Positions 1 through 58,507 of a stretch of DNA of 58,507 nucleotides are shown piece by piece. The stretch is from a virus. The notes below the pieces were generated by a model that ran no database searches, was not told where the DNA came from, and was given only the letters and a program-made list of their open reading frames with translations. How positions within the stretch are numbered: the first letter of the stretch is position 1; each line of letters opens with the position of its first letter. The stretch lies in the IMG/VR virus record IMGVR_UViG_3300031669_000032, positions 1-58,507 of that record; one strand, 5' to 3'. A program made the position numbers and the translations under genes.

Positions 1-301
1 TAATATTTAGGTTCCAAATTATTTTCAGGTCTCTCAATATCTCATCAGCGCTCATTAAGAACGATTCAGCTTTCCTCTTTTTCAGGTATGCAATTCTATT
101 TGCAATTTTAGTGTTTTTTAGTAATACATTTGCATTAACAGACGCACCATTATTTCCTTTCATTTTGTATCCAGCATTCAAATAAGCATCCCCCATCGAT
201 GTGCCACTTACCATATTCATGCAGAATTGCTCCCATCTTGAATTTTCGAGTGGTGAGCTGGGATCGAGGTTCTCATTTACTATCTTTCGTTTCTTTTTCA
301 T
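1..301 (-). CDS. terS: Terminase small subunit, partial (C-terminus beyond the left edge)
   Basis: The frame opens with ATG at 301 and stays open to the window edge, giving about 100 residues. It begins with a basic MKKKRK stretch, then WEQFCMNMVSG, a helix with GDAYLNAGY and a helix rich in NAN.LLKN..I..RI. This is the helix-turn-helix layout of Terminase_2-type small subunits, which bind packaging sites and recruit the large subunit. The start lies one base past the stop of the gene before it (TGACATG), with GGAGA upstream. Terminase large subunit and portal would be expected beyond the edge on this strand. The family call is by pattern only. Confidence 0.8.
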   Translation of the reverse strand, partial: MKKKRKIVNENLDPSSPLENSRWEQFCMNMVSGTSMGDAYLNAGYKMKGNNGASVNANVLLKNTKIANRIAYLKKRKAESFLMSADEILRDLKIIWNLNI

Positions 302-302
302 G

Positions 303-710
303 TCAACTACACGTCTCCATTTTCTCAAAATTTACCCTCTCGCTATAGTAGCCATTTGAGCCACCATACCATCTTATTGTTACGGTACCTTTTACCGTCC
401 CAATTTTATAGAAAGTCCAGGTAAACGATTCGTAGTATTCCGGCATGTTGACTCCGTCCGGTATTTCGTTATCATGAGTGACCTCTTCTGCCAACAAAAT
501 GGGGGTGTTCAGCAGATCGTTTAGATCTCCGCAAACATCTTCGATCACTACGTTTTCGCAGCAATTCTGATCGTGGTATAACCTGTACCTATTTCCTGTA
601 TCGGTTGTGAAGATGATCTCATCGCCAACATTGCCCCTTTCCTTCAATACCTCGACACTAACCAACACATTGCCGACTAATAATTCAAAGCTTACCTCGT
701 TATCTATCAT
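303..710 (-). CDS. DUF7448-like phage protein
   Basis: A 135-residue protein with the signature I associate with the DUF7448 family of phage and bacterial proteins: a short N-terminal strand region, GNRYRLYHDQNCCE, then VCGDLNDLL and a C-terminal TWTFYKIGT with VTIRWYGGSNGYYSE. The paired Cys and the RWYG..NGYYSE block are the conserved parts. Function is unknown. It sits between the ParB-like gene and the terminase small subunit and is probably co-transcribed with both. Confidence 0.75.
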   Translation of the reverse strand: MIDNEVSFELLVGNVLVSVEVLKERGNVGDEIIFTTDTGNRYRLYHDQNCCENVVIEDVCGDLNDLLNTPILLAEEVTHDNEIPDGVNMPEYYESFTWTFYKIGTVKGTVTIRWYGGSNGYYSERVNFEKMETCS

Positions 711-716
711 AACACG

Positions 717-1220
717 CTACCATCCAAAACCACATTTCGGGCATTTATTCTTTTTCTTATCATCCCCTTCTTTCTCATTTATTACCGGATCCTCATAATA
801 GCACATTTTAAACGTCCCCATGTTCACTCCGGCCGGGGCAATCACTGTTTTGATCTTATAGAAGTCGAGGTTATTTATCTCTATGTACTTATGCAGCTCA
901 TTGTCTTGTATTCTCCCATATTCCGATAGCATAAGCAATAACATCGCTTTAGCTTCCTTCTCGCTATCAGCATAGATTTCAACACAGGCGATTTCTGTTT
1001 CCGGGGGATATCCCATGCTCCGCAGAACGAAAGTCCGCTGCCTGCCGTCAAGGATTTTGTCTCCCCAGATGCGCACAGGGTCGCAATAACCAAATTCTTT
1101 GATGGCCTTTTCTAATTTCTTTGCCTTTGCTTCGTTTAGTTCTTTCAGATTGCCCTGGAAGTTTTCAAGTTCAGCTAAAGTCTTATAAACAATTTTCCCT
1201 ACTCTATTTCTTAGTTCCAT
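717..1220 (-). CDS. ParB/sulfiredoxin-like protein with C-terminal zinc knuckle
   Basis: A 167-residue protein. Residues 45-72 hold the ParB-N core: a C.PVRIWG strand, ILDGRQR at 56-62 and then F.LRSMGY. The DGRQR segment corresponds to the nucleotide-binding GxxR box of ParB N-terminal domains. The tail ends in CPKCGFGW, a half zinc ribbon. Phages often encode such isolated ParB-N proteins next to methyltransferases or terminase genes, where they may bind or nick DNA; that role is inferred. The start has GGAAG upstream. Confidence 0.75.
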   Translation of the reverse strand: MELRNRVGKIVYKTLAELENFQGNLKELNEAKAKKLEKAIKEFGYCDPVRIWGDKILDGRQRTFVLRSMGYPPETEIACVEIYADSEKEAKAMLLLMLSEYGRIQDNELHKYIEINNLDFYKIKTVIAPAGVNMGTFKMCYYEDPVINEKEGDDKKKNKCPKCGFGW

Positions 1221-1222
1221 GG

Positions 1223-1501
1223 TTATCTTCCCGTTTGGTTGACCAGCATCACAGCTATTTCCATTTCAGAAAGCGCATTGTCTACGGAACCTACAGCATC
1301 GCACAGGCTTCTATTGGATACGATTAGCCCCCTTGTTACCAATACAATTCTGGCTACATTTCGCTTCTTTTCAATCTTTGCCTGCTTGCTGCGGTCAAAA
1401 GTACCATACTCAAGAAACAGTCTCAAATTAAACAGGTAATATTTTAACTTCGTTTTGATACCGAAATGCCTTAACTCCCGGATGTGATTTTTTATCTTCA
1501 T
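1223..1501 (-). CDS. Hypothetical protein, 92 aa, possibly leaderless
   Basis: No family recognised. The N-terminal 45 residues are basic and aromatic; the C-terminal half is a hydrophobic helix followed by a helix with DNALSEMEIAVMLVNQ. There is no Shine-Dalgarno sequence before the ATG at 1501. A good promoter ends only 6 bases upstream, so the transcript would begin at or next to the start codon. It would be first in the unit running into parB and terS. Confidence 0.55.
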   Translation of the reverse strand: MKIKNHIRELRHFGIKTKLKYYLFNLRLFLEYGTFDRSKQAKIEKKRNVARIVLVTRGLIVSNRSLCDAVGSVDNALSEMEIAVMLVNQTGR

Positions 1502-1507
1502 GATCTT

Positions 1508-1536
1508 AATATAACATGACTTTCAATATTTTTCAA
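1508..1536 (-). promoter_or_regulatory. Sigma70-like promoter before the ParB-terS unit
   Basis: On the minus strand, TTGAAA (1531-1536) is followed after 17 bases by TATATT (1508-1513). The 20 bases at 1521-1540 recur exactly at 42106-42125, where they also supply a -35 box. The predicted transcription start is at about 1501, the ATG of the next gene. Confidence 0.6.
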
Positions 1537-1604
1537 CTTTCTTGTTTTGGTTGCAAGTTTTTCGCTATGCATTTGTTTAGCATTCCTTCTATTTCGTGAG
1601 CCAT
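1533..1604 (-). CDS. Possible 23-aa microprotein
   Basis: ATG at 1602-1604 opens a 23-residue frame, MAHEIEGMLNK onwards, ending in the -35 region of the promoter at 1508-1536. It follows closely on a better supported 32-aa frame and could be coupled to it. Only a weak CGAG precedes the ATG, so it may be chance. Confidence 0.25.
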   Translation of the reverse strand: MAHEIEGMLNKCIAKNLQPKQES

Positions 1605-1611
1605 TAACTCG

Positions 1612-1710
1612 TTATTCACGCACAGCCTTTATTGCATATGGGTGCCGAACTTTCAACTCCTTATCACCGAAAGCATTCGTTTTGCGTTTCCCTGCACATC
1701 TTTTAGCCAT
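1612..1710 (-). CDS. Small basic protein, 32 aa
   Basis: A 32-residue basic frame beginning MAKRCAGKRKTNAFG and ending AVRE. It has a strong AGAAGGAG site 6 bases before the ATG. The spacing and strand fit the gene before it. No family recognised. Confidence 0.5.
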   Translation of the reverse strand: MAKRCAGKRKTNAFGDKELKVRHPYAIKAVRE

Positions 1711-1734
1711 CTTATTCTCCTTCTAATAATTTTT

Positions 1735-1953
1735 TTAATTTTCCTCTTCTACGTAATTGTTTATATTTACGCCTACTTTCCTATCCTCATCTGTTATGCC
1801 GCAATCATCCAGGTTACCACTAATGCCAGTTGCATCGCCATGAACACCAAAGGCATTGCCATAAATTCCAGACTTATCGCCTTTCAAATTCCCGTCGTTA
1901 ACAAGCAGCTTTACGCCCTTCGCTTTTCTTAGTTTTTTTGATTTTTCTTTCAT
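1735..1953 (-). CDS. Small Gly-repeat protein, 72 aa
   Basis: After a Lys-rich N-terminus come 7-residue units with Gly at fixed places, GxxGN/Dxx: GIYGNAF, GVHGDAT, GISGNLD. An acidic segment ITDEDRKVGV and an acidic tail follow. Similar repeats occur in small phage and plasmid proteins of unknown function and may form a short beta-solenoid. AAGGAGATAAT lies before the ATG. Confidence 0.7.
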   Translation of the reverse strand: MKEKSKKLRKAKGVKLLVNDGNLKGDKSGIYGNAFGVHGDATGISGNLDDCGITDEDRKVGVNINNYVEEEN

Positions 1954-1965
1954 GATATTATCTCC

Positions 1966-2826
1966 TTATTTTACTGGCAATCCCTTAACTTCCGGGATTA
2001 ACCAGCCTTTCTCCAATTCTGTTTTTATCTTATTTTCTGCAATTTCGCAGAACTTTTCGTTGCCATCACACCCTATAGTATTTCGTCCTAATTGAATGGC
2101 CCTTGCGCACGTGGTACCGGTTCCACAAAATGGGTCAAGAATTATCCCACCTTCCGGACACCCAGCGATAATCGGTTTATCTATTAGGTCTGGATTATAG
2201 GCGGCGCAATGGCCTTCCTTAGATGGTTTAACTGTTATATCCCAGAGGTCGGATACGTCACCTGGGTTTTTGCCAGATTTCACCGAGTTAAGATCAAAGT
2301 AATAATCCCTTTGCTTAGTAAATAAGAACACGTATTCATGCTTCCGAGAGAACCTGTCAATAACTCCCTCTGGCATACAGTTACGTTTTGCCCAAACAAT
2401 AGTATTCCTGAGAATCCAACCCCGGTCGACACAGCCTATCGCGAAACGGTGCGGAATAAGCAAAAGGCATTTCTCTGACATGCCTGGCGGTGGGTGTCTA
2501 TATCCTAATTTTGACAAAGACTCCATTCCTTTTATTGTTTTCTGCTTCCCACCCAATTTATTCGCACTACTCCGCCCACCCGCGCTGTAGGTATCTCCCA
2601 GGTTAATCCACATAGTGCCGGTATCTTTTAGTATCCGATGGGCGAATCCCATGAATTGCCATAAGTGCTCTAAATATTCCTGGAATGTTGGTTCTAATCC
2701 CCATTGCTCCTGATATCCATAATCCCTTAACTGCCAATAAGGCGGAGAAGTAATAATGCAATCGATGGATTTGCTGGCAATTTCTGATATTAATTCAAGG
2801 CAATCCTTATGATATATTTTATTCAC
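1966..2826 (-). CDS. DNA methyltransferase, beta class (N4-cytosine or N6-adenine)
   Basis: A 286-residue methyltransferase with catalytic motif IV first, TSPPYW at 26-31, and the SAM-binding motif last, DPFCGTGTT at 231-239; this order defines the beta class. SPPY is more often seen in N4-cytosine enzymes, DPPY in N6-adenine enzymes. It starts with GTG, sharing GTGA with the stop of the methyltransferase before it, and has AAGGAG upstream. No cognate endonuclease is adjacent, so it probably modifies phage DNA against host restriction. Confidence 0.9.
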   Translation of the reverse strand: MNKIYHKDCLELISEIASKSIDCIITSPPYWQLRDYGYQEQWGLEPTFQEYLEHLWQFMGFAHRILKDTGTMWINLGDTYSAGGRSSANKLGGKQKTIKGMESLSKLGYRHPPPGMSEKCLLLIPHRFAIGCVDRGWILRNTIVWAKRNCMPEGVIDRFSRKHEYVFLFTKQRDYYFDLNSVKSGKNPGDVSDLWDITVKPSKEGHCAAYNPDLIDKPIIAGCPEGGIILDPFCGTGTTCARAIQLGRNTIGCDGNEKFCEIAENKIKTELEKGWLIPEVKGLPVK

Positions 2827-4256
2827 TTGTATATTATCTCCTTTTTCTCTCTATTAACCAGCAGCACCGATAGCCTTTGCTCCGCTATCTTGACATGTTC
2901 AGCTACCTTATCGCAGCCTATGAAATCTCTATTCATCCCGGCTGCAGCCAGTAGACTTGACCCGCTGCCGGCATAAAAGTCCCCGATCAGATCACCCGGT
3001 CGACTTGCAAGCGTTACCAGGTAAGCGAATATCTGCACTGGCTTTTCAGTTAGGTGCGCCTCTCTGCCGACCTTTGTTGACGCCGATGGTTTCGGCACTG
3101 GTAGGAATGGGTATGTTTTGGGCAACTTTTCGCGGCACCAAGAATCGAAACAAAAATATCTGGTATATGAGCCGGAATCCTGATAACCGGTCGAGGCTTC
3201 ACTTTTATTTCCAAATATACCTTTTTTACTTCCACTGCCAGATTTTCCGCCATTTACAATAGACTTTGCAGGCCTTGATTTTTCACATTCTCCGGTATCA
3301 AGTAGGTCGCCCTGGACGAGCAGGTTTGTGGGGTATCTGCCGTCAAGTCGTTTCCATTGATTCTCTATTCCGTAATTATTAATTAATTTTCCACCAACAA
3401 ATTTATCCTGCAATCCGCTTACCTCCCGTCGTGTATCCTCGCCCATCAACGGCACCCTACACCTATCAAGCCAGGTGCAAGCATGGCCGTTCATTATTGT
3501 CGCTGTGACGTAATCGCTTAACTTTGTATCTCGGTACGGGGTAGACTCGACTAATTTTCCATCAATCCACAACTCATCATTTAAGGCCGGATTAATGGCG
3601 ATCTTTCTGATAGTTTTCGTCTTTTCCCTTTTGGTCTCGAAATAATCTATTTTATGTTTTTCCCAGATTTCCGACCGCTTCACTTTCTCTACTGGCTTCA
3701 TGGCCGTGATTATTATTTCCAGGCACGGCTTCGGACGGTACCTAACGTATGCACCGTCAAATTCTTTTGCAAGGTCGGAAGCTGGGGCGGTGATTTTCCC
3801 TCCCTGCGTTACTGTTTTGCGATACCCCTCTTTTACTCTTTTTACAGAAATACCATTCGGCCTTGTGTATTCCTTTATAACCTCTCCCTCCACTCCCAGC
3901 CTCTTATCGATCATTTTCGACACATTAGCACCCAACCCAATCCCGGTAGCATATGTCCAATAAATTGACGGGAAGTCAATCATGAACCCAGCATCTTCGA
4001 TAAGCCTGGTCATCCGGTAAAGCAGGTCCTGCCTGGGAGATGAGAACACGAAACAGAACGCGCCGGGCTTCAATACCCTGAACATTTCAAGAAAGGCTTC
4101 CTTCGACGGTAAAACCTTGTCCCAACTCACTCCCATAAGCTTCATCCCGTAGGGAGGATCCGCGGCTATCATATCAAGCTTATTGTCCGGGATTCTTTTC
4201 AGTAATTCGATATTATCGCAGTGGTAAACTTTATTCGTCAATATTTTGGGTTCCAT
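2823..4256 (-). CDS. DNA methyltransferase, beta class with large target-recognition region
   Basis: A 477-residue enzyme with DPPYG at 33-37 (motif IV, typical of N6-adenine methylation) and DFYAGSGSS at 426-434 (SAM-binding motif I). The roughly 300 residues between include a large insert, probably the target-recognition domain. The first 19 bases lie inside the end of the DUF7220-like gene, and its stop overlaps the start of the second methyltransferase. The pair is probably translated together. Confidence 0.9.
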   Translation of the reverse strand: MEPKILTNKVYHCDNIELLKRIPDNKLDMIAADPPYGMKLMGVSWDKVLPSKEAFLEMFRVLKPGAFCFVFSSPRQDLLYRMTRLIEDAGFMIDFPSIYWTYATGIGLGANVSKMIDKRLGVEGEVIKEYTRPNGISVKRVKEGYRKTVTQGGKITAPASDLAKEFDGAYVRYRPKPCLEIIITAMKPVEKVKRSEIWEKHKIDYFETKREKTKTIRKIAINPALNDELWIDGKLVESTPYRDTKLSDYVTATIMNGHACTWLDRCRVPLMGEDTRREVSGLQDKFVGGKLINNYGIENQWKRLDGRYPTNLLVQGDLLDTGECEKSRPAKSIVNGGKSGSGSKKGIFGNKSEASTGYQDSGSYTRYFCFDSWCREKLPKTYPFLPVPKPSASTKVGREAHLTEKPVQIFAYLVTLASRPGDLIGDFYAGSGSSLLAAAGMNRDFIGCDKVAEHVKIAEQRLSVLLVNREKKEIIYK

Positions 4257-4456
4257 TTCACAAATAACCTCCTAATGATATACGTTCTGGCAATACTCAT
4301 TACCGTAAAGAACAGCACTACCGATATGCTCTCTATGTATGACCTTGAAAATATAAGGTGATAGAGAATCGCGTTCAGTATGAATCCAACCGTGGTATTG
4401 CTTACCGCCTCGATAAAGCTTTTCTTTTTGGTCTGGGTGTGCATCCGCTTCGTCAC
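4238..4456 (-). CDS. DUF7220-like small membrane protein
   Basis: A 72-residue protein with the pattern Q.KKKSFIEAV.N...G, a hydrophobic segment (about 22-40), a second hydrophobic segment with ISVVLFFTVMSIAR and RRLF near the end. This matches the phage family I know as DUF7220, with two predicted membrane helices and unknown role. It overlaps the start of the next methyltransferase gene. Confidence 0.75.
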   Translation of the reverse strand: MTKRMHTQTKKKSFIEAVSNTTVGFILNAILYHLIFSRSYIESISVVLFFTVMSIARTYIIRRLFVKWNPKY

Positions 4457-4459
4457 TTT

Positions 4460-4669
4460 CTAAAGCTCCTCAAATTTCTTTTCTGTCCGCATAAATACGG
4501 AGCATTGGTCTTGAGTCCCAGTAATTTCAATCCTGCTACAGTGTGCCGCGTGCTCGCAAAGTAAACTTGTAGCATCGCAGTCCAAACTGCCGTGTATTTC
4601 GGTGGTCGAACTCACACCCTTCTCTTCCATTAATTTTGTCAATAATTCTGATAATTTTAAAATGGTCAT
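4460..4669 (-). CDS. Hypothetical protein, 69 aa
   Basis: The ATG at 4669 is chosen because AAAGGAG lies 6 bases upstream; an earlier in-frame start lacks a ribosome site. The protein starts MTILKLSELLTKLMEEKG and has three Cys and two His in the middle (CDAT..LCEHAAHC), possibly a small metal site. No family recognised. Confidence 0.6.
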   Translation of the reverse strand: MTILKLSELLTKLMEEKGVSSTTEIHGSLDCDATSLLCEHAAHCSRIEITGTQDQCSVFMRTEKKFEEL

Positions 4670-4680
4670 ACTTTTCTCCT

Positions 4681-4830
4681 TTAATTTAATTTGGCTTTCG
4701 GTGCCATAAATTTGTCGTGCCACAGCCATGCCAACACTACAGCCTTTTCTTTAGTTGTTAAACAGTAAAATTCTTTTCCAAAAAAAAACTTTGCCAACTG
4801 GTATGTCTCGTCTTTTTCTTTTATATTCAT
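4681..4830 (-). CDS. Hypothetical protein, 49 aa
   Basis: ATG at 4828-4830 overlaps the stop of the gene before it (TAATG), with GAGGT upstream. The product has YQLAKFFFGKEF and a KEKAVVLAWLWHDKF helix. The stop is just before the AGGAG of the next gene. No family recognised. Confidence 0.6.
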   Translation of the reverse strand: MNIKEKDETYQLAKFFFGKEFYCLTTKEKAVVLAWLWHDKFMAPKAKLN

Positions 4831-5066
4831 TATACTACCTCTTGTTTTTCATAAAACATCGAACATTTCCCGCAAAAATTATCTTCCTGGATAGGAATCA
4901 GCATAGTGAGAATGTTTTTTGCTATATTATTGTTTCCACTTTTTTGTTCATAATTGTACTCAAAATGTGCAAGCCAGACCTTGCAACCCTTCCAGTGCAC
5001 ACACCTTTTGCAATACTCCTCTTCGTACTGGTCGGCTTCACAGCCATTACTAAAGTATCCCATCAT
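4830..5066 (-). CDS. Cys-rich protein, MMGYFS family, copy 1
   Basis: A 78-residue protein starting MMGYFSNGCE, followed by YC.RCV...GCKVWLAH and ending with GKCSMFYEK. It is a clear paralog of the product of 5899-6126: both share MMGYFS, YEE.YC..C, WLAH/HLAH, ILTMLI and KCSMFYE. The Cys spacing suggests one zinc site. The start overlaps the stop of the gene before it. Confidence 0.7.
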   Translation of the reverse strand: MMGYFSNGCEADQYEEEYCKRCVHWKGCKVWLAHFEYNYEQKSGNNNIAKNILTMLIPIQEDNFCGKCSMFYEKQEVV

Positions 5067-5491
5067 CTACACCATTCAAGATTGTAACTTCCATATAATT
5101 CGCAAGCCTCGTACATTTTGGCAGGGATTACTTTTAGCCTGCTGTATGAAGGCGTGAAATACTTAACCCCATCTTTCACAAAGCAGCAAATGAGCATAAG
5201 GTTTCTGTTTTTCATGACCGTTACCCCGTCTTTCTTTAGCAATGCGCCCCAATACACGAAGCTCAATAACTCCTCATATGGTTCATGTCTCCCCTGGATA
5301 AGCAGTTCTATTTTTGCTATTTTTGCCAATTTACCTTCGTTTTTATATTCCGCTATCATTACGATATCTCCCACCTGCACCGGGCTATTATTTTTTATGA
5401 ATTCACCTATAACCGTGGTAGATTCTTTTCGCACATTGTACCGGTAATCGCTGAACTTCTTTGATCTTAATTCAATTAATTTTTCTTTCAT
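5063..5491 (-). CDS. Hypothetical protein, 142 aa
   Basis: The ATG at 5491 is chosen over an earlier in-frame start because GAGGAG lies just upstream. The product begins MKEKLIELRSKKFSDYRY and has VGDIVMIAEYKNEGKLAKIAKI, a small beta-barrel-like stretch similar in style to other VGDIV proteins of this cluster. Function unknown. Confidence 0.65.
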   Translation of the reverse strand: MKEKLIELRSKKFSDYRYNVRKESTTVIGEFIKNNSPVQVGDIVMIAEYKNEGKLAKIAKIELLIQGRHEPYEELLSFVYWGALLKKDGVTVMKNRNLMLICCFVKDGVKYFTPSYSRLKVIPAKMYEACELYGSYNLEWCR

Positions 5492-5492
5492 C

Positions 5493-5672
5493 TTAAGCTC
5501 CTCTTTTTTTAAATTCATCGTATGCGGCAAGTATCTTCTTTGCCTCATGTATTTGGCTATTCAATAGACTGCAATACGACCTGTCATCGCTAAAGCTCTG
5601 CAGCGCATCGTAGTATTTGCCGATTGTATTTTCCATATATTCTCTGAAATTTTTTGGTTCATCTGCGTTCAT
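5493..5672 (-). CDS. Hypothetical helical protein, 59 aa
   Basis: Starts at ATG 5672 with GAGGAG 7 bases upstream. The product is mostly helical: FREYMENTIGKYYDAL, then IHEAKKILAAYDEFKKR. Its stop is one base from the start of the next gene. No family recognised. Confidence 0.6.
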   Translation of the reverse strand: MNADEPKNFREYMENTIGKYYDALQSFSDDRSYCSLLNSQIHEAKKILAAYDEFKKRGA

Positions 5673-5683
5673 TTTCAATCTCC

Positions 5684-5887
5684 TCAGTCATAGAAAAGGC
5701 AATCATCACACAGAAACTTATCGCCAGATTTACACTCAAAACACATCATCCGCTCAACACACCCACAGATCAAACATTGTAGCGCAGGCTTTTTGCCGCT
5801 TACCACTCGCTTAGTATTCTTAAAGTTGTTTGCAGCTAAGTCGATATCGCAATCAGGGCAATTGTATTTAATTGATTTTTGCTTCAT
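5684..5887 (-). CDS. Zinc-ribbon protein, 67 aa
   Basis: Four CxxC pairs: CPDC, CLIC, CFEC and CDDC. The ATG at 5887 has AGGAGG upstream. It resembles the product of 14046-14234 (CPRC, CPVC, CFQC, CEQC) with the same order and the shared C-terminal MCFEC/MCFQC. Two zinc sites are likely; partner unknown. Confidence 0.7.
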   Translation of the reverse strand: MKQKSIKYNCPDCDIDLAANNFKNTKRVVSGKKPALQCLICGCVERMMCFECKSGDKFLCDDCLFYD

Positions 5888-5898
5888 TCTTTTGCCTC

Positions 5899-6126
5899 CT
5901 ATCTTTCGTAAAACATCGAACATTTCTCATTGTTCATTCCCCCTACGTCAAGTGAAATAAGCATATTTAGGATTTTCCTTCCTACGTGTTTCTCTTTATC
6001 ATGTAACCTGTGAGCATACATTATATGAGCTAAATGTACAGAGCAATCACCGCAACGCACGCACTTCTCGCAATAGATCGCCTCATACACATCCAATTCC
6101 GACCCACAACTAAAGTATCCCATCAT
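5899..6126 (-). CDS. Cys-rich protein, MMGYFS family, copy 2
   Basis: A 75-residue paralog of the 4830-5066 product: MMGYFSCG, YC.KCV.CGDCSVHLAH, ILNMLISL and KCSMFYE. The start at 6126 follows GGGAG. Two copies separated by three other genes suggest an old duplication kept under selection. Confidence 0.7.
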   Translation of the reverse strand: MMGYFSCGSELDVYEAIYCEKCVRCGDCSVHLAHIMYAHRLHDKEKHVGRKILNMLISLDVGGMNNEKCSMFYER

Positions 6127-6554
6127 TTGTCTCCCTTTCCCCAATAAATTAGGTTCATATGCTCGTTATAGTGCGGCTTGAAAAAGTCTGCCATTTCGGA
6201 GAAGTTATTCCAGCCGTCCATGATCGCAAGTCTTTCCAATATGCCGACGGGGTGCCTTTCCCAATCAACATAATCGGCTCTCCAATATAGAGCATCTATC
6301 AGGAAATCACTTTCCACTCTGACATAATCCAAACCCCACGGAATAAACCTGATATCCCACACCCCGGTACATTCCTTCTCTTTGCCCTTCTCGAATATCC
6401 GCTTACATTGGGGCGTTCTCAAGCCGGTATACATATATAGGGTATCTCCTGGATACGCTGGTACCTTGCCATCTTTCCGCTTTACCCTGTTAGTCAACAC
6501 TTTCGTACCGTCAACTATTTTCTGGCCGAACTGTTTCTTGAATCCTACCAACAT
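6123..6554 (-). CDS. ASCH/PUA-like domain protein
   Basis: A 143-residue protein with MLVGFKKQFGQKI near the start, then TNR, YPGDTLYMYTGLRTPQCKRI and a middle strand region CTGVWDIRF. This matches ASCH-domain phage proteins: a small PUA-like barrel, thought to bind RNA or nucleotides, entered through a (F)...Q...KI..G.K..TNR motif. Role here unknown. It overlaps the start of the next gene by ATGA. Confidence 0.65.
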   Translation of the reverse strand: MLVGFKKQFGQKIVDGTKVLTNRVKRKDGKVPAYPGDTLYMYTGLRTPQCKRIFEKGKEKECTGVWDIRFIPWGLDYVRVESDFLIDALYWRADYVDWERHPVGILERLAIMDGWNNFSEMADFFKPHYNEHMNLIYWGKGDK

Positions 6555-6566
6555 TTCATACCTCCT

Positions 6567-6893
6567 TTAAAATTTTTCAAATCCGTACCCGAAAAAATAA
6601 ATAACTTCCCAGTACGTCTCCTCATCGAAATCCGGATCATCGACCCCGCACATGCCGCCATGCAAAATATCTAACACATCCCCGCCATACAAGTCTCCTT
6701 CCCCGCTACCACAAAGAACATAATAGCACGGAATGCAAATGTAGGTATTTAATATTTTTTTATGGTTGGAGCAGGCTATTTCCACCACCATCGAACCGGA
6801 GGGTATTTCACGGCAGCACGTTTCGCATCGATGCAATTCACCGTTTCTTTTTCTCCTTACTTTGTGGGTCTCGCATGATAAAATTTCTGTCAT
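6567..6893 (-). CDS. Cys-rich hypothetical protein, 108 aa
   Basis: ATG at 6893 follows GGAG and overlaps the stop of the gene before it (ATGA). Cys residues form CETCC near residue 26 and CIPC further on; the acidic C-terminus has DDPDFDEETYWEVIYFFGYG. It looks like a phage zinc-binding protein for which I have no family name. Confidence 0.65.
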   Translation of the reverse strand: MTEILSCETHKVRRKRNGELHRCETCCREIPSGSMVVEIACSNHKKILNTYICIPCYYVLCGSGEGDLYGGDVLDILHGGMCGVDDPDFDEETYWEVIYFFGYGFEKF

Positions 6894-7405
6894 TTTGATT
6901 TCTCCACGCAATCATGGCAAATCTCTTCGCAGAAATGATTGCCAGAAAAATCATGCTTTTTGATAAGCTCTACCGAGTCATCAAAAAAGCTTTCAAATCC
7001 CGATACGCAATTCGCGATATACATTGGATATTTTAGCGCCTTGTAAAGGCCGGGGATCATCGGTTTTCCGTTATGTTTAATATTATTTTCGTCAATCACG
7101 CTCTTTGTAATTGCGAAACGATAATCCTCCGCCTTAGTTGCTTTATCAAAACAATCTTCGCAAATCGGGCATACCTGCTGATAGTGATCGCTATAACAAT
7201 CATCGCACATTGGATCGCCGTTATCATCTACCTCAGGTGACTCGATCTCATCTCTGTTTAACACCCGATGGCAATATCCGCAAATACCCTCCGCTTCGCT
7301 ATAGCAAGCCGGGCAAACTGGCGATCCTTCAGTATCGTTTTCCACAAATTCTCCGGCCCCTACCATGAATTTATTTCTACAAATAGCGCATTTATGTTCC
7401 TTCAT
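6890..7405 (-). CDS. Multi-zinc-finger protein, 171 aa
   Basis: The first 95 residues hold many CxxC pairs in LIM-like spacing: CAIC, CPAC, CGYC, CDDC, CPICEDC. The second half lacks Cys until FCEEICHDC at the end. The pattern fits treble-clef or LIM-type zinc modules that mediate protein contacts. It ends in the ATGA overlap with the next gene. Confidence 0.65.
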   Translation of the reverse strand: MKEHKCAICRNKFMVGAGEFVENDTEGSPVCPACYSEAEGICGYCHRVLNRDEIESPEVDDNGDPMCDDCYSDHYQQVCPICEDCFDKATKAEDYRFAITKSVIDENNIKHNGKPMIPGLYKALKYPMYIANCVSGFESFFDDSVELIKKHDFSGNHFCEEICHDCVEKSK

Positions 7406-7406
7406 T

Positions 7407-7709
7407 TTACCCTCCTATCAAGGCCATTATATTAGCCTCTGAGAGAAAACCATTTTTGGTATTTTTTACGACATTTTCATTTAGTACCGCCGATATTGGC
7501 AAGCTTCTTGCATGAAGTAAGCCCATCACGTCTGTCCCGGCATCGGCATAATACACCGGGACACTTATCTTCCCTTTGTTTATCATGCTATCAACTCTCG
7601 CATGTAGCTGTTTGCACGGCTGGCAGGACTTAGAGCCGACTATTAACATAACTTTACGGCCGTTCATTTCCTCTTGAAGTTCTGATTTTGAGTTGATTAT
7701 TTTGATCAT
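7407..7709 (-). CDS. Thioredoxin-like protein
   Basis: A 100-residue thioredoxin fold: strand VMLIVGS, redox motif CQPC at 29-32, then a helix, the strand PVYYADAG and the SLPIS turn that supplies the cis-proline. Length fits a minimal thioredoxin or glutaredoxin. Phages use such proteins to feed ribonucleotide reductase or tune host redox state; no reductase gene is seen here. ATGA overlap joins it to the membrane protein gene before it. Confidence 0.8.
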   Translation of the reverse strand: MIKIINSKSELQEEMNGRKVMLIVGSKSCQPCKQLHARVDSMINKGKISVPVYYADAGTDVMGLLHARSLPISAVLNENVVKNTKNGFLSEANIMALIGG

Positions 7710-8113
7710 CTTATCTCCTTAAAGGCGTTACTTAACGCACATACGACATGTTGGGCTGTGGTTTGGGCTGCAGCTAAATATGAAAATCTATTTAAATAAA
7801 TCGGCAATGTTTCTGTAAACAAATACATGTCGAAGTTAATTTCATAATCTGAATTCTTTAAAGCCGATATTTCAAAACATTCAGTTTTATTCACTGTGCC
7901 TATCCATATTTTCTTTTTATCTTTTTGCCGCCAATTTATCTTTATGCTTACATCTTCAAGTCCACACCTGCAGTCTACCGGGCCGAACGTTTCTTTTGCT
8001 GATTCAGCTTCACGATCAATACTCTTTATGCGCCCGATTAATGCGGCAACTGTATATGCGATTATTATCAAAAGACCCAAAATTATCGTAATTAAAAAAT
8101 TTTGTAAATTCAT
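7706..8113 (-). CDS. Membrane-anchored hypothetical protein, 135 aa
   Basis: One N-terminal hydrophobic helix (about 5-27, FLITIILGLLIIIAYTVAAL), then a soluble domain with CRCGLEDVSIKINW, a beta-rich middle and a helical C-terminus. Probably anchored in the inner membrane with the domain in the cytoplasm. It is coupled to the thioredoxin-like gene by a 4-base overlap. No family recognised. Confidence 0.6.
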   Translation of the reverse strand: MNLQNFLITIILGLLIIIAYTVAALIGRIKSIDREAESAKETFGPVDCRCGLEDVSIKINWRQKDKKKIWIGTVNKTECFEISALKNSDYEINFDMYLFTETLPIYLNRFSYLAAAQTTAQHVVCALSNAFKEIR

Positions 8114-8147
8114 TTTATTCTCCTTCTATTCATATCTATGCTTAGCA

Positions 8148-8360
8148 TCATTTCGCCCCCTTTCCTTCTTTCCTCATCAGCGATCTGCAGTAAGCACAGC
8201 AAAAGCCTTTTCCTCTATCAGCATTCAGCGCACCGCAAGTCTCACAAACGGTATCATAACTATAGCCATAGTCTCTGCCTATATCCCTTATATAGGCGAT
8301 GATCGCACACATAAGCAAAAGCAATAAGCCTAAGAGGATTGAAACTATTAATGTCATCAT
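8148..8360 (-). CDS. Small membrane protein with zinc ribbon
   Basis: A 70-residue protein: hydrophobic helix at 3-24, then CETCGAL and CCAYC, a complete C-x2-C...C-x2-C ribbon, and a basic tail. The start overlaps the stop of the gene before it. The build is a membrane-tethered zinc ribbon of unknown partner. Confidence 0.65.
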   Translation of the reverse strand: MMTLIVSILLGLLLLLMCAIIAYIRDIGRDYGYSYDTVCETCGALNADRGKGFCCAYCRSLMRKEGKGAK

Positions 8361-8650
8361 TTTTCGTCTCGCTTTATCACTGTGCAGGGTTCACTCACCC
8401 AATACGTGAAGTTATTTTCCAGGTCTCGGAAATACCAATGGTCACTGATACCACTCGGAGCATACATCACTATGGCCTTCTTGCATAGTGTATGCCGTGA
8501 GTTGTTAAAAGTAACGCTCACAATATCGCCAATTTTAATTCCGTCGACTTCTCTCTCTTTATTTTCATGCTTTTTCGCCTCTTCACTCAGTAGCCGGCGC
8601 ATCCATTCAAGTATTCCTAACATTTCATAAAAATCATTATCGCTAATCAT
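8357..8650 (-). CDS. Hypothetical protein, 97 aa
   Basis: ATG at 8650 follows GGAGG. An N-terminal helix (MLGILEWMRRLLSEEAKKHE) is followed by VDGIKIGDIVSVTFNNS, a small beta-barrel entry like that in the 15435-16664 family, and a C-terminal half with two aromatic strands. No family recognised. Confidence 0.65.
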   Translation of the reverse strand: MISDNDFYEMLGILEWMRRLLSEEAKKHENKEREVDGIKIGDIVSVTFNNSRHTLCKKAIVMYAPSGISDHWYFRDLENNFTYWVSEPCTVIKRDEK

Positions 8651-8982
8651 TTTATTACCTCCTTCTCCTCGATAATTTCCAACTCTTCTGCAGCCACCCA
8701 CCATCCAACCTTTGCTGTCTTGTGAGCTTTTCCAGATTTGGTTATTTTCGCCAGGTGGTATTCGATCTTGAACTTTTCATGGTGACCTATCCTTCTTTCC
8801 ACCACTATTCCAATTGCCCCGCAGTCGTATCCACTTTTAGTTTTCACTTTTTGGCCCTGCTTTAGGCCGGTTTCGTTCATGTATTCCCATTCAGCATTTT
8901 TGATTTCTGTTTTTATGATTGACAGGGCGCTTGTGATTTTCCGCTTCCTGTCATATAGTTTTTGTAATTTTTCTTTGGTCAT
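8647..8982 (-). CDS. Hypothetical protein, 111 aa
   Basis: N-terminal basic coiled-coil helix (about 1-38), then LKQGQKVKTKSGYDCGAIGIVVERR, a KOW/SH3-like strand pattern, and an acidic tail EELEIIEEKE. It may be a small nucleic-acid or protein binding barrel. Overlaps flanking genes by ATGA on both sides, including the helicase-loader gene before it. Confidence 0.6.
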   Translation of the reverse strand: MTKEKLQKLYDRKRKITSALSIIKTEIKNAEWEYMNETGLKQGQKVKTKSGYDCGAIGIVVERRIGHHEKFKIEYHLAKITKSGKAHKTAKVGWWVAAEELEIIEEKEVIK

Positions 8983-9644
8983 AATTTCTTACCTCCCAGT
9001 AAATTGAACCTAAACTCTTCCCGCCTATCCCTGCCCTTCATTTCCAAAATAAGGGCCTGCTCTTTGATGCGGGATAAGGCAGTATCTATGTCAATCTTAT
9101 CGTATGGATTAAGATTCATTGTGATAATAATTTTCCGGGCTGCCAGGCGCTCAAATAGATCATTGAACTGCTTGACGAAGTCCGTCGAGGTTGTCTCCCT
9201 TGAACACCAAAAGTCATCAAATATGACAAAATCTGCAGTTCTAATATCTTCAATTTTACCTTGATTCTCTGTCGTCTCATACCCGCCGCGCTTCGATAGG
9301 TAAATATTCCTTTCAAGCTCGGTTGTCTTAATGAATTCAACATCCCGATAGGTCCCGGTTTTCGCTGCCCACATATTCATGAGGTAATACGCAAGCCTGG
9401 TCTTACCCCTGCCGGTTAAGCCATACAATACCAGGGTTGTTAACTCGGAGTAATCGGTATCAATGAACTTTTCAGCTATCATTTCCCAGTCATTCTTATA
9501 TCCGGTATTATCCCAGGGGCCCCGGTATTTCGGTGGGATCATTTTATTCCTGATCCTTTCTCTTTGGCAATCGCAGTGCTTGGCATAAGGCCTGCCGTCC
9601 TTCTCATACTGAATCCAACCGGTGCCGTTGCATTTGCAGATCAT
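8979..9644 (-). CDS. DnaC/DnaI-like helicase loader ATPase
   Basis: A 221-residue AAA+ protein. N-terminal C-x-C (3-5) and CDC (24-26) form the zinc site usual in DnaC-like loaders. Walker A is GLTGRGKT at 75-82, Walker B is VIFDDF at 140-145, and a late Arg-rich stretch could hold the arginine finger. It would load the host DnaB helicase at the phage origin together with the initiator encoded just upstream, to which it is joined by ATGA. No phage helicase, primase or polymerase is seen, so the host replisome is probably used. Confidence 0.85.
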   Translation of the reverse strand: MICKCNGTGWIQYEKDGRPYAKHCDCQRERIRNKMIPPKYRGPWDNTGYKNDWEMIAEKFIDTDYSELTTLVLYGLTGRGKTRLAYYLMNMWAAKTGTYRDVEFIKTTELERNIYLSKRGGYETTENQGKIEDIRTADFVIFDDFWCSRETTSTDFVKQFNDLFERLAARKIIITMNLNPYDKIDIDTALSRIKEQALILEMKGRDRREEFRFNLLGGKKL

Positions 9645-10453
9645 GTTGGTTTCCCCGATGAGTTGCGGAAGTGGTCGAATTGTTGGTTGGTTTTCTTTTT
9701 ATTCCAGTCTACCATTTTTTCAAAATACCCATTCAGGTTATCTATTGAAATGAACACATCTACATTTTCAAATACCTTATTCCATCGTTTCGCAAAAACA
9801 AAACCCCAGTTTTTCGCTTTACATTCTTGAAAGTATAAATTTACGCGGCCTGCAAAGTCATTAATTTCTATCTCCTGCTTTTTTAATATCTTTAACGTCT
9901 CTTTGAATGTTTTATCGTTCGTAATTGGAATGCCGGTTAACTCTTGAAATTTTGTTTTTTGTTGCTCTAATTTATCTTGAGAATCTCCTTTACTTTTCTT
10001 TCCTTTACTTTCCTTTACTATACTTGTGGGATTAATGTTTACATTATGCCCATTCAGTGGGGTTTTTGTTGACAATAATCCTATTAACTGGGGTTTCGTG
10101 ACAACATTAACCCCTCTCCGTTGGTAAACTGCTGACAAATTGTCAATAAAATTTTGACTTCTAATAATTCCCCCCCTCCATAATTCACTATCAATTGCAT
10201 CTACCTCAGCTAATGTGTCGAGTATTTTCTTACACATCCCCTCATCCAATAGAGATTTGGCAAGAATGAATCTCCATGTAGGTTTATCTCTACAATCAAT
10301 AAAATGATTTTCTGTACTCCCTAATAGTTCGAGGACTTTAAACCAAAACGCGTATCCATTATTACCATATTCAGATTCAAGGATATAAATGGTTTTCCCA
10401 TTTGCTGTGTAATGCGGGAAATACTCAACTATTGCTTTTTTTGGTCTTGACAT
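9641..10453 (-). CDS. DUF4373-type phage replication initiator
   Basis: A 270-residue protein. The N-terminal 110 residues have MSRPKK...YFPHY, a winged-helix type layout with W..KVLELLG and a conserved FI..C/D region as in Lin1244/Lin1753-like (DUF4373) replication proteins. A Lys/Ser-rich linker at about 145-165 separates a C-terminal helical domain likely to bind the loader. The linker DNA holds three 9-10 bp direct repeats that could be origin iterons. Confidence 0.75.
   Translation of the reverse strand: MSRPKKAIVEYFPHYTANGKTIYILESEYGNNGYAFWFKVLELLGSTENHFIDCRDKPTWRFILAKSLLDEGMCKKILDTLAEVDAIDSELWRGGIIRSQNFIDNLSAVYQRRGVNVVTKPQLIGLLSTKTPLNGHNVNINPTSIVKESKGKKSKGDSQDKLEQQKTKFQELTGIPITNDKTFKETLKILKKQEIEINDFAGRVNLYFQECKAKNWGFVFAKRWNKVFENVDVFISIDNLNGYFEKMVDWNKKKTNQQFDHFRNSSGKPT
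9986..10019 (-). repeat. Three short direct repeats in the initiator linker, candidate iterons
   Basis: On the plus strand CCTTTACTT occurs at 9986-9994 and 10001-10009, and CCTTTACTA at 10011-10019. They encode the Ser-Lys-Gly linker of the initiator. Lambdoid phages place their origin inside the O gene in the same position, so an origin here is plausible; a low-complexity linker alone could also explain it. Confidence 0.35.
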
Positions 10454-10471
10454 TTTTTCTCACTTTACTAT

Positions 10472-10684
10472 TTAAGTAATCATTAATCTAAATTCTTTTA
10501 CCATATTTACTCTAACTTCCAAATCAACAAAACCCCTGCGGCAAGCACCGCAAAGCATCATATATTCAGGGTATGGACAGTTCGGCAACTCATCTTTAAG
10601 TGTGTTGAAGTATGGGGATAGTTCTCCACTATCACGGCACACCATACATTTTTTTGTATCTGGTTTTTTAATTTTCTTTCTCAT
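10472..10684 (-). CDS. Zinc-ribbon protein, 70 aa
   Basis: A basic N-terminus is followed by CMVC and, 30 residues on, CGACRRGF, which together make a four-Cys zinc site. It overlaps the HNH-like gene by ATGA, so the two may act together. No family recognised. Confidence 0.65.
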   Translation of the reverse strand: MRKKIKKPDTKKCMVCRDSGELSPYFNTLKDELPNCPYPEYMMLCGACRRGFVDLEVRVNMVKEFRLMIT

Positions 10685-10941
10685 AGTTTATCTCCTGACC
10701 GGAATGTCGCGATACCAGTTTCCTCCAACCAACAACGATAACAAAATGTGGTTAATTCATCGGCCAAATATTCCCATCTTTCTAATCCCAGAAAATTCTT
10801 ATAGTGAATCATACCAGTATTACTTTTGCCACAAATCTGGCAGGTATAATTATCTCTTTTTAAAATTTTGTTATTTTTTTTCTGCCAATTTGATTTTTTG
10901 GATATATCAGGTAGGACTTTCTTTCTATTCTTTCTCTTCAT
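10681..10941 (-). CDS. Degenerate HNH-type protein, 86 aa
   Basis: After a Lys-rich start comes RDNYTCQICGKS, MIHYKN, then WEYLADELTTFCYRCW. This is the skeleton of an HNH/McrA domain (RDNYTCQ.CG...VHH...CxxCH), but the VHH catalytic pair is IHY and the last His is Trp. Both zinc CxxC pairs are intact. It probably binds DNA without cutting, or is a decayed nuclease. Translation starts after AGGAGACCGC, which is part of a structured leader. Confidence 0.65.
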   Translation of the reverse strand: MKRKNRKKVLPDISKKSNWQKKNNKILKRDNYTCQICGKSNTGMIHYKNFLGLERWEYLADELTTFCYRCWLEETGIATFRSGDKL

Positions 10942-11059
10942 GCGGTCTCCTAAAAAAATAAACCTGGGAACAGGGGATTGAGACCGCGAAGTTTAAATCC
11001 CCTGACAGGGTTCCCAGATTATTATTATTGCTTTTTTTGGTTCGCGGTCTTTTTATCAT
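10942..11059 (-). ncRNA. Structured leader RNA with competing pairings at the start site
   Basis: The predicted transcript from 11066-11094 begins with AGACCGCGAA (11050-11041). A long stem follows: 11017-11010 pairs with 10971-10964, and 11003-10996 with 10979-10972. Its loop contains UUCGCGGUCU (10990-10981). That loop can pair over 10 bases with the 5' element or over 8 bases with GAGACCGC (10949-10942), which includes part of the Shine-Dalgarno sequence of the HNH-like gene. The two pairings exclude each other. The leader is about 118 bases with no open frame. Confidence 0.6.
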
Positions 11060-11065
11060 AATCTT

Positions 11066-11094
11066 ATTATGCGCTAATTCTTTCATTTTGTCAA
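11066..11094 (-). promoter_or_regulatory. Sigma70-like promoter for the replication genes
   Basis: Minus-strand TTGACA (11089-11094), a 17-base spacer and CATAAT (11066-11071). It lies just past the stop of the 11104 gene and would drive the HNH-like, initiator and loader genes through the structured leader. Confidence 0.6.
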
Positions 11095-11103
11095 GTTTTT
11101 TTA

Positions 11104-11580
11104 TTAAATCCTATAATTTATTTCTTTTCCGATTAGTTTCAATCGTTTGACGGCAATAGTTCCTTCTGGATAATAACCAAATGGTTCCTGTGATATGGTT
11201 CCTTCGGCGAGCCTATCGTAGTTACAAAATTCTGGCAATTGCACACGCTCTTCTATTTCGCACTTAAATAAATATCCTCCGTTATTTAAAGCAAAAAGCT
11301 TTGCCTCGTAAAGCACATTAAAGCACATTAAATGATGATCGCTTTTAAATAACCATTCCGGTGCGCTGGCCCATTCATTTATGGTGTAGTTAACTCTTGA
11401 TTCACCATAAGCATCAATTGAAGAATAAACTTTACCATACTGCGCTTTTGCTACAACCTTATAATATCCGTCTCCATAATGATTTTTTTCTGCCAATTCT
11501 ATGATTTTTTTGTGTAGTCTTTCGTTTTCCTTTTTAAGCTCTTTTATTTCTCGATCTTTTTTAAAAATTACATCTATCAT
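11104..11580 (-). CDS. Coiled-coil hypothetical protein, 158 aa
   Basis: Residues 3-32 form a charged coiled coil (REIKELKKENERLHKKIIELAEK). The rest is a mixed domain with YYKVVAKAQYGKVYSS and, near the end, GTIAVKRLKLIGKEI. It resembles phage proteins that pair a leucine-zipper start with a small unknown domain. No function assigned. Confidence 0.6.
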   Translation of the reverse strand: MIDVIFKKDREIKELKKENERLHKKIIELAEKNHYGDGYYKVVAKAQYGKVYSSIDAYGESRVNYTINEWASAPEWLFKSDHHLMCFNVLYEAKLFALNNGGYLFKCEIEERVQLPEFCNYDRLAEGTISQEPFGYYPEGTIAVKRLKLIGKEINYRI

Positions 11581-11590
11581 TTTTTTGCCT

Positions 11591-11743
11591 CTATTTTGTC
11601 AAGTCTTTTATTCTTTTTTTGTAAGCTTTCTCTCGCTCTTTCTCACTTAGTTTTTTAAGTTTCTTAAGTTCACTCTTACTAAAAAGCTCTCCCAAAAGGA
11701 ATTCAAGAAATAGGTATTCGGAGTTTGAAACTTCTTTTTCCAT
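11591..11743 (-). CDS. Small basic helical protein, 50 aa
   Basis: ATG at 11741-11743 opens a 50-residue frame MEKEVSNSEYLFLEFLLGEL, continuing as a highly charged Lys/Glu helix. AAGGA precedes it, and the start lies just past the stop of the next gene upstream. No family recognised. Confidence 0.5.
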   Translation of the reverse strand: MEKEVSNSEYLFLEFLLGELFSKSELKKLKKLSEKEREKAYKKRIKDLTK

Positions 11744-11746
11744 GGG

Positions 11747-11941
11747 TCAATCCTTTTCCAGAATCAAGTCAAGATATTTTCTCCAACAAGTATAATTGCA
11801 ATCTGGCTCATCTATTCCATATGTGCACTCTGCCTCGCAGTAACTATCCGGTGGGTTCCGGTCTCCTTCCAAGCACTTGCAAAATTCATCATCTGTCATG
11901 ACTAATAATTTTAGAAATTCTTTATACTCTGATCTTTTCAT
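11747..11941 (-). CDS. Cys-rich protein, 64 aa
   Basis: Six Cys: FCKCLE, YCEAECTYG, DCNYTCW. An N-terminal helix precedes them. The spacing suggests a small metal site. No family recognised. The stop is just before the 50-aa gene. Confidence 0.6.
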   Translation of the reverse strand: MKRSEYKEFLKLLVMTDDEFCKCLEGDRNPPDSYCEAECTYGIDEPDCNYTCWRKYLDLILEKD

Positions 11942-11942
11942 T

Positions 11943-12377
11943 TTATTTTTCTCCTATTTTAATGGTTTTTTGTTCAATTTCCGGTATTGCTTTATTTTCT
12001 ACATGCCACCGGAAATGGCATTTCTGGCATAGCCAGGTAACCTCAAGAGGTTTATTGTAATCATTATGATGAGATTGTACCTCTCGCCTGCCGTCCTGAA
12101 ACTTCCCATCATTCCCGCATACCTGGCAGGGCTCCGGGATCAAGTCCCCGCGCTTGATTGCCGCTTCTGTTATATCATGAACGCGTGCGCTGGCCAGTGT
12201 ACCCCGGTAGAAACTGTTGGCTTTGCCATACAGGCTCTTACCTCTAAACTTGACCCCTCTACGCCTTAACGCCCTGAACATCGCCTGCCTGGTAATTCTG
12301 AAGCGTTTCGCAACTTTAGCGATTGAAAGGCCGCCGTTGTACAATTTTACCGCACTTTGATAATTTTTTCTTAACAT
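11943..12377 (-). CDS. HNH endonuclease-like protein with N-terminal helix-turn-helix
   Basis: ATG at 12377 follows AAGGGG. Residues 1-40 form a Hin-like helix-turn-helix (YNGGLSIAKVAKRFRITRQAMFRALRRRG). The rest is an HNH unit: CQVCG, VQSHHNDYNKP, WLCQKCHFRWH, with both CxxC pairs and the HH and CH..H catalytic residues present. Free-standing homing-type HNH proteins often have this form. It may be an active site-specific nuclease or nickase. Confidence 0.8.
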   Translation of the reverse strand: MLRKNYQSAVKLYNGGLSIAKVAKRFRITRQAMFRALRRRGVKFRGKSLYGKANSFYRGTLASARVHDITEAAIKRGDLIPEPCQVCGNDGKFQDGRREVQSHHNDYNKPLEVTWLCQKCHFRWHVENKAIPEIEQKTIKIGEK

Positions 12378-12387
12378 ATTATCCCCT

Positions 12388-13029
12388 TTAGATATGCACC
12401 CCACTGCTCCGCCATTGCTTTTGCAATTCCTGGGAAGGTCCTGCTTCTAAGCCTTGCCCGGTCTTTGTTATATCCGAGACTCTCACACCAATGAATTGGG
12501 TTACCAGCTTTTTGCCGGTCTTAATGTAATTGATGGGATCCGGCTTGCTTTTGTCATGAATTCTATATTGTAACGGCGGTAGATTCTTCAACCATAAACA
12601 CGTTCGCTTCATGTACTTATCCCCAAAGTACCAGGGATGAATAATTTGATCTGGTTCTCGGTAATGAGAACTCACATGCCCCACCGGATTCTCTATGCAG
12701 ATATACTTGATTCCGGAATTCCAGAGCATCATAAAAAATATAAGAGCATCCTTTCTTTTTTGTTTCCTTACTACCGCAGCGGTGCCGTATTCTTTTTCAT
12801 TAAACCAGCGATTGCCCACATTACTTAAGTAAGTACACGGAGGAAATCCGATTATCATATCCCATGATTTATCGATGTGATTCAGTACATCGTCTTTGAT
12901 ATGCCACTCCGGGTGTCCACCGCTGCAGTCCTGGGTATCACAAGAAAAGGCCGTAAACACTAATTTTCTGAATTCTATGGTTACGGCCTGGGACTTTTCA
13001 CAGGCGGTTAATATTCTCGTTTCGCTCAT
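12388..13029 (-). CDS. C5-cytosine methyltransferase-like protein
   Basis: A 213-residue protein with GFPPCTYLS (motif IV with catalytic Cys) and IENPVG (motif VI, ENV/ENP). The N-terminal SAM region is atypical: ILTACEKSQAVTIEF rather than FxGxGG. There is no room for a full target-recognition domain. Phages commonly encode such short forms; some methylate cytosine and some may have another base-modifying role. ATG at 13029 overlaps the stop before it. Confidence 0.75.
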   Translation of the reverse strand: MSETRILTACEKSQAVTIEFRKLVFTAFSCDTQDCSGGHPEWHIKDDVLNHIDKSWDMIIGFPPCTYLSNVGNRWFNEKEYGTAAVVRKQKRKDALIFFMMLWNSGIKYICIENPVGHVSSHYREPDQIIHPWYFGDKYMKRTCLWLKNLPPLQYRIHDKSKPDPINYIKTGKKLVTQFIGVRVSDITKTGQGLEAGPSQELQKQWRSSGVHI

Positions 13030-13271
13030 TTCGTGCTTTTTGAGAATTCCCATACCAGTACACCGAAGAAAACGACTCCAATTGCCACGGCCGCTATAGG
13101 AGCGACCCAGAAAAATAACCGATAATGGCCGGGATCCTCGAAAACAATAGAACTTATTGCTCCGGCAAAAACCCCGCTGCAGCCGAGCATGAGCCAGAAG
13201 GTCGCCATTTTTCCGACCCGGTAAAAGATGATTGCGGCAATTAATGCCACTAATGCGATTGCGATTTTCAT
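13026..13271 (-). CDS. Small membrane protein, 81 aa, three predicted helices
   Basis: ATG at 13271 follows AAGGAG. Hydrophobic segments at about 2-20, 25-40 and 53-72 suggest three membrane helices. No family recognised; a superinfection-exclusion or membrane-remodelling role is possible but unsupported. Confidence 0.6.
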   Translation of the reverse strand: MKIAIALVALIAAIIFYRVGKMATFWLMLGCSGVFAGAISSIVFEDPGHYRLFFWVAPIAAVAIGVVFFGVLVWEFSKSTK

Positions 13272-13299
13272 TTTATTCTCCTTAAGTTTAATTTTTTCT

Positions 13300-13515
13300 C
13301 TACCACAGCCACCAAATCGTTTTGTATGCCAGGTAAATAGCCAGACCATAAGATGCTGTAAGCGATCTAATCGAGTTGCGTTTTATTGCTTTTCTCGATA
13401 TGCTTTTGCGGGAAAAGTAACCACTATAGTTAAGGAGTTTATCGAACACCCACATTATAATCTGTTGGTAGAATTCCCCAAGACACATAAGGATGAAAAT
13501 TTTTAGTACTATCAT
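13300..13515 (-). CDS. Small membrane protein, 71 aa
   Basis: An N-terminal hydrophobic helix (MIVLKIFILMCLGEF), a basic middle (SRKSISRKAIKRN) and a C-terminal aromatic hydrophobic stretch. AAGGAG precedes the ATG. No family recognised. Confidence 0.55.
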   Translation of the reverse strand: MIVLKIFILMCLGEFYQQIIMWVFDKLLNYSGYFSRKSISRKAIKRNSIRSLTASYGLAIYLAYKTIWWLW

Positions 13516-13532
13516 TTTAGTTCTCCTTTACT

Positions 13533-13688
13533 TTAATTTTTTAGTACTACATCACCCCGGCCAGAAAGGTAAAAGAAAAGATGACCGGGGCTTTTTGTTT
13601 CAGTATCGTATGCCCGGCCCAATGCAAGCGACCGGACACACTCCATATAACTGTTAGAAATTTCACGCCCTACTCCCGGCAGGGTCAT
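13533..13688 (-). CDS. Possible small protein, 51 aa
   Basis: ATG at 13686-13688 opens MTLPGVGREISNSYMECV and ends DVVLKN. GAAGG lies upstream, and a 14-codon leader frame starting at a GTG behind GAGGAGG ends just before it, which would allow coupling. The frame crosses a GC-rich hairpin (CCCCGG...CCGGGG) that has a T-run on the plus strand. That hairpin argues against coding, so this is a moderate call. Confidence 0.45.
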   Translation of the reverse strand: MTLPGVGREISNSYMECVRSLALGRAYDTETKSPGHLFFYLSGRGDVVLKN

Positions 13689-13837
13689 TGCGTTAACCTT
13701 CCCGGTGTAACGGGTTGCTTATTAACAGCATGGTCACTTCAGCACCTCCTCGAATAAAATTGCGTTGTGAGATACCAGGACGCGGGCCAGGAGGTTAGGG
13801 CACCGCGCCCCAATATCATGAAAATTATTGTAGTAAT
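13689..13837 (-). promoter_or_regulatory. Leader RNA with anti-Shine-Dalgarno loop
   Basis: In RNA order: a stem GGCGCGG / CCGCGUC (one G-U pair), whose loop holds AACCUCCU (13796-13789), followed about 40 bases on by GAGGAGGU, the ribosome site before a short leader frame (AGGAGGU at 13750-13744). The loop can pair with the ribosome site over 7 bases. No other gene was found in this stretch. Confidence 0.45.
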
Positions 13838-14044
13838 TCATATTGATATAGTCTTAAGGCAAATCCAGAACGCAAGTGCTACGACCAAAATACCCGGTAA
13901 CCAGCAATGCCAGATATATTCAAGAAAAGTCTCCGGAATGTCAATTATCGTAATCTTGATAGCTGATTTCTGTTTACCGACCTCCTTTTTAATCGGCTTC
14001 TTTGCAGCAAGTGAAAAAATGTAAATGATTATTTTCTGCAGCAC
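13838..14044 (-). CDS. Small membrane protein, 68 aa
   Basis: I chose GTG at 14044, directly after the stop of the zinc-ribbon gene, with AGGACAGG upstream; ATG at 14059 (five codons earlier) is the alternative. The product has a basic middle (KKPIKKEVGKQKS) and a C-terminal hydrophobic helix (WLPGILVVALAFWICL). No family recognised. Confidence 0.5.
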   Translation of the reverse strand: MLQKIIIYIFSLAAKKPIKKEVGKQKSAIKITIIDIPETFLEYIWHCWLPGILVVALAFWICLKTISI

Positions 14045-14045
14045 G

Positions 14046-14234
14046 TTACCTGTCCTCATGCTTACATTGCTCGCAAATAATATCGTAATTTTCACATTGG
14101 AAACACATCCAATATGTTTTAAATCGGCACACCGGGCATTCCGCATCCCCATCAGGAGTAGACCTTAATGGTTCTACTTCATTATGACACCTGGGGCAGG
14201 TGATGCAACTTTTCTTGATATAAAAACTTCTCAT
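14046..14234 (-). CDS. Zinc-ribbon protein, 62 aa
   Basis: CPRC, CPVC, CFQC and CEQC pairs give two zinc sites. The order and the CFQC/CFEC block match the 5684-5887 product, so the two are probable paralogs. CAGGAGGTAAC precedes the ATG and is the target of the anti-Shine-Dalgarno loop in the leader at 14235-14378. Confidence 0.65.
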   Translation of the reverse strand: MRSFYIKKSCITCPRCHNEVEPLRSTPDGDAECPVCRFKTYWMCFQCENYDIICEQCKHEDR

Positions 14235-14378
14235 GTTACCTCCTGAATAATTCCCCGCCTGCCCGGTATTCCGGGAATATCAAGCGGGGCTGTAATAATA
14301 ATGCAACCTGGCGGGGGAGAGTTAAACTTAGGAGGTTTATTTGATTTCCCGCCAGGGTGAATATTAAGATATATAATT
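14235..14378 (-). promoter_or_regulatory. Leader RNA with anti-Shine-Dalgarno apical loop
   Basis: Two hairpins precede the zinc-ribbon gene. The first has a perfect 9-bp stem (14348-14356 with 14307-14315) enclosing a smaller stem UAAAC / GUUUA that displays CUCCUAA (14334-14328). The second is CCCCGC / GCGGGG (14289-14284 with 14258-14253) around CCCGG / CCGGG. ACCUCCU of the first loop can pair with AGGAGGU (14244-14238) at the ribosome site. No open frame of note lies here. Confidence 0.5.
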
Positions 14379-14615
14379 TCATTTTGCGGTTCTTATATAT
14401 ACGAATGCCGTTACAATTGCAAGCATGGCAAAAACAAAACACAGGACGTACAGCAGGAATTCGCCAGGCGTTTCTGGCACCAGGTACTTGAATTCAAAGG
14501 CTGTGATTCCGCCGATCTTACATTTTTTTTTCGGCGGTGCATCATGCTTTGATCTTGATATTATTATTAAAATTGATAGCAATGCCTTATTTATCATCTC
14601 ATCGATAAGCTTCAT
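14379..14615 (-). CDS. Small membrane protein, 78 aa
   Basis: ATG at 14615 follows GGAGG. The product has an N-terminal amphipathic helix (MKLIDEMINKALLSILIIISRSK), a Lys-rich turn with PPKKKCK and a C-terminal membrane helix (LLYVLCFVFAMLAIVTAFVYI). It overlaps the end of rusA before it. Confidence 0.6.
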   Translation of the reverse strand: MKLIDEMINKALLSILIIISRSKHDAPPKKKCKIGGITAFEFKYLVPETPGEFLLYVLCFVFAMLAIVTAFVYIRTAK

Positions 14616-15043
14616 ACTTCCTCCATGACAATATGTATTGATGGATTTTTGGCCCATCGTTTCGATAGACCATCAATTGCAACTATATCCTCATCGTCGC
14701 CCATAACCAGGTCCTTCAGCACGTCCAGGAGTGGCTTATTGAGATTGTCTCCCAGGTCTGGCTTAATATCCCGGTACTGTTCCCACAGTGCCAGTTTTTT
14801 GGTGTTGAAGTAATAGGTCAATTCTGTTATTCTTATCGGGCCGGATAGCTTCTTGAACTTCTCACCGGTCTCTCTCTCTTGCTTGCGAATCTCATTTATT
14901 ACCCGGTATTTCAATTTATCCTGGTAGGCTCTTTTCTGTGGGGATTTGAATACATATGGTTTTCCGGTTTTACTCCGTGCAATCCCGGCCCGCTGAAATG
15001 ACCGTGGCCTAATATTTAAATACAATTCAATTTTATTTTTCAT
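14612..15043 (-). CDS. rusA: RusA-type Holliday junction resolvase
   Basis: A 143-residue RusA: KPDLGDN at 94-100, NK at 102-103, D107 and GDDEDI at 115-120 carry the conserved Asp residues that bind metal, with the Lys between them. Length matches the family (about 120-145). It resolves branched DNA before packaging and works with the RecA-like ATPase, SSB and nuclease encoded in the same unit. Confidence 0.9.
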   Translation of the reverse strand: MKNKIELYLNIRPRSFQRAGIARSKTGKPYVFKSPQKRAYQDKLKYRVINEIRKQERETGEKFKKLSGPIRITELTYYFNTKKLALWEQYRDIKPDLGDNLNKPLLDVLKDLVMGDDEDIVAIDGLSKRWAKNPSIHIVMEEV

Positions 15044-15258
15044 TTTATCATCATTTGAAGATAAATCGTATTATTGTTTCCGGACTCATGATGCAATTCT
15101 CCATGAAATGACCAACCGTTTCTCAATGCTTCGTTGATTTCCCCTTCTAAATCCTGCGGTGACAATGCTGATAATAGCAAGCATTTATATATTTGACAAT
15201 CGGCTTCTAATACCCTGTGGACACCGCATTGCCCTATAATATCAGTTGTTTTTTTCAT
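15040..15258 (-). CDS. DUF1737-like protein, 72 aa
   Basis: The stretch LSPQDLEGEINEALRNGWSFHGEL resembles the L...VNE.I..GW...GGV core of DUF1737 proteins, followed by a last strand TIYLQMMIK. Function unknown. It overlaps rusA by ATGA. Confidence 0.55.
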   Translation of the reverse strand: MKKTTDIIGQCGVHRVLEADCQIYKCLLLSALSPQDLEGEINEALRNGWSFHGELHHESGNNNTIYLQMMIK

Positions 15259-15259
15259 A

Positions 15260-15445
15260 TCATCTCCTGTTTATTTTTCTTGATTTTCTGGCAATTTTTC
15301 TTCTTGTTTTTTGATGCTGTTTTTGTTTTGCTTCTTTGCGGGTGAATTGGTATATAGGTTTAGTGTGCTGCGGCGGTACCACACCATCATTCATCGTCAA
15401 AGCTTCCGAAGCATAAGCGAGCCAATCGTTTGGTTTATTTTTCAT
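15260..15445 (-). CDS. Small basic protein, 61 aa
   Basis: ATG at 15445 follows AAGGG; an earlier in-frame GTG is less likely. The C-terminal 25 residues are almost all Lys, Arg and Gln (KEAKQKQHQKTRRKIARKS), which suggests nucleic-acid contact. No family recognised. Confidence 0.55.
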   Translation of the reverse strand: MKNKPNDWLAYASEALTMNDGVVPPQHTKPIYQFTRKEAKQKQHQKTRRKIARKSRKINRR

Positions 15446-15728
15446 TAAATTCACCCTTCATTTTTTCCAAATTTTCCTTAGCTTCCCTCAGATACTCTTC
15501 CGCCATGGTCACGCAGTGCTGTTGAGCTTCATACTCATTAGTGAACATGGTATTTGGTATCGTTATGGTTTCGGGCCGACTGAATTCATTCGTCTCATCC
15601 CATCGCGTAACGGTGCACATTGCTTCGACATGATTAATATACCAGACCGTAAATCTATTCACTTCGGTCAATGTAAATGGCGAATAATAAATTGTACCTA
15701 CTCTTAAATCCTCTTTTTCTATTTTCAT
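15435..15728 (-). CDS. LRVGTIYY family protein, copy 1 (97 aa)
   Basis: First of three related proteins in this stretch. Shared layout: MKIE/MKLK..., L+VGDIFY, a TEV/TAI strand, a middle beta domain ending near an aromatic-rich TNE/STE turn, then a helix A...YLREAKENLEKMK. A small beta-barrel with a helical tail is likely. The 15725-16042 and 16341-16664 products are paralogs. Confidence 0.65.
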   Translation of the reverse strand: MKIEKEDLRVGTIYYSPFTLTEVNRFTVWYINHVEAMCTVTRWDETNEFSRPETITIPNTMFTNEYEAQQHCVTMAEEYLREAKENLEKMKGEFNEK

Positions 15729-16042
15729 TTTTCACTTCCGTTTTCGATAGCCATTTCCATTTTCCGCTTTTTGTAATTTTCAGTTGCTGCCTTTGTGTAC
15801 TTTCGCAACTCTTCAAATGTATGCTCCCACGCTTCTGATTCAGTACTGAATATATTATCCATGTCACAGGTTAGTATACCAAAAGGCCGTTCACAGACGA
15901 ACGTTTTACCATTTTTGTCCTGGACAGATACCTTTATTTCCCCATCATCAACATTGTCTACCCAGTATTTTTCTATTGCCGTAAACCCATAAGGCCTATA
16001 AAAAATATCACCGATTTTTAAGTTTTCGGCTTTTAATTTCAT
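15725..16042 (-). CDS. LKIGDIFY family protein, copy 2 (105 aa)
   Basis: Paralog of its neighbours: MKLKAENLKIGDIFYRPYGFTAIEKYWV at the start (shown in part in copy 1 and 3) and the helix EELRKYTKAATENYKKRKMEM at the end. The start overlaps the stop of the 16039 gene by ATGA, so the group is co-translated. Confidence 0.65.
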   Translation of the reverse strand: MKLKAENLKIGDIFYRPYGFTAIEKYWVDNVDDGEIKVSVQDKNGKTFVCERPFGILTCDMDNIFSTESEAWEHTFEELRKYTKAATENYKKRKMEMAIENGSEK

Positions 16043-16344
16043 TTTATACCTCCACCCATTTTTAAATATTTTGCCAATTCACAACCCCATGCCCGCTGTA
16101 TTTTGCTTTGATTATGAATGTCCGCCACAGCTAAGGCGCTACCTATAGCCTTCATGAAACTGCCGCCATAACTTGCAATCCCTCTTGTGATTATCGCTAT
16201 ATCATCCGGATAATATGGCATTCTGGGAGGGGCAGCGAATCCGGTACGTGAACCGCATTTCGGACATTTAAAGACAGTCTCTCCCCCTTCATTTAATCCA
16301 TCCGGTTCTTTTCTCTTGTTGCAGTCTACACAATATACCATCAT
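16039..16344 (-). CDS. Zinc-ribbon protein with Gly-Ala helix, 101 aa
   Basis: CVDC at 5-8 and CPKCGSRTG at 28-36 form a zinc ribbon. A PPRMPYYPDD linker leads to a helix rich in Gly and Ala (GSFMKAIGSALAVADIH). GGAGG precedes the start. It lies between two copies of the LKIGDIFY family. No family recognised. Confidence 0.6.
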   Translation of the reverse strand: MMVYCVDCNKRKEPDGLNEGGETVFKCPKCGSRTGFAAPPRMPYYPDDIAIITRGIASYGGSFMKAIGSALAVADIHNQSKIQRAWGCELAKYLKMGGGIK

Positions 16345-16664
16345 TTTATACCTCCACCTTCATCAAAAATTATTTCTATTCTGCGTTGCTGGTAATTTCT
16401 TATTGTTTCGTTTGTGTATTTAAATAGTTTCTCAAGTGCATCCACCCACACCTCTTTTTCACTATCAAATATATCCCACACAAACACCCTAAACACCTCT
16501 CCATTAACAAACTTTTCTTTATCTTTGCTCCACTCAGACGTTCTCACTACAGGGCAATCGGTTTTGCCGACGATCGAATCTACCCGATATTTTCTTACTT
16601 CCGTAAATGCGTTGGTCATATAAAAAATATCTCCAACCTTTAAATTTTTGACTTCTATTTTCAT
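16341..16664 (-). CDS. LKVGDIFY family protein, copy 3 (107 aa)
   Basis: ATG at 16664 follows CAACAGGAGG. Starts MKIEVKNLKVGDIFY, has FTEVRKYRVDSI and ends with helix LFKYTNETIRNYQQRR. Copies 2 and 3 share more with each other than with copy 1. Tandem duplication with an inserted zinc-ribbon gene is the simplest history. Confidence 0.65.
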   Translation of the reverse strand: MKIEVKNLKVGDIFYMTNAFTEVRKYRVDSIVGKTDCPVVRTSEWSKDKEKFVNGEVFRVFVWDIFDSEKEVWVDALEKLFKYTNETIRNYQQRRIEIIFDEGGGIK

Positions 16665-16680
16665 TTTAAACCTCCTGTTG

Positions 16681-17232
16681 TTAGCTAATCTCAACTGAAT
16701 TACCATTACTGTCACACTGATACATTTTCCCCATCAATTTGGCTCTCTCGTCAGGATGCATCTCGTATATAAGTTTTTTTTCGTATTCACGGTATTCGTG
16801 TATTGGCGTATCGACTGAATTTAACAATTTATTCCAGCCGCTAACTTCTGCCGTACATCCTGCGAAAACGTAGCATTTCTTTAAATCTTCAATGGCCCTA
16901 AATGTCACTAATGTTAACTCTATTTTTAATAATTCGCAAATTTCTTCGCGTGCGCCATCCCACCACTGCCCGTGGCAATCTACACTCTCTCCATTTTCCA
17001 GATTAATTGTAAACTTTCTGCCACCAAAGGCTTGGGCGTAACACGATGGCCTTTTGTAAAAATAGCAGTCATAAAAAAGACCATCTGTTCCGTAAATTAA
17101 ATTACCTTTTTCACCGCAACTCTGGATATTTCTGTGATTTGTTCTATAGAATTTTAATATCGGTCGCTTGTTTAAAACAACCGCAATTCCTGAGTTAAAC
17201 TTTACTTTTGCTAATATTTTATAGTTATCCAT
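16681..17232 (-). CDS. Hypothetical protein, 183 aa
   Basis: A mixed alpha/beta protein with Cys residues at GTDGLFYDCYF, SCYAQ and VDCHGQWWDG, then a helix REEICELLKIEL and a C-terminal acidic segment. No family recognised. Its Shine-Dalgarno sequence lies in a perfect 6-bp hairpin with loop AGGA. Confidence 0.6.
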   Translation of the reverse strand: MDNYKILAKVKFNSGIAVVLNKRPILKFYRTNHRNIQSCGEKGNLIYGTDGLFYDCYFYKRPSCYAQAFGGRKFTINLENGESVDCHGQWWDGAREEICELLKIELTLVTFRAIEDLKKCYVFAGCTAEVSGWNKLLNSVDTPIHEYREYEKKLIYEMHPDERAKLMGKMYQCDSNGNSVEIS

Positions 17233-17235
17233 TTT

Positions 17236-17270
17236 GTTACCTCCTGGTAACCGGGGGACTATGCCCCCGG
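17236..17270 (-). promoter_or_regulatory. Twin hairpins covering a stop codon and a ribosome site
   Basis: In RNA order: CCGGGGG / CCCCCGG (17270-17264 with 17257-17251) contains the TAG of the nuclease gene in its loop. Directly after it GUUACC-AGGA-GGUAAC (17251-17236) places AGGA of the next ribosome site in a tetraloop. The first could limit read-through of ribosomes; the second could present or hide the start site. Confidence 0.45.
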
Positions 17271-18287
17271 CGTGTCATCGAACTCTTCATGCAACGATTC
17301 CTTATCCAGAAACATGTTTTCTATAACAGTTTCCGGATAGATGCTTTGACAAATATCAAAAAATGGACACGTGCCAAACCCTATACAATTCGAGGTGTTC
17401 CGGTAAAGGTAGTGTGATTCTGGGTTTTCTCCCTCTGTCCATGCTTTTGCAATATCAAAGATAACAGAATTCAGGTCATTTAATAAATACTCAAATTGCT
17501 TTTCGTGATAAATGATTATCTCGCGATAGAAGTATTCACCTTGATTATCTTTTAACCAGTCGAGGTATTCACTGTAATCATTAACGTCAAGGCCATTTCT
17601 TTCTATCTCGGCGATATATTCGCGTAAATCCGGTTTCCTATTTTTTGCGGTAGATATCTTGCCACTCTTTAGCACTTCTGGTTTCATTGGAAGTGTTGAG
17701 CTGGTTACATTATAGATTACACCCTGTACCGGGAATCCTAATGACCTGAGACACAGAATATAGAACATGCTTTGCAGGTCTACCGTGAGCTTTTTTTTAT
17801 ACAGCGCATTAATTCCTTTGGTTGTCTTATGCTCCATTAGATACAATAGGCCGCTTTTCTTTACTATCGCGTCAACCCTTAGTCTTATTTCTATACCGGC
17901 CCAAAGCCCCATTTTACTGGCATTAATGGAAAGGTCTTTCTCAATTTCCACAAACTCTAATCCCTTATCCTCTTCCCGGTAATGATTTAGATACCTCGAA
18001 AAAATCCTCATCGTATCGTCAAGCGCTGCTTTGATTTCCTGTTCTCTCTCAAAGTAATTTTCCGCTTCCATGTCCGGTGCCTTAGCTTCAAAGTAGGACC
18101 TAATCGCACCCCTGGACAAATCTGCATCATGTTTATCATACCACAACTCTATCGCTTTATGGAACGCGCTTCCGATACCAAAATATATCGGCTCATCGAT
18201 AGGTTTTAATTTCCTGATATACCGAAACTCAAAAAGCTTCCGGCAGTTCAGGAAAGTTCTAATTGCTGAATACGTTATTGATTTCAT
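17259..18287 (-). CDS. RecB/Cas4-like PD-(D/E)XK nuclease with Fe-S cysteines
   Basis: A 342-residue nuclease. H43 in AFHKAIE, D139 in RVDAIV, E152-H-K154 and Q172...Y176 form the RecB-type active site. C15 together with C301, C307 and C313 matches the one-plus-three Cys pattern that holds a 4Fe-4S cluster in AddB and Cas4 proteins. It probably resects DNA ends for single-strand annealing with the SSB-like and RecA-like products of the next two genes upstream. Confidence 0.85.
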   Translation of the reverse strand: MKSITYSAIRTFLNCRKLFEFRYIRKLKPIDEPIYFGIGSAFHKAIELWYDKHDADLSRGAIRSYFEAKAPDMEAENYFEREQEIKAALDDTMRIFSRYLNHYREEDKGLEFVEIEKDLSINASKMGLWAGIEIRLRVDAIVKKSGLLYLMEHKTTKGINALYKKKLTVDLQSMFYILCLRSLGFPVQGVIYNVTSSTLPMKPEVLKSGKISTAKNRKPDLREYIAEIERNGLDVNDYSEYLDWLKDNQGEYFYREIIIYHEKQFEYLLNDLNSVIFDIAKAWTEGENPESHYLYRNTSNCIGFGTCPFFDICQSIYPETVIENMFLDKESLHEEFDDTPGA

Positions 18288-18296
18288 TTTTTTACC

Positions 18297-18746
18297 TCAA
18301 AACGGGTCGTTAATGTCCTGCTCTGGGATTTTCTCACTTCCCCCGCTTTGGGTATCATCATCCCAGTCATCGGTTTTCAATCCTTCCTTTTTGCACGGGT
18401 GAACGTTTTTCAGTTTGGTTAGGCTCTTCCCGTCATACTCTTCTTTGTGGAGTTCGATGGTTAACCATTTATCTAACAAGTTCCTCATCGTGAATCTGGT
18501 ATCATTTGGGTCAATCCCGCAGACAATCGCAAGTCCTTTTATTCTCCACATCGCCTTTTCTGTCCAGTAGAATCTGGCTGTGTGCGTTTGGGCCTGCTCA
18601 TTCCTAAACACCATTTCTATGTAAGGCGTTTTTCCCTGCTCCTGTATCTCTTGCATAGCAAAAACGTATACGTCATGAAATCCAACGTCCAAAAAACTTC
18701 CACTTTCAATATCCATTAAATTTACCTCTTGATCTATTAAACTCAT
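18297..18746 (-). CDS. Single-strand DNA-binding-like protein (DUF669-like)
   Basis: A 149-residue protein: MEIVFRN-type strands, YWTEKAMWRIKGLAIVCGI and LLDKWLTIELHKEEYDGKSLTKLKN, the core of phage DUF669-like proteins. The tail is acidic and ends DINDPF, like the C-terminal tip of bacterial SSB that binds partner proteins. It shares ATGA with the ATPase gene before it. Confidence 0.75.
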   Translation of the reverse strand: MSLIDQEVNLMDIESGSFLDVGFHDVYVFAMQEIQEQGKTPYIEMVFRNEQAQTHTARFYWTEKAMWRIKGLAIVCGIDPNDTRFTMRNLLDKWLTIELHKEEYDGKSLTKLKNVHPCKKEGLKTDDWDDDTQSGGSEKIPEQDINDPF

Positions 18747-19492
18747 TTCTTACCTCCGTTAAATATTTTTTCAGTTATCTTGCTAAGGTTCACGGTTCCG
18801 TCCGTACCAGTTTCGTGGGTATCAAGCGACTCATGCCCTTTCGTTATGGTATTGTCAAGCTTTTTACATAGGAACCTGTTTTTGAATTTAGCGCCCTCCG
18901 CCCTGGCTTCCAATCGATATACATCCGTGAAGTATGCACCGATTGACAATGAAAGTTTCCCGGTAATTTCAGGAGCAAACGATATCACCCCGGTTCTGTC
19001 GTCTCTTCTTTCTGATTCCCTGGCAATCATGATGATATGTTTTTGCAGATTCGTATATTTCATTAAGAATCTTGTCCACCTCACATTCAGCACCCTATAA
19101 TCCTCGCGGGTCAAAACATCTTCGTACATGTTTTGTACCATGCTGGTTCCTTTTGCGGCAGCCCGATCTTTCATCGCGATTTGCTCTTGACTCATAATGT
19201 CAAGCATGGTTAGGGAATCAATTACAACGATTCGGTATGAGGGGGTTTTTTCTAAATCATCTTTCATTAGCATTTCGTGAATCGTTACATCGATGTCACT
19301 CCACGAATCTACCTGCCAACACTCATATCCGGTGCCTGCTAACCTGGTTGGCGTTTGTGGTTCGGTAGACAGTATCAGCGTTCCTTTTTCTGGCAATGTT
19401 TTGATGGATGTGGTTTTCCCGGTACCAGATGCACCATAAATTAATAGCTTTAATCTTTCTTCAAGTTTTTGTTTTAAATCAATTTTTCTCAT
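18743..19492 (-). CDS. RecA-like ATPase of the Sak4 type
   Basis: A 249-residue P-loop protein with Walker A GASGTGKT at 20-27 and Walker B RIVVIDSL at 87-94. Size and layout fit AAA_24/Sak4 proteins, phage RAD51-like single-strand annealing factors. The order ATPase, SSB-like, nuclease is typical of this recombination module. Its stop overlaps the SSB-like start. Confidence 0.8.
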   Translation of the reverse strand: MRKIDLKQKLEERLKLLIYGASGTGKTTSIKTLPEKGTLILSTEPQTPTRLAGTGYECWQVDSWSDIDVTIHEMLMKDDLEKTPSYRIVVIDSLTMLDIMSQEQIAMKDRAAAKGTSMVQNMYEDVLTREDYRVLNVRWTRFLMKYTNLQKHIIMIARESERRDDRTGVISFAPEITGKLSLSIGAYFTDVYRLEARAEGAKFKNRFLCKKLDNTITKGHESLDTHETGTDGTVNLSKITEKIFNGGKK

Positions 19493-19501
19493 TTTTTTCT
19501 C

Positions 19502-19819
19502 CTAAGTTTCTTTTATTTTCTCATAAACAACTACCGTTTTCTCTTTTTTCTCTACTTCGCAAACGGAATCAATATCAAACTCCCAACCCATCTCCTCGGC
19601 CCCGGAATCCCCGGTTGTTTCTGCCCAATCGTACCCGATAGGCTTTTCGTTTACGGTAACTACCAAAAACACATCATTCCACCATCGATGTGCATCGAGT
19701 GTCTCGCTATAAATTACGTACCTATCTTGCAGGGCTTCTTTAATGCCCCGTTCTGAAACCTCATAACCATTGTCTTTGCAATAGCCCATTAAAAAATCTT
19801 TGATTTCTTTATTCATCTT
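19502..19819 (-). CDS. Hypothetical protein, 105 aa
   Basis: ATG at 19819 follows AAAGGAG. Starts MNKEIKDFLMGYCKDNG, has EVSERGIKEAL and a WWNDVFLVVTVNEKPIGYDW strand pair, and ends with an acidic and Lys-rich tail. No family recognised. Confidence 0.6.
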   Translation of the reverse strand, partial: KMNKEIKDFLMGYCKDNGYEVSERGIKEALQDRYVIYSETLDAHRWWNDVFLVVTVNEKPIGYDWAETTGDSGAEEMGWEFDIDSVCEVEKKEKTVVVYEKIKET

Positions 19820-19838
19820 GTGTTCTCCTTTGTATTTT

Positions 19839-20123
19839 TTATATTCCCTCAACATATTCAAAAACATGAAATACTTCGTTGTAATCGAGTAGCTGATATG
19901 TGCCAACAAATAGCAACGGCACATTCCTACTGTTATTGATTTGGTGACCAGTACAGAATATCTTAAACGTTCTCTTTCTTGTACTTTCTCCCGGGTCAAC
20001 CATGGCCCATAGGCATGGCGTCCCATTCTGAACCTGTACCGTTAACACATCTGCGCCGGCTGGCATTTCAATCATTTGAGTGTCGGTTGTTTTTAAATTA
20101 AATTTCCAAATTGTTTTATTCAT
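19839..20123 (-). CDS. DUF7352-like protein, 94 aa
   Basis: Matches a common small phage family: KFNLKTTDTQMIEMPAGADVLTVQVQNG-type opening, CLWAMVDP, then RTFKIFCTGHQI and VGTYQ. I know this as DUF7352. Function unknown. AAGGAG precedes the ATG. Confidence 0.65.
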   Translation of the reverse strand: MNKTIWKFNLKTTDTQMIEMPAGADVLTVQVQNGTPCLWAMVDPGESTRKRTFKIFCTGHQINNSRNVPLLFVGTYQLLDYNEVFHVFEYVEGI

Positions 20124-20144
20124 CTTGTGTCTCCTTTGTATTTT

Positions 20145-20576
20145 TCATTTCGGCACCGTGCTGCGGTCAAATGTTTCCAGGTTATCAGCAAATGAGGTAG
20201 TAAACTCCTTTTCACAGCCGCAACATATCCTGGTTCCATGGGCCATATATGATGGGAGATTTTGCGAGTTGCCGCATTCAGGGCATTCCACCTTTACGGT
20301 TTCCTGTTTCTGCACTACCTTTGCAGTATTCTCATCTAACCTTTCCATATCATCGTAATAATTCGATTCCCCGATGTTGTAAAAGTCCTCATTGGCCAAC
20401 CTGGTTATCCCAGGCACATCTTCCAGTTCACCATTAAGCAGCCATTCTACCATTTCAATTAAGTAAATATATACCATAACGATCGCATCGTTACCAACTT
20501 TCCTGTGACGCATTTCAATCTTTTCATACCTGGTCTTGATTTTTTCCAGGTACTCTTTATTTAGCTCTCTCATTTT
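20145..20576 (-). CDS. Zinc-ribbon hypothetical protein, 143 aa
   Basis: ATG at 20576 follows CAGGAGG. A long N-terminal helix (NKEYLEKIKTRYEKIEMRH) and a helical middle lead to a zinc ribbon near the C-terminus, CPECG...CCGCEKEF. No family recognised. Confidence 0.6.
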   Translation of the reverse strand, partial: KMRELNKEYLEKIKTRYEKIEMRHRKVGNDAIVMVYIYLIEMVEWLLNGELEDVPGITRLANEDFYNIGESNYYDDMERLDENTAKVVQKQETVKVECPECGNSQNLPSYMAHGTRICCGCEKEFTTSFADNLETFDRSTVPK

Positions 20577-20586
20577 GCACCTCCTG

Positions 20587-20979
20587 TTACCAACTTCTGT
20601 CCAACTCATCAAAATACTTCCAGCCTTTTGGAGTGAACTGTTTCGCCGGGGTGCGTTTCAATACCGGCAGCACTTTGCTTTCCAATATATCGGCTATTTT
20701 GTAGAATATTTTGATGTGCATTTCTGCAAACTCCCTACGGGAAGCGCAGTAAGGTTTTAGTACTAACTCTTCATAGGTCATAAAATTTTCGCAACCACCT
20801 TCTCCGTCCCGATCCGCTAACGGACAACTAACGCAGCCTTGACCATATACAGTAGGTTTCTTATGTATTTTGCAATATGGGCAATGCTTTGGAGAAAAGA
20901 ATATTTTACCTTCCGGATTCCTAAACTTTTCGATCAATTCGTGAGTTGCTTTAATTGTTTTTTGCTTGTTTGATTTCAT
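20587..20979 (-). CDS. Cys-rich hypothetical protein, 130 aa
   Basis: CPYCKIH and CVSCPLAD, then C in GGCENF, give a probable zinc site in the first half. The second half is helical (MHIKIFYKIADILESKVLPVL). The start shares a base with the stop of the gene before it. No family recognised. Confidence 0.6.
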   Translation of the reverse strand: MKSNKQKTIKATHELIEKFRNPEGKIFFSPKHCPYCKIHKKPTVYGQGCVSCPLADRDGEGGCENFMTYEELVLKPYCASRREFAEMHIKIFYKIADILESKVLPVLKRTPAKQFTPKGWKYFDELDRSW

Positions 20980-21371
20980 TACGTTACCTCCTTTCTAATC
21001 ATTTTTATTTTTGCTACATTCTCTCTATTGTGATTATGGGATATTATCTTATTTCTATGATCGACCGTGAATAAAAACAATACGCTCCCAATATCACATC
21101 CGAAAATCCTGGCTGCGTGTCTTTTGGTAACGGCGTTGCATGTACGGCCGGAATTATCACCATAAAAATTATGCAAGTTTCTGGTTCTGTATTCTCTACT
21201 TTGCCAGTTTATTAATTCAGTTTTTTCCTGAAAAATTGGGCCACGTATTTCCATTATGTACTCTTCGGCTTCCATCAATAATTGATCTACGCTTTCACAT
21301 TCCAATTCCTCTGATTCGATGACTTGAATTAATTTTTCTATGATACTTATTGCTTTATAATCTTGTTTCAC
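20979..21371 (-). CDS. Hypothetical protein, 130 aa
   Basis: I chose GTG at 21371 because GGGAGG lies 5 bases before it and this start clears the stop of the gene before it; earlier in-frame ATGs lack a good site. The product opens MKQDYKAISIIEKLIQVIE, a coiled helix, and has VTKRHAARIFGCDIGSVLF, an unusual arginine/His-rich helix. No family recognised. Confidence 0.55.
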   Translation of the reverse strand: MKQDYKAISIIEKLIQVIESEELECESVDQLLMEAEEYIMEIRGPIFQEKTELINWQSREYRTRNLHNFYGDNSGRTCNAVTKRHAARIFGCDIGSVLFLFTVDHRNKIISHNHNRENVAKIKMIRKEVT

Positions 21372-21390
21372 GTCGACCTCCCTATCATTC

Positions 21391-21669
21391 CTAACGGTAA
21401 GAATTGCCGGGGTGAGCCTTGTGCTCTTTTCCGTTTTCATCCCACCACGTAGCAAACCATATCATGCAGCCAACTCTTCTGAAATAGACATCCAAATCGT
21501 TCGCCATTTTGATTGCCTCTTTTAGCGAGTGGCATTCTCTTGGATCTCCAATATCCTTTGACGTTTTTGTCCCTCTATGAATTCCCCATGTTAGCAAATT
21601 TCGATTACCAGTCACTTCTTGTTTTTTCTCTCTTTTAATTTTACTAAAAAATAATTTAAAAATATTCAT
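21391..21669 (-). CDS. Hypothetical protein, 92 aa
   Basis: Basic N-terminus, then SLKEAIKMANDLDVYFRRVGCMIWFATWWDENGKEH, which reads as helix, strand and strand. Overlaps the gene before it by ATGA. No family recognised. Confidence 0.6.
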   Translation of the reverse strand: MNIFKLFFSKIKREKKQEVTGNRNLLTWGIHRGTKTSKDIGDPRECHSLKEAIKMANDLDVYFRRVGCMIWFATWWDENGKEHKAHPGNSYR

Positions 21670-21800
21670 GTTACCTCCTTTTTATTCTCACACTCACACT
21701 TCCCGGCTACTTCCCCGCAATATCCGCAGTGAGTTTCCCAGTATTCCGTAATTTCCTGAAGCTTCCGGAAGTGGTCGAAAAGTTCGTTATCTCGGTTCAT
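21666..21800 (-). CDS. Small Cys-containing protein, 44 aa
   Basis: ATG at 21798-21800 overlaps the stop of the 58-aa gene (TAATG) and its own stop overlaps the next start (ATGA). Product MNRDNELFDHFRKLQEITEYW then HCGYCGEVAGKCEC, a CxxC pair followed by CxC. AAGGA precedes it. Confidence 0.6.
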   Translation of the reverse strand: MNRDNELFDHFRKLQEITEYWETHCGYCGEVAGKCECENKKEVT

Positions 21801-21976
21801 TATTTTTCCTTACTGCCGCGCTCATGCTCTTCCATTTCCATGGCACAGAGCGGATGAGCATAACCATCAATATAAATTTGATAATTTACGTATCCTGTTT
21901 TTTCCCCGCATATTTCACATTTCAATTGAATTGCCTCTTTTACTTCTTTTCCGCCAAAACAATTAATATTACCCAT
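21800..21976 (-). CDS. Small zinc-finger-like protein, 58 aa
   Basis: ATG at 21974-21976 follows a strong AAAGGAG. Product has CEICGEKTGYVNYQIYIDGYAHPLCAMEMEEHE: CxxC plus a later C and H, probably one zinc site. It is the first gene after the leader at 21977-22070. Confidence 0.6.
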   Translation of the reverse strand: MGNINCFGGKEVKEAIQLKCEICGEKTGYVNYQIYIDGYAHPLCAMEMEEHERGSKEK

Positions 21977-22070
21977 TTTATTACTCCTTTACCTTCCCAA
22001 AATATCGGCCCACCCTGGCAGTACAATGACCAACCAGGGCAGACCTTTTATCAAGGAGGTTACATATGAA
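21977..22070 (-). promoter_or_regulatory. Leader with anti-Shine-Dalgarno segment and hairpin
   Basis: In RNA order: AACCUCCUUGAU (anti-Shine-Dalgarno, around 22060-22053), a CCUU / AAGG mini-stem, a CCCUGG / CCAGGG hairpin, then AAAGGAG (21990-21984) before the ATG of the 58-aa gene. CUCCUU can pair with AAGGAG over 6 bases. Confidence 0.4.
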
Positions 22071-22388
22071 CTATTTAATAGTGCGGTCATTTTGGTCTAT
22101 ATTAATTAATACGAATGGTTCTGGTGAGCCCTTTGATTCCATCGCAATTTCCAAAATCCAACCCCGGCTCTTCACCTGCCCCACAACTCCAACCAGGTTC
22201 GGCTTTTTTCCATTCTGTAATAATCCGCCTTTGTTCACGGGAGCGGATGCGAAAACAGACTTCCCATCACTTTCCCGAATGAGCCGGTAAACGCCCTTCG
22301 CAAATTCCCAATGGCATATGTCGCCCGGTTCAGCATGGGGTGCTTTGGGGTATTTTGGGTAAGTGTTTTTAGCGATCTTGATTTTCAT
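22071..22388 (-). CDS. Hypothetical protein, 105 aa
   Basis: ATG at 22388 follows GGAAG and lies inside the end of the gene before it. The product has AEPGDICHWEFAKGVYRLI, GGLLQNGKKPNLVGVVGQVKSRGWILEI and ends NDRTIK. It reads as a small all-beta protein. No family recognised. Confidence 0.55.
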   Translation of the reverse strand: MKIKIAKNTYPKYPKAPHAEPGDICHWEFAKGVYRLIRESDGKSVFASAPVNKGGLLQNGKKPNLVGVVGQVKSRGWILEIAMESKGSPEPFVLINIDQNDRTIK

Positions 22389-22569
22389 TTTGATCTTCCC
22401 GCTCTCCAATTACGGACACAGTATCCTTGTCCGCAAAAAAAATCTTCCGTGTGACAATGTAGTTGTGATCGTTCATGTATATCGTATCCCCAATGTTGGG
22501 GATTGCTGGAAGCCAGATGTGCTTCGCAAGCTCTGGTGTGTTGAATAAAACCCTCATTTCTTGATTCAC
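22369..22569 (-). CDS. Hypothetical protein, 66 aa, first gene of the minus-strand unit
   Basis: Starts with GTG 5 bases after TTAGGAGG. The product has PNIGDTIYMNDHNYIVTRKIFF, a strand pair with a GD turn as in the LKVGDIFY family, and an acidic tail. It is the first gene downstream of the leftward promoter, after a leader of about 215 bases. The ribosome site sits in a perfect hairpin loop. Confidence 0.6.
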   Translation of the reverse strand: MNQEMRVLFNTPELAKHIWLPAIPNIGDTIYMNDHNYIVTRKIFFADKDTVSVIGEREDQNENQDR

Positions 22570-22783
22570 AATAACCTCCTAAGTTATTTTTAATATTGCA
22601 AGCAGGGCGCATCCCGAAGGAATCGCAAGACAGTCAATCTTGTGATCGATAATGCCATGGAATGAATGCTGCGTGCCTGTATCTGCCCGTGCTGTATCCA
22701 TCGACCGTTCCTGGCAGGGTTGACGATTTCCTGCTACGATCGAGCATTAACGCCCCGTCAAAATTATATCGCCCAACCTGGGC
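22570..22783 (-). ncRNA. Long structured leader RNA of the leftward operon
   Basis: About 214 bases from the predicted start to the GTG, GC-richer than its surroundings. It can fold into GCCCA-GGU-UGGGC, a bulged stem UCGAUCG / CGGUCGA around GCAGG / CCUGC, CAAGA / UCUUG and a UUCG-capped stem, ending in AAUAAC-UUAGGAG-GUUAUU at the ribosome site. A 37-codon frame starting at an ATG near 22749 lacks a clear ribosome site. It may be a riboregulator, an antitermination leader or just an untranslated leader. Confidence 0.45.
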
Positions 22784-22789
22784 ACCTTA

Positions 22790-22818
22790 AGTATAATATG
22801 GTTTTCGCAAATTGTCAA
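22790..22818 (-). promoter_or_regulatory. Leftward promoter of the divergent switch
   Basis: Minus-strand TTGACA (22813-22818), 17 bases, TATACT (22790-22795). The -35 lies in one arm of the inverted repeat at 22811-22843. It would drive the whole replication and modification cluster. Confidence 0.8.
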
Positions 22819-22843
22819 CAAAAAAAATTATTTTGTTGACAAT
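22811..22843. promoter_or_regulatory. Palindromic operator between divergent promoters
   Basis: Perfect 13-bp arms, ATTGTCAACAAAA (22811-22823) and TTTTGTTGACAAT (22831-22843), separated by 7 bases. Each arm contains the -35 box of one promoter, so a dimer bound here would block both. The symmetry extends further: CCATATTATACT occurs at both -10 ends. The adjacent ribbon-helix-helix protein is the natural candidate to bind it. Confidence 0.7.
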
Positions 22844-22864
22844 CTGATATTTCCATATTATACT
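22836..22864 (+). promoter_or_regulatory. Rightward promoter of the divergent switch
   Basis: TTGACA (22836-22841), 17 bases, TATACT (22859-22864). Only 6 bases separate the -10 from the ATG at 22871, so the predicted mRNA is leaderless, as for several phage repressor genes. Confidence 0.8.
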
Positions 22865-22870
22865 ATAGAT

Positions 22871-23119
22871 ATGAAAAAAATAAAAGTATTAAGAGAAAAG
22901 TTACCGGGGAGAACTCATTTGGTTTCTCTCCGGGTAAATAGGTCTGTGGCCGATTTCATGAGTTACAATGCAGACGAATGGGGTCGCTCAACAAATAAGC
23001 AATGGGGCTTCATAGCTGGACTTTATGCTGCTGGAAATTTCGAGGAGTTAGAGAGGCAGTACAACGGGCCAGATGAGGCGAGGAAGCAAGAAAAGAAAGA
23101 AATAGGGGTGGTAAAATGA
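22871..23119 (+). CDS. Ribbon-helix-helix-like DNA-binding protein, candidate switch regulator
   Basis: An 82-residue protein with THLVSLRVNRSVADFMSYNADE then a helix STNKQWGFIAGLYAAGNF, the strand-helix-helix order of Arc/MetJ-type proteins. The C-terminal third is charged and probably disordered. There is no ribosome site; the promoter predicts a leaderless transcript. Being first and next to the palindrome it is likely autoregulatory. The fold call rests on pattern only. Confidence 0.6.
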   Translation: MKKIKVLREKLPGRTHLVSLRVNRSVADFMSYNADEWGRSTNKQWGFIAGLYAAGNFEELERQYNGPDEARKQEKKEIGVVK

Positions 23120-23373
23120 AAAGTAAACCCGACGCTAAAGAAATCACAATTCATATTTTCCATGCTCCCAGCGTTAGAGATATAAAAGTTGATGTTCAGC
23201 GGAAAATCTGTCTATTTCTGGATAAAAATAATGACTTCCGGGCCATGACAAGCACGGAGTTATTCTGCAAGACGTGCCCATTGAGTACCGACTGCGCGGA
23301 AGCAAATCGCGGTCATGATGGCTCGGTGGAGGTAAACAATGACCAAAAAAATATACATCTTAAGGAATCCTGA
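23116..23373 (+). CDS. Cys-containing hypothetical protein, 85 aa
   Basis: The start overlaps the stop of the gene before it (ATGA-type) with GGGGTGG upstream. Product has ITIHIFHAPSVRDIKVDV, ICLFLDKNN and FCKTCPLSTDC, a small metal or disulphide motif. No family recognised. Confidence 0.6.
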   Translation: MKSKPDAKEITIHIFHAPSVRDIKVDVQRKICLFLDKNNDFRAMTSTELFCKTCPLSTDCAEANRGHDGSVEVNNDQKNIHLKES

Positions 23374-23518
23374 TCTTAACATTACGGTCGAAACAGAAAT
23401 TGTTGATTGCGTTATGATGCGCGCCGATGGGATATTCTCATGTACCAACCTGGGATTGTGGTGCAATGAGTGCGAGCATAAAGATTGTCAGAGAAACAAG
23501 AATCATGAAAAAGACTGA
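23339..23518 (+). CDS. Small Cys-rich protein, 59 aa
   Basis: ATG at 23339 follows GGAGG and overlaps the previous gene. Product MTKKIYILRNPDLNITVET then CVMMRADGIFSC and WCNECEHKDCQRN. The C-x2-C-x4-C ending recurs in other genes of this cluster. Confidence 0.6.
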   Translation: MTKKIYILRNPDLNITVETEIVDCVMMRADGIFSCTNLGLWCNECEHKDCQRNKNHEKD

Positions 23519-23789
23519 TCTTTCAAATGGGTGGCGCGTACACCTGCCGAACTTAATCAAAGAAATTTTCAAATCTCAAGATGTCCAGATACTGAAAATT
23601 CCGCTTACCACTCTTACCCAAATTCTGGCAAAATTAGCCAAAAGGGCCATTGAATTGGATGACACAAAACTGAATCAATTGATGATGAGGCTGTGCTTGT
23701 ATGAGGAGTCTGATCCGTGTGTCAAGGGATATAGCAAAAAGAAAATTATAGAATATCTGGACAGGGAGGTAAATCATGATAATCAATAG
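23505..23789 (+). CDS. Helical hypothetical protein, 94 aa
   Basis: ATG at 23505 lies inside the end of the gene before it, with only AAGAA upstream, so coupling is likely. Product MKKTDLSNGWRVHLPNLIK, then helices LTTLTQILAKLAKRAIELDD and KLNQLMMRLCLYEE. No family recognised. Confidence 0.6.
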   Translation: MKKTDLSNGWRVHLPNLIKEIFKSQDVQILKIPLTTLTQILAKLAKRAIELDDTKLNQLMMRLCLYEESDPCVKGYSKKKIIEYLDREVNHDNQ

Positions 23790-24006
23790 AAAAGAGTTGG
23801 GAAATATTATTTGTTATTATCCGCGCGGTCAAGTGCGCCCCATAACCAGGTTGCACTGCAGGTCGTGTTTCCAGATGGGGTTTGCTATAACTAACGATAA
23901 TATATGCGGCAAGGACGACGTGATGCTTTCGGAAACCATCTGCGGAAGTTGCACTATTTCCGGATGCACTTATGCGAATTTTAACGAGGTGAACAATGAA
24001 AAATAA
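23776..24006 (+). CDS. Cys-rich hypothetical protein, 76 aa
   Basis: AGGGAGG precedes the ATG. Cys residues at LHCRSCF, NICGKD and TICGSCTISGC. Ends inside the next start. No family recognised. Confidence 0.6.
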   Translation: MIINRKELGNIICYYPRGQVRPITRLHCRSCFQMGFAITNDNICGKDDVMLSETICGSCTISGCTYANFNEVNNEK

Positions 24007-24382
24007 CACCCGTTGCGTACCGGTCGCGAAAAGTGATAAGTATCCGGAAGGGTTGGTAAAATTTGATGTTTGTTTTGATTGCCCGTGTTATGATGATAAT
24101 ATTGATGAATGCAATGTACTGGATATATGCATCGATATTCCTGACGCGTATCATAGCATCCACAATGACTGCCCACTACCCTTCTATGACCGGGTGCGTT
24201 GGCATGATGCAAAGCGCGAATTCCCGGAAAATTTCCTGAACGTTGCTGTGAAGATGCTGAAAGACGGGAAGGTTGTCTATAGCACCGGATTGGCAACGAG
24301 AGACGGGACGTGGGTTGCTGATGGGATGTTTATTGATGGAATAGTAAAAATTGAAATATTAGAATGGAGGTATTATGAGTGA
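23996..24382 (+). CDS. DCPL..VRW family protein, copy 1 (128 aa)
   Basis: First of three related proteins. N-terminal Cys cluster FDCPCYDD...CNVLDIC, then DCPLPFYDRVRWHD, a beta domain, and the ending ILEWRYYE. Paralogs at 24375-24806 (NCPLPYYDSVRWYD, LKWRP) and 26452-26958 (DCPLFDWEDVRWHG, SWRY). GAGGTG precedes the ATG. Function unknown. Confidence 0.65.
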   Translation: MKNNTRCVPVAKSDKYPEGLVKFDVCFDCPCYDDNIDECNVLDICIDIPDAYHSIHNDCPLPFYDRVRWHDAKREFPENFLNVAVKMLKDGKVVYSTGLATRDGTWVADGMFIDGIVKIEILEWRYYE

Positions 24383-24806
24383 ATCAAGAGCAATAGTTTA
24401 CAAAGACGGCGGTTACCGGGAAGTAAATAGTTGCAGCCAGTGTGGCAATTTTGATGTGTATTATAAGAAAGATGGATGCGGATTTGGTGTCCTAACTTTC
24501 TCTTGCGCGGAGTTATGCTTTATGTTAATGTGTGATCGGTGGGATGAGAGGGTTGCAATTATTGATTACAATAGCATTTCGGGTAACTGCCCGCTTCCGT
24601 ATTACGACTCTGTCCGCTGGTACGACCATAGCGAGATAACTGAGTATTTCGGAAAAATAGACTGCGAATATGTCGAGGTGCGACTAAAGCATGATGACGG
24701 TAGGATCCAGCCGGTATTTATTAAGAAAGTTGGCCTGGGAGCCGTCGACAAAAAAGACAGTCTCCTGTTGGGTACGGAAGTGTTGAAATGGAGACCGGTA
24801 CAATGA
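24375..24806 (+). CDS. DCPL..VRW family protein, copy 2 (143 aa)
   Basis: Cys cluster SCSQCGNF and a later LCFMLMC, NCPLPYYDSVRWYD, then a strand domain ending VLKWRPVQ. GGAGG precedes the ATG, which lies inside copy 1. The Cys-rich N-terminus is the most variable part of the family. Confidence 0.65.
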   Translation: MSESRAIVYKDGGYREVNSCSQCGNFDVYYKKDGCGFGVLTFSCAELCFMLMCDRWDERVAIIDYNSISGNCPLPYYDSVRWYDHSEITEYFGKIDCEYVEVRLKHDDGRIQPVFIKKVGLGAVDKKDSLLLGTEVLKWRPVQ

Positions 24807-25081
24807 GTGAACATCAAGGCACCATAGACCGAATTTACGCCGGGTTCAAGGCGGTCTACGGGTATCCGCAGGGGAAATGTGGGCAGATTGCCGAAAAAAT
24901 ACAGAAAGAAATCGGCGGTGAAATAGTCGCTGGACTCCTGGTGTTTATCACCGGTGAGCGGGAGCATTGGTGGGTTGAGAAAGACGGCGAAACCATCGAC
25001 CCAATGAGTGACGAATTGATGGAAACTGATCCACATTATCACCGCGAGGTTCACCGTGATGCGTCGAAAGGATACTGGTAA
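24803..25081 (+). CDS. Small protein with Cys-His-Asp pattern, 92 aa
   Basis: ATG at 24803 follows GGAGA and overlaps the stop of copy 2 by ATGA. YPQGKCGQIAEKIQKEI (C26), EREHWWVEKDGETIDPMSDE (H55, D66) recall the order Cys, His-W-x-E, IDP in transglutaminase-like and papain-like enzymes. At 92 residues it would be very small for a peptidase, so this could be chance. Confidence 0.55.
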   Translation: MSEHQGTIDRIYAGFKAVYGYPQGKCGQIAEKIQKEIGGEIVAGLLVFITGEREHWWVEKDGETIDPMSDELMETDPHYHREVHRDASKGYW

Positions 25082-25352
25082 AACAATAGATAACGAATTC
25101 GTCGGCCTGCCGGAAGGTGAGCCACAAATACCCGGTGAAACTGAAAGCGAACTAATTGTCCAGCCCATATCAGAGCAGCGCATAGGAGAAGTAATAGCCT
25201 TGAGTGATGCGATAACCGACCTGATAATTAAGTATCCTGGAACTGGAGTTAATCACTTTGCTGGAATTAATCTCCTCATAGCTTCCGGGCTTAGTCTGGA
25301 AAATGCTATCACAATATATCAAGGTGTAATGTTCAAGAAATTCGGATATTGA
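25059..25352 (+). CDS. Hypothetical protein, 97 aa
   Basis: ATG at 25059 follows GAGGT (GTG at 25056 is the alternative). An acidic, proline-rich N-terminal third is followed by helices ALSDAITDLIIKY and LLIASGLSLENAITIYQGVMFKKF. No family recognised. Confidence 0.55.
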   Translation: MRRKDTGKTIDNEFVGLPEGEPQIPGETESELIVQPISEQRIGEVIALSDAITDLIIKYPGTGVNHFAGINLLIASGLSLENAITIYQGVMFKKFGY

Positions 25353-25354
25353 AA

Positions 25355-25594
25355 ATGAAAATTAAAGTATTGATAGATGACAGAATGTATCAAGCGGACA
25401 TTAATGAAGAGAACAATTCTTGTTGTAAGTTTTACCCGAGAAGTTGTTTTCACTCACAACTTTTCGTATATGGTGAATCTTGTACATTATTTCATGAGAG
25501 GCTAAAATTCTACAACAGAACCGAATTATACAAGCGCTGCCAGGCGTGCATCGATGCGGAAGTGGCAGCCAAAAAAATGGAGGTGAAACGATGA
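25355..25594 (+). CDS. Cys-containing hypothetical protein, 79 aa
   Basis: ATG at 25355 is favoured over a TTG two codons earlier; the ribosome site is weak. Product has SCCKFYPRSC, ESCTLFH and RCQACIDAEVAAKK. It ends just inside the next start. Confidence 0.5.
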   Translation: MKIKVLIDDRMYQADINEENNSCCKFYPRSCFHSQLFVYGESCTLFHERLKFYNRTELYKRCQACIDAEVAAKKMEVKR

Positions 25595-25992
25595 AAAATA
25601 ATGGGCGTATAATTTGTGGTTTTGCTGGAATTGGAAAATCTACGCTGGCTAAAAATAAGGCTGGTTTCGTTGACCTCGAAAGCACCCCCTTCGAGAAAGA
25701 TTGGGATAGATACGTTAAAGTTGCAATACATATGTCAAGTAACGGATATACGGTTTTAATGTCTTGTCATGCGGAATTAAGAGAAAAATTACACGACAAA
25801 AATGCACGTTATTTATTAGCGATACCATCAAAGGATAAAAAAGAGGAGTATATACAACGCTATAAGAATAGAAAAAATACGGAAGATTTTATTCGGTTGT
25901 TAAGTGATAACTGGAACAGTTTTTTGAGTGTTCTACCCCATGAAAAGGATATTTTAATAGTAACGGATTATTTAGAAAATGAAAATCTATAA
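25591..25992 (+). CDS. P-loop nucleotide kinase-like protein
   Basis: A 133-residue protein with Walker A GFAGIGKST at 10-18, then FVDLESTPF, DWDRYVKVAIHM, GYTVLMSCHAELRE and IPSKDKKEEYIQRYKNR. This matches a phage kinase family with adenylate-kinase-like layout and an LID-type R..R stretch. Probably acts on nucleotides. GGAGGTG precedes the ATG. Confidence 0.75.
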   Translation: MKNNGRIICGFAGIGKSTLAKNKAGFVDLESTPFEKDWDRYVKVAIHMSSNGYTVLMSCHAELREKLHDKNARYLLAIPSKDKKEEYIQRYKNRKNTEDFIRLLSDNWNSFLSVLPHEKDILIVTDYLENENL

Positions 25993-26032
25993 AATCACAG
26001 GAGCAAGCGAATATCTTGGGGTGTCAAAATGA
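25979..26032 (+). CDS. 17-aa frame resembling a truncated HTH start
   Basis: ATG at 25979 overlaps the end of the kinase gene; TGA at 26030-26032 overlaps the next ATG. The peptide KIYKITGASEYLGVSK reads as the opening of an HTH_17/MerR-type DNA-binding domain, which then stops. It may be a decayed excisionase-like gene, a coupling peptide or chance. Confidence 0.25.
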   Translation: MKIYKITGASEYLGVSK

Positions 26033-26223
26033 AGAAAACGATAATCGGGTACATTGCGAAATCGCATGAATTAGGTGAAGTGCTGGAATGGGGGAGACCG
26101 AATCATGGGATATCGGTTCTTGACGGGGTTGAGGTATACAGCAATATGCTGTGTAAATTTAAGGATAAATACAAAAAAATCAAAATTATAGTAGAAGTGA
26201 AGGAGGTAAAAGATGGCAAATAA
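26029..26223 (+). CDS. Hypothetical protein, 64 aa
   Basis: GGGGTG precedes the ATG. Product MKKTIIGYIAKSHELGEV, a strand-turn layout, ending in a Lys-rich strand KKIKIIVEVKEVK. No family recognised. Confidence 0.55.
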   Translation: MKKTIIGYIAKSHELGEVLEWGRPNHGISVLDGVEVYSNMLCKFKDKYKKIKIIVEVKEVKDGK

Positions 26224-26443
26224 AAAGAAATATATAAGGCTAATCTATTACGACGATAGAGAATGGCTCATGGATGAAAGCAAGCTCGGAACTCCAACGA
26301 TTCATGAAACCATAGAGAGAGTTATCGCCCAAATTGAAGCTAATTTGGATTCAGATGAGCCGAACGAAGGATTCTATGGATTGCAAGCGGTGGGGATGAC
26401 AGAATCTGAGTTCGATAATCTGCCAGAACCTGAAGGGTATTGA
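26213..26443 (+). CDS. Acidic hypothetical protein, 76 aa
   Basis: AAGGAGG precedes the ATG. A basic start (ANKKKYIRLIYYDDREW) is followed by helix HETIERVIAQIEANL and an acidic C-terminus. No family recognised. Confidence 0.6.
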   Translation: MANKKKYIRLIYYDDREWLMDESKLGTPTIHETIERVIAQIEANLDSDEPNEGFYGLQAVGMTESEFDNLPEPEGY

Positions 26444-26451
26444 GGTGAAAA

Positions 26452-26958
26452 ATGGATAGTAAGAATACATTCAGAAAAAAGGCGATAATAATTAATAGCC
26501 CGAATGGTTTTGATGCTATCGAAATCAAGGGTTGTATGGAGTGCGATCATCTCAAAAATATAACTCCGGAATGCAACACCGAAAAGGTTGTCTGCAACAT
26601 AGGGCGCAGTCGTTATCGGCAATGGGAGTGGTATGATGAGATTCAAGCTGAACGTCCGCATTTCATTTTTGATGATTGCCCGCTTTTCGACTGGGAAGAT
26701 GTGCGCTGGCATGGCATTAAGGAAATTCCGAGGGACGAATCTATAATAGCTATAAAATTAAAAAACGTATCTCCTCAAGCCATGGGCGACAAAAAATATA
26801 TTCTGGGTTCATATAATCATAATTGGAAATGTTTTTCCCCTTACAATGTTAATCTTATGAAAATGACTATTCCTTTTGATGAAAAAATAGCGCGCACCTG
26901 GCTGATTAAATGGCCCCGGAAGTATGCCGTCGAATCCTGGCGCTATTTGGAGTATTGA
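26452..26958 (+). CDS. DCPL..VRW family protein, copy 3 (168 aa)
   Basis: Longest of the three paralogs: MECDHLKNITPEC...VVC Cys cluster, DDCPLFDWEDVRWHGIKEIP, a beta domain and WRYLEY at the end. GAGGTG precedes the ATG. It is separated from copies 1 and 2 by about 1.6 kb of other small genes. Confidence 0.65.
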   Translation: MDSKNTFRKKAIIINSPNGFDAIEIKGCMECDHLKNITPECNTEKVVCNIGRSRYRQWEWYDEIQAERPHFIFDDCPLFDWEDVRWHGIKEIPRDESIIAIKLKNVSPQAMGDKKYILGSYNHNWKCFSPYNVNLMKMTIPFDEKIARTWLIKWPRKYAVESWRYLEY

Positions 26959-27149
26959 TGGCAGCCGATAAAATGAAAAAATATGACTATTCAAAGACTG
27001 GAAATTGCTATTGTTATACGTGTGAAAAACATTTCCATCCGTTGGGTATCGCACGACATAGGGCAGCGCACCGAGATAAAAAAGAGAATTGCAAGATTAT
27101 GTTTTCAGATGGGACGGTGAAGAAATGGCATTTTGGAAAGAAGGAGTAA
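26958..27149 (+). CDS. C2H2 zinc-finger protein, 63 aa
   Basis: ATG at 26958 overlaps the stop of copy 3 (TGATG). CYTCEKHFHPLGIARHRAAH is a full C-x2-C-x11-H-x3-H finger, followed by RDKKENCKIMFSDG. The FHPLGIARHRAAHRDKKE type of finger is common in phage proteins and probably binds nucleic acid. Confidence 0.75.
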   Translation: MAADKMKKYDYSKTGNCYCYTCEKHFHPLGIARHRAAHRDKKENCKIMFSDGTVKKWHFGKKE

Positions 27150-27152
27150 AAA

Positions 27153-27326
27153 ATGAGGGAAAAGAAACTTTATATAATTCAATGCATAATCGAAGAATAC
27201 CACAGGGTGGTAGCCGGGACAAGAGAGGAAGCTAAAGAAATGATAAACCGGAAGCTCACCACCCCCGGCAGTAGGGTCAAGATGACAAGGATCACAAGAA
27301 CGGTAGCTATAGAGAAGGAATCATGA
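27153..27326 (+). CDS. Hypothetical protein, 57 aa
   Basis: AAGGAG precedes ATG at 27153. Product MREKKLYIIQCIIEEYHRVVAG, then TREEAKEMINRKL, a strand followed by a helix as in small nucleic-acid binding folds, and a basic C-terminal strand. An 11-codon frame (27323-27358) overlaps its stop and ends at the next start, linking the two. Confidence 0.55.
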   Translation: MREKKLYIIQCIIEEYHRVVAGTREEAKEMINRKLTTPGSRVKMTRITRTVAIEKES

Positions 27327-27357
27327 ATATCACAAGCATCATGGATAAGAGCAAATA

Positions 27358-28323
27358 ATGGCAGCTACAAAAAAAATCAAAATACCTTTCTCAAAATACA
27401 TTTCAATCACCGCTTGCTTATTACTTACCGGTGCATCACTGATTAATCAATATGATTTTTACGTTGCTATTGCCGGGGTAACTAAAGCCTATGGGGCATC
27501 CGTGATCGTGGAGTTCACAAGAATCTATACTCTCTATATGGCAATCACGAAAAATAAGAAGGGCCTTGCGTGGACTGCCTATTTTCTCCTGGCTGCGTGG
27601 TGTATGTTCGCCAATTCTATCGCGATCACAAATACGGAGTATCAAGAAGAAAGTCAACTTGATATCAACTTGATAGAAAAGTATCAAGTTCTCAAGGGTG
27701 AAGCGGTCGCGAAAATCAAACTTGATATCGCAAGGGAAGAAAAGGAATCCCGCCAAAACTCTGGGATCCTCGGTGCGCAGCCGAACAATGCCAGGATTAG
27801 GGAGATTCAAAAGGTTAGAAAATCTAATATTTCCAGATTCCAGAGGGAGATTAACGGAATTCTCAATTTCCGGGGCAAAAATAATGCCGAATTATTAGCG
27901 AAATGCCGCGAGGTGGCCGCAAGGTACGGTTTAAGATTCAAATACGATAAAACATACACGGATAATGGTGAACGTGCCCCTACATCGATTTTATGGATTT
28001 CAGAAAAAACGCAGCAAATCGCGGCGAATCTATTTTTTATCCTCCTTATCGAAATTGGGATTTTCACAACGGCAATATATGCGAAGCGAAACGGTCAAGT
28101 TGATATCAAGAAAAGTCAAGTTGATATCAAGTTGATATCAAGAAATGATACCACGGAGAAAGATATAATCAAGAAACATCAAGAATATATCAAGCATCCG
28201 CTATATTCTGATTTTCTTGACGGCAAAACTACCGCGGATTATGCTCCGGGGGAAAATAGGAAAGCAATGAAAATAATACGAAAATTTTATAGACAAAATC
28301 CAGAACTATTAAAAAAGAGGTGA
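27358..28323 (+). CDS. Membrane protein with cytoplasmic coiled-coil loop, 321 aa
   Basis: Hydrophobic helices at about 12-30, 38-58 and 67-88, then a long charged loop (about 95-215) with QREINGILNFRGKNNAELLAKCREVAAR, another membrane helix at about 222-240 and a basic C-terminal tail. The tail repeats QVDIK (QVDIKKSQVDIK). Long coiled-coil loops between membrane helices are seen in phage exclusion and tail-entry proteins, but no family is recognised. No clear ribosome site; coupling to an 11-codon frame is likely. Confidence 0.65.
   Translation: MAATKKIKIPFSKYISITACLLLTGASLINQYDFYVAIAGVTKAYGASVIVEFTRIYTLYMAITKNKKGLAWTAYFLLAAWCMFANSIAITNTEYQEESQLDINLIEKYQVLKGEAVAKIKLDIAREEKESRQNSGILGAQPNNARIREIQKVRKSNISRFQREINGILNFRGKNNAELLAKCREVAARYGLRFKYDKTYTDNGERAPTSILWISEKTQQIAANLFFILLIEIGIFTTAIYAKRNGQVDIKKSQVDIKLISRNDTTEKDIIKKHQEYIKHPLYSDFLDGKTTADYAPGENRKAMKIIRKFYRQNPELLKKR
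28094..28142 (+). repeat. Clustered palindromic TTGATATCAA repeats
   Basis: GTCAAGTTGATATCAAG occurs at 28094-28110 and 28115-28131 (21 bases apart), and CAAGTTGATATCAAG again at 28128-28142. Each holds the palindrome CTTGATATCAAG or a near version. A related run lies at 27655-27676 and 27718-27730. They encode the QVDIK repeats of the membrane protein. Confidence 0.6.
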
Positions 28324-28327
28324 AACA

Positions 28328-28732
28328 ATGAAACAAATAAAATTTAGAGCATGGGTGGGTAATGAGTTCTTATATTGCGATGTGCTGCAGGATGACCATC
28401 ATGCAATAAAAAAATTTTGGGTTGCCGTTAGTTCTGCCGGTATAGAACCGGAACAATTCACCGGACTTTATGATTCTACAAAGTGGCATGATTTGCCGGA
28501 AGCCGATAGGCTCTCATGGATCGAATTGAATGCAGGGAAGATAGGGAGCAGTGAATGGCCTGGTCGCGAAATTTATGAAGGTGATTTGCTGAGCCATAAG
28601 TATGGCGGTGGACTTGTAGAATGTGAATTTGGAAATGGTGAATTTTTCACGGGAGACGTTAGCGTATTGGATGACTCGTTAAGAATTATCGGACACATTC
28701 ATGAGAACCCAGCAGCAAAGGAGAAGAAATGA
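28328..28732 (+). CDS. YopX-like phage protein
   Basis: A 134-residue protein with KFRAWVGNEF at the start, QFTGLYDS in the middle and GREIYEGDLLSHKY, then IIGHIHENP. This is the YopX layout (KFRAW, QFTGL, EIYEGD, GNIHENP), here with an insert of about 30 residues between QFTGL and REIYEGD. Function unknown, widespread in phages. GAGGTG precedes the ATG. Confidence 0.75.
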   Translation: MKQIKFRAWVGNEFLYCDVLQDDHHAIKKFWVAVSSAGIEPEQFTGLYDSTKWHDLPEADRLSWIELNAGKIGSSEWPGREIYEGDLLSHKYGGGLVECEFGNGEFFTGDVSVLDDSLRIIGHIHENPAAKEKK

Positions 28733-29211
28733 AAGCCAAAAACAGCAATAAGCTCAAGGTGAAAATCAAAGGTATGGTGTACCGGTTAACCTATGCGATA
28801 CGCTGCCTATTTAGTTTTTGTTTCATCATGCCGATTAATATGATTGTCGAGACAATTAAAGCGTCCGCCGCCTATAATGCTGAGATTGAAAAGCTTAGTA
28901 AAATATCCCATAATAAGGATATGAAAACGAGAGAAGGGGTGGCGTTACCTGCTGCAATTAATTGGCTATATGTAGATGAAGCTATAGAAGTGTTAGCCAG
29001 GACTGTGGACGGTAAGGCGCTATTGTCTACGCGTGCATTTATCAACACACATATGGCAGGCCGTAAGAATTGGGCTACATACAGTATAGCGGAATTGATG
29101 AAAGAGATTAAAGAATCCCTTGAGACAAGTAAAACATCGGCGGACATGAAGGGGATAGGTGAAATGGCGTTTTGCGTTAGCCGCTTCATGGAAATACTGG
29201 AGAAGAAATGA
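28729..29211 (+). CDS. Hypothetical protein with membrane segment, 160 aa
   Basis: Overlaps YopX-like by ATGA, with AAGGAG upstream. A basic N-terminus, one hydrophobic segment (about 21-45, CLFSFCFIMPINMIVETI), then a helical domain with VDEAIEVLARTVDGK and IAELMKEIKESLETS. No family recognised. Confidence 0.6.
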   Translation: MKAKNSNKLKVKIKGMVYRLTYAIRCLFSFCFIMPINMIVETIKASAAYNAEIEKLSKISHNKDMKTREGVALPAAINWLYVDEAIEVLARTVDGKALLSTRAFINTHMAGRKNWATYSIAELMKEIKESLETSKTSADMKGIGEMAFCVSRFMEILEKK

Positions 29212-29438
29212 AAGAAAGCGGACTCTCTTTCAAAGCATTGTCCTGCGGCATGTGTCCGGACTGCGGAAGGTACACTCGCTTCGCTAACTTTCACATGACC
29301 TGGCAAGGTTGGGATTCTACCTGTTTACGGTGTGGCCGGAGATGGGGCGATGGAGAATGGTTGCCTCTTGACTTCTCTCGGTATGCGAGAAGAGATAGTA
29401 TTGATTCTGCTAAAAGGAGATGGAAAAGTGGGAATTGA
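29208..29438 (+). CDS. Zinc-ribbon protein, 76 aa
   Basis: GMCPDCGRYTRFANFHMT then CLRCGRRWGDGEW: a C-x2-C...C-x2-C ribbon with a W-rich turn. The start overlaps the gene before it. Typical of small phage zinc ribbons with unknown partner. Confidence 0.65.
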   Translation: MKESGLSFKALSCGMCPDCGRYTRFANFHMTWQGWDSTCLRCGRRWGDGEWLPLDFSRYARRDSIDSAKRRWKSGN

Positions 29439-29829
29439 CAAAAGCAGCATTGAATTAATTCAGGAATATGCCGATAGCTTCAGGAAAATATTTGCGTATT
29501 TTTTAGCGCCTAGCAAAAGAATTAATATTGGATGCTGCAACTTATTCGATTTTGAAATGGCTGTTTATTTTTGGGTTGTGAGTGAAAGTGAATATGAGTC
29601 AAAAGTTAAGATTAGAAATGCACCGCCTTTAGGAATGCCAAAAATGTGCCCATTGGCAAAAACGCGCCTTGCGAGAACGGAAACGGATATAATCAGGGTG
29701 TATACCGAGAACGCGCTGTTCATTGTTAAGGGGATCGATAGAGGCAACTGGTCGAGCGCTGCTGGACATACCGACGCAATGGAAGAATTGGGAGAATTAC
29801 TGGCACGTCTCCCGGAAGGTGAAGGATGA
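29428..29829 (+). CDS. Hypothetical protein, 133 aa
   Basis: GTG at 29428 is chosen because AAAAGGAG lies 8 bases before it and no ATG has a comparable site. Product opens with IDKSSIELIQEYADSFRKI, has NLFDFEMAVYFWVVSESEY and a last helix AMEELGELLARLPEGEG. No family recognised. Confidence 0.55.
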   Translation: MGIDKSSIELIQEYADSFRKIFAYFLAPSKRINIGCCNLFDFEMAVYFWVVSESEYESKVKIRNAPPLGMPKMCPLAKTRLARTETDIIRVYTENALFIVKGIDRGNWSSAAGHTDAMEELGELLARLPEGEG

Positions 29830-29855
29830 AAAATAAAATTACAGGAGAAAATAAT

Positions 29856-30212
29856 ATGAATAATAAAAAGTTTTATCAACAGGGCGATGTGGTATTTAGA
29901 AAAGTTAACGATTTCCCGGAAGGAAAAAGGAAATTAAAAAATGGCAATGTAATAGTTGAGGGTGAAGGGTCTGGGCATTTTCATGCGGTACAGCCTGGAC
30001 AGCTACCGTTTTCACTGTTTTTCGTAAACGATGGATTTTTTCTTGAAAATGAAAGTGACGATAATATTGTCATAGAACATCAGGAACACAATCCAATTGC
30101 ACTGCCTCCCGGGAAATACGAAATAGACAAGGTTAATGAATTTGATTGGAAACGACATTTCGATGAAAAAGAAGATGAAAGGGGAAAGGCGACAAGAAAG
30201 GTTATTGATTAG
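29856..30212 (+). CDS. Cupin-like phage protein, 118 aa
   Basis: ATG at 29856 follows ACAGGAG; an earlier in-frame ATG is possible. FYQQGDVVFRKV, VEGEGSGHFHAVQPG, EHQEHNPIALPPGKYEIDKVNEFD: the HFH and HQEH groups are in the position of cupin metal ligands. This family is common near phage replication or tail genes; function unknown. Confidence 0.65.
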   Translation: MNNKKFYQQGDVVFRKVNDFPEGKRKLKNGNVIVEGEGSGHFHAVQPGQLPFSLFFVNDGFFLENESDDNIVIEHQEHNPIALPPGKYEIDKVNEFDWKRHFDEKEDERGKATRKVID

Positions 30213-30221
30213 GAGATATAA

Positions 30222-31130
30222 ATGAAAAAGAAATTAAGTTTTGAAGAGTGGAGTAATGCGGTAAAACTTTTGTATGGTACGGAAGGCAAGGTGTCGATAG
30301 ATTCAGGGAAACCTTATTTCCATGATATTCATTTTAGTAAGGTTGATTTCAACAAGGTGGTATTTCCGGAGAACGTAACGCTTTGTGAGTGTACACTAGA
30401 TGCTCCGGTAAAGAACTATAGCTTTAGGAATATAGAGTTCAGGGATTGCTATTTTAGCGAAATAGCCTTTGTGGGCTGTGACTTGACTGGATCAAAGTTT
30501 GTGATTAATACTTCGTTTTGGAAAGATATTAGTTTTGATGGTTCCAATTTAATGGGCGTTGAGTTCGATTGTAGTACGGAGAATTTTAGAAAAGTTAATT
30601 TTAATTTTTCAAATACAAAAAACTTCAATACTGTTTCCGGTATATCTGGATATTTCGTTGATATTGGAGATTCTGGCGATACCGAGCGATTCAACACAAT
30701 GAATCCCGATGAATTTGCAAACGTAGGGCCATTCGTCGTCAAGCGAAGCGGATGGTGCGCACACTATCTGAATAACGTAAAGATAAATAAAAGTTTCTAC
30801 GATTTTCTGACTATGCCAGCCGACACGATAACGCCCTTTGATATAAAGAAAGTAATGAAAAAGAACGATTCGTTTATTATCAGCATAATAGAAAAAGCAG
30901 GAATTCAGAAAGTTTTAGGCGCTGTTGGTAAAGTGATAGAAAAAAAGGACGGATACGTATTGCATCAACTCGATGCCAATAGAGAAAGGATGCTTTATCT
31001 CGAAATGACAAATCCATCGACTGGCGAAAGGCACTTTGAAGGCATTCCTCCCACACAAGAAGTTAGGTTCATCGATCAAGCCCTGATCTTTCGGAATGGG
31101 CTTCCAGGGAGACCGGAAACATTGACATGA
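30222..31130 (+). CDS. Pentapeptide-repeat protein with DUF6745-like C-terminus
   Basis: A 302-residue protein. Residues 35-130 follow A/C-x-L/F-x-x spacing (VDFNK, VVFPE, FRDCYF, CDLTGSKF, FDGSNLMG), a right-handed quadrilateral helix. The C-terminus has YLEMTNPSTGERHFEGIPPT and ALIFRNG, resembling the PSTG block of DUF6745-type domains. Pentapeptide proteins can mimic DNA or bind gyrase. The fusion is unusual. AGGAG precedes the ATG. Confidence 0.65.
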   Translation: MKKKLSFEEWSNAVKLLYGTEGKVSIDSGKPYFHDIHFSKVDFNKVVFPENVTLCECTLDAPVKNYSFRNIEFRDCYFSEIAFVGCDLTGSKFVINTSFWKDISFDGSNLMGVEFDCSTENFRKVNFNFSNTKNFNTVSGISGYFVDIGDSGDTERFNTMNPDEFANVGPFVVKRSGWCAHYLNNVKINKSFYDFLTMPADTITPFDIKKVMKKNDSFIISIIEKAGIQKVLGAVGKVIEKKDGYVLHQLDANRERMLYLEMTNPSTGERHFEGIPPTQEVRFIDQALIFRNGLPGRPETLT

Positions 31131-31200
31131 ACAGAAAACGATTAGCGTTAGTGTATATAAATGTTCTGTTTAGGGATGACTTTTAAAAAAGAGGTTAAAA

Positions 31201-31425
31201 ATGAAAACAATAGCTTGTTATAATATAATAAGAATTGGTGCAACTGACGATTTATGCGATGGCTGCGAACACGATATAGACAAGGATAATTGCCCATTAT
31301 TTTTAGAGCGGAAAAATGGCACCAATGGGCGTTGCAAGTCATGTCTTTTTGCTGAAAGGTTGGTAGAAATTATAATTGCGGAAAACGTAAGTTGCGCTAA
31401 ACCATATATGCCGGATGAGATTTAA
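31201..31425 (+). CDS. Small Cys-rich protein, 74 aa
   Basis: GAGGT precedes the ATG. LCDGCEHDIDKDNCPLF and GRCKSCLFAE give a four- to five-Cys site, similar to the WCNECEHKDC ending of the 23339 gene. About 70 bases before it hold only a 19-codon frame. Confidence 0.6.
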   Translation: MKTIACYNIIRIGATDDLCDGCEHDIDKDNCPLFLERKNGTNGRCKSCLFAERLVEIIIAENVSCAKPYMPDEI

Positions 31426-31528
31426 GGCCTATAAGATCATGCTGAAACGTGCATTTATAGCGGAAAAGTTGCTAAAAATTACGTTTCGGCGCATAGCAAA
31501 GTTAATAAAGAAATCATGGAGGTATAGG

Positions 31529-31888
31529 ATGCCGAAATTTAGTGCTAAGTCAATTGCTAATTTAGAATCCTGCGATTGCAGGCTGCAGGCTATTTTTAAT
31601 TATGTCATCATTTATCGCGATTGTTCTATCCTGTGCGGATACCGAGGGAAAGATGAACAAGACCGGGATTTCGGCAGGGGAAAGTCGAGATTAAAATGGC
31701 CGTTCTCAAAACATAATAAGATTCCCAGCCAGGCTGTCGATGTGGTACCATATCCCATTGACTGGGATGACATAGAGAGGTTTGAGAAATTTGTGCAATT
31801 CGTGAAAATGACTGCGGAAACAATGAAAATCGAAATTATTTGCGGTGGTAATTGGGGTTGGGATTATCCACATTTTGAGTTAGCATGA
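31529..31888 (+). CDS. M15 peptidase endolysin
   Basis: A 119-residue peptidase of the M15_4 kind: SRLKWPFSKHNKIPSQAVDV with zinc ligands H62 and D71, then WDYPHFEL with H115 and catalytic acid D112. It would cut the peptide part of peptidoglycan. ATG at 31529 follows GGAGG; the frame is open upstream to 31415, adding 38 basic residues. The gene lies among unknown genes away from the lysis-like cluster, and overlaps a radical SAM gene by ATGA. Confidence 0.85.
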   Translation: MPKFSAKSIANLESCDCRLQAIFNYVIIYRDCSILCGYRGKDEQDRDFGRGKSRLKWPFSKHNKIPSQAVDVVPYPIDWDDIERFEKFVQFVKMTAETMKIEIICGGNWGWDYPHFELA

Positions 31889-32715
31889 AAGTCGGACTGA
31901 TTGACCTGGACGCTAAGCTGCCGAACCTGGCATTGATGAAGCTGAAATCATATTACCCGGAAGCAGAATTGACATTCCCATTATTTTGCAGTGGTTACGA
32001 TGAGGTTTATGCATCGTCAATCTTTAAATTTTCCGATAAAAGATATATCCATAGTAATGTTATTTCCGGAGGTACCGGATTTGATATTACGTCAAGACTC
32101 CCTGCTGATATAGAAGCTTGCCAGCCAGATTACAGTTTATATCCGAAGTGCCGATTTTCCTGGCAGCGCTTCACATACGGGTGTATCAGGAAATGTGGTT
32201 TCTGTGTATCCTGGAAAATGGGAGAATTTCAGGAGTTGGAACCGATGAACCTGAACCCGGCCGGTAAATATATATACCTATTGGACAATAATTTTTTTGC
32301 CTCTGTTAACTGGAAAGAAAATATCGGGTACCTGGTAAGGCAAAATAAGCCGGTCAAGTTCGAGGGGATTGACGCGCGGATAATTGCAGAAAATGATGAA
32401 ATGCTGTACCTCCTGGATAAGGTTAAATTGAAAGGCCGGATGCATACAGCATGGGACATACCGAGTATTGACATGATGCCGAAATTCAAGAAAATTATCA
32501 AGGTCATTAAGCCCTACAAAATAATGTGCTACGTGCTGGTAGGGTTCGACTCTACTCCTGAGGATGATCTGCACCGGGTGTTATTTCTTGACGCGATCGG
32601 GATTGACCCATTTGTCATGCCGTTTAATAAGAGAGACCGGTATGTTGAACGTTTCGCCAGGTGGGTGAACCATAAGGCAATATTTAAGTCAGTCAAGTGG
32701 GAAGATTATAAGTAA
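31885..32715 (+). CDS. Radical SAM protein with B12-binding-like N-terminus
   Basis: A 276-residue protein. The opening KVGLIDLDAKLPNLALMKLKSYY resembles the start of a B12-binding domain but is cut short. CIRKCGFC at 100-107 is the CxxxCxxC motif for the 4Fe-4S cluster. VLVGFDSTPEDDLHRVLFLD near the end is usual in this phage family. Substrate unknown. It is coupled to the M15 gene. Confidence 0.8.
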   Translation: MKVGLIDLDAKLPNLALMKLKSYYPEAELTFPLFCSGYDEVYASSIFKFSDKRYIHSNVISGGTGFDITSRLPADIEACQPDYSLYPKCRFSWQRFTYGCIRKCGFCVSWKMGEFQELEPMNLNPAGKYIYLLDNNFFASVNWKENIGYLVRQNKPVKFEGIDARIIAENDEMLYLLDKVKLKGRMHTAWDIPSIDMMPKFKKIIKVIKPYKIMCYVLVGFDSTPEDDLHRVLFLDAIGIDPFVMPFNKRDRYVERFARWVNHKAIFKSVKWEDYK

Positions 32716-32767
32716 CTGCAAATAAACTTGCATTTCTACTTACCATTGCAAGCAAACTGCAAATAAA
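32714..32767 (+). promoter_or_regulatory. Repeat pair upstream of the second plus-strand promoter
   Basis: AACTGCAAATAAA occurs at 32714-32726 and 32755-32767. Between them CTTGCA (32727-32732) and TGCAAG (32747-32752) form an inverted pair. The arrangement suits a regulator site ahead of the promoter at 32791. Confidence 0.4.
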
Positions 32768-32790
32768 AAAATAATAATTGCGTTTCGTAG

Positions 32791-32819
32791 TTGACAAATA
32801 GCCATAATTATACTATTAT
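32791..32819 (+). promoter_or_regulatory. Second plus-strand promoter
   Basis: TTGACA (32791-32796), 17 bases, TATTAT (32814-32819), preceded by GTAG as in the other strong promoters here. It serves the block of unknown genes from 32863 on. Confidence 0.65.
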
Positions 32820-32843
32820 ATAGTTGGTAACCGGGTGTTACTG

Positions 32844-32862
32844 AATAACTTAGGAGGTTATT
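32844..32862 (+). promoter_or_regulatory. Ribosome site in a hairpin loop
   Basis: AATAAC-TTAGGAG-GTTATT directly precedes the ATG at 32863. The same element, followed by nearly the same coding start, occurs on the minus strand at 22570-22588. AGGAG is in the loop of a 6-bp stem. Confidence 0.5.
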
Positions 32863-33144
32863 ATGAAACAAGAAATAAGGATTAATTTTGCGGTTCTGGA
32901 AGATGTAAGTAGGATATGGAATAAGGGGAATAAGGAAAGGTACTATCTCACGGAACGTAGTATCGACCCTTGTCTTTCAGCGTATATCTCAAGAGAAAGA
33001 GACAAGGGCCGGTATGAGATAGAGTTAAGTAACGGGTTCCTATATCTCGAAAAATGTTACAATGATCTTAACAAAAGGATAGAGGAAATTGTCGAGATGT
33101 TGAAGGTTAACAATTGTATGGCTTACGAGCCGAATAAAAATTAA
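32863..33144 (+). CDS. Hypothetical protein, 93 aa
   Basis: First gene of the second plus-strand unit. Product opens MKQEIRINFAVLEDVSRIWNK and has GRYEIELSNGFLYLEKCYNDLNKRIEEIVEMLK, a strand pair and a coiled helix. No family recognised. Confidence 0.6.
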   Translation: MKQEIRINFAVLEDVSRIWNKGNKERYYLTERSIDPCLSAYISRERDKGRYEIELSNGFLYLEKCYNDLNKRIEEIVEMLKVNNCMAYEPNKN

Positions 33145-33157
33145 TTTGGAGGATATT

Positions 33158-33700
33158 ATGTATAAAAGTAAAATTGATAATCAGGTATTCACCGATGATG
33201 AGTATCGGGAATATGTCAAGAATGAATGTGCGGAAAATGGTTGGGATTTTAGTAAGGTTATTAACAGTCCTGACGAAGATTTTGAGTATATCGAAGATGA
33301 AGGAGATCAGACCAAACAAGAAGAAAAATCAATGATATTGGAGTGGCTTGACTGGGTTGAGTTCCACAAGTTGATGGCATTCTCCCAGGCTGGCGATAAG
33401 GTTATCGTTTGGGATGATGGTACAATATCTACCATGGATTCCGGGACATATCCTAATCCGGAAATCATGGATAAAATCGTACACATTTATCACCCGTGCG
33501 GAATGGGGAATACAGACTTTTCCGTCTACTTCGACGGATGGGGTACAAGAAATGAGGACGGCGATGTTATCGTTGATGATACAAGCGAAGTGATGGATTT
33601 TAACGATGCGCTTGTTAATTGCATTGAAAACGGAGATTTTACTGATTGGATTGAAGCGTGGAAGAGTGAAGCGCTTCGGGTAGATGAGAACGCTATTTAG
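33158..33700 (+). CDS. Acidic hypothetical protein, 180 aa
   Basis: ATG at 33158 follows TTGGAGG; a TTG is open upstream but less likely. Very acidic: DEDFEYIEDEGD, then ILEWLDWVEFHKLMAF and a C-terminal DFNDALVNCIENGDFTDWIEAW. Strongly acidic small phage proteins may mimic DNA; here this is only a suggestion from charge. The stop lies in the 67-bp hairpin cassette. Confidence 0.6.
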   Translation: MYKSKIDNQVFTDDEYREYVKNECAENGWDFSKVINSPDEDFEYIEDEGDQTKQEEKSMILEWLDWVEFHKLMAFSQAGDKVIVWDDGTISTMDSGTYPNPEIMDKIVHIYHPCGMGNTDFSVYFDGWGTRNEDGDVIVDDTSEVMDFNDALVNCIENGDFTDWIEAWKSEALRVDENAI

Positions 33701-33763
33701 TCAGTTTACCCCGCGGTCGGGTTCGCCCGACCTCGGAGGTAAATTAATTAATCACAGGAGGTT
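33697..33763 (+). repeat. Hairpin cassette, copy 1
   Basis: A 67-base element from TTAG to GGTT. It folds as TTTACC / GGTAAA, inner GGTCGGG / CCCGACC and a TTCG loop (33705-33743), then AT-rich sequence and AGGAGG. Copy 2 at 34518-34584 differs at 2 bases, one of which keeps a G-U pair. Confidence 0.75.
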
Positions 33764-33768
33764 TTAAA

Positions 33769-34164
33769 ATGAAACAAGAAAACTTATCAGCATTAAGTAC
33801 TATGTTATCTTGGAAGAGGACATACAAACGCAAGGGGTTCAGAGAATTTCTATCGCGTTGGGAATGTGAAACAGCGGAGAATTTCCGCGATGAAACCCTT
33901 GAAATTGTCGATCTCCTTCGTATCAATAGTATAGAGGGAGGTGTGTGTTACTTTCTCCGCCGCGGGGATGATGCGTTGTACAGAGGGACAGATGTTGATG
34001 CATATGGATACAATGATGCTGATTGCATCAACGTCGAAAAAATGGAAATAAAATTCTTAAGAAGCATTATATCTCATCTTCCGGAAAAAATGTTTTGGTA
34101 TAACTCATTGCTAAGGAAATGCGGGAAACCGTATGATAAGGATTTGAGTAGCTTAGGCTACTGA
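33769..34164 (+). CDS. Hypothetical protein, 131 aa
   Basis: Basic N-terminal helix (MLSWKRTYKRKGFREFLSRWE), then RDETLEIVDLLRINSIEGGVCYFLRRGDDALYR. A mixed domain without family match. Preceded by hairpin cassette copy 1. Confidence 0.55.
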   Translation: MKQENLSALSTMLSWKRTYKRKGFREFLSRWECETAENFRDETLEIVDLLRINSIEGGVCYFLRRGDDALYRGTDVDAYGYNDADCINVEKMEIKFLRSIISHLPEKMFWYNSLLRKCGKPYDKDLSSLGY

Positions 34165-34177
34165 TAGGAGGATTAAA

Positions 34178-34504
34178 ATGAAAGAAGAAAAAATTATTCG
34201 GAGAACAGTATACATGAGGGGTAGGCCAATGTACGGTGTTTTCGCGACATCTACCTTCGCGATGTATCGGGATGAATCCGAGTGTGGTAAATGGAATTAT
34301 ATTGAATTAAGAAGGAGAAATCCTGAAGGTGCTATACAAGGATTAAGGTCTGAGGTAGAAGATTGGATCATGAACAAACCTCTTGCTGTCGTCCTCAAGC
34401 ATCATGACATCAAAGTAGTGAGTAGTAGCTACTGGGGAAGAGTAGAGTTAGACGAGAATGGGAAAATAATAGAAATGGCGTCACATTTCAACACGCCACA
34501 TTAA
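34178..34504 (+). CDS. Hypothetical protein, 108 aa
   Basis: TAGGAGG precedes the ATG. Product has RRTVYMRGRPMYGVFATSTFAMYRDES, LRSEVEDWIMNKPLAVVLKHHDIKVV and a WGRVELDENGKIIEM strand pair. No family recognised. Confidence 0.55.
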   Translation: MKEEKIIRRTVYMRGRPMYGVFATSTFAMYRDESECGKWNYIELRRRNPEGAIQGLRSEVEDWIMNKPLAVVLKHHDIKVVSSSYWGRVELDENGKIIEMASHFNTPH

Positions 34505-34517
34505 AGGAATATGTTGA

Positions 34518-34584
34518 TTAGTCAGTTTACCCCGCGGTCGGGTTCGCCCGGCCTCGGAGGTAAATTAATTAATAACAGGAGGTT
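34518..34584 (+). repeat. Hairpin cassette, copy 2
   Basis: Same element as at 33697-33763, 65 of 67 bases identical. The hairpin is 34526-34564; A to G in the 3' arm turns an A-U into a G-U pair, keeping the fold. Just downstream AATAAC-AGGAG-GTTATT (34571-34587) holds the ribosome site of the next gene in a loop. Confidence 0.75.
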
Positions 34585-34587
34585 ATT

Positions 34588-35571
34588 ATGAAAAGAAAAA
34601 TGGTTTTTGAAAAAATGGTAAAAAGATTGCAAGGAGATTGCGAGATTTTGAAGCACTCCCAGAACTGGGCCTGGGCAGATGTTGAATCGCATGGCGATCC
34701 GGAAGATTGCTCAATAAAACGGTATACCATCGATGAAGCTATCGCCATAGTCGATGAGTGGGAAAAGGAAATCGAAAAAGTCGTGGGAATTATTAACATG
34801 TCGCCCCGGAAGGGTGATGCGCCGATGGTTACCGAATACGGCAAGGATTGTGTTGGTTGCACAATCGAAGGCGATATCGAGCGAGAATATCCCATCCCCT
34901 ACGATACCATAATTAATTTGAGTGGAAAGTGGGAATTCCGGTTCTATGTAGAATCGACTGCAGGTGGTGGAGCGTCGTGGGAAACTATGGGGCCTGGTAT
35001 CAACGATACTAGGAAAGAATATGTAATGCGTAATTATGGGAAATTAGGTTGCTACAGCACCTTGTTAGCTGGGTATATTGTTAATCCAGAAATAATGTGG
35101 GCAAGAAACGGCTGTGCCGTTAGTGCTCCAGCGGAGATCAAGCAAAGCTACTTACGAGGTTTTAATTTTTTCACCAGGCACAAAATCTTGGGGGGAGATA
35201 CTTTCCTTCAAAAGGAAAGCAGAAAAATGCTGATTGACCTTATAGACGATTGCGAACTTTTGGATTTTGGTAGTTATACGCAAGGACATCTTGCATGTGC
35301 TGAATTGACAGAAGCTGATCTCAGCAGCACGAAAGTGCATGTTGAGGATTTGGAAAGGTTTCCGGGAAAATACCATGCGAAGTTTTTTAATCACCAATGT
35401 CTCGGTGGTATGTATGTGGACTCAACCAGGATTGACGATACTGGCTATTGCTTAGTTCATTTTCGTATGCCTGGTTGGATAGTTTCGCCTGACCACATCG
35501 ATGAAGCAGTATCAGTTTTGCCGGGATATTATCTATTGCGGCATCCTATCCCGCATGGGGACGTTGATTAA
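34588..35571 (+). CDS. Hypothetical protein, 327 aa
   Basis: Largest gene of this block. Helical N-terminus (MVKRLQGDCEILKHSQNW), YTIDEAIAIVDEWEKEIEKVVG, CVGCTIEG, a Gly-rich middle (ESTAGGGASWE) and a C-terminal domain with GYCLVHFRMPGWIVSPDHIDEAVSVL. No family recognised despite its length, which makes it the best target in the block for structure prediction. Confidence 0.6.
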   Translation: MKRKMVFEKMVKRLQGDCEILKHSQNWAWADVESHGDPEDCSIKRYTIDEAIAIVDEWEKEIEKVVGIINMSPRKGDAPMVTEYGKDCVGCTIEGDIEREYPIPYDTIINLSGKWEFRFYVESTAGGGASWETMGPGINDTRKEYVMRNYGKLGCYSTLLAGYIVNPEIMWARNGCAVSAPAEIKQSYLRGFNFFTRHKILGGDTFLQKESRKMLIDLIDDCELLDFGSYTQGHLACAELTEADLSSTKVHVEDLERFPGKYHAKFFNHQCLGGMYVDSTRIDDTGYCLVHFRMPGWIVSPDHIDEAVSVLPGYYLLRHPIPHGDVD

Positions 35572-35626
35572 TTGGTTTACTTTGCCCGTCGTACTGCGGC
35601 GAGCGGAAGATAGAAGTATCACTTAG

Positions 35627-35681
35627 TTTAAATCCGGGATTCGGTTCGCCGGCTCCCGGTCTTAAATTAACAGGAGGTTAA
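35627..35681 (+). repeat. Diverged third hairpin cassette
   Basis: TTTAA, CCGGGA, CGG-TTCG-CCG, TCCCGG, TTAAA (35627-35666), followed by TTAAC-AGGAG-GTTAA (35667-35681). Same order and TTCG loop as copies 1 and 2, sequence largely different. The fold seems to be what is kept. Confidence 0.6.
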
Positions 35682-35682
35682 C

Positions 35683-36099
35683 ATGAATAAGCAACAATCT
35701 CTGAAAGCATTTTCGGACAGTATGATCCGCAGCACATTGGCCCTGGCTTATGATGTGTTGGAGTCTGGGGTTGTACCATATGGTGGTACGGCCAAAATGG
35801 CAATATCAACACACATGCCATTCAAAAACGATTCTACGGTTACGGTAGAATCCTGGTCACGGTTAGTTTGTGGGCCAAATGATATACCGGGCGATTACAG
35901 CGCCGGTGGAAAAATAACATGGGAAACGACAGGCTGTCATACTGTGGTTTTTCTATTTTCGCAATTCGATGCGGTGAATGGGAATTCGTGGTTAGAATTG
36001 AATCGCGTTACGATCGGCTGCGATGAATCAAAGTGTTTCTACCCTGGGATTATATCAGCGTGTAAAGGCGCTGGGATTCCGGTAGAAGTTAAGGGATAA
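35683..36099 (+). CDS. Hypothetical protein, 138 aa
   Basis: N-terminal helix (FSDSMIRSTLALAYDVLESGVVPYGG), then a beta-rich domain with SRLVCGPNDIPGDYSAGGKITWE and TIGCDESKCFYPG. No family recognised. Preceded by the third hairpin cassette. Confidence 0.55.
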   Translation: MNKQQSLKAFSDSMIRSTLALAYDVLESGVVPYGGTAKMAISTHMPFKNDSTVTVESWSRLVCGPNDIPGDYSAGGKITWETTGCHTVVFLFSQFDAVNGNSWLELNRVTIGCDESKCFYPGIISACKGAGIPVEVKG

Positions 36100-36113
36100 C
36101 GGGAGGTTTTAAA

Positions 36114-36308
36114 ATGAAAGACACAATTTTTATTATTTTGTATCAGGATAATACAATGATTCCAATGGTTAATGAGCCGCTAAAAGAGCATTTCCCTGAA
36201 GGTACTCGATTCTTTAAAACAAACAGGGAAACTACGATTAGTGACCTTTCCGGATGGTATGGCTCTAAATGGACTGCGAAAAGATTTAAGGAGATAGCAG
36301 GAAAATGA
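36114..36308 (+). CDS. Hypothetical protein, 64 aa
   Basis: GGGAGG precedes the ATG. Starts MKDTIFIILYQDNTMIPMVNE and ends GSKWTAKRFKEIAGK, strand then helix. No family recognised. Confidence 0.55.
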   Translation: MKDTIFIILYQDNTMIPMVNEPLKEHFPEGTRFFKTNRETTISDLSGWYGSKWTAKRFKEIAGK

Positions 36309-36508
36309 AAAGCGTTAACAGAAAACATACTAATTGCGGAAAGTGCATTTTCCATGGCGTAATGAATGCGCTTCGGTTAACGTGCAATAATCAAGAAGTT
36401 AAAAAAAGGTTTGTTGATGACTTAGATGGTTATTGCAAACATTTTAAAGTAATTAATTCACTCTCCGGGAATGGGGATTGCCTGTTTCCGGAAGTGGAAG
36501 GAGAATGA
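36305..36508 (+). CDS. Small Cys-rich protein, 67 aa
   Basis: HTNCGKCIFHG...LTCNNQEVKKRFVDDLDGYCKHF: CxxC followed by C and C, as in a widespread family of small phage zinc proteins. Overlaps the gene before it by ATGA. Confidence 0.6.
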   Translation: MKSVNRKHTNCGKCIFHGVMNALRLTCNNQEVKKRFVDDLDGYCKHFKVINSLSGNGDCLFPEVEGE

Positions 36509-36509
36509 A

Positions 36510-36767
36510 GTGAAAGAAATACACGTAAAGATTGACGATACCCTGTTTGAAATGCTTGAGTACTTACGCCAGGCACATGACTTGAGGTTTTCAGCAGTCA
36601 TAAAAACAGCACTCCGACGCTTTCTGTCTGACCGTCACCTGACCAGAAATCTTATCGATGCCAGGGAAGCCAAAATTATTGCGGCTGCGGAAAAGAAAAA
36701 GGAGTATAACCGGGAATATAGCAGGAAACATCCCGCTAAGAAGAGAGGTGGATGTTATGGGAGATAA
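36510..36767 (+). CDS. Ribbon-helix-helix protein, 85 aa
   Basis: GTG at 36510 follows AAGGAG. KEIHVKIDDTLFEMLEYLRQ..DLRFSAVIKTALRRFLSD is a full RHH unit: strand, helix A, helix B. A basic C-terminal tail (KKKEYNREYSRKHPAKKRG) may add DNA contacts. It could regulate the promoter at 32791 or the hairpin block. Confidence 0.65.
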   Translation: MKEIHVKIDDTLFEMLEYLRQAHDLRFSAVIKTALRRFLSDRHLTRNLIDAREAKIIAAAEKKKEYNREYSRKHPAKKRGGCYGR

Positions 36768-37557
36768 GAAGTACAAGAACTATGGGGCGTATTGCCTCAT
36801 ATTGTATCGTTGTGACACTTGCGGAAAACAAGAAATGGTTTGGAATTCACGAGACGGGGATGCGGTCAGTCCCATCGAGTGTAGGCGTCACGATTTTTTT
36901 TGCGGACTTATGTGGCGTGACCAGAAGTCCCACGCATTGCATGTACCGAACTTCGATCCGCCCGATACGAGTCGGGTGCTGATCAGCAAAAAATCCAGCA
37001 ATGACACGATGGTTGTGTCAGGCAAGGAGTATAAAGCTCTGGTTAATGACCGTCAAATGTCATCGATACTAAAAGGAGAAGATAAAATGAAGATAGAAAT
37101 AACAGAAGCAGAAGGGAGAATAAATGAGGTAATCGCTAAACTTGATGAGATAGAGCACGTCAAGTTGGAGCCAGTAAGCTCATTGCTCCCCAAATTGGAA
37201 GCAGAAAAAGAAAAGTTGTTTGCGTTGTATGCTGAAAACGAAAAGATTGTTAGTTCGGAAAGAGGAAAGGCGTTAAGGTCTATGGGTGCGTTCAGCAAAG
37301 ACGTTAATAATGAAAGGATAAAATTGCTTGAACGTAAAGATGAAGTCGAAGCTATAATTGATCAACTAAAGCTTACGATAGAAAAGGCCGAAAGTGATAC
37401 CCCTCAAGAGTCCAGGACTGTCAAGTTGAAATCTGTGCTGAAATACTTCCTGGTAGGGGGGTTCGTTCTTATTGTTTACCTGAAAGACCCCATTATCTCT
37501 TTGTACCTTGCTATTCTGGTTGTTCTCGCCTGGCTAACGGATAGGTACATTACCTAG
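36757..37557 (+). CDS. Zinc-ribbon plus coiled-coil membrane protein, possible in-frame fusion
   Basis: A 266-residue frame. The N-terminal 110 residues have CDTCGKQEMVWN and HDFFCGLMW (zinc site). Within the frame AAAGGAG precedes an ATG at 37087, so a shorter product of 156 residues is likely. That part holds a long coiled coil (KLEAEKEKLFALYAENEKI; ERKDEVEAIIDQLKLTIEK) and two C-terminal membrane helices. Two genes fused in frame, or one gene with two starts. Confidence 0.55.
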   Translation: MGDKKYKNYGAYCLILYRCDTCGKQEMVWNSRDGDAVSPIECRRHDFFCGLMWRDQKSHALHVPNFDPPDTSRVLISKKSSNDTMVVSGKEYKALVNDRQMSSILKGEDKMKIEITEAEGRINEVIAKLDEIEHVKLEPVSSLLPKLEAEKEKLFALYAENEKIVSSERGKALRSMGAFSKDVNNERIKLLERKDEVEAIIDQLKLTIEKAESDTPQESRTVKLKSVLKYFLVGGFVLIVYLKDPIISLYLAILVVLAWLTDRYIT

Positions 37558-37602
37558 AGTGTTTCTGATCTACTTTAGAATAAAAAATAACAGGAGGTAA
37601 AA

Positions 37603-37962
37603 ATGCCAATAATTAAAGAAAAAGAAGAATCCTGGTTGTGGTATCAAGGGGTAAACATGGATGATCTTAGCAGATCGTGCGTTGATATAGCAAAAGAAGT
37701 AATGAGGTTGCTTGACACGCCTGGTCATGAGACAATCGATGCTGATAAGCTAATTATCATTGCTGCAGCCAACATCAATGAAAGCGGAATAACCGGCGCT
37801 ATGACCGGGGAGATTGCGGACATGATTTCCAGATACCATAGTCGCGGTAAGGAGTTTCGCGAAAAGTGGAATCTATCAAATCAAATCAATCATGAAGGTG
37901 AACGGGCGAATATATTGGGCGATACACTGAACCCGGCCTTATTAAGCATACGTCCTAAATAA
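37603..37962 (+). CDS. Hypothetical protein, 119 aa
   Basis: AACAGGAGG precedes the ATG. SCVDIAKEVMRLLDTPGHETIDADKLIIIAAANINESGITGAMTGEIADMISRYH is mostly helical. No family recognised. Confidence 0.55.
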   Translation: MPIIKEKEESWLWYQGVNMDDLSRSCVDIAKEVMRLLDTPGHETIDADKLIIIAAANINESGITGAMTGEIADMISRYHSRGKEFREKWNLSNQINHEGERANILGDTLNPALLSIRPK

Positions 37963-38000
37963 GTCTATTTTGGTAATGCAATCACAGAAAGGGGTAAATC

Positions 38001-38258
38001 ATGAAAAAACTAAACAACAAAGTGCTTGATTATAAAATATGGGCGGAGAGGTATTGGCGTTTATTGGGTGGTGCCGATGAAGGGTGCAAAATATGGAGAA
38101 TGGTATTGAAGCAGATACAGAAAGGCGGTAAGGAACCTGCTGAAAGTTTGCTGAGGCATGAAACCCAAACAGAGGCAGGGTACAATATAAAAAATAGCGA
38201 AATCGTAATTGATGAAAGTAAAATAACAGGAGGATTAAATGAACAAACAAGAAGTTAA
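38001..38258 (+). CDS. Hypothetical protein, 85 aa
   Basis: AAAGGGG precedes the ATG. A basic aromatic helix (LDYKIWAERYWRLLGG) is followed by polar sequence and an acidic end. No family recognised. Confidence 0.5.
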   Translation: MKKLNNKVLDYKIWAERYWRLLGGADEGCKIWRMVLKQIQKGGKEPAESLLRHETQTEAGYNIKNSEIVIDESKITGGLNEQTRS

Positions 38259-38448
38259 ATCTCAGCAACTCGCGGAAGGGATGAAGTTTCTGGCTGTTAC
38301 AAGAGAATATGACGGGCAGCCTGCAGAGTTTATGTTGAATGATGCCGAAGGTCCATTGTTTTACAAAATTGAAAGATATTCCGGGAGGATGCTTTCAGCA
38401 ACAGAAATGGTTGGCGGAAGAACGATAACACACGAACTCAATAACTGA
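38239..38448 (+). CDS. Hypothetical protein, 69 aa
   Basis: AACAGGAGG precedes the ATG, inside the end of the gene before it. Product has LAEGMKFLAVTREYDG and a strand-rich end. Last gene before the terminator. No family recognised. Confidence 0.5.
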   Translation: MNKQEVKSQQLAEGMKFLAVTREYDGQPAEFMLNDAEGPLFYKIERYSGRMLSATEMVGGRTITHELNN

Positions 38449-38466
38449 ATCTTCACCCCAAAAATT

Positions 38467-38499
38467 AAGCCCCGGTGCTCGCCGCATTGGGGCTTTTTT
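38467..38499. terminator. Terminator between convergent gene clusters
   Basis: AAGCCCC (38467-38473) and GGGGCTT (38489-38495) form a 7-bp stem with a 15-base loop; TTTTTT follows on the plus strand, and ATTTTT follows on the minus strand. It can stop both clusters. Confidence 0.8.
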
Positions 38500-38521
38500 A
38501 TTTCCCGCCTGCAAAATACTA

Positions 38522-38686
38522 CTAAGAAAAAGTGTTATTTTTTTCTGTTAAACGTATACCCCACCACTCATGGCTGGTATACTTGACCGGGATAACGGCA
38601 TGGGCGAAGTGAAACAGGAATAGCAATAGTGATTTCCCGGCCGTTCTCATGTTGAGGCGGAAGTGAGATAGGTATCGCTTTGTCAT
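38522..38686 (-). CDS. Possible small protein, 54 aa
   Basis: ATG at 38684-38686 opens MTKRYLSHFRLNMRTAGKS, then a hydrophobic stretch LLLFLFHFAHAVIPV and SHEWWGIRL. It follows the spanin-like gene on the same strand, but no ribosome site is visible. Confidence 0.35.
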   Translation of the reverse strand: MTKRYLSHFRLNMRTAGKSLLLFLFHFAHAVIPVKYTSHEWWGIRLTEKNNTFS

Positions 38687-38705
38687 TGTACTTATTTTTT
38701 GGCCA

Positions 38706-39317
38706 TTATTTCGCTATTAAAGCAATTAGTATTCCCATCGGTATCCCAGCAATTCCGCCCTTGACATATCTCCAGAAGTTACCCTTTTTTATATTTCTGA
38801 TAGTTGTATCTTTAAGCTTGATTTTTTCGTTCAGATTGTCAACTCTCAGGTTGCAGCTTGCATAATCCTCATCTTGCAATTCGATGATATTGTGGTATTC
38901 TGATATTTCAGATTCATGCAGTTCTATAGTCAGATCGAATTTATCAGTAGATTCTTTGATATATTTTTTGTAATCGATCAGCAAGCTATTGAAGTTTTCT
39001 TGACATTCCGGAAGGTCATAAAATACCAGGCTCTTATAATGCTCTATCTCTTTGTTCGCTGCAGATATCCCATTTCTATAATCCAGCACAGCCTTATCGT
39101 TCGCCGCGGAGATTGTTTTGATCTGTTCGGTTTTCAGCTCAATGGCTGCCCGGTTCCTCCGTTCAGTTTCCAACAGATTTTCATTTTTAATTTCTATAGC
39201 TTCTATCCGGGCCCGGGCTGTGTCAAGATCACTACTTACCGCGCGGTACCCAATAAAGCCGACTATCAGCAGGATTACTCCGCATAGTATCAGCACACTT
39301 TTCCACTTCCTTTTCAT
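38706..39317 (-). CDS. Rz-like spanin candidate, 203 aa
   Basis: N-terminal membrane helix (about 6-24, VLILCGVILLIVGFIGYRAV), a long coiled coil (30-170) and a second hydrophobic end (GGIAGIPMGILIALIAK). An anchored periplasmic coiled coil is the build of i-spanins, which fuse inner and outer membranes in Gram-negative lysis. The C-terminal hydrophobic end is atypical, so a unimolecular spanin is possible. Confidence 0.6.
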   Translation of the reverse strand: MKRKWKSVLILCGVILLIVGFIGYRAVSSDLDTARARIEAIEIKNENLLETERRNRAAIELKTEQIKTISAANDKAVLDYRNGISAANKEIEHYKSLVFYDLPECQENFNSLLIDYKKYIKESTDKFDLTIELHESEISEYHNIIELQDEDYASCNLRVDNLNEKIKLKDTTIRNIKKGNFWRYVKGGIAGIPMGILIALIAK

Positions 39318-39409
39318 AAGAGCACCATGATTGCAATTATCGCTACCGCTACAATCAAGATGGATATAACCGCATCTATCACTATCGATGCTAATTTTGC
39401 CAGTCTCAT
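39314..39409 (-). CDS. Small membrane peptide, 31 aa
   Basis: ATG at 39407-39409 follows AGGTGG. The product is almost entirely one hydrophobic helix (IVIDAVISILIVAVAIIAIMVLL). Stop overlaps the spanin-like start (ATGA). Holin-like in place and size. Confidence 0.6.
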   Translation of the reverse strand: MRLAKLASIVIDAVISILIVAVAIIAIMVLL

Positions 39410-39537
39410 GCTATCCACCTGATGGCGAAATACAGCAACGCTGCACCTGCACAAATCATAAATCCAATTGCGATATAGCTAAAAAATATAACCGAATTAA
39501 TGAATGAAATTAAACAAGATACACTTGATTTAATCAT
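39406..39537 (-). CDS. Small membrane protein, 43 aa
   Basis: ATG at 39535-39537 follows GGAG. A hydrophobic segment (VIFFSYIAIGFMICAGAALLYFAI) in a 43-residue protein. Overlaps the 31-aa gene by ATGA. Confidence 0.6.
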   Translation of the reverse strand: MIKSSVSCLISFINSVIFFSYIAIGFMICAGAALLYFAIRWIA

Positions 39538-39579
39538 CTTTGCTCCATTTTATTGTATTTTAAGATTGCCATAGTCAGC

Positions 39580-39885
39580 TTAATTATCATGATTCAGCTT
39601 AATGATGAAATTATTTATAGTTTCCGTTAGACTCGCTATGTCCTCTCTTGTCTCTTTTCTGTTAGTGAATATGCTTTTTTCTATTTTCTCTAGCATAGCT
39701 GTTATCGATTTTATCCTCACTTCCCCACTATCTGATTTTCTCTCATATAGTCGCAATCTTTTTCCATGTTCTCTTAATGTTTCACCATGTTCTCTTAACG
39801 TTCGGCGCGTCCCTAATCCCTTTAGCAATGCCGTTACTCCTGCGGCTATCATCAAGCATATTGCAACGATTATTTCCTTATTCAA
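39580..39885 (-). CDS. Membrane protein with coiled-coil tail, about 101 aa
   Basis: TTG at 39885 (overlapping the stop before it as ATTGA) is the likeliest start; another TTG lies 18 codons earlier. One membrane helix (IIVAICLMIAAGVTALL) and then heptads with a tandem repeat LREHGETLREHGK. The reverse order of XhlA-type proteins. Start uncertain. Confidence 0.5.
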   Translation of the reverse strand: MNKEIIVAICLMIAAGVTALLKGLGTRRTLREHGETLREHGKRLRLYERKSDSGEVRIKSITAMLEKIEKSIFTNRKETREDIASLTETINNFIIKLNHDN

Positions 39886-40094
39886 TCTTTTGTCCCATTT
39901 TTTTTCTTGATGCAATAATTCCCAAATTGATGCAGGCAATAAATACCGACTGTATATTTTAGTGTTGGCGCTATATATTTAGCGTGTTCCGCTTGTTTAG
40001 TAAGCGCCATAATGAGAATGATTGCAATTGTCCCTATCACGGAAATCAACGCGATAACAGAAACTATAACAAAATACCATTTTATCGATTTCAC
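39882..40094 (-). CDS. Small membrane protein, 70 aa
   Basis: GTG start in a GTGA overlap with the gene before it and no clear ribosome site. One long hydrophobic helix (FVIVSVIALISVIGTIAIILIMAL) and a second weaker one. Possible holin or pinholin. Confidence 0.55.
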   Translation of the reverse strand: MKSIKWYFVIVSVIALISVIGTIAIILIMALTKQAEHAKYIAPTLKYTVGIYCLHQFGNYCIKKKNGTKD

Positions 40095-40306
40095 TTATTT
40101 TTTGACCATTTGCTTCTAAGTTTATTTGCGATTGCAATAACAATTATCAGCGCCGTAATGATCGCAGTAAACAGATTGTCGGTAATAAGAACTGCAGCAA
40201 GAAACATCCAAAAAGCAAAATTTGTTACCGACTCCACTTTTTTATTCATTATGAAAGATTTAATCTTTTCCATTACGCTTGTGATGAAAGGTTTAATTTT
40301 TTTCAT
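40091..40306 (-). CDS. Small membrane protein, 71 aa
   Basis: Basic N-terminus, hydrophobic NFAFWMFLAAVLI and LFTAIITALIIVIAIANKL, basic C-terminus. Two membrane helices with charged ends, as in class II holins. Confidence 0.6.
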   Translation of the reverse strand: MKKIKPFITSVMEKIKSFIMNKKVESVTNFAFWMFLAAVLITDNLFTAIITALIIVIAIANKLRSKWSKNK

Positions 40307-40315
40307 TTTTACTCC

Positions 40316-41662
40316 TCATAGTATAGCCCCCAATATAACTAGTATAATTATGATTGCCAGGGCATATATTATCAATTTTAATTTACTTTTTTTCTCCGGT
40401 ATAATCGGATCCGGCGCTACTGGCCCAGGTGCTATGATCGGAGTGTCAGGTTCCTCTTCAATGATCATTTCCGGCGGTGATTTCCCATAGTTCGGAGGGT
40501 TGCCGTATGCTTCCCGATATGCCATTATCGCCGGGACTATATACTTCATGTCGAGTTTGTCTAAATGGATTGTGTGCCTCCAATAGTTCCCACTGGAATC
40601 ATATATTCCACGCGGGTGAAGGGCCAGGATTTTGGACTTATTCTTGATTTCTTTGACTGCCGCAGCTTTTTCGATACCAGGCGCATCCGCTGCGATAATG
40701 TCCTTTGTAAAGTTGTACAATGCTGAAGAGTGCACTCCGCCATCTTTCATATTGCTGCCGTCAAGCGAAATACAAAACGCCTGCCCGGATAATCGCCCGA
40801 TTGATGTGCATTTTACAACTTGCTCCCAGGTAGTTGAATTGTGATCAGAGAGAATATAATCGTATTTTACAGGCTTCTCTTTGTGTTTCCAAATATCACC
40901 GATAGGCCCAAAAATATTAAGTTTCCCGGATAGTGCCTGCGATAGGAGACCGGCAATCTGCACAGCTTTAATGTTTTCCTGAAAAGTCTCCTTATTTACT
41001 CCGTCCGAACAGTTTAGCTGGAAATTCCACTGATTGAAATCCTTCCGCAGCGCCCGAACCAGATCGACATGCCACCTGGTCAGGTGAACAATTGATTCTA
41101 ACTTGAATTCAGATTGCATCCCGGCTTCCGGCTCATTAGTAAGCTCGATGATGCAATTGTTGTCTATTCCGAGATAATCAATTTCATTCAAGACGAATTG
41201 GCTTCCCTTCTCGCTATACAGGCTTTCCGGATGAACGAATGGTTCACCGTTCTTCTTGTCTACTGCCACTCTCTGGACGGGGATCAGTATTTGCCGATTA
41301 GTATAGCCAGTCAAACCAAGGCCCGGAATCAAGTTGAACTCTTCCATCATATCCATGACGGGCCTGAATATGTTATCCCGAAAGTGAGAATTAAACTCTA
41401 ATGTCCAGGTATCCTTTTCCAGATTTGGAAGTGTGATCATTTCCTCCCAAAGGTGAGCGGGTGTTTTGGACGGTGCAGCCAATGGCCATGGCAACCACAC
41501 CATTACTCCAGAAGTGCCCGCATTGCTGATTTTCCGCAGCGTTTCCCGTACAAGTTCCAGGTATTTTACCAGGTCACCCTTCGGCCGAGCAAAGAACAGG
41601 CCGCACAGATTGACGAAGGGCGGTGCTAACCGCCCCCGTCTGAAGAAATCCTTCGATAACAT
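40316..41662 (-). CDS. Membrane-anchored glycoside hydrolase-like protein
   Basis: A 448-residue protein with a TIM-barrel-like domain. ELTNEPE at 173-179 is the NEP motif whose Glu is the acid/base in clan A hydrolases such as GH5; a second conserved Glu was not found with confidence. A proline-rich linker (about 395-420) leads to a C-terminal membrane helix (LIIYALAIIIILVILGAIL). It would sit in the cell envelope and may cut a wall or capsule glycan. AAGGAG precedes the ATG. Confidence 0.6.
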   Translation of the reverse strand: MLSKDFFRRGRLAPPFVNLCGLFFARPKGDLVKYLELVRETLRKISNAGTSGVMVWLPWPLAAPSKTPAHLWEEMITLPNLEKDTWTLEFNSHFRDNIFRPVMDMMEEFNLIPGLGLTGYTNRQILIPVQRVAVDKKNGEPFVHPESLYSEKGSQFVLNEIDYLGIDNNCIIELTNEPEAGMQSEFKLESIVHLTRWHVDLVRALRKDFNQWNFQLNCSDGVNKETFQENIKAVQIAGLLSQALSGKLNIFGPIGDIWKHKEKPVKYDYILSDHNSTTWEQVVKCTSIGRLSGQAFCISLDGSNMKDGGVHSSALYNFTKDIIAADAPGIEKAAAVKEIKNKSKILALHPRGIYDSSGNYWRHTIHLDKLDMKYIVPAIMAYREAYGNPPNYGKSPPEMIIEEEPDTPIIAPGPVAPDPIIPEKKSKLKLIIYALAIIIILVILGAIL

Positions 41663-41682
41663 CTCACTACTCCTTTAGATTA

Positions 41683-42060
41683 TTATTTCCAGTTATCGGG
41701 GGGTTCGATTTTAAACAGCCTCGAAAATGACTTACACAGCCACTTCAACATTTTTTGAATATTATCGATTTTCACTTTATCACTTCTCGATTCTGGGGGA
41801 AGATACGGCAGCCCAACTTCATAAAACACTTTTAGCACCGGGTTCCCTCGACCTTCATGTCGATTTCTGTTCATATCATAATAAAAGCAACTCTGGAATC
41901 CATGGGGGTCTGTTTTCTGTAAATCCCATCCCGGGGCTACCGGATTGCCTATCTCATTTAGTCCGTACGGTAAGAAGTCAGGTGTCCCTGTGTACATACC
42001 GCTAAATGCCATAACCGAACAAAACGCCAAAATGATTAAGATTGTAAATGTTTTTTTCAT
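41683..42060 (-). CDS. Sec-exported small protein, 125 aa
   Basis: ATG at 42060 follows AAGGAG; an earlier in-frame ATG is less likely. MKKTFTILIILAFCSVMAFSG is a signal peptide with probable cleavage after AFS. The mature part has GLNEIGNPVAPGWDL and a C-terminal basic amphipathic helix (WLCKSFSRLFKIEP). It has its own promoter (42093-42121), so it may be a host-altering cargo gene or outer spanin. Confidence 0.6.
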   Translation of the reverse strand: MKKTFTILIILAFCSVMAFSGMYTGTPDFLPYGLNEIGNPVAPGWDLQKTDPHGFQSCFYYDMNRNRHEGRGNPVLKVFYEVGLPYLPPESRSDKVKIDNIQKMLKWLCKSFSRLFKIEPPDNWK

Positions 42061-42092
42061 TTTAAACTCCTTTTTAAATTTCATCTATTAGA

Positions 42093-42121
42093 ATAGTAGT
42101 ATATGTTTCAATATTTTTCAA
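42093..42121 (-). promoter_or_regulatory. Promoter of the exported protein gene
   Basis: Minus-strand TTGAAA (42116-42121), 17 bases, TACTAT (42093-42098). Shares a 20-base repeat with 1521-1540. Confidence 0.55.
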
Positions 42122-42136
42122 CTTTATTTTCATAAT

Positions 42137-42619
42137 TTATGCAGCACCAGTCCGGTGATACAATACTCTGATCTTTATCGTTTTGGATCCTCCGCCCTCA
42201 ACTGCTACCTTTGCATACACCCCTGTATTTCCGTCTATTGGCCCGCTATGAATCTCTGGAACGTATATTGATGATACGTTAGTGTTTAACTTGACAGGCA
42301 CTTCTAATACATTGCTATCGTTTGCCTTATTGTAGAACGTCACGACGAATGTTTTATCGAATATAGATACTGCGTCCACAAACACTCCATGAATATCATA
42401 TTCTACAGGTATTGTATTGTTTGGGATTATGTCAACTGCAACTCCTTCTACATAAGATGCGACACCGGTAGTTAACGTCACTGGTGGTGCTAATTTTGGA
42501 TATACCCTACTCGCAGCGTGCATATGCCTTTGTATATCATTTGTAATATTGTTTGTTTCTACAGCCCTACTTCTATCGGTAGAACCGTAATCAACAAAAA
42601 AAGCTTCATCAATCGGCAT
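42137..42619 (-). CDS. Structural protein, 160 aa, tail-fibre-like
   Basis: Beta-rich with DRSRAVETNNITNDIQRHMHAASRVYPKLAP at the start and PVTLTTGVASYVEGV. Genes of this type after the tail tip usually encode small fibre or receptor-binding parts. AGGAGG precedes the ATG. No family recognised. Confidence 0.55.
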   Translation of the reverse strand: MPIDEAFFVDYGSTDRSRAVETNNITNDIQRHMHAASRVYPKLAPPVTLTTGVASYVEGVAVDIIPNNTIPVEYDIHGVFVDAVSIFDKTFVVTFYNKANDSNVLEVPVKLNTNVSSIYVPEIHSGPIDGNTGVYAKVAVEGGGSKTIKIRVLYHRTGAA

Positions 42620-42629
42620 ACATCACCTC

Positions 42630-43046
42630 CTATTGGTTTGAATTTATCCCGGCACCAATATTTAGCACCGTGTTTTGATTTGCGCCTATTATTTCTATAT
42701 CAATTATTATTTTTTCAATACTTTTTGTGTACGTAATGGGAATCAGGTAGCCATCATCGGGGGTAATATTTCCAAATACTTCCTGTCTCTTTGATAATGT
42801 ATTATTGTCTGGGTCTTTGATTGCGAAATGCACCACCTTTATCCCATCTGCCCACGATGGGGTTGCTGATAATTCCATTATCATCGATGTGTTTGTTTCC
42901 AGTTCAGCTAAATCAATTTGAATGAATGCTGATTCGGTATTGGCTACATTCAGTGAAAATCTTGCCGTACTCACCCCGGTCGATATGGTTTGCAAGGTAT
43001 CTATGTTTGTATCTTTGTATTTTAAAACATTAAATACATTAGGCAT
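42630..43046 (-). CDS. Structural protein, 138 aa
   Basis: Beta-rich: FSLNVANTESAFIQIDLAELETNTSMIMELS, ITPDDGYLIPITYTKSIEKIIIDIEIIGAN. Similar in style to its neighbours; probably a virion accessory protein. AAGGAG precedes the ATG. Confidence 0.5.
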   Translation of the reverse strand: MPNVFNVLKYKDTNIDTLQTISTGVSTARFSLNVANTESAFIQIDLAELETNTSMIMELSATPSWADGIKVVHFAIKDPDNNTLSKRQEVFGNITPDDGYLIPITYTKSIEKIIIDIEIIGANQNTVLNIGAGINSNQ

Positions 43047-43048
43047 GG

Positions 43049-43645
43049 TTATTTCTCCTTATGCTCATCCCAATAAATTTTAAACTCAGCTACATTGTCA
43101 GACGCATTCGATGTTATCTTAAAAATATAAGTTGTGTCTTTTTTTAGTGGCTGCTCTTCATTGTTGACAATGGGAGTAGCTGATTTTTTTATTATCGTCG
43201 AATCCGTGTCAAGAACTTTTCCGCCAACAATATTAGCTGGGTTTACCAATAGATTGTTTGATGCTACGAAAGCCCCGGTTGAATTTTCAAGTAATACAGA
43301 ATTTTCAATATATTCTCTATTTCTCTGGATTAGTCCAAGTTTAGCACCGGTGCCAGAATCCCAGGTAGCACCTTCAATTATCTCTATTTTACCAGCCACA
43401 TAAGACCACCAAACATACCCCTTAACGTGAACCCCCCATCCTGTAGCTGGGGTCTTGAAACATACTGATAGAGTGTCATCTTTTGCCATTCCCGGCAAAG
43501 AAGTGAAAGCCCTGTAACACCCGCCTTCATGCAGGCAATGATGCTCTATCGAAGTTACTACGGGAGAACTGGTAATACCATTGCTCATCGGTTTGTACCG
43601 ATTGAAAATATTTGCCAAACTCGAAAATATCATTAATATTCTCAT
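43049..43645 (-). CDS. Structural protein, 198 aa
   Basis: Beta-rich domain with WGVHVKGYVWWSYVAGKIEIIEGATWDSG and YIFKITSNASDNVAEFKIYWDEHKEK. CxC-type Cys near SIEHHCLHEGGCYR. Probable tail accessory or fibre. AAGGAG precedes the ATG. Confidence 0.5.
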   Translation of the reverse strand: MRILMIFSSLANIFNRYKPMSNGITSSPVVTSIEHHCLHEGGCYRAFTSLPGMAKDDTLSVCFKTPATGWGVHVKGYVWWSYVAGKIEIIEGATWDSGTGAKLGLIQRNREYIENSVLLENSTGAFVASNNLLVNPANIVGGKVLDTDSTIIKKSATPIVNNEEQPLKKDTTYIFKITSNASDNVAEFKIYWDEHKEK

Positions 43646-43654
43646 TGTATCTCC

Positions 43655-44026
43655 TTAATTTCTCGAATCGAGATGAGACGAAATCCATGCTTGACCGGTC
43701 GAACCGCCAGACAGAACAATCTTCCAAAATAATCTTTGATCAGACGTGTCGTATGTAACCGGTATGCTGAACGTTTCGCCAGCAGGTGTATTTGCGTCTA
43801 TGTATGGTTCCCATACAGATACCTTTCCGTCGCTTGCCATTTCCGTAACGAAGCTTCTTTCTGTTTTACCTTTTTTTGTAGTCAAGACATTAATTGTTAA
43901 TTTATCTGAATCTCCCTTGATATAACTTACAATCAAAGTTGCCCCGGTGGTGGCAACTGAACCGCCTTTATGCTCATAGTATCCACCGCCAGAATCGATT
44001 AATGTTTCATCGGTTATTATTGCCAT
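43655..44026 (-). CDS. Structural protein, 123 aa
   Basis: SGGGYYEHKGGSVATTGATLIVSYIKGDSDKLTINVLTT followed by FWKIVLSGGSTGQAWISSHLDSRN: an all-beta single domain. GAGGT precedes the ATG. It has its own promoter (44042-44070). No family recognised. Confidence 0.5.
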   Translation of the reverse strand: MAIITDETLIDSGGGYYEHKGGSVATTGATLIVSYIKGDSDKLTINVLTTKKGKTERSFVTEMASDGKVSVWEPYIDANTPAGETFSIPVTYDTSDQRLFWKIVLSGGSTGQAWISSHLDSRN

Positions 44027-44041
44027 TTTTACCTCACTGTC

Positions 44042-44070
44042 ATATTAATGTTTATTTTCATAATTGTCAA
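44042..44070 (-). promoter_or_regulatory. Promoter within the tail cluster
   Basis: Minus-strand TTGACA (44065-44070), 17 bases, TAATAT (44042-44047). TATAGTTGACAA is shared with the 57.4 kb promoter. It would supply extra copies of the small structural proteins. Confidence 0.65.
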
Positions 44071-46320
44071 CTATAATGGCCCTTTTGTATATGATGCGAG
44101 CCCGGTATAATCGCCCCATAATCCAACTGGGATCGTAAAGCTATTAGTAATCCCAGCATTTGGAGCCAGCATTGCATTTAATGGCCCTGCAGAATTTTTA
44201 TAAATTCCCAGCGCGGCTATTGCTATATTGCTGAATGTGGTATATGTAGCACCGTTAAACGCAGCCCCTATAGTAAGACCTTCATTTGCTGTACCGGTAT
44301 CGGTATCGATGAGATACGAATCTTGATTGCCGTCTAAGTAAAACGCATATGTCGTATTTGTTTTTATAAATGTTACTAAATGCCAATTCGTATCAGCTAT
44401 TGAAGTATTCCCATTCATTGTTATTTCGTTAACTCCGCCCTCAAACGCAACGAATGATAATTTGTTTCCTGCTCCGATACCTCTTTTAGTAATTCTCCAA
44501 AAATCAGTAGTATTATTTTCGTATTGACCGCAGATTGACTCGGCATTATCTAATGCTCTGAATTTCACCCATACCCATACAGAAAAACTCGGAAAATGAC
44601 CAATTCCCCATGGGTCAAAATCAAAAAATCTTTCACTATTCCCAAACTTCAAAAATTGATCTGTGCCGTTAAACGATATGCATGAGTTGCCGTATTTGTA
44701 ATCGGAGATGACATGGGCTATATTTCCGCCGGAATCCATCAAAAAATTAGTGCCATTCACCGAACTGTCATAAAAATTTTGTGATCCTTTTTGATTATTT
44801 GATTGCAATAGAAATATCTGGTCTGTATTCAATTTCTCATATCCAGAAATATCAATCAAATCAACATTTACCTGGTCTCTTTGGTAATCGAATTTTAATC
44901 TTTGGACGATGAACAAATGAGCTTCAGCATCTTCAAATTGATTATGATAGAATTTAATCAAATCGAAAGGTTTTGTTCCATCGAATTCTTTTATATTCGC
45001 CGTAAACGATCGTTTTCTTTCCGGGAACGATAATTCGGTCATTATTTTTTTTCTAATGACGTGTGGCCTTGCATCATATTTTGGGTAGCCGGTCGTATCA
45101 GTAAGGCCCCAAAATTTATCCCTTGCGAATTCAGTGGTATTTGATAATATTCCAAATCTTGAAATGCTCTCGTCTTTATTGAACACTTTTGTATCGCCCG
45201 TCTTTGCTTCATTGTACTGATATGCTATTTCAGCATTTATCCTATTTAATGTATTCGATCCATCATCTTCCCAATCGAAATTAGGCCTAAATGAGTTAGA
45301 TACACCCGGTTGAAATTCTTTAGCAATCGCCAAATTGCCAAAATCAATTGATACGAAATAAATTTTTCTATCAGAATCAAGAAAAAAATGGACATTTAGC
45401 ATTTTGCAAATATCTTTCACAAGCTCTATTCCATTAATTTGATCTACTATTGCATAATGAGTGTCATATGCGCTACCCCTTAAGCTTACGATACTATCAA
45501 GGTGCCACTCATCCACCTTGAATACGGTCATTCCATCAGCATCGATGGTTTTGAATGGATACCTTGTGAAAAACTTGCTACCTATCGACTTGCCTATCGC
45601 CTGTGTAGATTTATATGGAAAATTGAAATTGACATCAAGATATTCTTCCGTAGTAGCTGAGTATTGAACGTAATAATATGGGTCATCCCCTACCGGAGAT
45701 ATTAATGTTGAGCTTCCGGTAACATCGGTATCATCTGATTTTAGCACGTATTGCAGCGTTAGCGTATCAACTATCCCTGATTCCCCCAATATGTATAAAT
45801 TTGAAGATACCCTGTTGGCTCTTATAGAATTTTTTCTTTTTTCAGCAGATGATGGGGCGCGGAATTGACCTGAAAAGAACGGTATCGTTTTCCCCCGGCT
45901 TGTCTCAGGAGAATTTGGATAATTTTCATCGGTAATCATCATATCAGAATTAATTGATTTTTTTTCAAATTCTGATAATCTGTCTGACATCTTCAGTGTA
46001 ATAAGATTTTCGCTTATTCCTGCATTTTGTATTATGTATCTCCCGATAATAGTTCCGTCATCTTTCCTTATAGTTACATCCCCTCCGGAAACATACCTGG
46101 TCTCGACGTTAGCAAGCAAAGCTCTATATGAAATCTTGGAATTATCTCTCAGCTTTATAGAAATATGACTGGTCTCATAATCACCCCATCGCGCCCCATT
46201 CCATGATAACGGCGATATGTCAACTATATCAGGAGTGTACTGAATGTTATTGTAAGTAAATCCGTTTAGCGAAACATGATAGGTAGTTCCAGACCAGTCG
46301 ATATCCATTCCGATATTCAT
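44071..46320 (-). CDS. Tail tip protein with lectin-like C-terminus
   Basis: A 749-residue protein. The N-terminal 400 residues resemble phage tail hub or tip proteins (DISPLSWNGARWGDYETSHISIKLRD; MSDRLSEFEKKSI). From about 520 on it has a LamG/concanavalin-like domain: FNGTDQFLKFGN, FSVWVWVKF, WHLVTFIKTNTTYAFYLDG. Such domains bind sugars, so this is the best candidate for host recognition. Start overlaps the stop before it (TAATG). Confidence 0.65.
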   Translation of the reverse strand: MNIGMDIDWSGTTYHVSLNGFTYNNIQYTPDIVDISPLSWNGARWGDYETSHISIKLRDNSKISYRALLANVETRYVSGGDVTIRKDDGTIIGRYIIQNAGISENLITLKMSDRLSEFEKKSINSDMMITDENYPNSPETSRGKTIPFFSGQFRAPSSAEKRKNSIRANRVSSNLYILGESGIVDTLTLQYVLKSDDTDVTGSSTLISPVGDDPYYYVQYSATTEEYLDVNFNFPYKSTQAIGKSIGSKFFTRYPFKTIDADGMTVFKVDEWHLDSIVSLRGSAYDTHYAIVDQINGIELVKDICKMLNVHFFLDSDRKIYFVSIDFGNLAIAKEFQPGVSNSFRPNFDWEDDGSNTLNRINAEIAYQYNEAKTGDTKVFNKDESISRFGILSNTTEFARDKFWGLTDTTGYPKYDARPHVIRKKIMTELSFPERKRSFTANIKEFDGTKPFDLIKFYHNQFEDAEAHLFIVQRLKFDYQRDQVNVDLIDISGYEKLNTDQIFLLQSNNQKGSQNFYDSSVNGTNFLMDSGGNIAHVISDYKYGNSCISFNGTDQFLKFGNSERFFDFDPWGIGHFPSFSVWVWVKFRALDNAESICGQYENNTTDFWRITKRGIGAGNKLSFVAFEGGVNEITMNGNTSIADTNWHLVTFIKTNTTYAFYLDGNQDSYLIDTDTGTANEGLTIGAAFNGATYTTFSNIAIAALGIYKNSAGPLNAMLAPNAGITNSFTIPVGLWGDYTGLASYTKGPL

Positions 46321-47054
46321 TATCTTCTCTCTATGAAATTCAAATCAATGTTGAATTTATCGGCGCATCTTAATCCTTTTTCGTTTGAAAATCCGATTTC
46401 GCCGTAATAAACTTCTCCTTCTTGATCATCGTATATGCAAGCATCCTCAAGAATTCTTATAGTTTTATCGAATAGGTTAAATTGAGTTGTCCCAATGGCC
46501 CGGAATTGCCAATTGCGTTTCGCACGTAAATCCTGGAATTCTCTGTCTTTTTCAAATGAATAACCAATGGTATCAATAAACGATGCTTCATTTCCAATAC
46601 CCCTATCCCATAGGTAATTTCTTTCAAATTCATAAACATTTCTAAATAGAGCTAATTTCCCGAATATTCCGCTGCTTAATCCTGTATCGAAAACGAATTT
46701 CCAATACTGATAGGTCTCACTGAATTCCGCCCAACTTTTTGTACCCAAATAACCTGACATGTATTTTATGTTAGGTTTCAGGTCTATTGAAAAATCAGTA
46801 GTAGCAGACGTGGTACCGGCCTGCAATTCAAAAGTAGGAGAGAAGCTCAGTATGCTTGAGCCGCCGACATAACATGCTTTCAATAATATCGGCCCGCCAA
46901 AATCAAGCAAAAACGTCCCGGCAGGATTAATGGCATCCCATTTGGATTTCTGATTATAATCTACGGCATACTCTTTTTCAAAAGTTGCCTTTTCTCCTGA
47001 TACTATTGCTGTCGGTATACCTGCCACATCACTGTAATATATTTTACCTGCCAT
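46320..47054 (-). CDS. Distal-tail-like protein, 244 aa
   Basis: Follows the tape measure, the usual place for the distal tail protein. Beta-rich: KWDAINPAGTFLLDFGGPILLKACYVGGSS resembles a discoidin-like strand set, then an aromatic C-terminal half ending DKFNIDLNFIERR. The call rests mainly on position. Confidence 0.5.
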   Translation of the reverse strand: MAGKIYYSDVAGIPTAIVSGEKATFEKEYAVDYNQKSKWDAINPAGTFLLDFGGPILLKACYVGGSSILSFSPTFELQAGTTSATTDFSIDLKPNIKYMSGYLGTKSWAEFSETYQYWKFVFDTGLSSGIFGKLALFRNVYEFERNYLWDRGIGNEASFIDTIGYSFEKDREFQDLRAKRNWQFRAIGTTQFNLFDKTIRILEDACIYDDQEGEVYYGEIGFSNEKGLRCADKFNIDLNFIERR

Positions 47055-47055
47055 T

Positions 47056-50000
47056 TTATAATCCTGCCTTTTCTAATTCGCCTACTATATTTTGTCCATT
47101 TACGCGAACGGCCTGAATCAATTTATTTGTGAGCGTATCAACTGAATCTCCACTACTTGCTTGCACTACAACTGTCATGTTTACGTCACCGACCGTACGG
47201 CTATTATTGATATTTCCACCGGCCGGAGTGACTTGAAATTCTTCACCGCTCGATACGCCTATTAGAAAGTCATCGTTATTAAAGCCGGGCGGTACTATTC
47301 CCCCTCCGCCGGTTGCAAATTTAGGTATATTCCTTTGCGGTGGATTTAGTGGAGGTTGCGGAAATCCATTGTTTTGGCCCAGCTTTCCCAATTCTTTATT
47401 AGCAGCATTAACAAAATTCCTAATTGAATCGAGTGATTTTTTACTTGCATCATCAAAGCCAGACTTCATGCTATTTGCGGCATTATTAGTTCCATCTGAA
47501 AGAGTAGTCATTGCATTGACGCTTCCTTCGGCAAGCATGGTCATTGCGCCAACGCTTTCTCCAGCGAAACCTTTCATCGAATCAGCAGACATTTCGGCAA
47601 ATGCATTAATATCTCCGGTCATAGTTTTCGCAGTATTGGTAGTATTTTCTCCCAATTTTACCATTTCCATATCTATTTGTTGAATATCATTTGATGAATT
47701 TTCTGCAGCACTATTAATTGTACTGTCAAGTTTTTGGAATTCCGACATATCCGCTCCCAGGGCTTCACCGATTGTCTTTAATATATCAGCTATTGTATCG
47801 AGCGGGTCTGCCATTTCGTCGAACATGCCTTGTTGTTTGGCCTGGTCAATCAAACTTTGTGTATTGGCATCTAATTTCAATCCATACTCTTCCGCTTGAT
47901 CTGATAATATTTTCAAACTGGGAGCCATCATCAATAAGGATTGATTTTGAGAAAATCCGGCATTACGCAATTTATCGAACTGCGCAACAGTACTACGCCC
48001 ATAAGATTCAAATTGATCCTGATCCATCTTGCCTAATTCTGCTGTCATTTGCAGGACGGCATTGAATCCTTCAACTGATTTAACCAGTTCTTCGTTATTT
48101 TTTATAAGCGTTCTGAATTCACTTAGAGCTTTAAATGTGTCATCCGCTGCCCACTTATTAGCCTCTTGACTTGCTATAAGTGCATCAAATGAATCGCCCA
48201 TAGTTGACATCACTTCCGTAATGGATGCACCTGATTTCATCATATTGGCGAATAATCCCAAAGTTATATTAACCTGGTCGTTAAATTCAGTTTGGCTGGT
48301 TGCGCTAACTTTAAGGTAATCTGCTAAAGCAGGTGCTGCGTCAAATGCTTTCTCATAATATTCAGCAGTATCTTCAGCAACCTTTTTTGCGGCGTCCTCG
48401 GCATACTTCGCAAAGTTTTCCCAGTATTCCTCTGGATCGTCGATAGAACTAAATAGACTGTTTGCTTCGACATATTTTTCCAGTAAATTTGTTAATTCTC
48501 CAATTGCTTCTTGACTTGTAACTCCTAAATTTGATAGCGCTTCGGTTGCCAATTCGGCACCGCCTGTCAACCCGGCCGGCCCCAATACGTACGTTACGTG
48601 TTGGATCGCTGCAGCCACGGCACCCAAATAATTACCGGACGCAAGGCTTTTGCTAATATTTTTGAAATTATCAAATACTTCATTATTTTCACCCATAGCA
48701 TCGCCCAATACATCCAGGGCCATAGATATTCCTTCAAAGTATTTTGACATTTCAATTTTGCTGATTTTGTTAAGTATATTGTCTAATAATGTAGACTTCT
48801 CAACTGAATTTGCCATTTCATCAGCAGTTTCCCTGACAGTTCCGGCCAATTCAGCAAAGCTTTCGCTGCCGCCATCCACCACATCACTTAACTCTTCAAT
48901 TCTTCTTTTTTCCTCTCCCATTGCATCGATGATCTCTTGCACAGATTCATCTAAATCTATATTATTTTCTATAATATCTGAAAGTGGCTTGCTGGTATCA
49001 TTCAGGTTATTTTTTCTATCAGATTCAAGATTGTTCAGAATTTTATAAACTTTTGTTGCCTCCTCCAACGATACACCGAGTGTTTTTTGCAACTTTCCTA
49101 TTTCTTCTATTTCAGGTTTCTGTTTTTGTAATATAGCCGTTGCAGATTGCGTGGATACTCCGTATTTTTTCATAATCTTTTCGACATCTGTCAATGGTTT
49201 TTTTTGTTTTACAATATCAGATGTTACTTTTTTTGTAGTTTCGCTTAACTTTTTTGTTGTTTCTTCTAATTTAGTAGAAACTATAACTATATTCCCATAT
49301 TCATCCTCAACAACAGTCCATTTAGCTGCTGCTTGTTTTACTACTTCACTGACTTCGGCCTGTTTTTGCCCCAAATCAGATATAGCAGTCATAAATTTTG
49401 CTCCGAATGTTGAAGCCTCATCGAATACTATACTTAGGCCCTTTATTACATCAGCAAGCCCTTTAAAAAATGCAAGTATAGATTCCTTATTATCCTTTAT
49501 CCAGGACGAAAAATCTTTTAAAAACGGAAGCAATAAATCGACAAATGTTTTCCCAATATCAACTTTTAAATCTACTATAGTTGCGTCAAGTTGCCTTGAT
49601 TGATTCGCGAAGCTATCCTGAGTACGCGAAAAATCCCCCATGGCGTTTTTTGATTGCTCCATAATAAGCGCAAGAGTTGCCTGCGCTTTTGCTGTTTTTA
49701 AAGCAGAACCTGATAGATTCTGTTGACCTTTTTCAAGTAATCTTTGGCTAAGGTCTGTTTCAAGAATTGATATTCCAAGACCTTTCATCATTTCGCGTTC
49801 ACCTAGCAATGCCTTTGTTATTGCCTCTGAGGCTCCAGCGGCATCACCGGCATAATTCGTAAAACTTGCAAGGTCTACGGCATGTTTTTGGGTTTGCTTT
49901 GACAATTCCAGGGCTACCTTTTGGTTGGCTCCCAGCCCGGTTAATAGGTCTCCTGTAGCACCGAGCATTTTTTCTGCTGATAATGTAGATAGGCCATAAG

Positions 50001-50313
50001 AGTCAGTTAATTCTTCCACGGCCATTGACGTTTCCGCTGTAATATTTGAAAATACCGTGTTTAATTTAGAATGCTCTTCCATTGCGGAAGATGCTAAAGA
50101 AATTGAATCACTTATAAGACTAAATGCTTTACGTGCTACCATTAAGATAGTCCCTCCAGCAATAATCTTCTTAAGCATTCTTGAATATACGTCACCTGCT
50201 TTTTTACTTTTATTTTCTAAGCCACCTACTGCCCCGGTGATATTATCAATTTTTATTACGCTCCCTTTATCATCGGTGGTAATAACAAATTTCAATTCCC
50301 CTGCGACTGCCAT
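47056..50313 (-). CDS. Tape measure protein
   Basis: A 1085-residue, largely helical protein and the longest gene in the window. Motifs: VEELTDSYGLSTLSAEKMLGATGDLLTGLG and LASFTNYAGDAAGASEAITKALLGE, which recur in tail length proteins, hydrophobic helices and a Gly/Pro-rich C-terminus ending before a small globular part. At about 1.5 A per residue it predicts a tail near 160 nm. It is preceded by frameshifted chaperones as in other siphoviruses. Confidence 0.9.
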   Translation of the reverse strand: MAVAGELKFVITTDDKGSVIKIDNITGAVGGLENKSKKAGDVYSRMLKKIIAGGTILMVARKAFSLISDSISLASSAMEEHSKLNTVFSNITAETSMAVEELTDSYGLSTLSAEKMLGATGDLLTGLGANQKVALELSKQTQKHAVDLASFTNYAGDAAGASEAITKALLGEREMMKGLGISILETDLSQRLLEKGQQNLSGSALKTAKAQATLALIMEQSKNAMGDFSRTQDSFANQSRQLDATIVDLKVDIGKTFVDLLLPFLKDFSSWIKDNKESILAFFKGLADVIKGLSIVFDEASTFGAKFMTAISDLGQKQAEVSEVVKQAAAKWTVVEDEYGNIVIVSTKLEETTKKLSETTKKVTSDIVKQKKPLTDVEKIMKKYGVSTQSATAILQKQKPEIEEIGKLQKTLGVSLEEATKVYKILNNLESDRKNNLNDTSKPLSDIIENNIDLDESVQEIIDAMGEEKRRIEELSDVVDGGSESFAELAGTVRETADEMANSVEKSTLLDNILNKISKIEMSKYFEGISMALDVLGDAMGENNEVFDNFKNISKSLASGNYLGAVAAAIQHVTYVLGPAGLTGGAELATEALSNLGVTSQEAIGELTNLLEKYVEANSLFSSIDDPEEYWENFAKYAEDAAKKVAEDTAEYYEKAFDAAPALADYLKVSATSQTEFNDQVNITLGLFANMMKSGASITEVMSTMGDSFDALIASQEANKWAADDTFKALSEFRTLIKNNEELVKSVEGFNAVLQMTAELGKMDQDQFESYGRSTVAQFDKLRNAGFSQNQSLLMMAPSLKILSDQAEEYGLKLDANTQSLIDQAKQQGMFDEMADPLDTIADILKTIGEALGADMSEFQKLDSTINSAAENSSNDIQQIDMEMVKLGENTTNTAKTMTGDINAFAEMSADSMKGFAGESVGAMTMLAEGSVNAMTTLSDGTNNAANSMKSGFDDASKKSLDSIRNFVNAANKELGKLGQNNGFPQPPLNPPQRNIPKFATGGGGIVPPGFNNDDFLIGVSSGEEFQVTPAGGNINNSRTVGDVNMTVVVQASSGDSVDTLTNKLIQAVRVNGQNIVGELEKAGL

Positions 50314-50314
50314 T

Positions 50315-50629
50315 CTATTTCCTCGATCTCGACTTTATTCGCTGCCTTTCTCTATTGCTGGCTTCTAATGACATTTTGTATTGAATTATTCTATGAGTGT
50401 TATCTATCATGGCTAATTTCCTGATAAATTCGTTTCGATATATTTCGTCAAATTCAAGCTCATCTATCATCCTTGCGATTAACCCCGTTTTAATCGTGAA
50501 TTCATTCACGTTTTCACGGTAAAAACTATATGCGAATTGGTTCGCATACGTTAAATCTTCAATGACTTCCTTGACTTTGTGTTCCCAACTTTTATAATAA
50601 TCTTCCCAGTAATCAAGGAAGTCATTTAG
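50315..50629 (-). CDS. Frameshift extension of the tail assembly chaperone
   Basis: This frame is open from the slippery site to a stop at 50315-50317 and adds 104 residues (LNDFLDYWEDYYKSW onwards) to the upstream chaperone. It corresponds to the T part of the lambda G-T product, which binds the tape measure. A GTG at 50509 could give a separate 64-aa product, but nothing supports it. Confidence 0.8.
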   Translation of the reverse strand, partial: LNDFLDYWEDYYKSWEHKVKEVIEDLTYANQFAYSFYRENVNEFTIKTGLIARMIDELEFDEIYRNEFIRKLAMIDNTHRIIQYKMSLEASNRERQRIKSRSRK

Positions 50630-50635
50630 TTTTTT
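50562..50635 (-). promoter_or_regulatory. Programmed -1 frameshift signal
   Basis: Minus-strand A-AAA-AAC (50635-50629) in the frame of the chaperone gene, directly before its TAA (50628-50626). A perfect 14-bp stem follows: 50626-50613 with 50575-50562, loop 37 bases. A shorter perfect hairpin ATGCGAA / TTCGCAT lies at 50531-50548. Confidence 0.85.
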
Positions 50636-51108
50636 ATGTCACCTTCACAGAAATTTTCTGAATTGCACGCCTTTCTCAATAGCCACGTGTTGAATTGCAA
50701 TGCTATCTCTTCACCATCTTCATCGAGTTCTGGACTGCCATCTTCGTCAAGTTCAATCGCTATCTTCCGGCTCCATAAGAAATTCAATAATTTTTCAAGA
50801 TTTCCTTTATTGAATTCAATTTCTTTTCCATTTTGATCTTTGAATCCAACGAATCCTTTGATTTTTTTCATAAATAAGTCGTTCAATTTTTCAAAAAATA
50901 GGGCCTCGTTCCATTCCCTTGCATTGCGTTTACCGTCTTTCACCACAACATTCCCGTTTGTTATGGTCTTTGATATTCCTGAAAATAAAAATAAATTTTC
51001 CTTACTGGTAATGGGTTCAATCAAAATCCCATATTTGGTATCTGGGATCGTGAACATTTTTGCTTTTCCATAATCTGTATTGATTGTTAAGTCTAATTCT
51101 AAAGTCAT
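50626..51108 (-). CDS. Tail assembly chaperone (G-like)
   Basis: A 160-residue protein before the tape measure. MTLELDLTINTDYGKAKMF..., WNEALFFEKLNDLFMKKIKGFVGFKD and an acidic loop DEDGSPELDEDGEE. Size and place match chaperones that coat the tape measure. Ribosomes slipping at A-AAA-AAC make a 264-residue fusion with the next frame. AAAGGAG precedes the ATG. Confidence 0.8.
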   Translation of the reverse strand: MTLELDLTINTDYGKAKMFTIPDTKYGILIEPITSKENLFLFSGISKTITNGNVVVKDGKRNAREWNEALFFEKLNDLFMKKIKGFVGFKDQNGKEIEFNKGNLEKLLNFLWSRKIAIELDEDGSPELDEDGEEIALQFNTWLLRKACNSENFCEGDIKN

Positions 51109-51121
51109 TCTATTCTCCTTT

Positions 51122-52180
51122 TTAGGTTTCAGTGATTGCCGGGTACCCGGTCAATGCGGTAAGATCGTTAATCCATTCTATGTACGGGACATTGTATGAC
51201 ATCCCAGCTACGTTTCCGGAATCATACTGAACCGTAAATGTGGTACTGGTCGGCTCAGGTGTTTCTTGATCGACAGCAGTTGTAGTAATGTAAACGCCAG
51301 GCAGATTGATTGTAAATTGATATGGAGTGTCAGGAGTAACCCCTACAATGTTTGGCCCGGTCATAGCTATTGACATCTTGTATATCGTTCCTGCTTGATA
51401 TTCAGTTAGATGATCTTCGTTTTGTGCAGTTTTTTTAGGATATTCAAGAACGACAGTCAACATGGGCTGGGTGTTATCAATCACATCAGAAATAGCAGCG
51501 GTTCCGGCAGTGACTGGGACACTGGTATATCCCCTTTCTGCAGTAAACGAATATGATGTTACGTCCTGATCATCCGCTGAACTTAGGGCTGCTGCTGATT
51601 GTGCATTTATTCTTACGGTTGTGTTTTCGTTCAGAAAACAGGCTATGCGCGGGTCTCCGGTTACCACCATCGGAGTAGCAAATAATGATTTTACTCCATA
51701 AATGTTACCGATGTAATTCGTGGTGTGCTTATACGAACCGTCAAGGGCAATTGCAAATGAGTTGAACTTTGCGCTATCTACTGCTTTCACCTGGCTTCCT
51801 TCATCGTGGGCTATGGTATGGAAAATATCTGTGCTTAATATCCTTTGCAATACGAATACATTTGTTAATGCTCCTATTTGGGGGGTATCAGGGGTTCCTC
51901 CATAAGAGCCAAAAATACTCGCGATTATTTCCATTATTTTGTCCTGCGACACATATAGTTTTCCTGCAAAACTGCCAGATTGTTCAGGGTATGGCCCCAT
52001 GCACAATTGGGATTCCAATCCTTCTCCGTATTCTTCGGCGCTGGTTATTTGTTCACGTTCTCCTGCAGGAGGTGAATTGGTTTCGACGTGCAATTGATCT
52101 CCTGTACTCGGCTCAACTGCATCCCCCCAATCGGTTCCTTTTTTAAATGCTACTTTATTTTGTCTTTTTATGATACTCAT
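51122..52180 (-). CDS. Major tail (tube) protein, 352 aa
   Basis: A beta-rich protein: VAFKKGTDWGDAVEPSTGDQLHVETNSPP, SAEEYGEGLESQLC, SFAGKLYVSQDKIMEIIASIFGSYGG and QFTINLPGVYITTT. Position between completion proteins and the chaperones marks it as tail tube. C-terminal NVAGMSYNVPYIEW. ATG at 52180 overlaps the stop before it; GAGAGGTGAAG precedes. Confidence 0.8.
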   Translation of the reverse strand: MSIIKRQNKVAFKKGTDWGDAVEPSTGDQLHVETNSPPAGEREQITSAEEYGEGLESQLCMGPYPEQSGSFAGKLYVSQDKIMEIIASIFGSYGGTPDTPQIGALTNVFVLQRILSTDIFHTIAHDEGSQVKAVDSAKFNSFAIALDGSYKHTTNYIGNIYGVKSLFATPMVVTGDPRIACFLNENTTVRINAQSAAALSSADDQDVTSYSFTAERGYTSVPVTAGTAAISDVIDNTQPMLTVVLEYPKKTAQNEDHLTEYQAGTIYKMSIAMTGPNIVGVTPDTPYQFTINLPGVYITTTAVDQETPEPTSTTFTVQYDSGNVAGMSYNVPYIEWINDLTALTGYPAITET

Positions 52181-52389
52181 CACTTCACCTCTCTTTTAAT
52201 TATTCCCAATTCGCTATCAACTGTTGATTTTTTACCTAATTTTACTAAATCATTCCTTATCTTTCCGATTCTTTCTTTTTGCTTTTTTGTATATTTCTGT
52301 TTTCCCTTTACTTTAGGCTGGTCATTTTTTTTAATTGGGACATCTACTTCTTCTTCTTCTTTTTTTATTTCATTTTCTTCTATCTTCAT
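52180..52389 (-). CDS. Small charged protein, 69 aa
   Basis: Alternating acidic and basic runs (EENEIKKEEEEVDVP; KGKQKYTKKQKERIGKIRNDL). Lies between connector genes and tail tube. A tail or head accessory or chaperone is possible; no family recognised. Confidence 0.55.
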   Translation of the reverse strand: MKIEENEIKKEEEEVDVPIKKNDQPKVKGKQKYTKKQKERIGKIRNDLVKLGKKSTVDSELGIIKREVK

Positions 52390-52868
52390 GTTCTCCTCTC
52401 TTCTACTTGATACAACATACTGAATCCGCCGGAATTATTGTAAAATTCATCCGGGATCCCTAGCTGCGTGTTGCTTGTGGTAGCATTGAAATTTTTTGCA
52501 GCGGCATGATAGATGTAATTTGGTATTTCGGTCTCAAACATGTACAGGTCAAGTTTCAACTTTGCTTCATTTACTACGTTAGGTATCGTTTTGCTACCAG
52601 CTACCGTTGCAATATAAGTACCGGCACCCTCTTTATCCCATCCGTGTTTAAAAACGAATATTCCAAAATTATGATCCTGATCTTCATACCCGTGATTATC
52701 TCTGATATCGGCACCCATATAATAAACCAAAACAAACGGGTCCTTCTTTCCCTTATGTTTGAATGCTTCGGTTGTGTTGTGAATCGGGAATACTCCATTA
52801 TTTAGATATGGCAATTCAGTTTTAAGCCTGGAAACAATAGCATTCATTATATCGCCATAATCACTCAT
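52386..52868 (-). CDS. Tail completion protein (gp37-like), 160 aa
   Basis: MSDYGDIMNAIVSRLKTELPYL, VLVYYMGADIRDN, FGIFVFKHGWDKEG, IYHAAAKNFNATT resembles phage gp37/DUF1834-type minor tail proteins. Overlaps neighbours by ATGA on both sides. Confidence 0.65.
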   Translation of the reverse strand: MSDYGDIMNAIVSRLKTELPYLNNGVFPIHNTTEAFKHKGKKDPFVLVYYMGADIRDNHGYEDQDHNFGIFVFKHGWDKEGAGTYIATVAGSKTIPNVVNEAKLKLDLYMFETEIPNYIYHAAAKNFNATTSNTQLGIPDEFYNNSGGFSMLYQVEERRT

Positions 52869-53359
52869 CCTGCTACCACCTTTTTCGCTATGATCGGTGC
52901 AAGCGCTTCGATCTCTCTTTTCCCTAAATCAGAAATCCCCATGAATTCCCTGGCTGGAACATTTATTTCAGTTACCGATCCATCCTCTTCGAGAATTTTT
53001 CCTTTGCCACCATCATTTTGTAATTGTGCTACATTTATTCCGAAATATGCATCGTATTTATTGAGTGATACTACCGCCGCGCTTGCAGTTGTTTGACTGA
53101 TATTTATCGATTGTAATAACTGCCCGGTATCCTGCAGCATTTTAGGACTCGCAGAACCTTTGCCATGTCTGCGTCTTTCTTTTGTGACCTCCGCTAATGC
53201 TGGCCATTTTTTACCATCTGGGTCTTGTTCATTTCTGAAATGTTTTATTATATCGCCCATTGCTACATTAGCAACCGATTTGTTGAGTTCAATTCCGGTT
53301 ATGATACTTTTGAAATTAAGCAATGCTTTTCCGATAGTATTTTTAGTTATTTTTATCAT
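52865..53359 (-). CDS. Virion morphogenesis protein (Mu gpG-like)
   Basis: FRNEQDPDGKKWPALAEVTKERRRHGKG, PKMLQDTGQLLQSINI and NVPAREFMGISDLGK are the marks of the phage virion morphogenesis (tail completion) family. It acts at the head-tail joint. 164 residues, usual length. Confidence 0.85.
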   Translation of the reverse strand: MIKITKNTIGKALLNFKSIITGIELNKSVANVAMGDIIKHFRNEQDPDGKKWPALAEVTKERRRHGKGSASPKMLQDTGQLLQSINISQTTASAAVVSLNKYDAYFGINVAQLQNDGGKGKILEEDGSVTEINVPAREFMGISDLGKREIEALAPIIAKKVVAG

Positions 53360-53862
53360 CCCATAAATTCCGTATTGTCACTTCTACTTTCTTCAAATAG
53401 ATTCATGTCCCTTCTCAATTCCGTGTATCCGCCTTTATCTTTCTCAGCATATGGAGAGTACGAGCGCGCACCTTTTGAGCTTTTCGCACCTATACCAGGT
53501 ATATCCATCTTTCCGGATGCTATATTATCAAGCACCTCTTCGGCCTTTTTGCAGTTTTCTTGTCTCCATTCCGGGCCACCACTTTCCTTAACGAATATCA
53601 TGCAAATCGCCAATGCTCTTGCTATCCATTCGATCGCTGGTATTGCAATTGCTGCCAGAGGAGTTGTGTAACGCTGCCCGATTATACCATCCATTTTATT
53701 GCTTATGGTTTCGATTATTCTATCTATCCTGTCAGTATCTACCGTGGCTGGGATAACTGTTTCCCCTACGGTATCAACAACCGGAATAATCTTAAGCAGT
53801 TCGGACAGCGTTACATCATCTTCTATTTCCTGATACGTAGTATATGTTGGAGAATGTGGCAT
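53356..53862 (-). CDS. Head-tail connector (DUF1320/Mu gp36-like)
   Basis: YTTYQEIEDDVTLSELLKI, DTDRIDRIIETISNKMDGIIGQRYTTPL, WIARALAICMIF and a GIGAKSSKGARSYSPY C-terminus match DUF1320. 168 residues. It lies between capsid and completion genes, as in Mu-like heads. Confidence 0.85.
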   Translation of the reverse strand: MPHSPTYTTYQEIEDDVTLSELLKIIPVVDTVGETVIPATVDTDRIDRIIETISNKMDGIIGQRYTTPLAAIAIPAIEWIARALAICMIFVKESGGPEWRQENCKKAEEVLDNIASGKMDIPGIGAKSSKGARSYSPYAEKDKGGYTELRRDMNLFEESRSDNTEFMG

Positions 53863-54239
53863 TAACTTCCTTTCTGGGCTTTCTTCTTTGCAGTATCAGT
53901 CTTAACAATTACCTCTTCTTTTTTAGGTTCGCCTGTTCTCTTCACCTCTATTAGCTTCACTCTACTTATTGCCTTTGGGGTATCTTTAATGGGGAATCCT
54001 TCAAGAGCAAACGTTTCGCCTGTATTTAGCGAATTAACGTCAACGTCTATTTCAGCAACAAATATAATTTCCTTCTTAACGTCTTTATCATATTTATTTT
54101 TATCTTTTTCATCCATTTCGTCTAATGGAACGATACGCCAATAAGGCTCTGATACCTTCGCTGTTCTTTCACCGCACCTGTATGTATGTCTTTTTTCACC
54201 GATAAAGTATGGATTCGATCTTACTATTGTCAATTTCAT
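53862..54239 (-). CDS. Hypothetical head protein, 125 aa
   Basis: ATG at 54239 follows AAGGAG. MKLTIVRSNPYFIGEKRHTYRCGE, then acidic MDEKDKNKYDKDVKKEI and a Lys-rich tail. Position after the capsid suggests a head accessory part. Confidence 0.55.
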   Translation of the reverse strand: MKLTIVRSNPYFIGEKRHTYRCGERTAKVSEPYWRIVPLDEMDEKDKNKYDKDVKKEIIFVAEIDVDVNSLNTGETFALEGFPIKDTPKAISRVKLIEVKRTGEPKKEEVIVKTDTAKKKAQKGS

Positions 54240-54248
54240 GGCCACTCC

Positions 54249-55178
54249 TTAATTGTTGATGTATATAGCTGCCTGCCAATAAGCAGGTACCATGCTATAG
54301 TATTCGCTTCCGCCATATGCCATAACATTTTTGTGGAAAAAGCTATCGCCCGTCCTGTTCCATTCAAAAATAAGATTGTGGATAACCATTTGCATAATAG
54401 GAGACAATCCGTATCCTTCGATTAGTATAATCCAATCGCCGCTGAGGGTTTCTAATTGTGCGGCAGGCCAAATGTCAGCAAAACCTTTCCATTGCCCTTC
54501 GGTTGCAGATGCAGTACCAACAGAACGATCATTCAGGAATATGTTTTTGAATTTTGTGAAATCCGTGACCCTACTCAGTATGGTAAATTTAAGGTTACTT
54601 AGGTCGCTATACAGATACTCTCCGCCTCTAATTTTCCAATTCAACATTGTGGTCATGGCAGTTTGGAAGTCAGCTACAATATTCGCCTCAGATGTACCAG
54701 TCCCGGAAATAAGGTTTGAATTGACAGCGGCAGGAGACGATCCCTTAATTGGGTGAACAGTTGAGAATAAAGGCACTCCATCTGGGCCAATGGTCACTGT
54801 ATCAAGCAAAGTCCTAAACCATTTAGTATTACGAAGATCAAAAAATGTATTGACAAATCTTGATGTGCGTGTCACTAAAAACGGTCTTTGGTCAGGATCA
54901 TTAATGTCATCGCGATTAAATTCACAAGAGTTTTCTACTTTATCTCCTGATATATTGTATTTTGATGTACCCCATCCCTCAAGTTGCCTCATACCTTTCC
55001 AGTCTTTTGCAGGCGCTAAATCATTTGCCCATTGCAGTGTAATCGACTGCCTGCCATTGGTCGGGTAGACCATCGTAAACTTTCTCCATTTTTGCGCAGA
55101 CGCAACCATGTCTTTTACTGATTTAATTACATTAAGCTCTACCGGCCTAATAATATCTTTTTCTATATTAACTATCAC
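54249..55178 (-). CDS. Major capsid protein (Mu gpT-like)
   Basis: A 309-residue protein starting with GTG behind AAGGAGG. NSCEFNRDDINDPDQRP, VTIGPDGVPLFSTVHP, FQTAMTTMLNW and QLETLSGDWIILIEG fit Mu-like major head subunits with the HK97 fold. It lies after protease/scaffold and decoration genes. Confidence 0.85.
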   Translation of the reverse strand: MIVNIEKDIIRPVELNVIKSVKDMVASAQKWRKFTMVYPTNGRQSITLQWANDLAPAKDWKGMRQLEGWGTSKYNISGDKVENSCEFNRDDINDPDQRPFLVTRTSRFVNTFFDLRNTKWFRTLLDTVTIGPDGVPLFSTVHPIKGSSPAAVNSNLISGTGTSEANIVADFQTAMTTMLNWKIRGGEYLYSDLSNLKFTILSRVTDFTKFKNIFLNDRSVGTASATEGQWKGFADIWPAAQLETLSGDWIILIEGYGLSPIMQMVIHNLIFEWNRTGDSFFHKNVMAYGGSEYYSMVPAYWQAAIYINN

Positions 55179-55179
55179 G

Positions 55180-55944
55180 TTACGCCTCCTTAATGGTGAA
55201 TGTTACATGGACACCGACTGCGTTTGTGCTGCCTCCATCGGTAGCTATCGAAATGTAATCACCGGCAGCAAGTACATTTAAGGCGGAAGGAGTAGCAGTG
55301 TCAATATCTCCTGCAACACTGGCATTGGCAACTGTTATTGCTCCATCAGTTATTGCTACCGCATTGATAGTTGGAGTCAACACAGCGTCTGCCGTTGCAA
55401 TTGTCCCTTCTAATACCGATTTAATTGAAACGATCTCTCCGGCAAAAGGAGACAAAACGTAAAAGGTGCTTGCGGTAGATATGTCGGTGATATGGACAGA
55501 TAATGACCTTACCTCTGACGGCAAGAGTTTTCCAACTCCTACCCATACCCAAACTATCGTGGATGATTCTACCACATGACATATACCAGCTTTGATACTA
55601 TTTCCAGGATCAGCAAGCGATACTGTATTATCGTCAACAATATACAGCATTTTCCCAACCCATGCCTGTGTAGCTCCTGTGGTCTCTAATTTAGCAAGGT
55701 CTTGCATAGTGACATTTGCTTTTAAATCTCCATTTGCCCCGGTTGAATTATCATAATTACCTTCTGAAATCCCCATCACTTCAAGTCCGATGGCGTTGGC
55801 TGCTTTAACAAGATAACCGGTTGCAGATTCTATCGCAACTAAAGCACCTTGATAAATAAGAGCCGCTGCTTTCAGAGGATATTTCTCTGTTATGTGACAC
55901 CACGCCTTTGTTGCGCGGTTAAAATCACTTGCTAAAGCAGTCAT
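55180..55944 (-). CDS. Capsid decoration or spike protein, 254 aa
   Basis: N-terminal half resembles DUF2190 decoration proteins (KAAALIYQGALVAIESATGYLVKAANA). C-terminal half is a separate beta domain rich in Thr, Ala and Val (AVAITDGAITVANASVAG), perhaps a surface domain. GGGAGGG precedes the ATG. Confidence 0.6.
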   Translation of the reverse strand: MTALASDFNRATKAWCHITEKYPLKAAALIYQGALVAIESATGYLVKAANAIGLEVMGISEGNYDNSTGANGDLKANVTMQDLAKLETTGATQAWVGKMLYIVDDNTVSLADPGNSIKAGICHVVESSTIVWVWVGVGKLLPSEVRSLSVHITDISTASTFYVLSPFAGEIVSIKSVLEGTIATADAVLTPTINAVAITDGAITVANASVAGDIDTATPSALNVLAAGDYISIATDGGSTNAVGVHVTFTIKEA

Positions 55945-56549
55945 TATACCCTCCCACCTTCACTTTTCTGCCTATTCTCTTCATAAGCATAAAATTGGTC
56001 GACGTTAATTTCCATCTTTCTTGATTCATTATCAGTCATTTTTACGAAATCCTGATATTCGTTACCACTACCACCGCCCATGTTACCATCGATTCCAAAT
56101 GATATTTCATCATTTTTGCTATCAATGAGGTCTTTTATGATATTGTACCCTTCAACTCCTGAGGTAAATCTTGCTTTTACCAACTGATTGTAGAGTGCCT
56201 CTTTCTTTTTCGGAGCAATCTTAGTGCTCCCAGCAACGTAATTAAAGATTTCAAGCCTAACTACTTTCTCATCTGCTTTCTTGAATTTTGCTTCAAGTTC
56301 CGCTTTTTCTTTACCCAATCTTTCGATTGTCTTATCTTTTTCTTCCAATGATTCTTTAAAAATAGCCATTTCTGTATTTTTTTCACCGATGGCTTTTTCT
56401 TTTTCCTTTATCTCGGCATCCTTAAACTCAATTGTTTTAGTGTACTTATCTTCTACACTGGCAAAGTCTCTTTTCATATCCTTGACTATAGCATCATTTG
56501 CCTGTTGTAAAAGCAAATTGTGCCTATCTTGCGTAATTGTTTCTGACAT
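55944..56549 (-). CDS. Nested scaffold protein from an internal start
   Basis: AAAAAGGAGAAAGAG precedes an in-frame ATG at 56549, giving a 201-residue product that is only the coiled coil and capsid-contact region. Mu Z and lambda Nu3 arise in the same way. The product is predicted, not shown. Confidence 0.65.
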   Translation of the reverse strand: MSETITQDRHNLLLQQANDAIVKDMKRDFASVEDKYTKTIEFKDAEIKEKEKAIGEKNTEMAIFKESLEEKDKTIERLGKEKAELEAKFKKADEKVVRLEIFNYVAGSTKIAPKKKEALYNQLVKARFTSGVEGYNIIKDLIDSKNDEISFGIDGNMGGGSGNEYQDFVKMTDNESRKMEINVDQFYAYEENRQKSEGGRV

Positions 56550-57146
56550 CTCTTTCTCCTTTTTAGTATTTTGTGTATCGGCCCTATTGCCGGGAGAATC
56601 ACCACTTTGATTCGCAACAATTTGATCCTCACTCGGATCAATTTCAGAATCACCACTTTGATTTTCGCTAAAGCTGAACTCAAAATTCTCACCACTTTGA
56701 GAAAACATTTCAAATTGAGCTAAATTTTTATTTTCAAAGATAGACAGATGGTTTAACTTTAAGCCAGCCACTTGTGGCTTTTGCATACCGCATAATGCGA
56801 TATGATCTATGATTACCCGTCCATCTTTAGTCCTTACAAGTCCAACTGATTTATGGTCATACAATTTTCTTTGTAACAATGGCGCTGCCTCTTCTAAAAA
56901 TGCACCATTCCCACTCCATGTTCCGTCTGGCTTTCTGTATATTTCCTTCAAGTATCCCAATCTTGCTGAATTCTTTTTATCTTCAGTGTCATGGGCCTCT
57001 TTGGTATTTAATACGATAGGAATATCGGTGCCAATTTTTTTGAAATTTTCTAATGCTTTATCAAAATCCTCTTTTGTCCATTCGTCTTTTCCTTGCTTCG
57101 TATAATCGCCCTCTTTGAAAAATTCTAAATCTCTTAACGTTTTCAT
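55944..57146 (-). CDS. Head maturation protease fused to scaffold (Mu gpI-like)
   Basis: A 400-residue protein. The first 150 residues resemble Mu I-type prohead proteases (DIPIVLNTKEAHDTEDK, GYLKEIYRKPDGTW, HKSVGLVR). A QSGD/E-repeat linker (140-195) leads to a long coiled-coil scaffold and a C-terminal capsid-contact region. ATG at 57146 follows GAAGG and overlaps the stop before it. Confidence 0.8.
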   Translation of the reverse strand: MKTLRDLEFFKEGDYTKQGKDEWTKEDFDKALENFKKIGTDIPIVLNTKEAHDTEDKKNSARLGYLKEIYRKPDGTWSGNGAFLEEAAPLLQRKLYDHKSVGLVRTKDGRVIIDHIALCGMQKPQVAGLKLNHLSIFENKNLAQFEMFSQSGENFEFSFSENQSGDSEIDPSEDQIVANQSGDSPGNRADTQNTKKEKEMSETITQDRHNLLLQQANDAIVKDMKRDFASVEDKYTKTIEFKDAEIKEKEKAIGEKNTEMAIFKESLEEKDKTIERLGKEKAELEAKFKKADEKVVRLEIFNYVAGSTKIAPKKKEALYNQLVKARFTSGVEGYNIIKDLIDSKNDEISFGIDGNMGGGSGNEYQDFVKMTDNESRKMEINVDQFYAYEENRQKSEGGRV

Positions 57147-57388
57147 TATATCACCTTCAAGCCATGATCTTTTATCCACATTTCTACCGTTTCGCGCGTC
57201 CATCTTTTTTTGCTTAAATCAAATATGTAAGATTGCGCCGTAGTGGTAGTTTTTCCGATTAGTCTGCCAATAACTTGCATTATCCCCTGGGTTGCGTCAA
57301 TAGTGATAGTTCTAAAACTACTTTGTATGAATTCTCCCGGGTTGCGTACTCTTGCTCTGATTGTATTCTCTTTAATATCTATCGGCAT
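57146..57388 (-). CDS. Hypothetical protein, 80 aa
   Basis: ATG at 57388 lies 8 bases from the -10 of its promoter, so the mRNA is nearly leaderless; a TTG two codons earlier is less likely. NTIRARVRNPGEFIQSSFRTITIDATQGIMQVIGRLIGK and WTRETVEMWIKDHG. No family recognised by sequence. Confidence 0.6.
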   Translation of the reverse strand: MPIDIKENTIRARVRNPGEFIQSSFRTITIDATQGIMQVIGRLIGKTTTTAQSYIFDLSKKRWTRETVEMWIKDHGLKVI

Positions 57389-57395
57389 GTTCAAT

Positions 57396-57424
57396 TATAT
57401 AAACTTTTTTTAACGATTTGTCAA
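57396..57424 (-). promoter_or_regulatory. Promoter of the protease-capsid unit
   Basis: Minus-strand TTGACA (57419-57424), 17 bases, TATATA (57396-57401). Overlaps the palindrome at 57399-57447. Confidence 0.65.
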
Positions 57425-57447
57425 CTATATTGTTAAAAAAAGTTTAT
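57399..57447. promoter_or_regulatory. Palindrome between divergent promoters
   Basis: Perfect 16-bp arms (57399-57414 and 57432-57447; inner part AACTTTTTTTAAC / GTTAAAAAAAGTT) with a 17-base centre that holds the minus-strand -35. One arm touches the plus-strand -35. A bound regulator would affect both promoters. Confidence 0.6.
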
Positions 57448-57477
57448 TTGGAATATTTATTAAAGTTGTATTATAAT
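57448..57477 (+). promoter_or_regulatory. Promoter of the lone plus-strand gene
   Basis: TTGGAA (57448-57453), 18 bases,TATAAT (57472-57477). The predicted start is near 57484, about 12 bases before the ATG. Confidence 0.55.
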
Positions 57478-57495
57478 ATTCTAATGTAATTTGTA

Positions 57496-57777
57496 ATGAT
57501 AAAAATGAAAAATAAAGAAATTATAAATCTCATAAAGAATTCGATCCCATGGCTATCGGCCGGTACAAATAGGGGATATGCAACGTATTACAGAATTCAC
57601 TTGACAGATGATATTTATTTCAGTTTTAGTGTCCAGTTAAAGAAATTGAATGGAATTTTCTATTTTGTGATAATGAAAGGCAATTCGGTATCAGAAATCA
57701 AGAGCTTCTATGGTATGCCAGAGAAGATTAAAAAGATAGTCGAGAGAAAAATTAGAAATTTTGGATTCCATCATTAA
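57496..57777 (+). CDS. Lone plus-strand gene inside the head cluster, 93 aa
   Basis: MIKMKNKEIINLIKNSIPWLSA then YYRIHLTDDIYFSFSVQLK and KKIVERKIRNFGFHH. The only plus-strand gene among about 20 kb of minus-strand virion genes. Its stop shares bases with the stop of the head gene. No ribosome site is seen. Its own promoter, opposite direction and AT-rich flanks mark a moron-like insertion; function unknown. Confidence 0.65.
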   Translation: MIKMKNKEIINLIKNSIPWLSAGTNRGYATYYRIHLTDDIYFSFSVQLKKLNGIFYFVIMKGNSVSEIKSFYGMPEKIKKIVERKIRNFGFHH

Positions 57778-58507
57778 AAAGTTATATTAGCTATTTCTTC
57801 AAGCTTATCAGGGATTAATCCTTTAATTCTCTTATCAATATTTAGCAAATTCTGCTTACCGGTAAAATCTGAATGTACCACGCTTATCCCACCTCTTACC
57901 TTATCATCGATGATTGAGATTTTTTGATTGCCAGTCTTTAGGCCGTATGCTGAAACAGGGCCAGCACTGCACCTGCAATTGTAATCATTGGGCGGATAAA
58001 TTTGAAACCAAACAGGATCATCCTTCGGAGCAATGAATCCGTCAAGTGATTCATGTTCTGATCGTGTCCTATCATCTACTACAGCCAGGTATTCAATAGC
58101 TTCAATATTCCTATCCCTCATGAAGTTCTCATATCTTGCTGAATTGTAAACGCTCGATTGATTAGTCCGGAATACAGTTTCTAAATGATGTGGCGTTAGG
58201 CTGGGAGTTCTTAAGTATCCATTTTTTTGGAATAGATCAGGCAATGTCATATTCATCCAGTCACGAAAGACATACCCGTTGTCTATTGACATTTTCAGTG
58301 ATTTCTTGATTAATCCGATTGCATTCAAATCCTCTATGCGCTGCACGGAGAATGCTATTGATTTTATGTAAGCGCTTGCCGCTTTGAAAACTGCTGCCGG
58401 GATAACTTCTTTGGCTGCTAACAATTTTCTTGCAAGCTCAAATCCTACTATTCTCCAATTCACCCCGGTGATAATTGCAAAATTATAAATTGATTCTATT
58501 TTGTTAC
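57774..58507 (-). CDS. Head morphogenesis protein (SPP1 gp7/Mu gpF-like), partial N-terminus
   Basis: The frame is open to the right edge, so the first residues are missing; a GTG at 58463 is inside the gene. LETVFRTNQSSVYNSARYENF, AVVDDRTRSEHESLDGFIAPKDDPVWFQIYPPNDYNCRCSAGP is the signature of the Mu F/SPP1 gp7 family (RTRxxHxxLDG; PPNxYNCRC). These proteins sit at the portal during head assembly. Portal and terminase large subunit should lie just beyond the edge. Confidence 0.9.
   Translation of the reverse strand, partial: NKIESIYNFAIITGVNWRIVGFELARKLLAAKEVIPAAVFKAASAYIKSIAFSVQRIEDLNAIGLIKKSLKMSIDNGYVFRDWMNMTLPDLFQKNGYLRTPSLTPHHLETVFRTNQSSVYNSARYENFMRDRNIEAIEYLAVVDDRTRSEHESLDGFIAPKDDPVWFQIYPPNDYNCRCSAGPVSAYGLKTGNQKISIIDDKVRGGISVVHSDFTGKQNLLNIDKRIKGLIPDKLEEIANITF

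Follow-up and report, generated by a model that had tools for sequence, protein, structure and literature searches.

The leader that precedes the replication genes of the virus IMGVR_UViG_3300031669_000032 raises the question of whether 118 nt of RNA can, by the choice between two pairing partners for one hairpin loop, set the translation of the gene that follows. The earlier note had proposed two mutually exclusive pairings, one of them involving the ribosome site. We consider that the leader probably acts in cis as a bistable switch governing translation of the replication operon's first gene, and the comparison with a related phage, in which the same design is written in almost entirely different letters, speaks strongly for a genuine RNA switch.

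Recomputed on the minus strand of the window (the whole stretch of viral DNA analysed, 58,507 nt), the leader and its pairings were confirmed, and the earlier note proved correct in its observation, its coordinates and its 10- and 8-base pairings (Table 1). A predicted sigma-70 promoter is directed at the leader, with the ATG at 11059 six bases past the -10 box. On the opposite (plus) strand there is an 11/12 promoter match (TTGTCA-18-TATAAT, 11088-11117), placed back to back with the leader promoter so that the -35 boxes overlap, which would run antisense to the gene at 11104-11580. The folded leader contains a hairpin of 16 bp, arranged as 8+8 bp around a 6-nt bulge, with a loop of 16 nt. 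Element A and loop element A' form 10 Watson–Crick pairs, and A' and A'' form 8 bp, or 12 when CTTC:GAAG past the start codon is included, at the cost of a 2-nt bulge. Since both pairings use the same seven loop bases, GCGGTCT, they are mutually exclusive. The U-rich tract that follows the stem may possibly be the tail of a regulated terminator or a spacer within the pseudoknot.

Table 1. Features of the leader and operon in the window and of the homologous leader in L058. Leader numbering counts the A of the ATG at 11059 as 1, so that the ATG of the HNH-like gene (10941) begins at 119.
Feature	Position	Strand	Leader nt	Remarks
Sigma-70-type promoter TTGACA-17-CATAAT	11066-11094	-		predicted from an 11/12 consensus match
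Leader frame, 44 codons from the 5' AUG (MIKRPRTKKSNNNN...HEEKE)	10925-11059	-		17-nt overlap with HNH-like gene start
Element A, AGACCGCGAA	11041-11050	-	10-19	partner of the loop in state 1
A-rich segment AAAAAAAGCAAT	11027-11038	-	22-33	by alignment, in both phages
Hairpin 5' arm CTGGGAAC[CCTGTC]AGGGGATT	10996-11017	-	43-64	by folding; 6-nt bulge
Hairpin loop	10980-10995	-	65-80	
Loop element A', TTCGCGGTCTC	10980-10990	-	70-80	complements A and A''
Hairpin 3' arm AATCCCCTGTTCCCAG	10964-10979	-	81-96	by folding
U-rich tract GTTTATTTTTTTA	10951-10963	-	97-109	immediately 3' of stem
Element A'', GAGACCGC	10942-10949	-	111-118	at Shine-Dalgarno AGGAG, adjoins AUG
First gene, HNH-like, 86 aa	10681-10941	-		PHROGs HNH endonuclease families, best E 7e-7
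Third gene, replication initiator	9641-10453	-		phrog_2562, Lin1244_N
Fourth gene, DnaC-like helicase loader	8979-9644	-		phrog_50, E 5e-18
L058 promoter TTGCAA-17-TATAAT				TG precedes -10 box; AUG nine bases past it
L058 leader frame, 55 codons	L058 3184-3351			overlaps first gene start by 17 nt
L058 element A, GACACATCGGT				counterpart of AGACCGCGAA
L058 hairpin				15 bp, bulged; sequence unrelated to window's, form alike
L058 loop element A', ACCGATGTGTC				11 bp with 5' element A
L058 U-rich run TTATTTTT				after stem, same place as in window
L058 element A'', ATCGGTCATG				start codon AUG included; 10 bp with loop CATGACCGAT

The main evidence comes from this relative, L058 (IMGVR_UViG_3300037540_000302; 67,550 bases), which was retrieved via homology of its initiator protein and not via structure. 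It is the closest relative, its initiator being 58% identical to that of the window, and the two phages are collinear. At the homologous place L058 has a promoter, a near-5' AUG, AAAAAAAGCAAT, a bulged hairpin and both loop pairings. Past the AUG, AAAAAAAGCAAT is the sole long segment that the two phages share without any change, and it stands at equal distance from the AUG. The two phages have different sequences for element A, the loop, the stem and A'', so pairing has been preserved by change on both sides. When A is aligned by distance from the first AUG, six of the nine shared positions differ with pairing retained; when A'' is aligned by distance from the second AUG, five of seven differ, again with pairing retained and the loop altered to match. 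Moreover, A'' sits on the start site in both phages despite their different first genes. The pairings proposed by the earlier note therefore recur in L058 with all three elements present in different sequences, and whereas homologous leaders lacking the elements would have counted against that note, the single one found keeps them all. In layout both leaders correspond to an anti-anti-Shine-Dalgarno arrangement, that is, an element on the start site together with an upstream competitor. The members are two independent leaders of one lineage; a further contig, IMGVR_UViG_3300043168_000035, comes from the phage of L058 as well and joins the ends of L058.

Could the pairings be chance complementarity, with the L058 leader alike only by descent? 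AT-rich intergenic DNA does yield some spurious matches, but the criterion of a hairpin loop pairing with at least 10 nt upstream and, in an overlapping manner, with 8 nt or more at the start codon was passed by 0 of 20,000 dinucleotide shuffles of the window leader and by 0 of 20,000 of the L058 leader body, and the pairing segments differ in sequence between the two phages; we regard chance as extremely improbable. With thresholds relaxed to 7 and 6, 13 (window) and 24 (L058) shuffles pass. The layout is also rare: a scanner for it detects both leaders and gives 4 other matches in 0.59 Mb, vs 3 and 4 in randomised copies. We also argue against an array of DNA operators, in which A, A' and A'' would be three repressor sites at an early promoter whose specificity had changed between the phages. 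There are indeed three related sites close to a promoter, and operators do change together among related phages; yet the longest shared stretches (10-11 and 8-10 nt) are those of pairing partners, and the shortest (6-7 nt) is that of A and A''. In both phages the middle copy has the opposite orientation and lies in a hairpin loop, complementarity rather than sequence is what preserves the stem, and A'' adjoins or includes the AUG. Considering that similarity peaks between pairing partners and that the stem persists as a structure only, operators are very unlikely.

Two further explanations accept an RNA structure and assign it another task. A metabolite, or a phage or host protein, may bind one of the pseudoknots, most likely via AAAAAAAGCAAT, and so set the choice. 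That this one long downstream segment stayed unchanged while every paired part changed would fit such a sensor, and A-rich linkers are frequent in the H-type pseudoknot riboswitches SAM-II and preQ1, which control start sites. However, twelve A-rich nucleotides make a poor aptamer core and double as the codons KKSN of the leader frame, and the phages differ in the size and bulge of the hairpin and in the lengths of loop and linker. In contrast to SAM-II and preQ1, no conserved aptamer-like, ligand-binding core beyond AAAAAAAGCAAT was seen in the alignment of these two leaders, a small set for such a comparison. The earlier note had matched the leader to no known class, and in agreement the window has no Rfam family match at gathering score, relaxed scans of both leaders giving only sub-threshold matches to unrelated families. 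We therefore think a sensor of this kind unlikely. Alternatively, the hairpin and U-rich tract may form an intrinsic terminator, so that the pairings would decide between readthrough into the replication genes and release of an RNA of ~105 nt. Both leaders do have a strong stem that leads directly into a U-rich run (GUUUAUUUUUUU and UUAUUUUU), but loops of 16-21 nt are long for a terminator, and a terminator scan with a loop limit of 8 found neither stem. Since neither A:A' nor A':A'' disturbs the stem, and attenuation has no need of the A'' that is seen on the start site in both phages, we hold it to be distinctly unlikely.

The energies of the competing folds were obtained from constrained folds with a generic Dirks–Pierce-type pseudoknot penalty and are crude. 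For the window leader these crude values are -38.2 (A:A'), -36.0 (A':A'') and -32.5 kcal/mol (nested), and for L058 -55.3, -53.6 and -56.0 kcal/mol, respectively. Taken as crude estimates, they place the two pseudoknots within ~2 kcal/mol of each other in both phages, and near-equality is what a switch needs. The nested fold of L058 is as favourable as either pseudoknot, and in both leaders the nested minimum joins the start site to the 5' region; this modelled fold may be a third state. Taken alone, the nested minimum free energy is unremarkable for the window leader (z = -1.9) and strong for that of L058 (z = -4.95).

We suggest that the loop chooses between the 5' end (A:A'), which would leave the ribosome site free, and the ribosome site (A':A''), which would hide the Shine-Dalgarno sequence and AUG; we assume the former to be the ON and the latter the OFF state. 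Because A is transcribed first, A:A' may form before A'' exists, and in both phages this pairing is possible ~35-40 nt of transcription ahead of A'' synthesis. Fresh transcripts would thus carry A:A', with the first gene translated, and the near-equal energies would permit a later shift to the OFF state if nothing keeps the RNA open. Folding time, a leader-frame ribosome, a ligand or a protein may serve as the trigger; we infer that translation of the short frame starting with the 5' AUG is the likeliest modulator. With a ribosome on this AUG, A would be covered and the OFF state favoured; a ribosome crossing the hairpin would free the start site, at which it could begin again. In both phages the leader AUG coincides with the predicted transcript start or is only a few bases away from it, which would make its translation leaderless or nearly so. 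In both phages the leader frame is open across the whole structure; shuffles give such openness with a frequency of 0.13 (window) and 0.06 (L058), with a joint chance of ~0.008, so that openness is suggestive only. The peptide is conserved only at KKSN, the codons of the A-rich tract. In L058 the reading frame of the HicB-like gene likewise stays open across the entire leader (3184-3335), so that an N-terminally extended product is possible.

The first gene after the leader is HNH-like in the window and HicB-like in L058, and the switch accordingly belongs to the head of the operon and not to one gene. The window HNH-like gene (no Pfam match at 0.01) encodes a protein 38% identical to that of the second post-leader gene of L058, where the HicB-like gene (3335-3556) stands between the leader and the HNH-like gene; another HicB-like gene is at 1710-1928. 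In the window the HNH-like gene overlaps the next, which encodes a 70-aa protein on the same strand, by 4 nt, and the later replication genes would respond via polarity or coupling. The interpretation in the earlier note is supported in part: it had the leader control the replication genes, whereas the gene directly controlled would be the first one. On the minus strand of the window, ACCAAAAAAAGCAATA (16 nt) is common to the leader (11028-11038) and the initiator gene start (10432-10442), and L058 has AAAAAAAGCAA at both places too. As a signal at the initiator gene start AAAAAAAGCAA was rejected: it is coding there (MSRPKK), and of 58 fetched initiators the other 57 are without it, so that descent explains the sharing by L058.

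In searches for further members, BLAST of the leaders against phages gave weak matches only, the best lying in a 65-nt gap between two genes of a Lactococcus phage. A tight DNA-pattern scan of viral contigs returned L058 as the only true case; the matches listed from a loose scan were chance ones. Initiator homologues in viral contigs and GTDB genomes gave few scanner matches, chance-like and without the leader layout. Structural-protein searches yielded one contig identical to L058 and a relative of 24.8 kb in which the initiator had no match, and a structural-region protein had no match in genome contigs. A third member was thus not found among initiator homologues, by the tight pattern or among structural-protein relatives in the fetched DNA, and neither phage contains a convincing second copy of the architecture. 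Elsewhere in the window, the region at 14152-14300 (minus strand), before the ORF at 13838-14152, is leader-like, with GC-rich inverted repeats, and its CCTCCT could pair with a downstream AGGAGG Shine-Dalgarno sequence. The element appears either to be restricted to this lineage or to be too variable in sequence for the searches used. Such switches escape sequence-based and ordinary covariance searches, because nothing of the paired sequence need persist from one relative to the next; scanning for loops complementary to both the 5' end and the start site could reveal how common they are. Tentatively, the two leaders may represent a novel type, a pseudoknot switch read by ribosomes from a 5'-terminal AUG and timing a replication operon, in which the pairing sequences are free to change if the loop fits both partners. 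If the switch reading holds, the onset of the replication programme in a DNA phage is timed by a purely RNA-encoded three-way competition with no dedicated aptamer, and the two leaders are a ready natural set of matched and mismatched elements.

In its manner of working the leader recalls that of MS2, which is ~130 nt long; both would be delayed-folding leaders with the start site open first, the kinetics being, in our case, inferred. PMC6733600 describes how in MS2 the start site stays accessible in a transient structure until a stable fold hides it (Groeneveld 1995; van Meerten 2001). MS2 is, however, an RNA phage with a nested cloverleaf, whereas here one loop of a DNA phage leader would choose between two pseudoknots. 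In the plasmid replication control of repY–repZ, the pairing of a hairpin loop reportedly lies close to the beginning of a replication gene, which a leader frame overlaps, and our leader frames (44 and 55 codons) likewise overlap the start of the controlled gene, by 17 nt each. In repY–repZ, translation is turned on by the pseudoknot and repressed by an antisense RNA; here pairing would hide the start site, and there is no homology. Across the window leader no convincing antisense promoter was found, with only 9/12 matches at 10826-10866 (plus strand), of which L058 has no similarly placed counterpart. Several mutually exclusive pairings and folding during transcription are also known from the toxin mRNAs hok/mok (PMC4147584) and aapA3 (PMC6733600), and hok has an overlapping leader frame, as here. 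Those mRNAs encode toxins and involve antisense RNAs and 3' processing, of which nothing similar was seen here, the downstream genes being HNH-like and HicB-like instead of a small hydrophobic toxin. The leader shares parts with repY–repZ and hok/mok and would work like the leader of MS2, yet it belongs to none of these systems.
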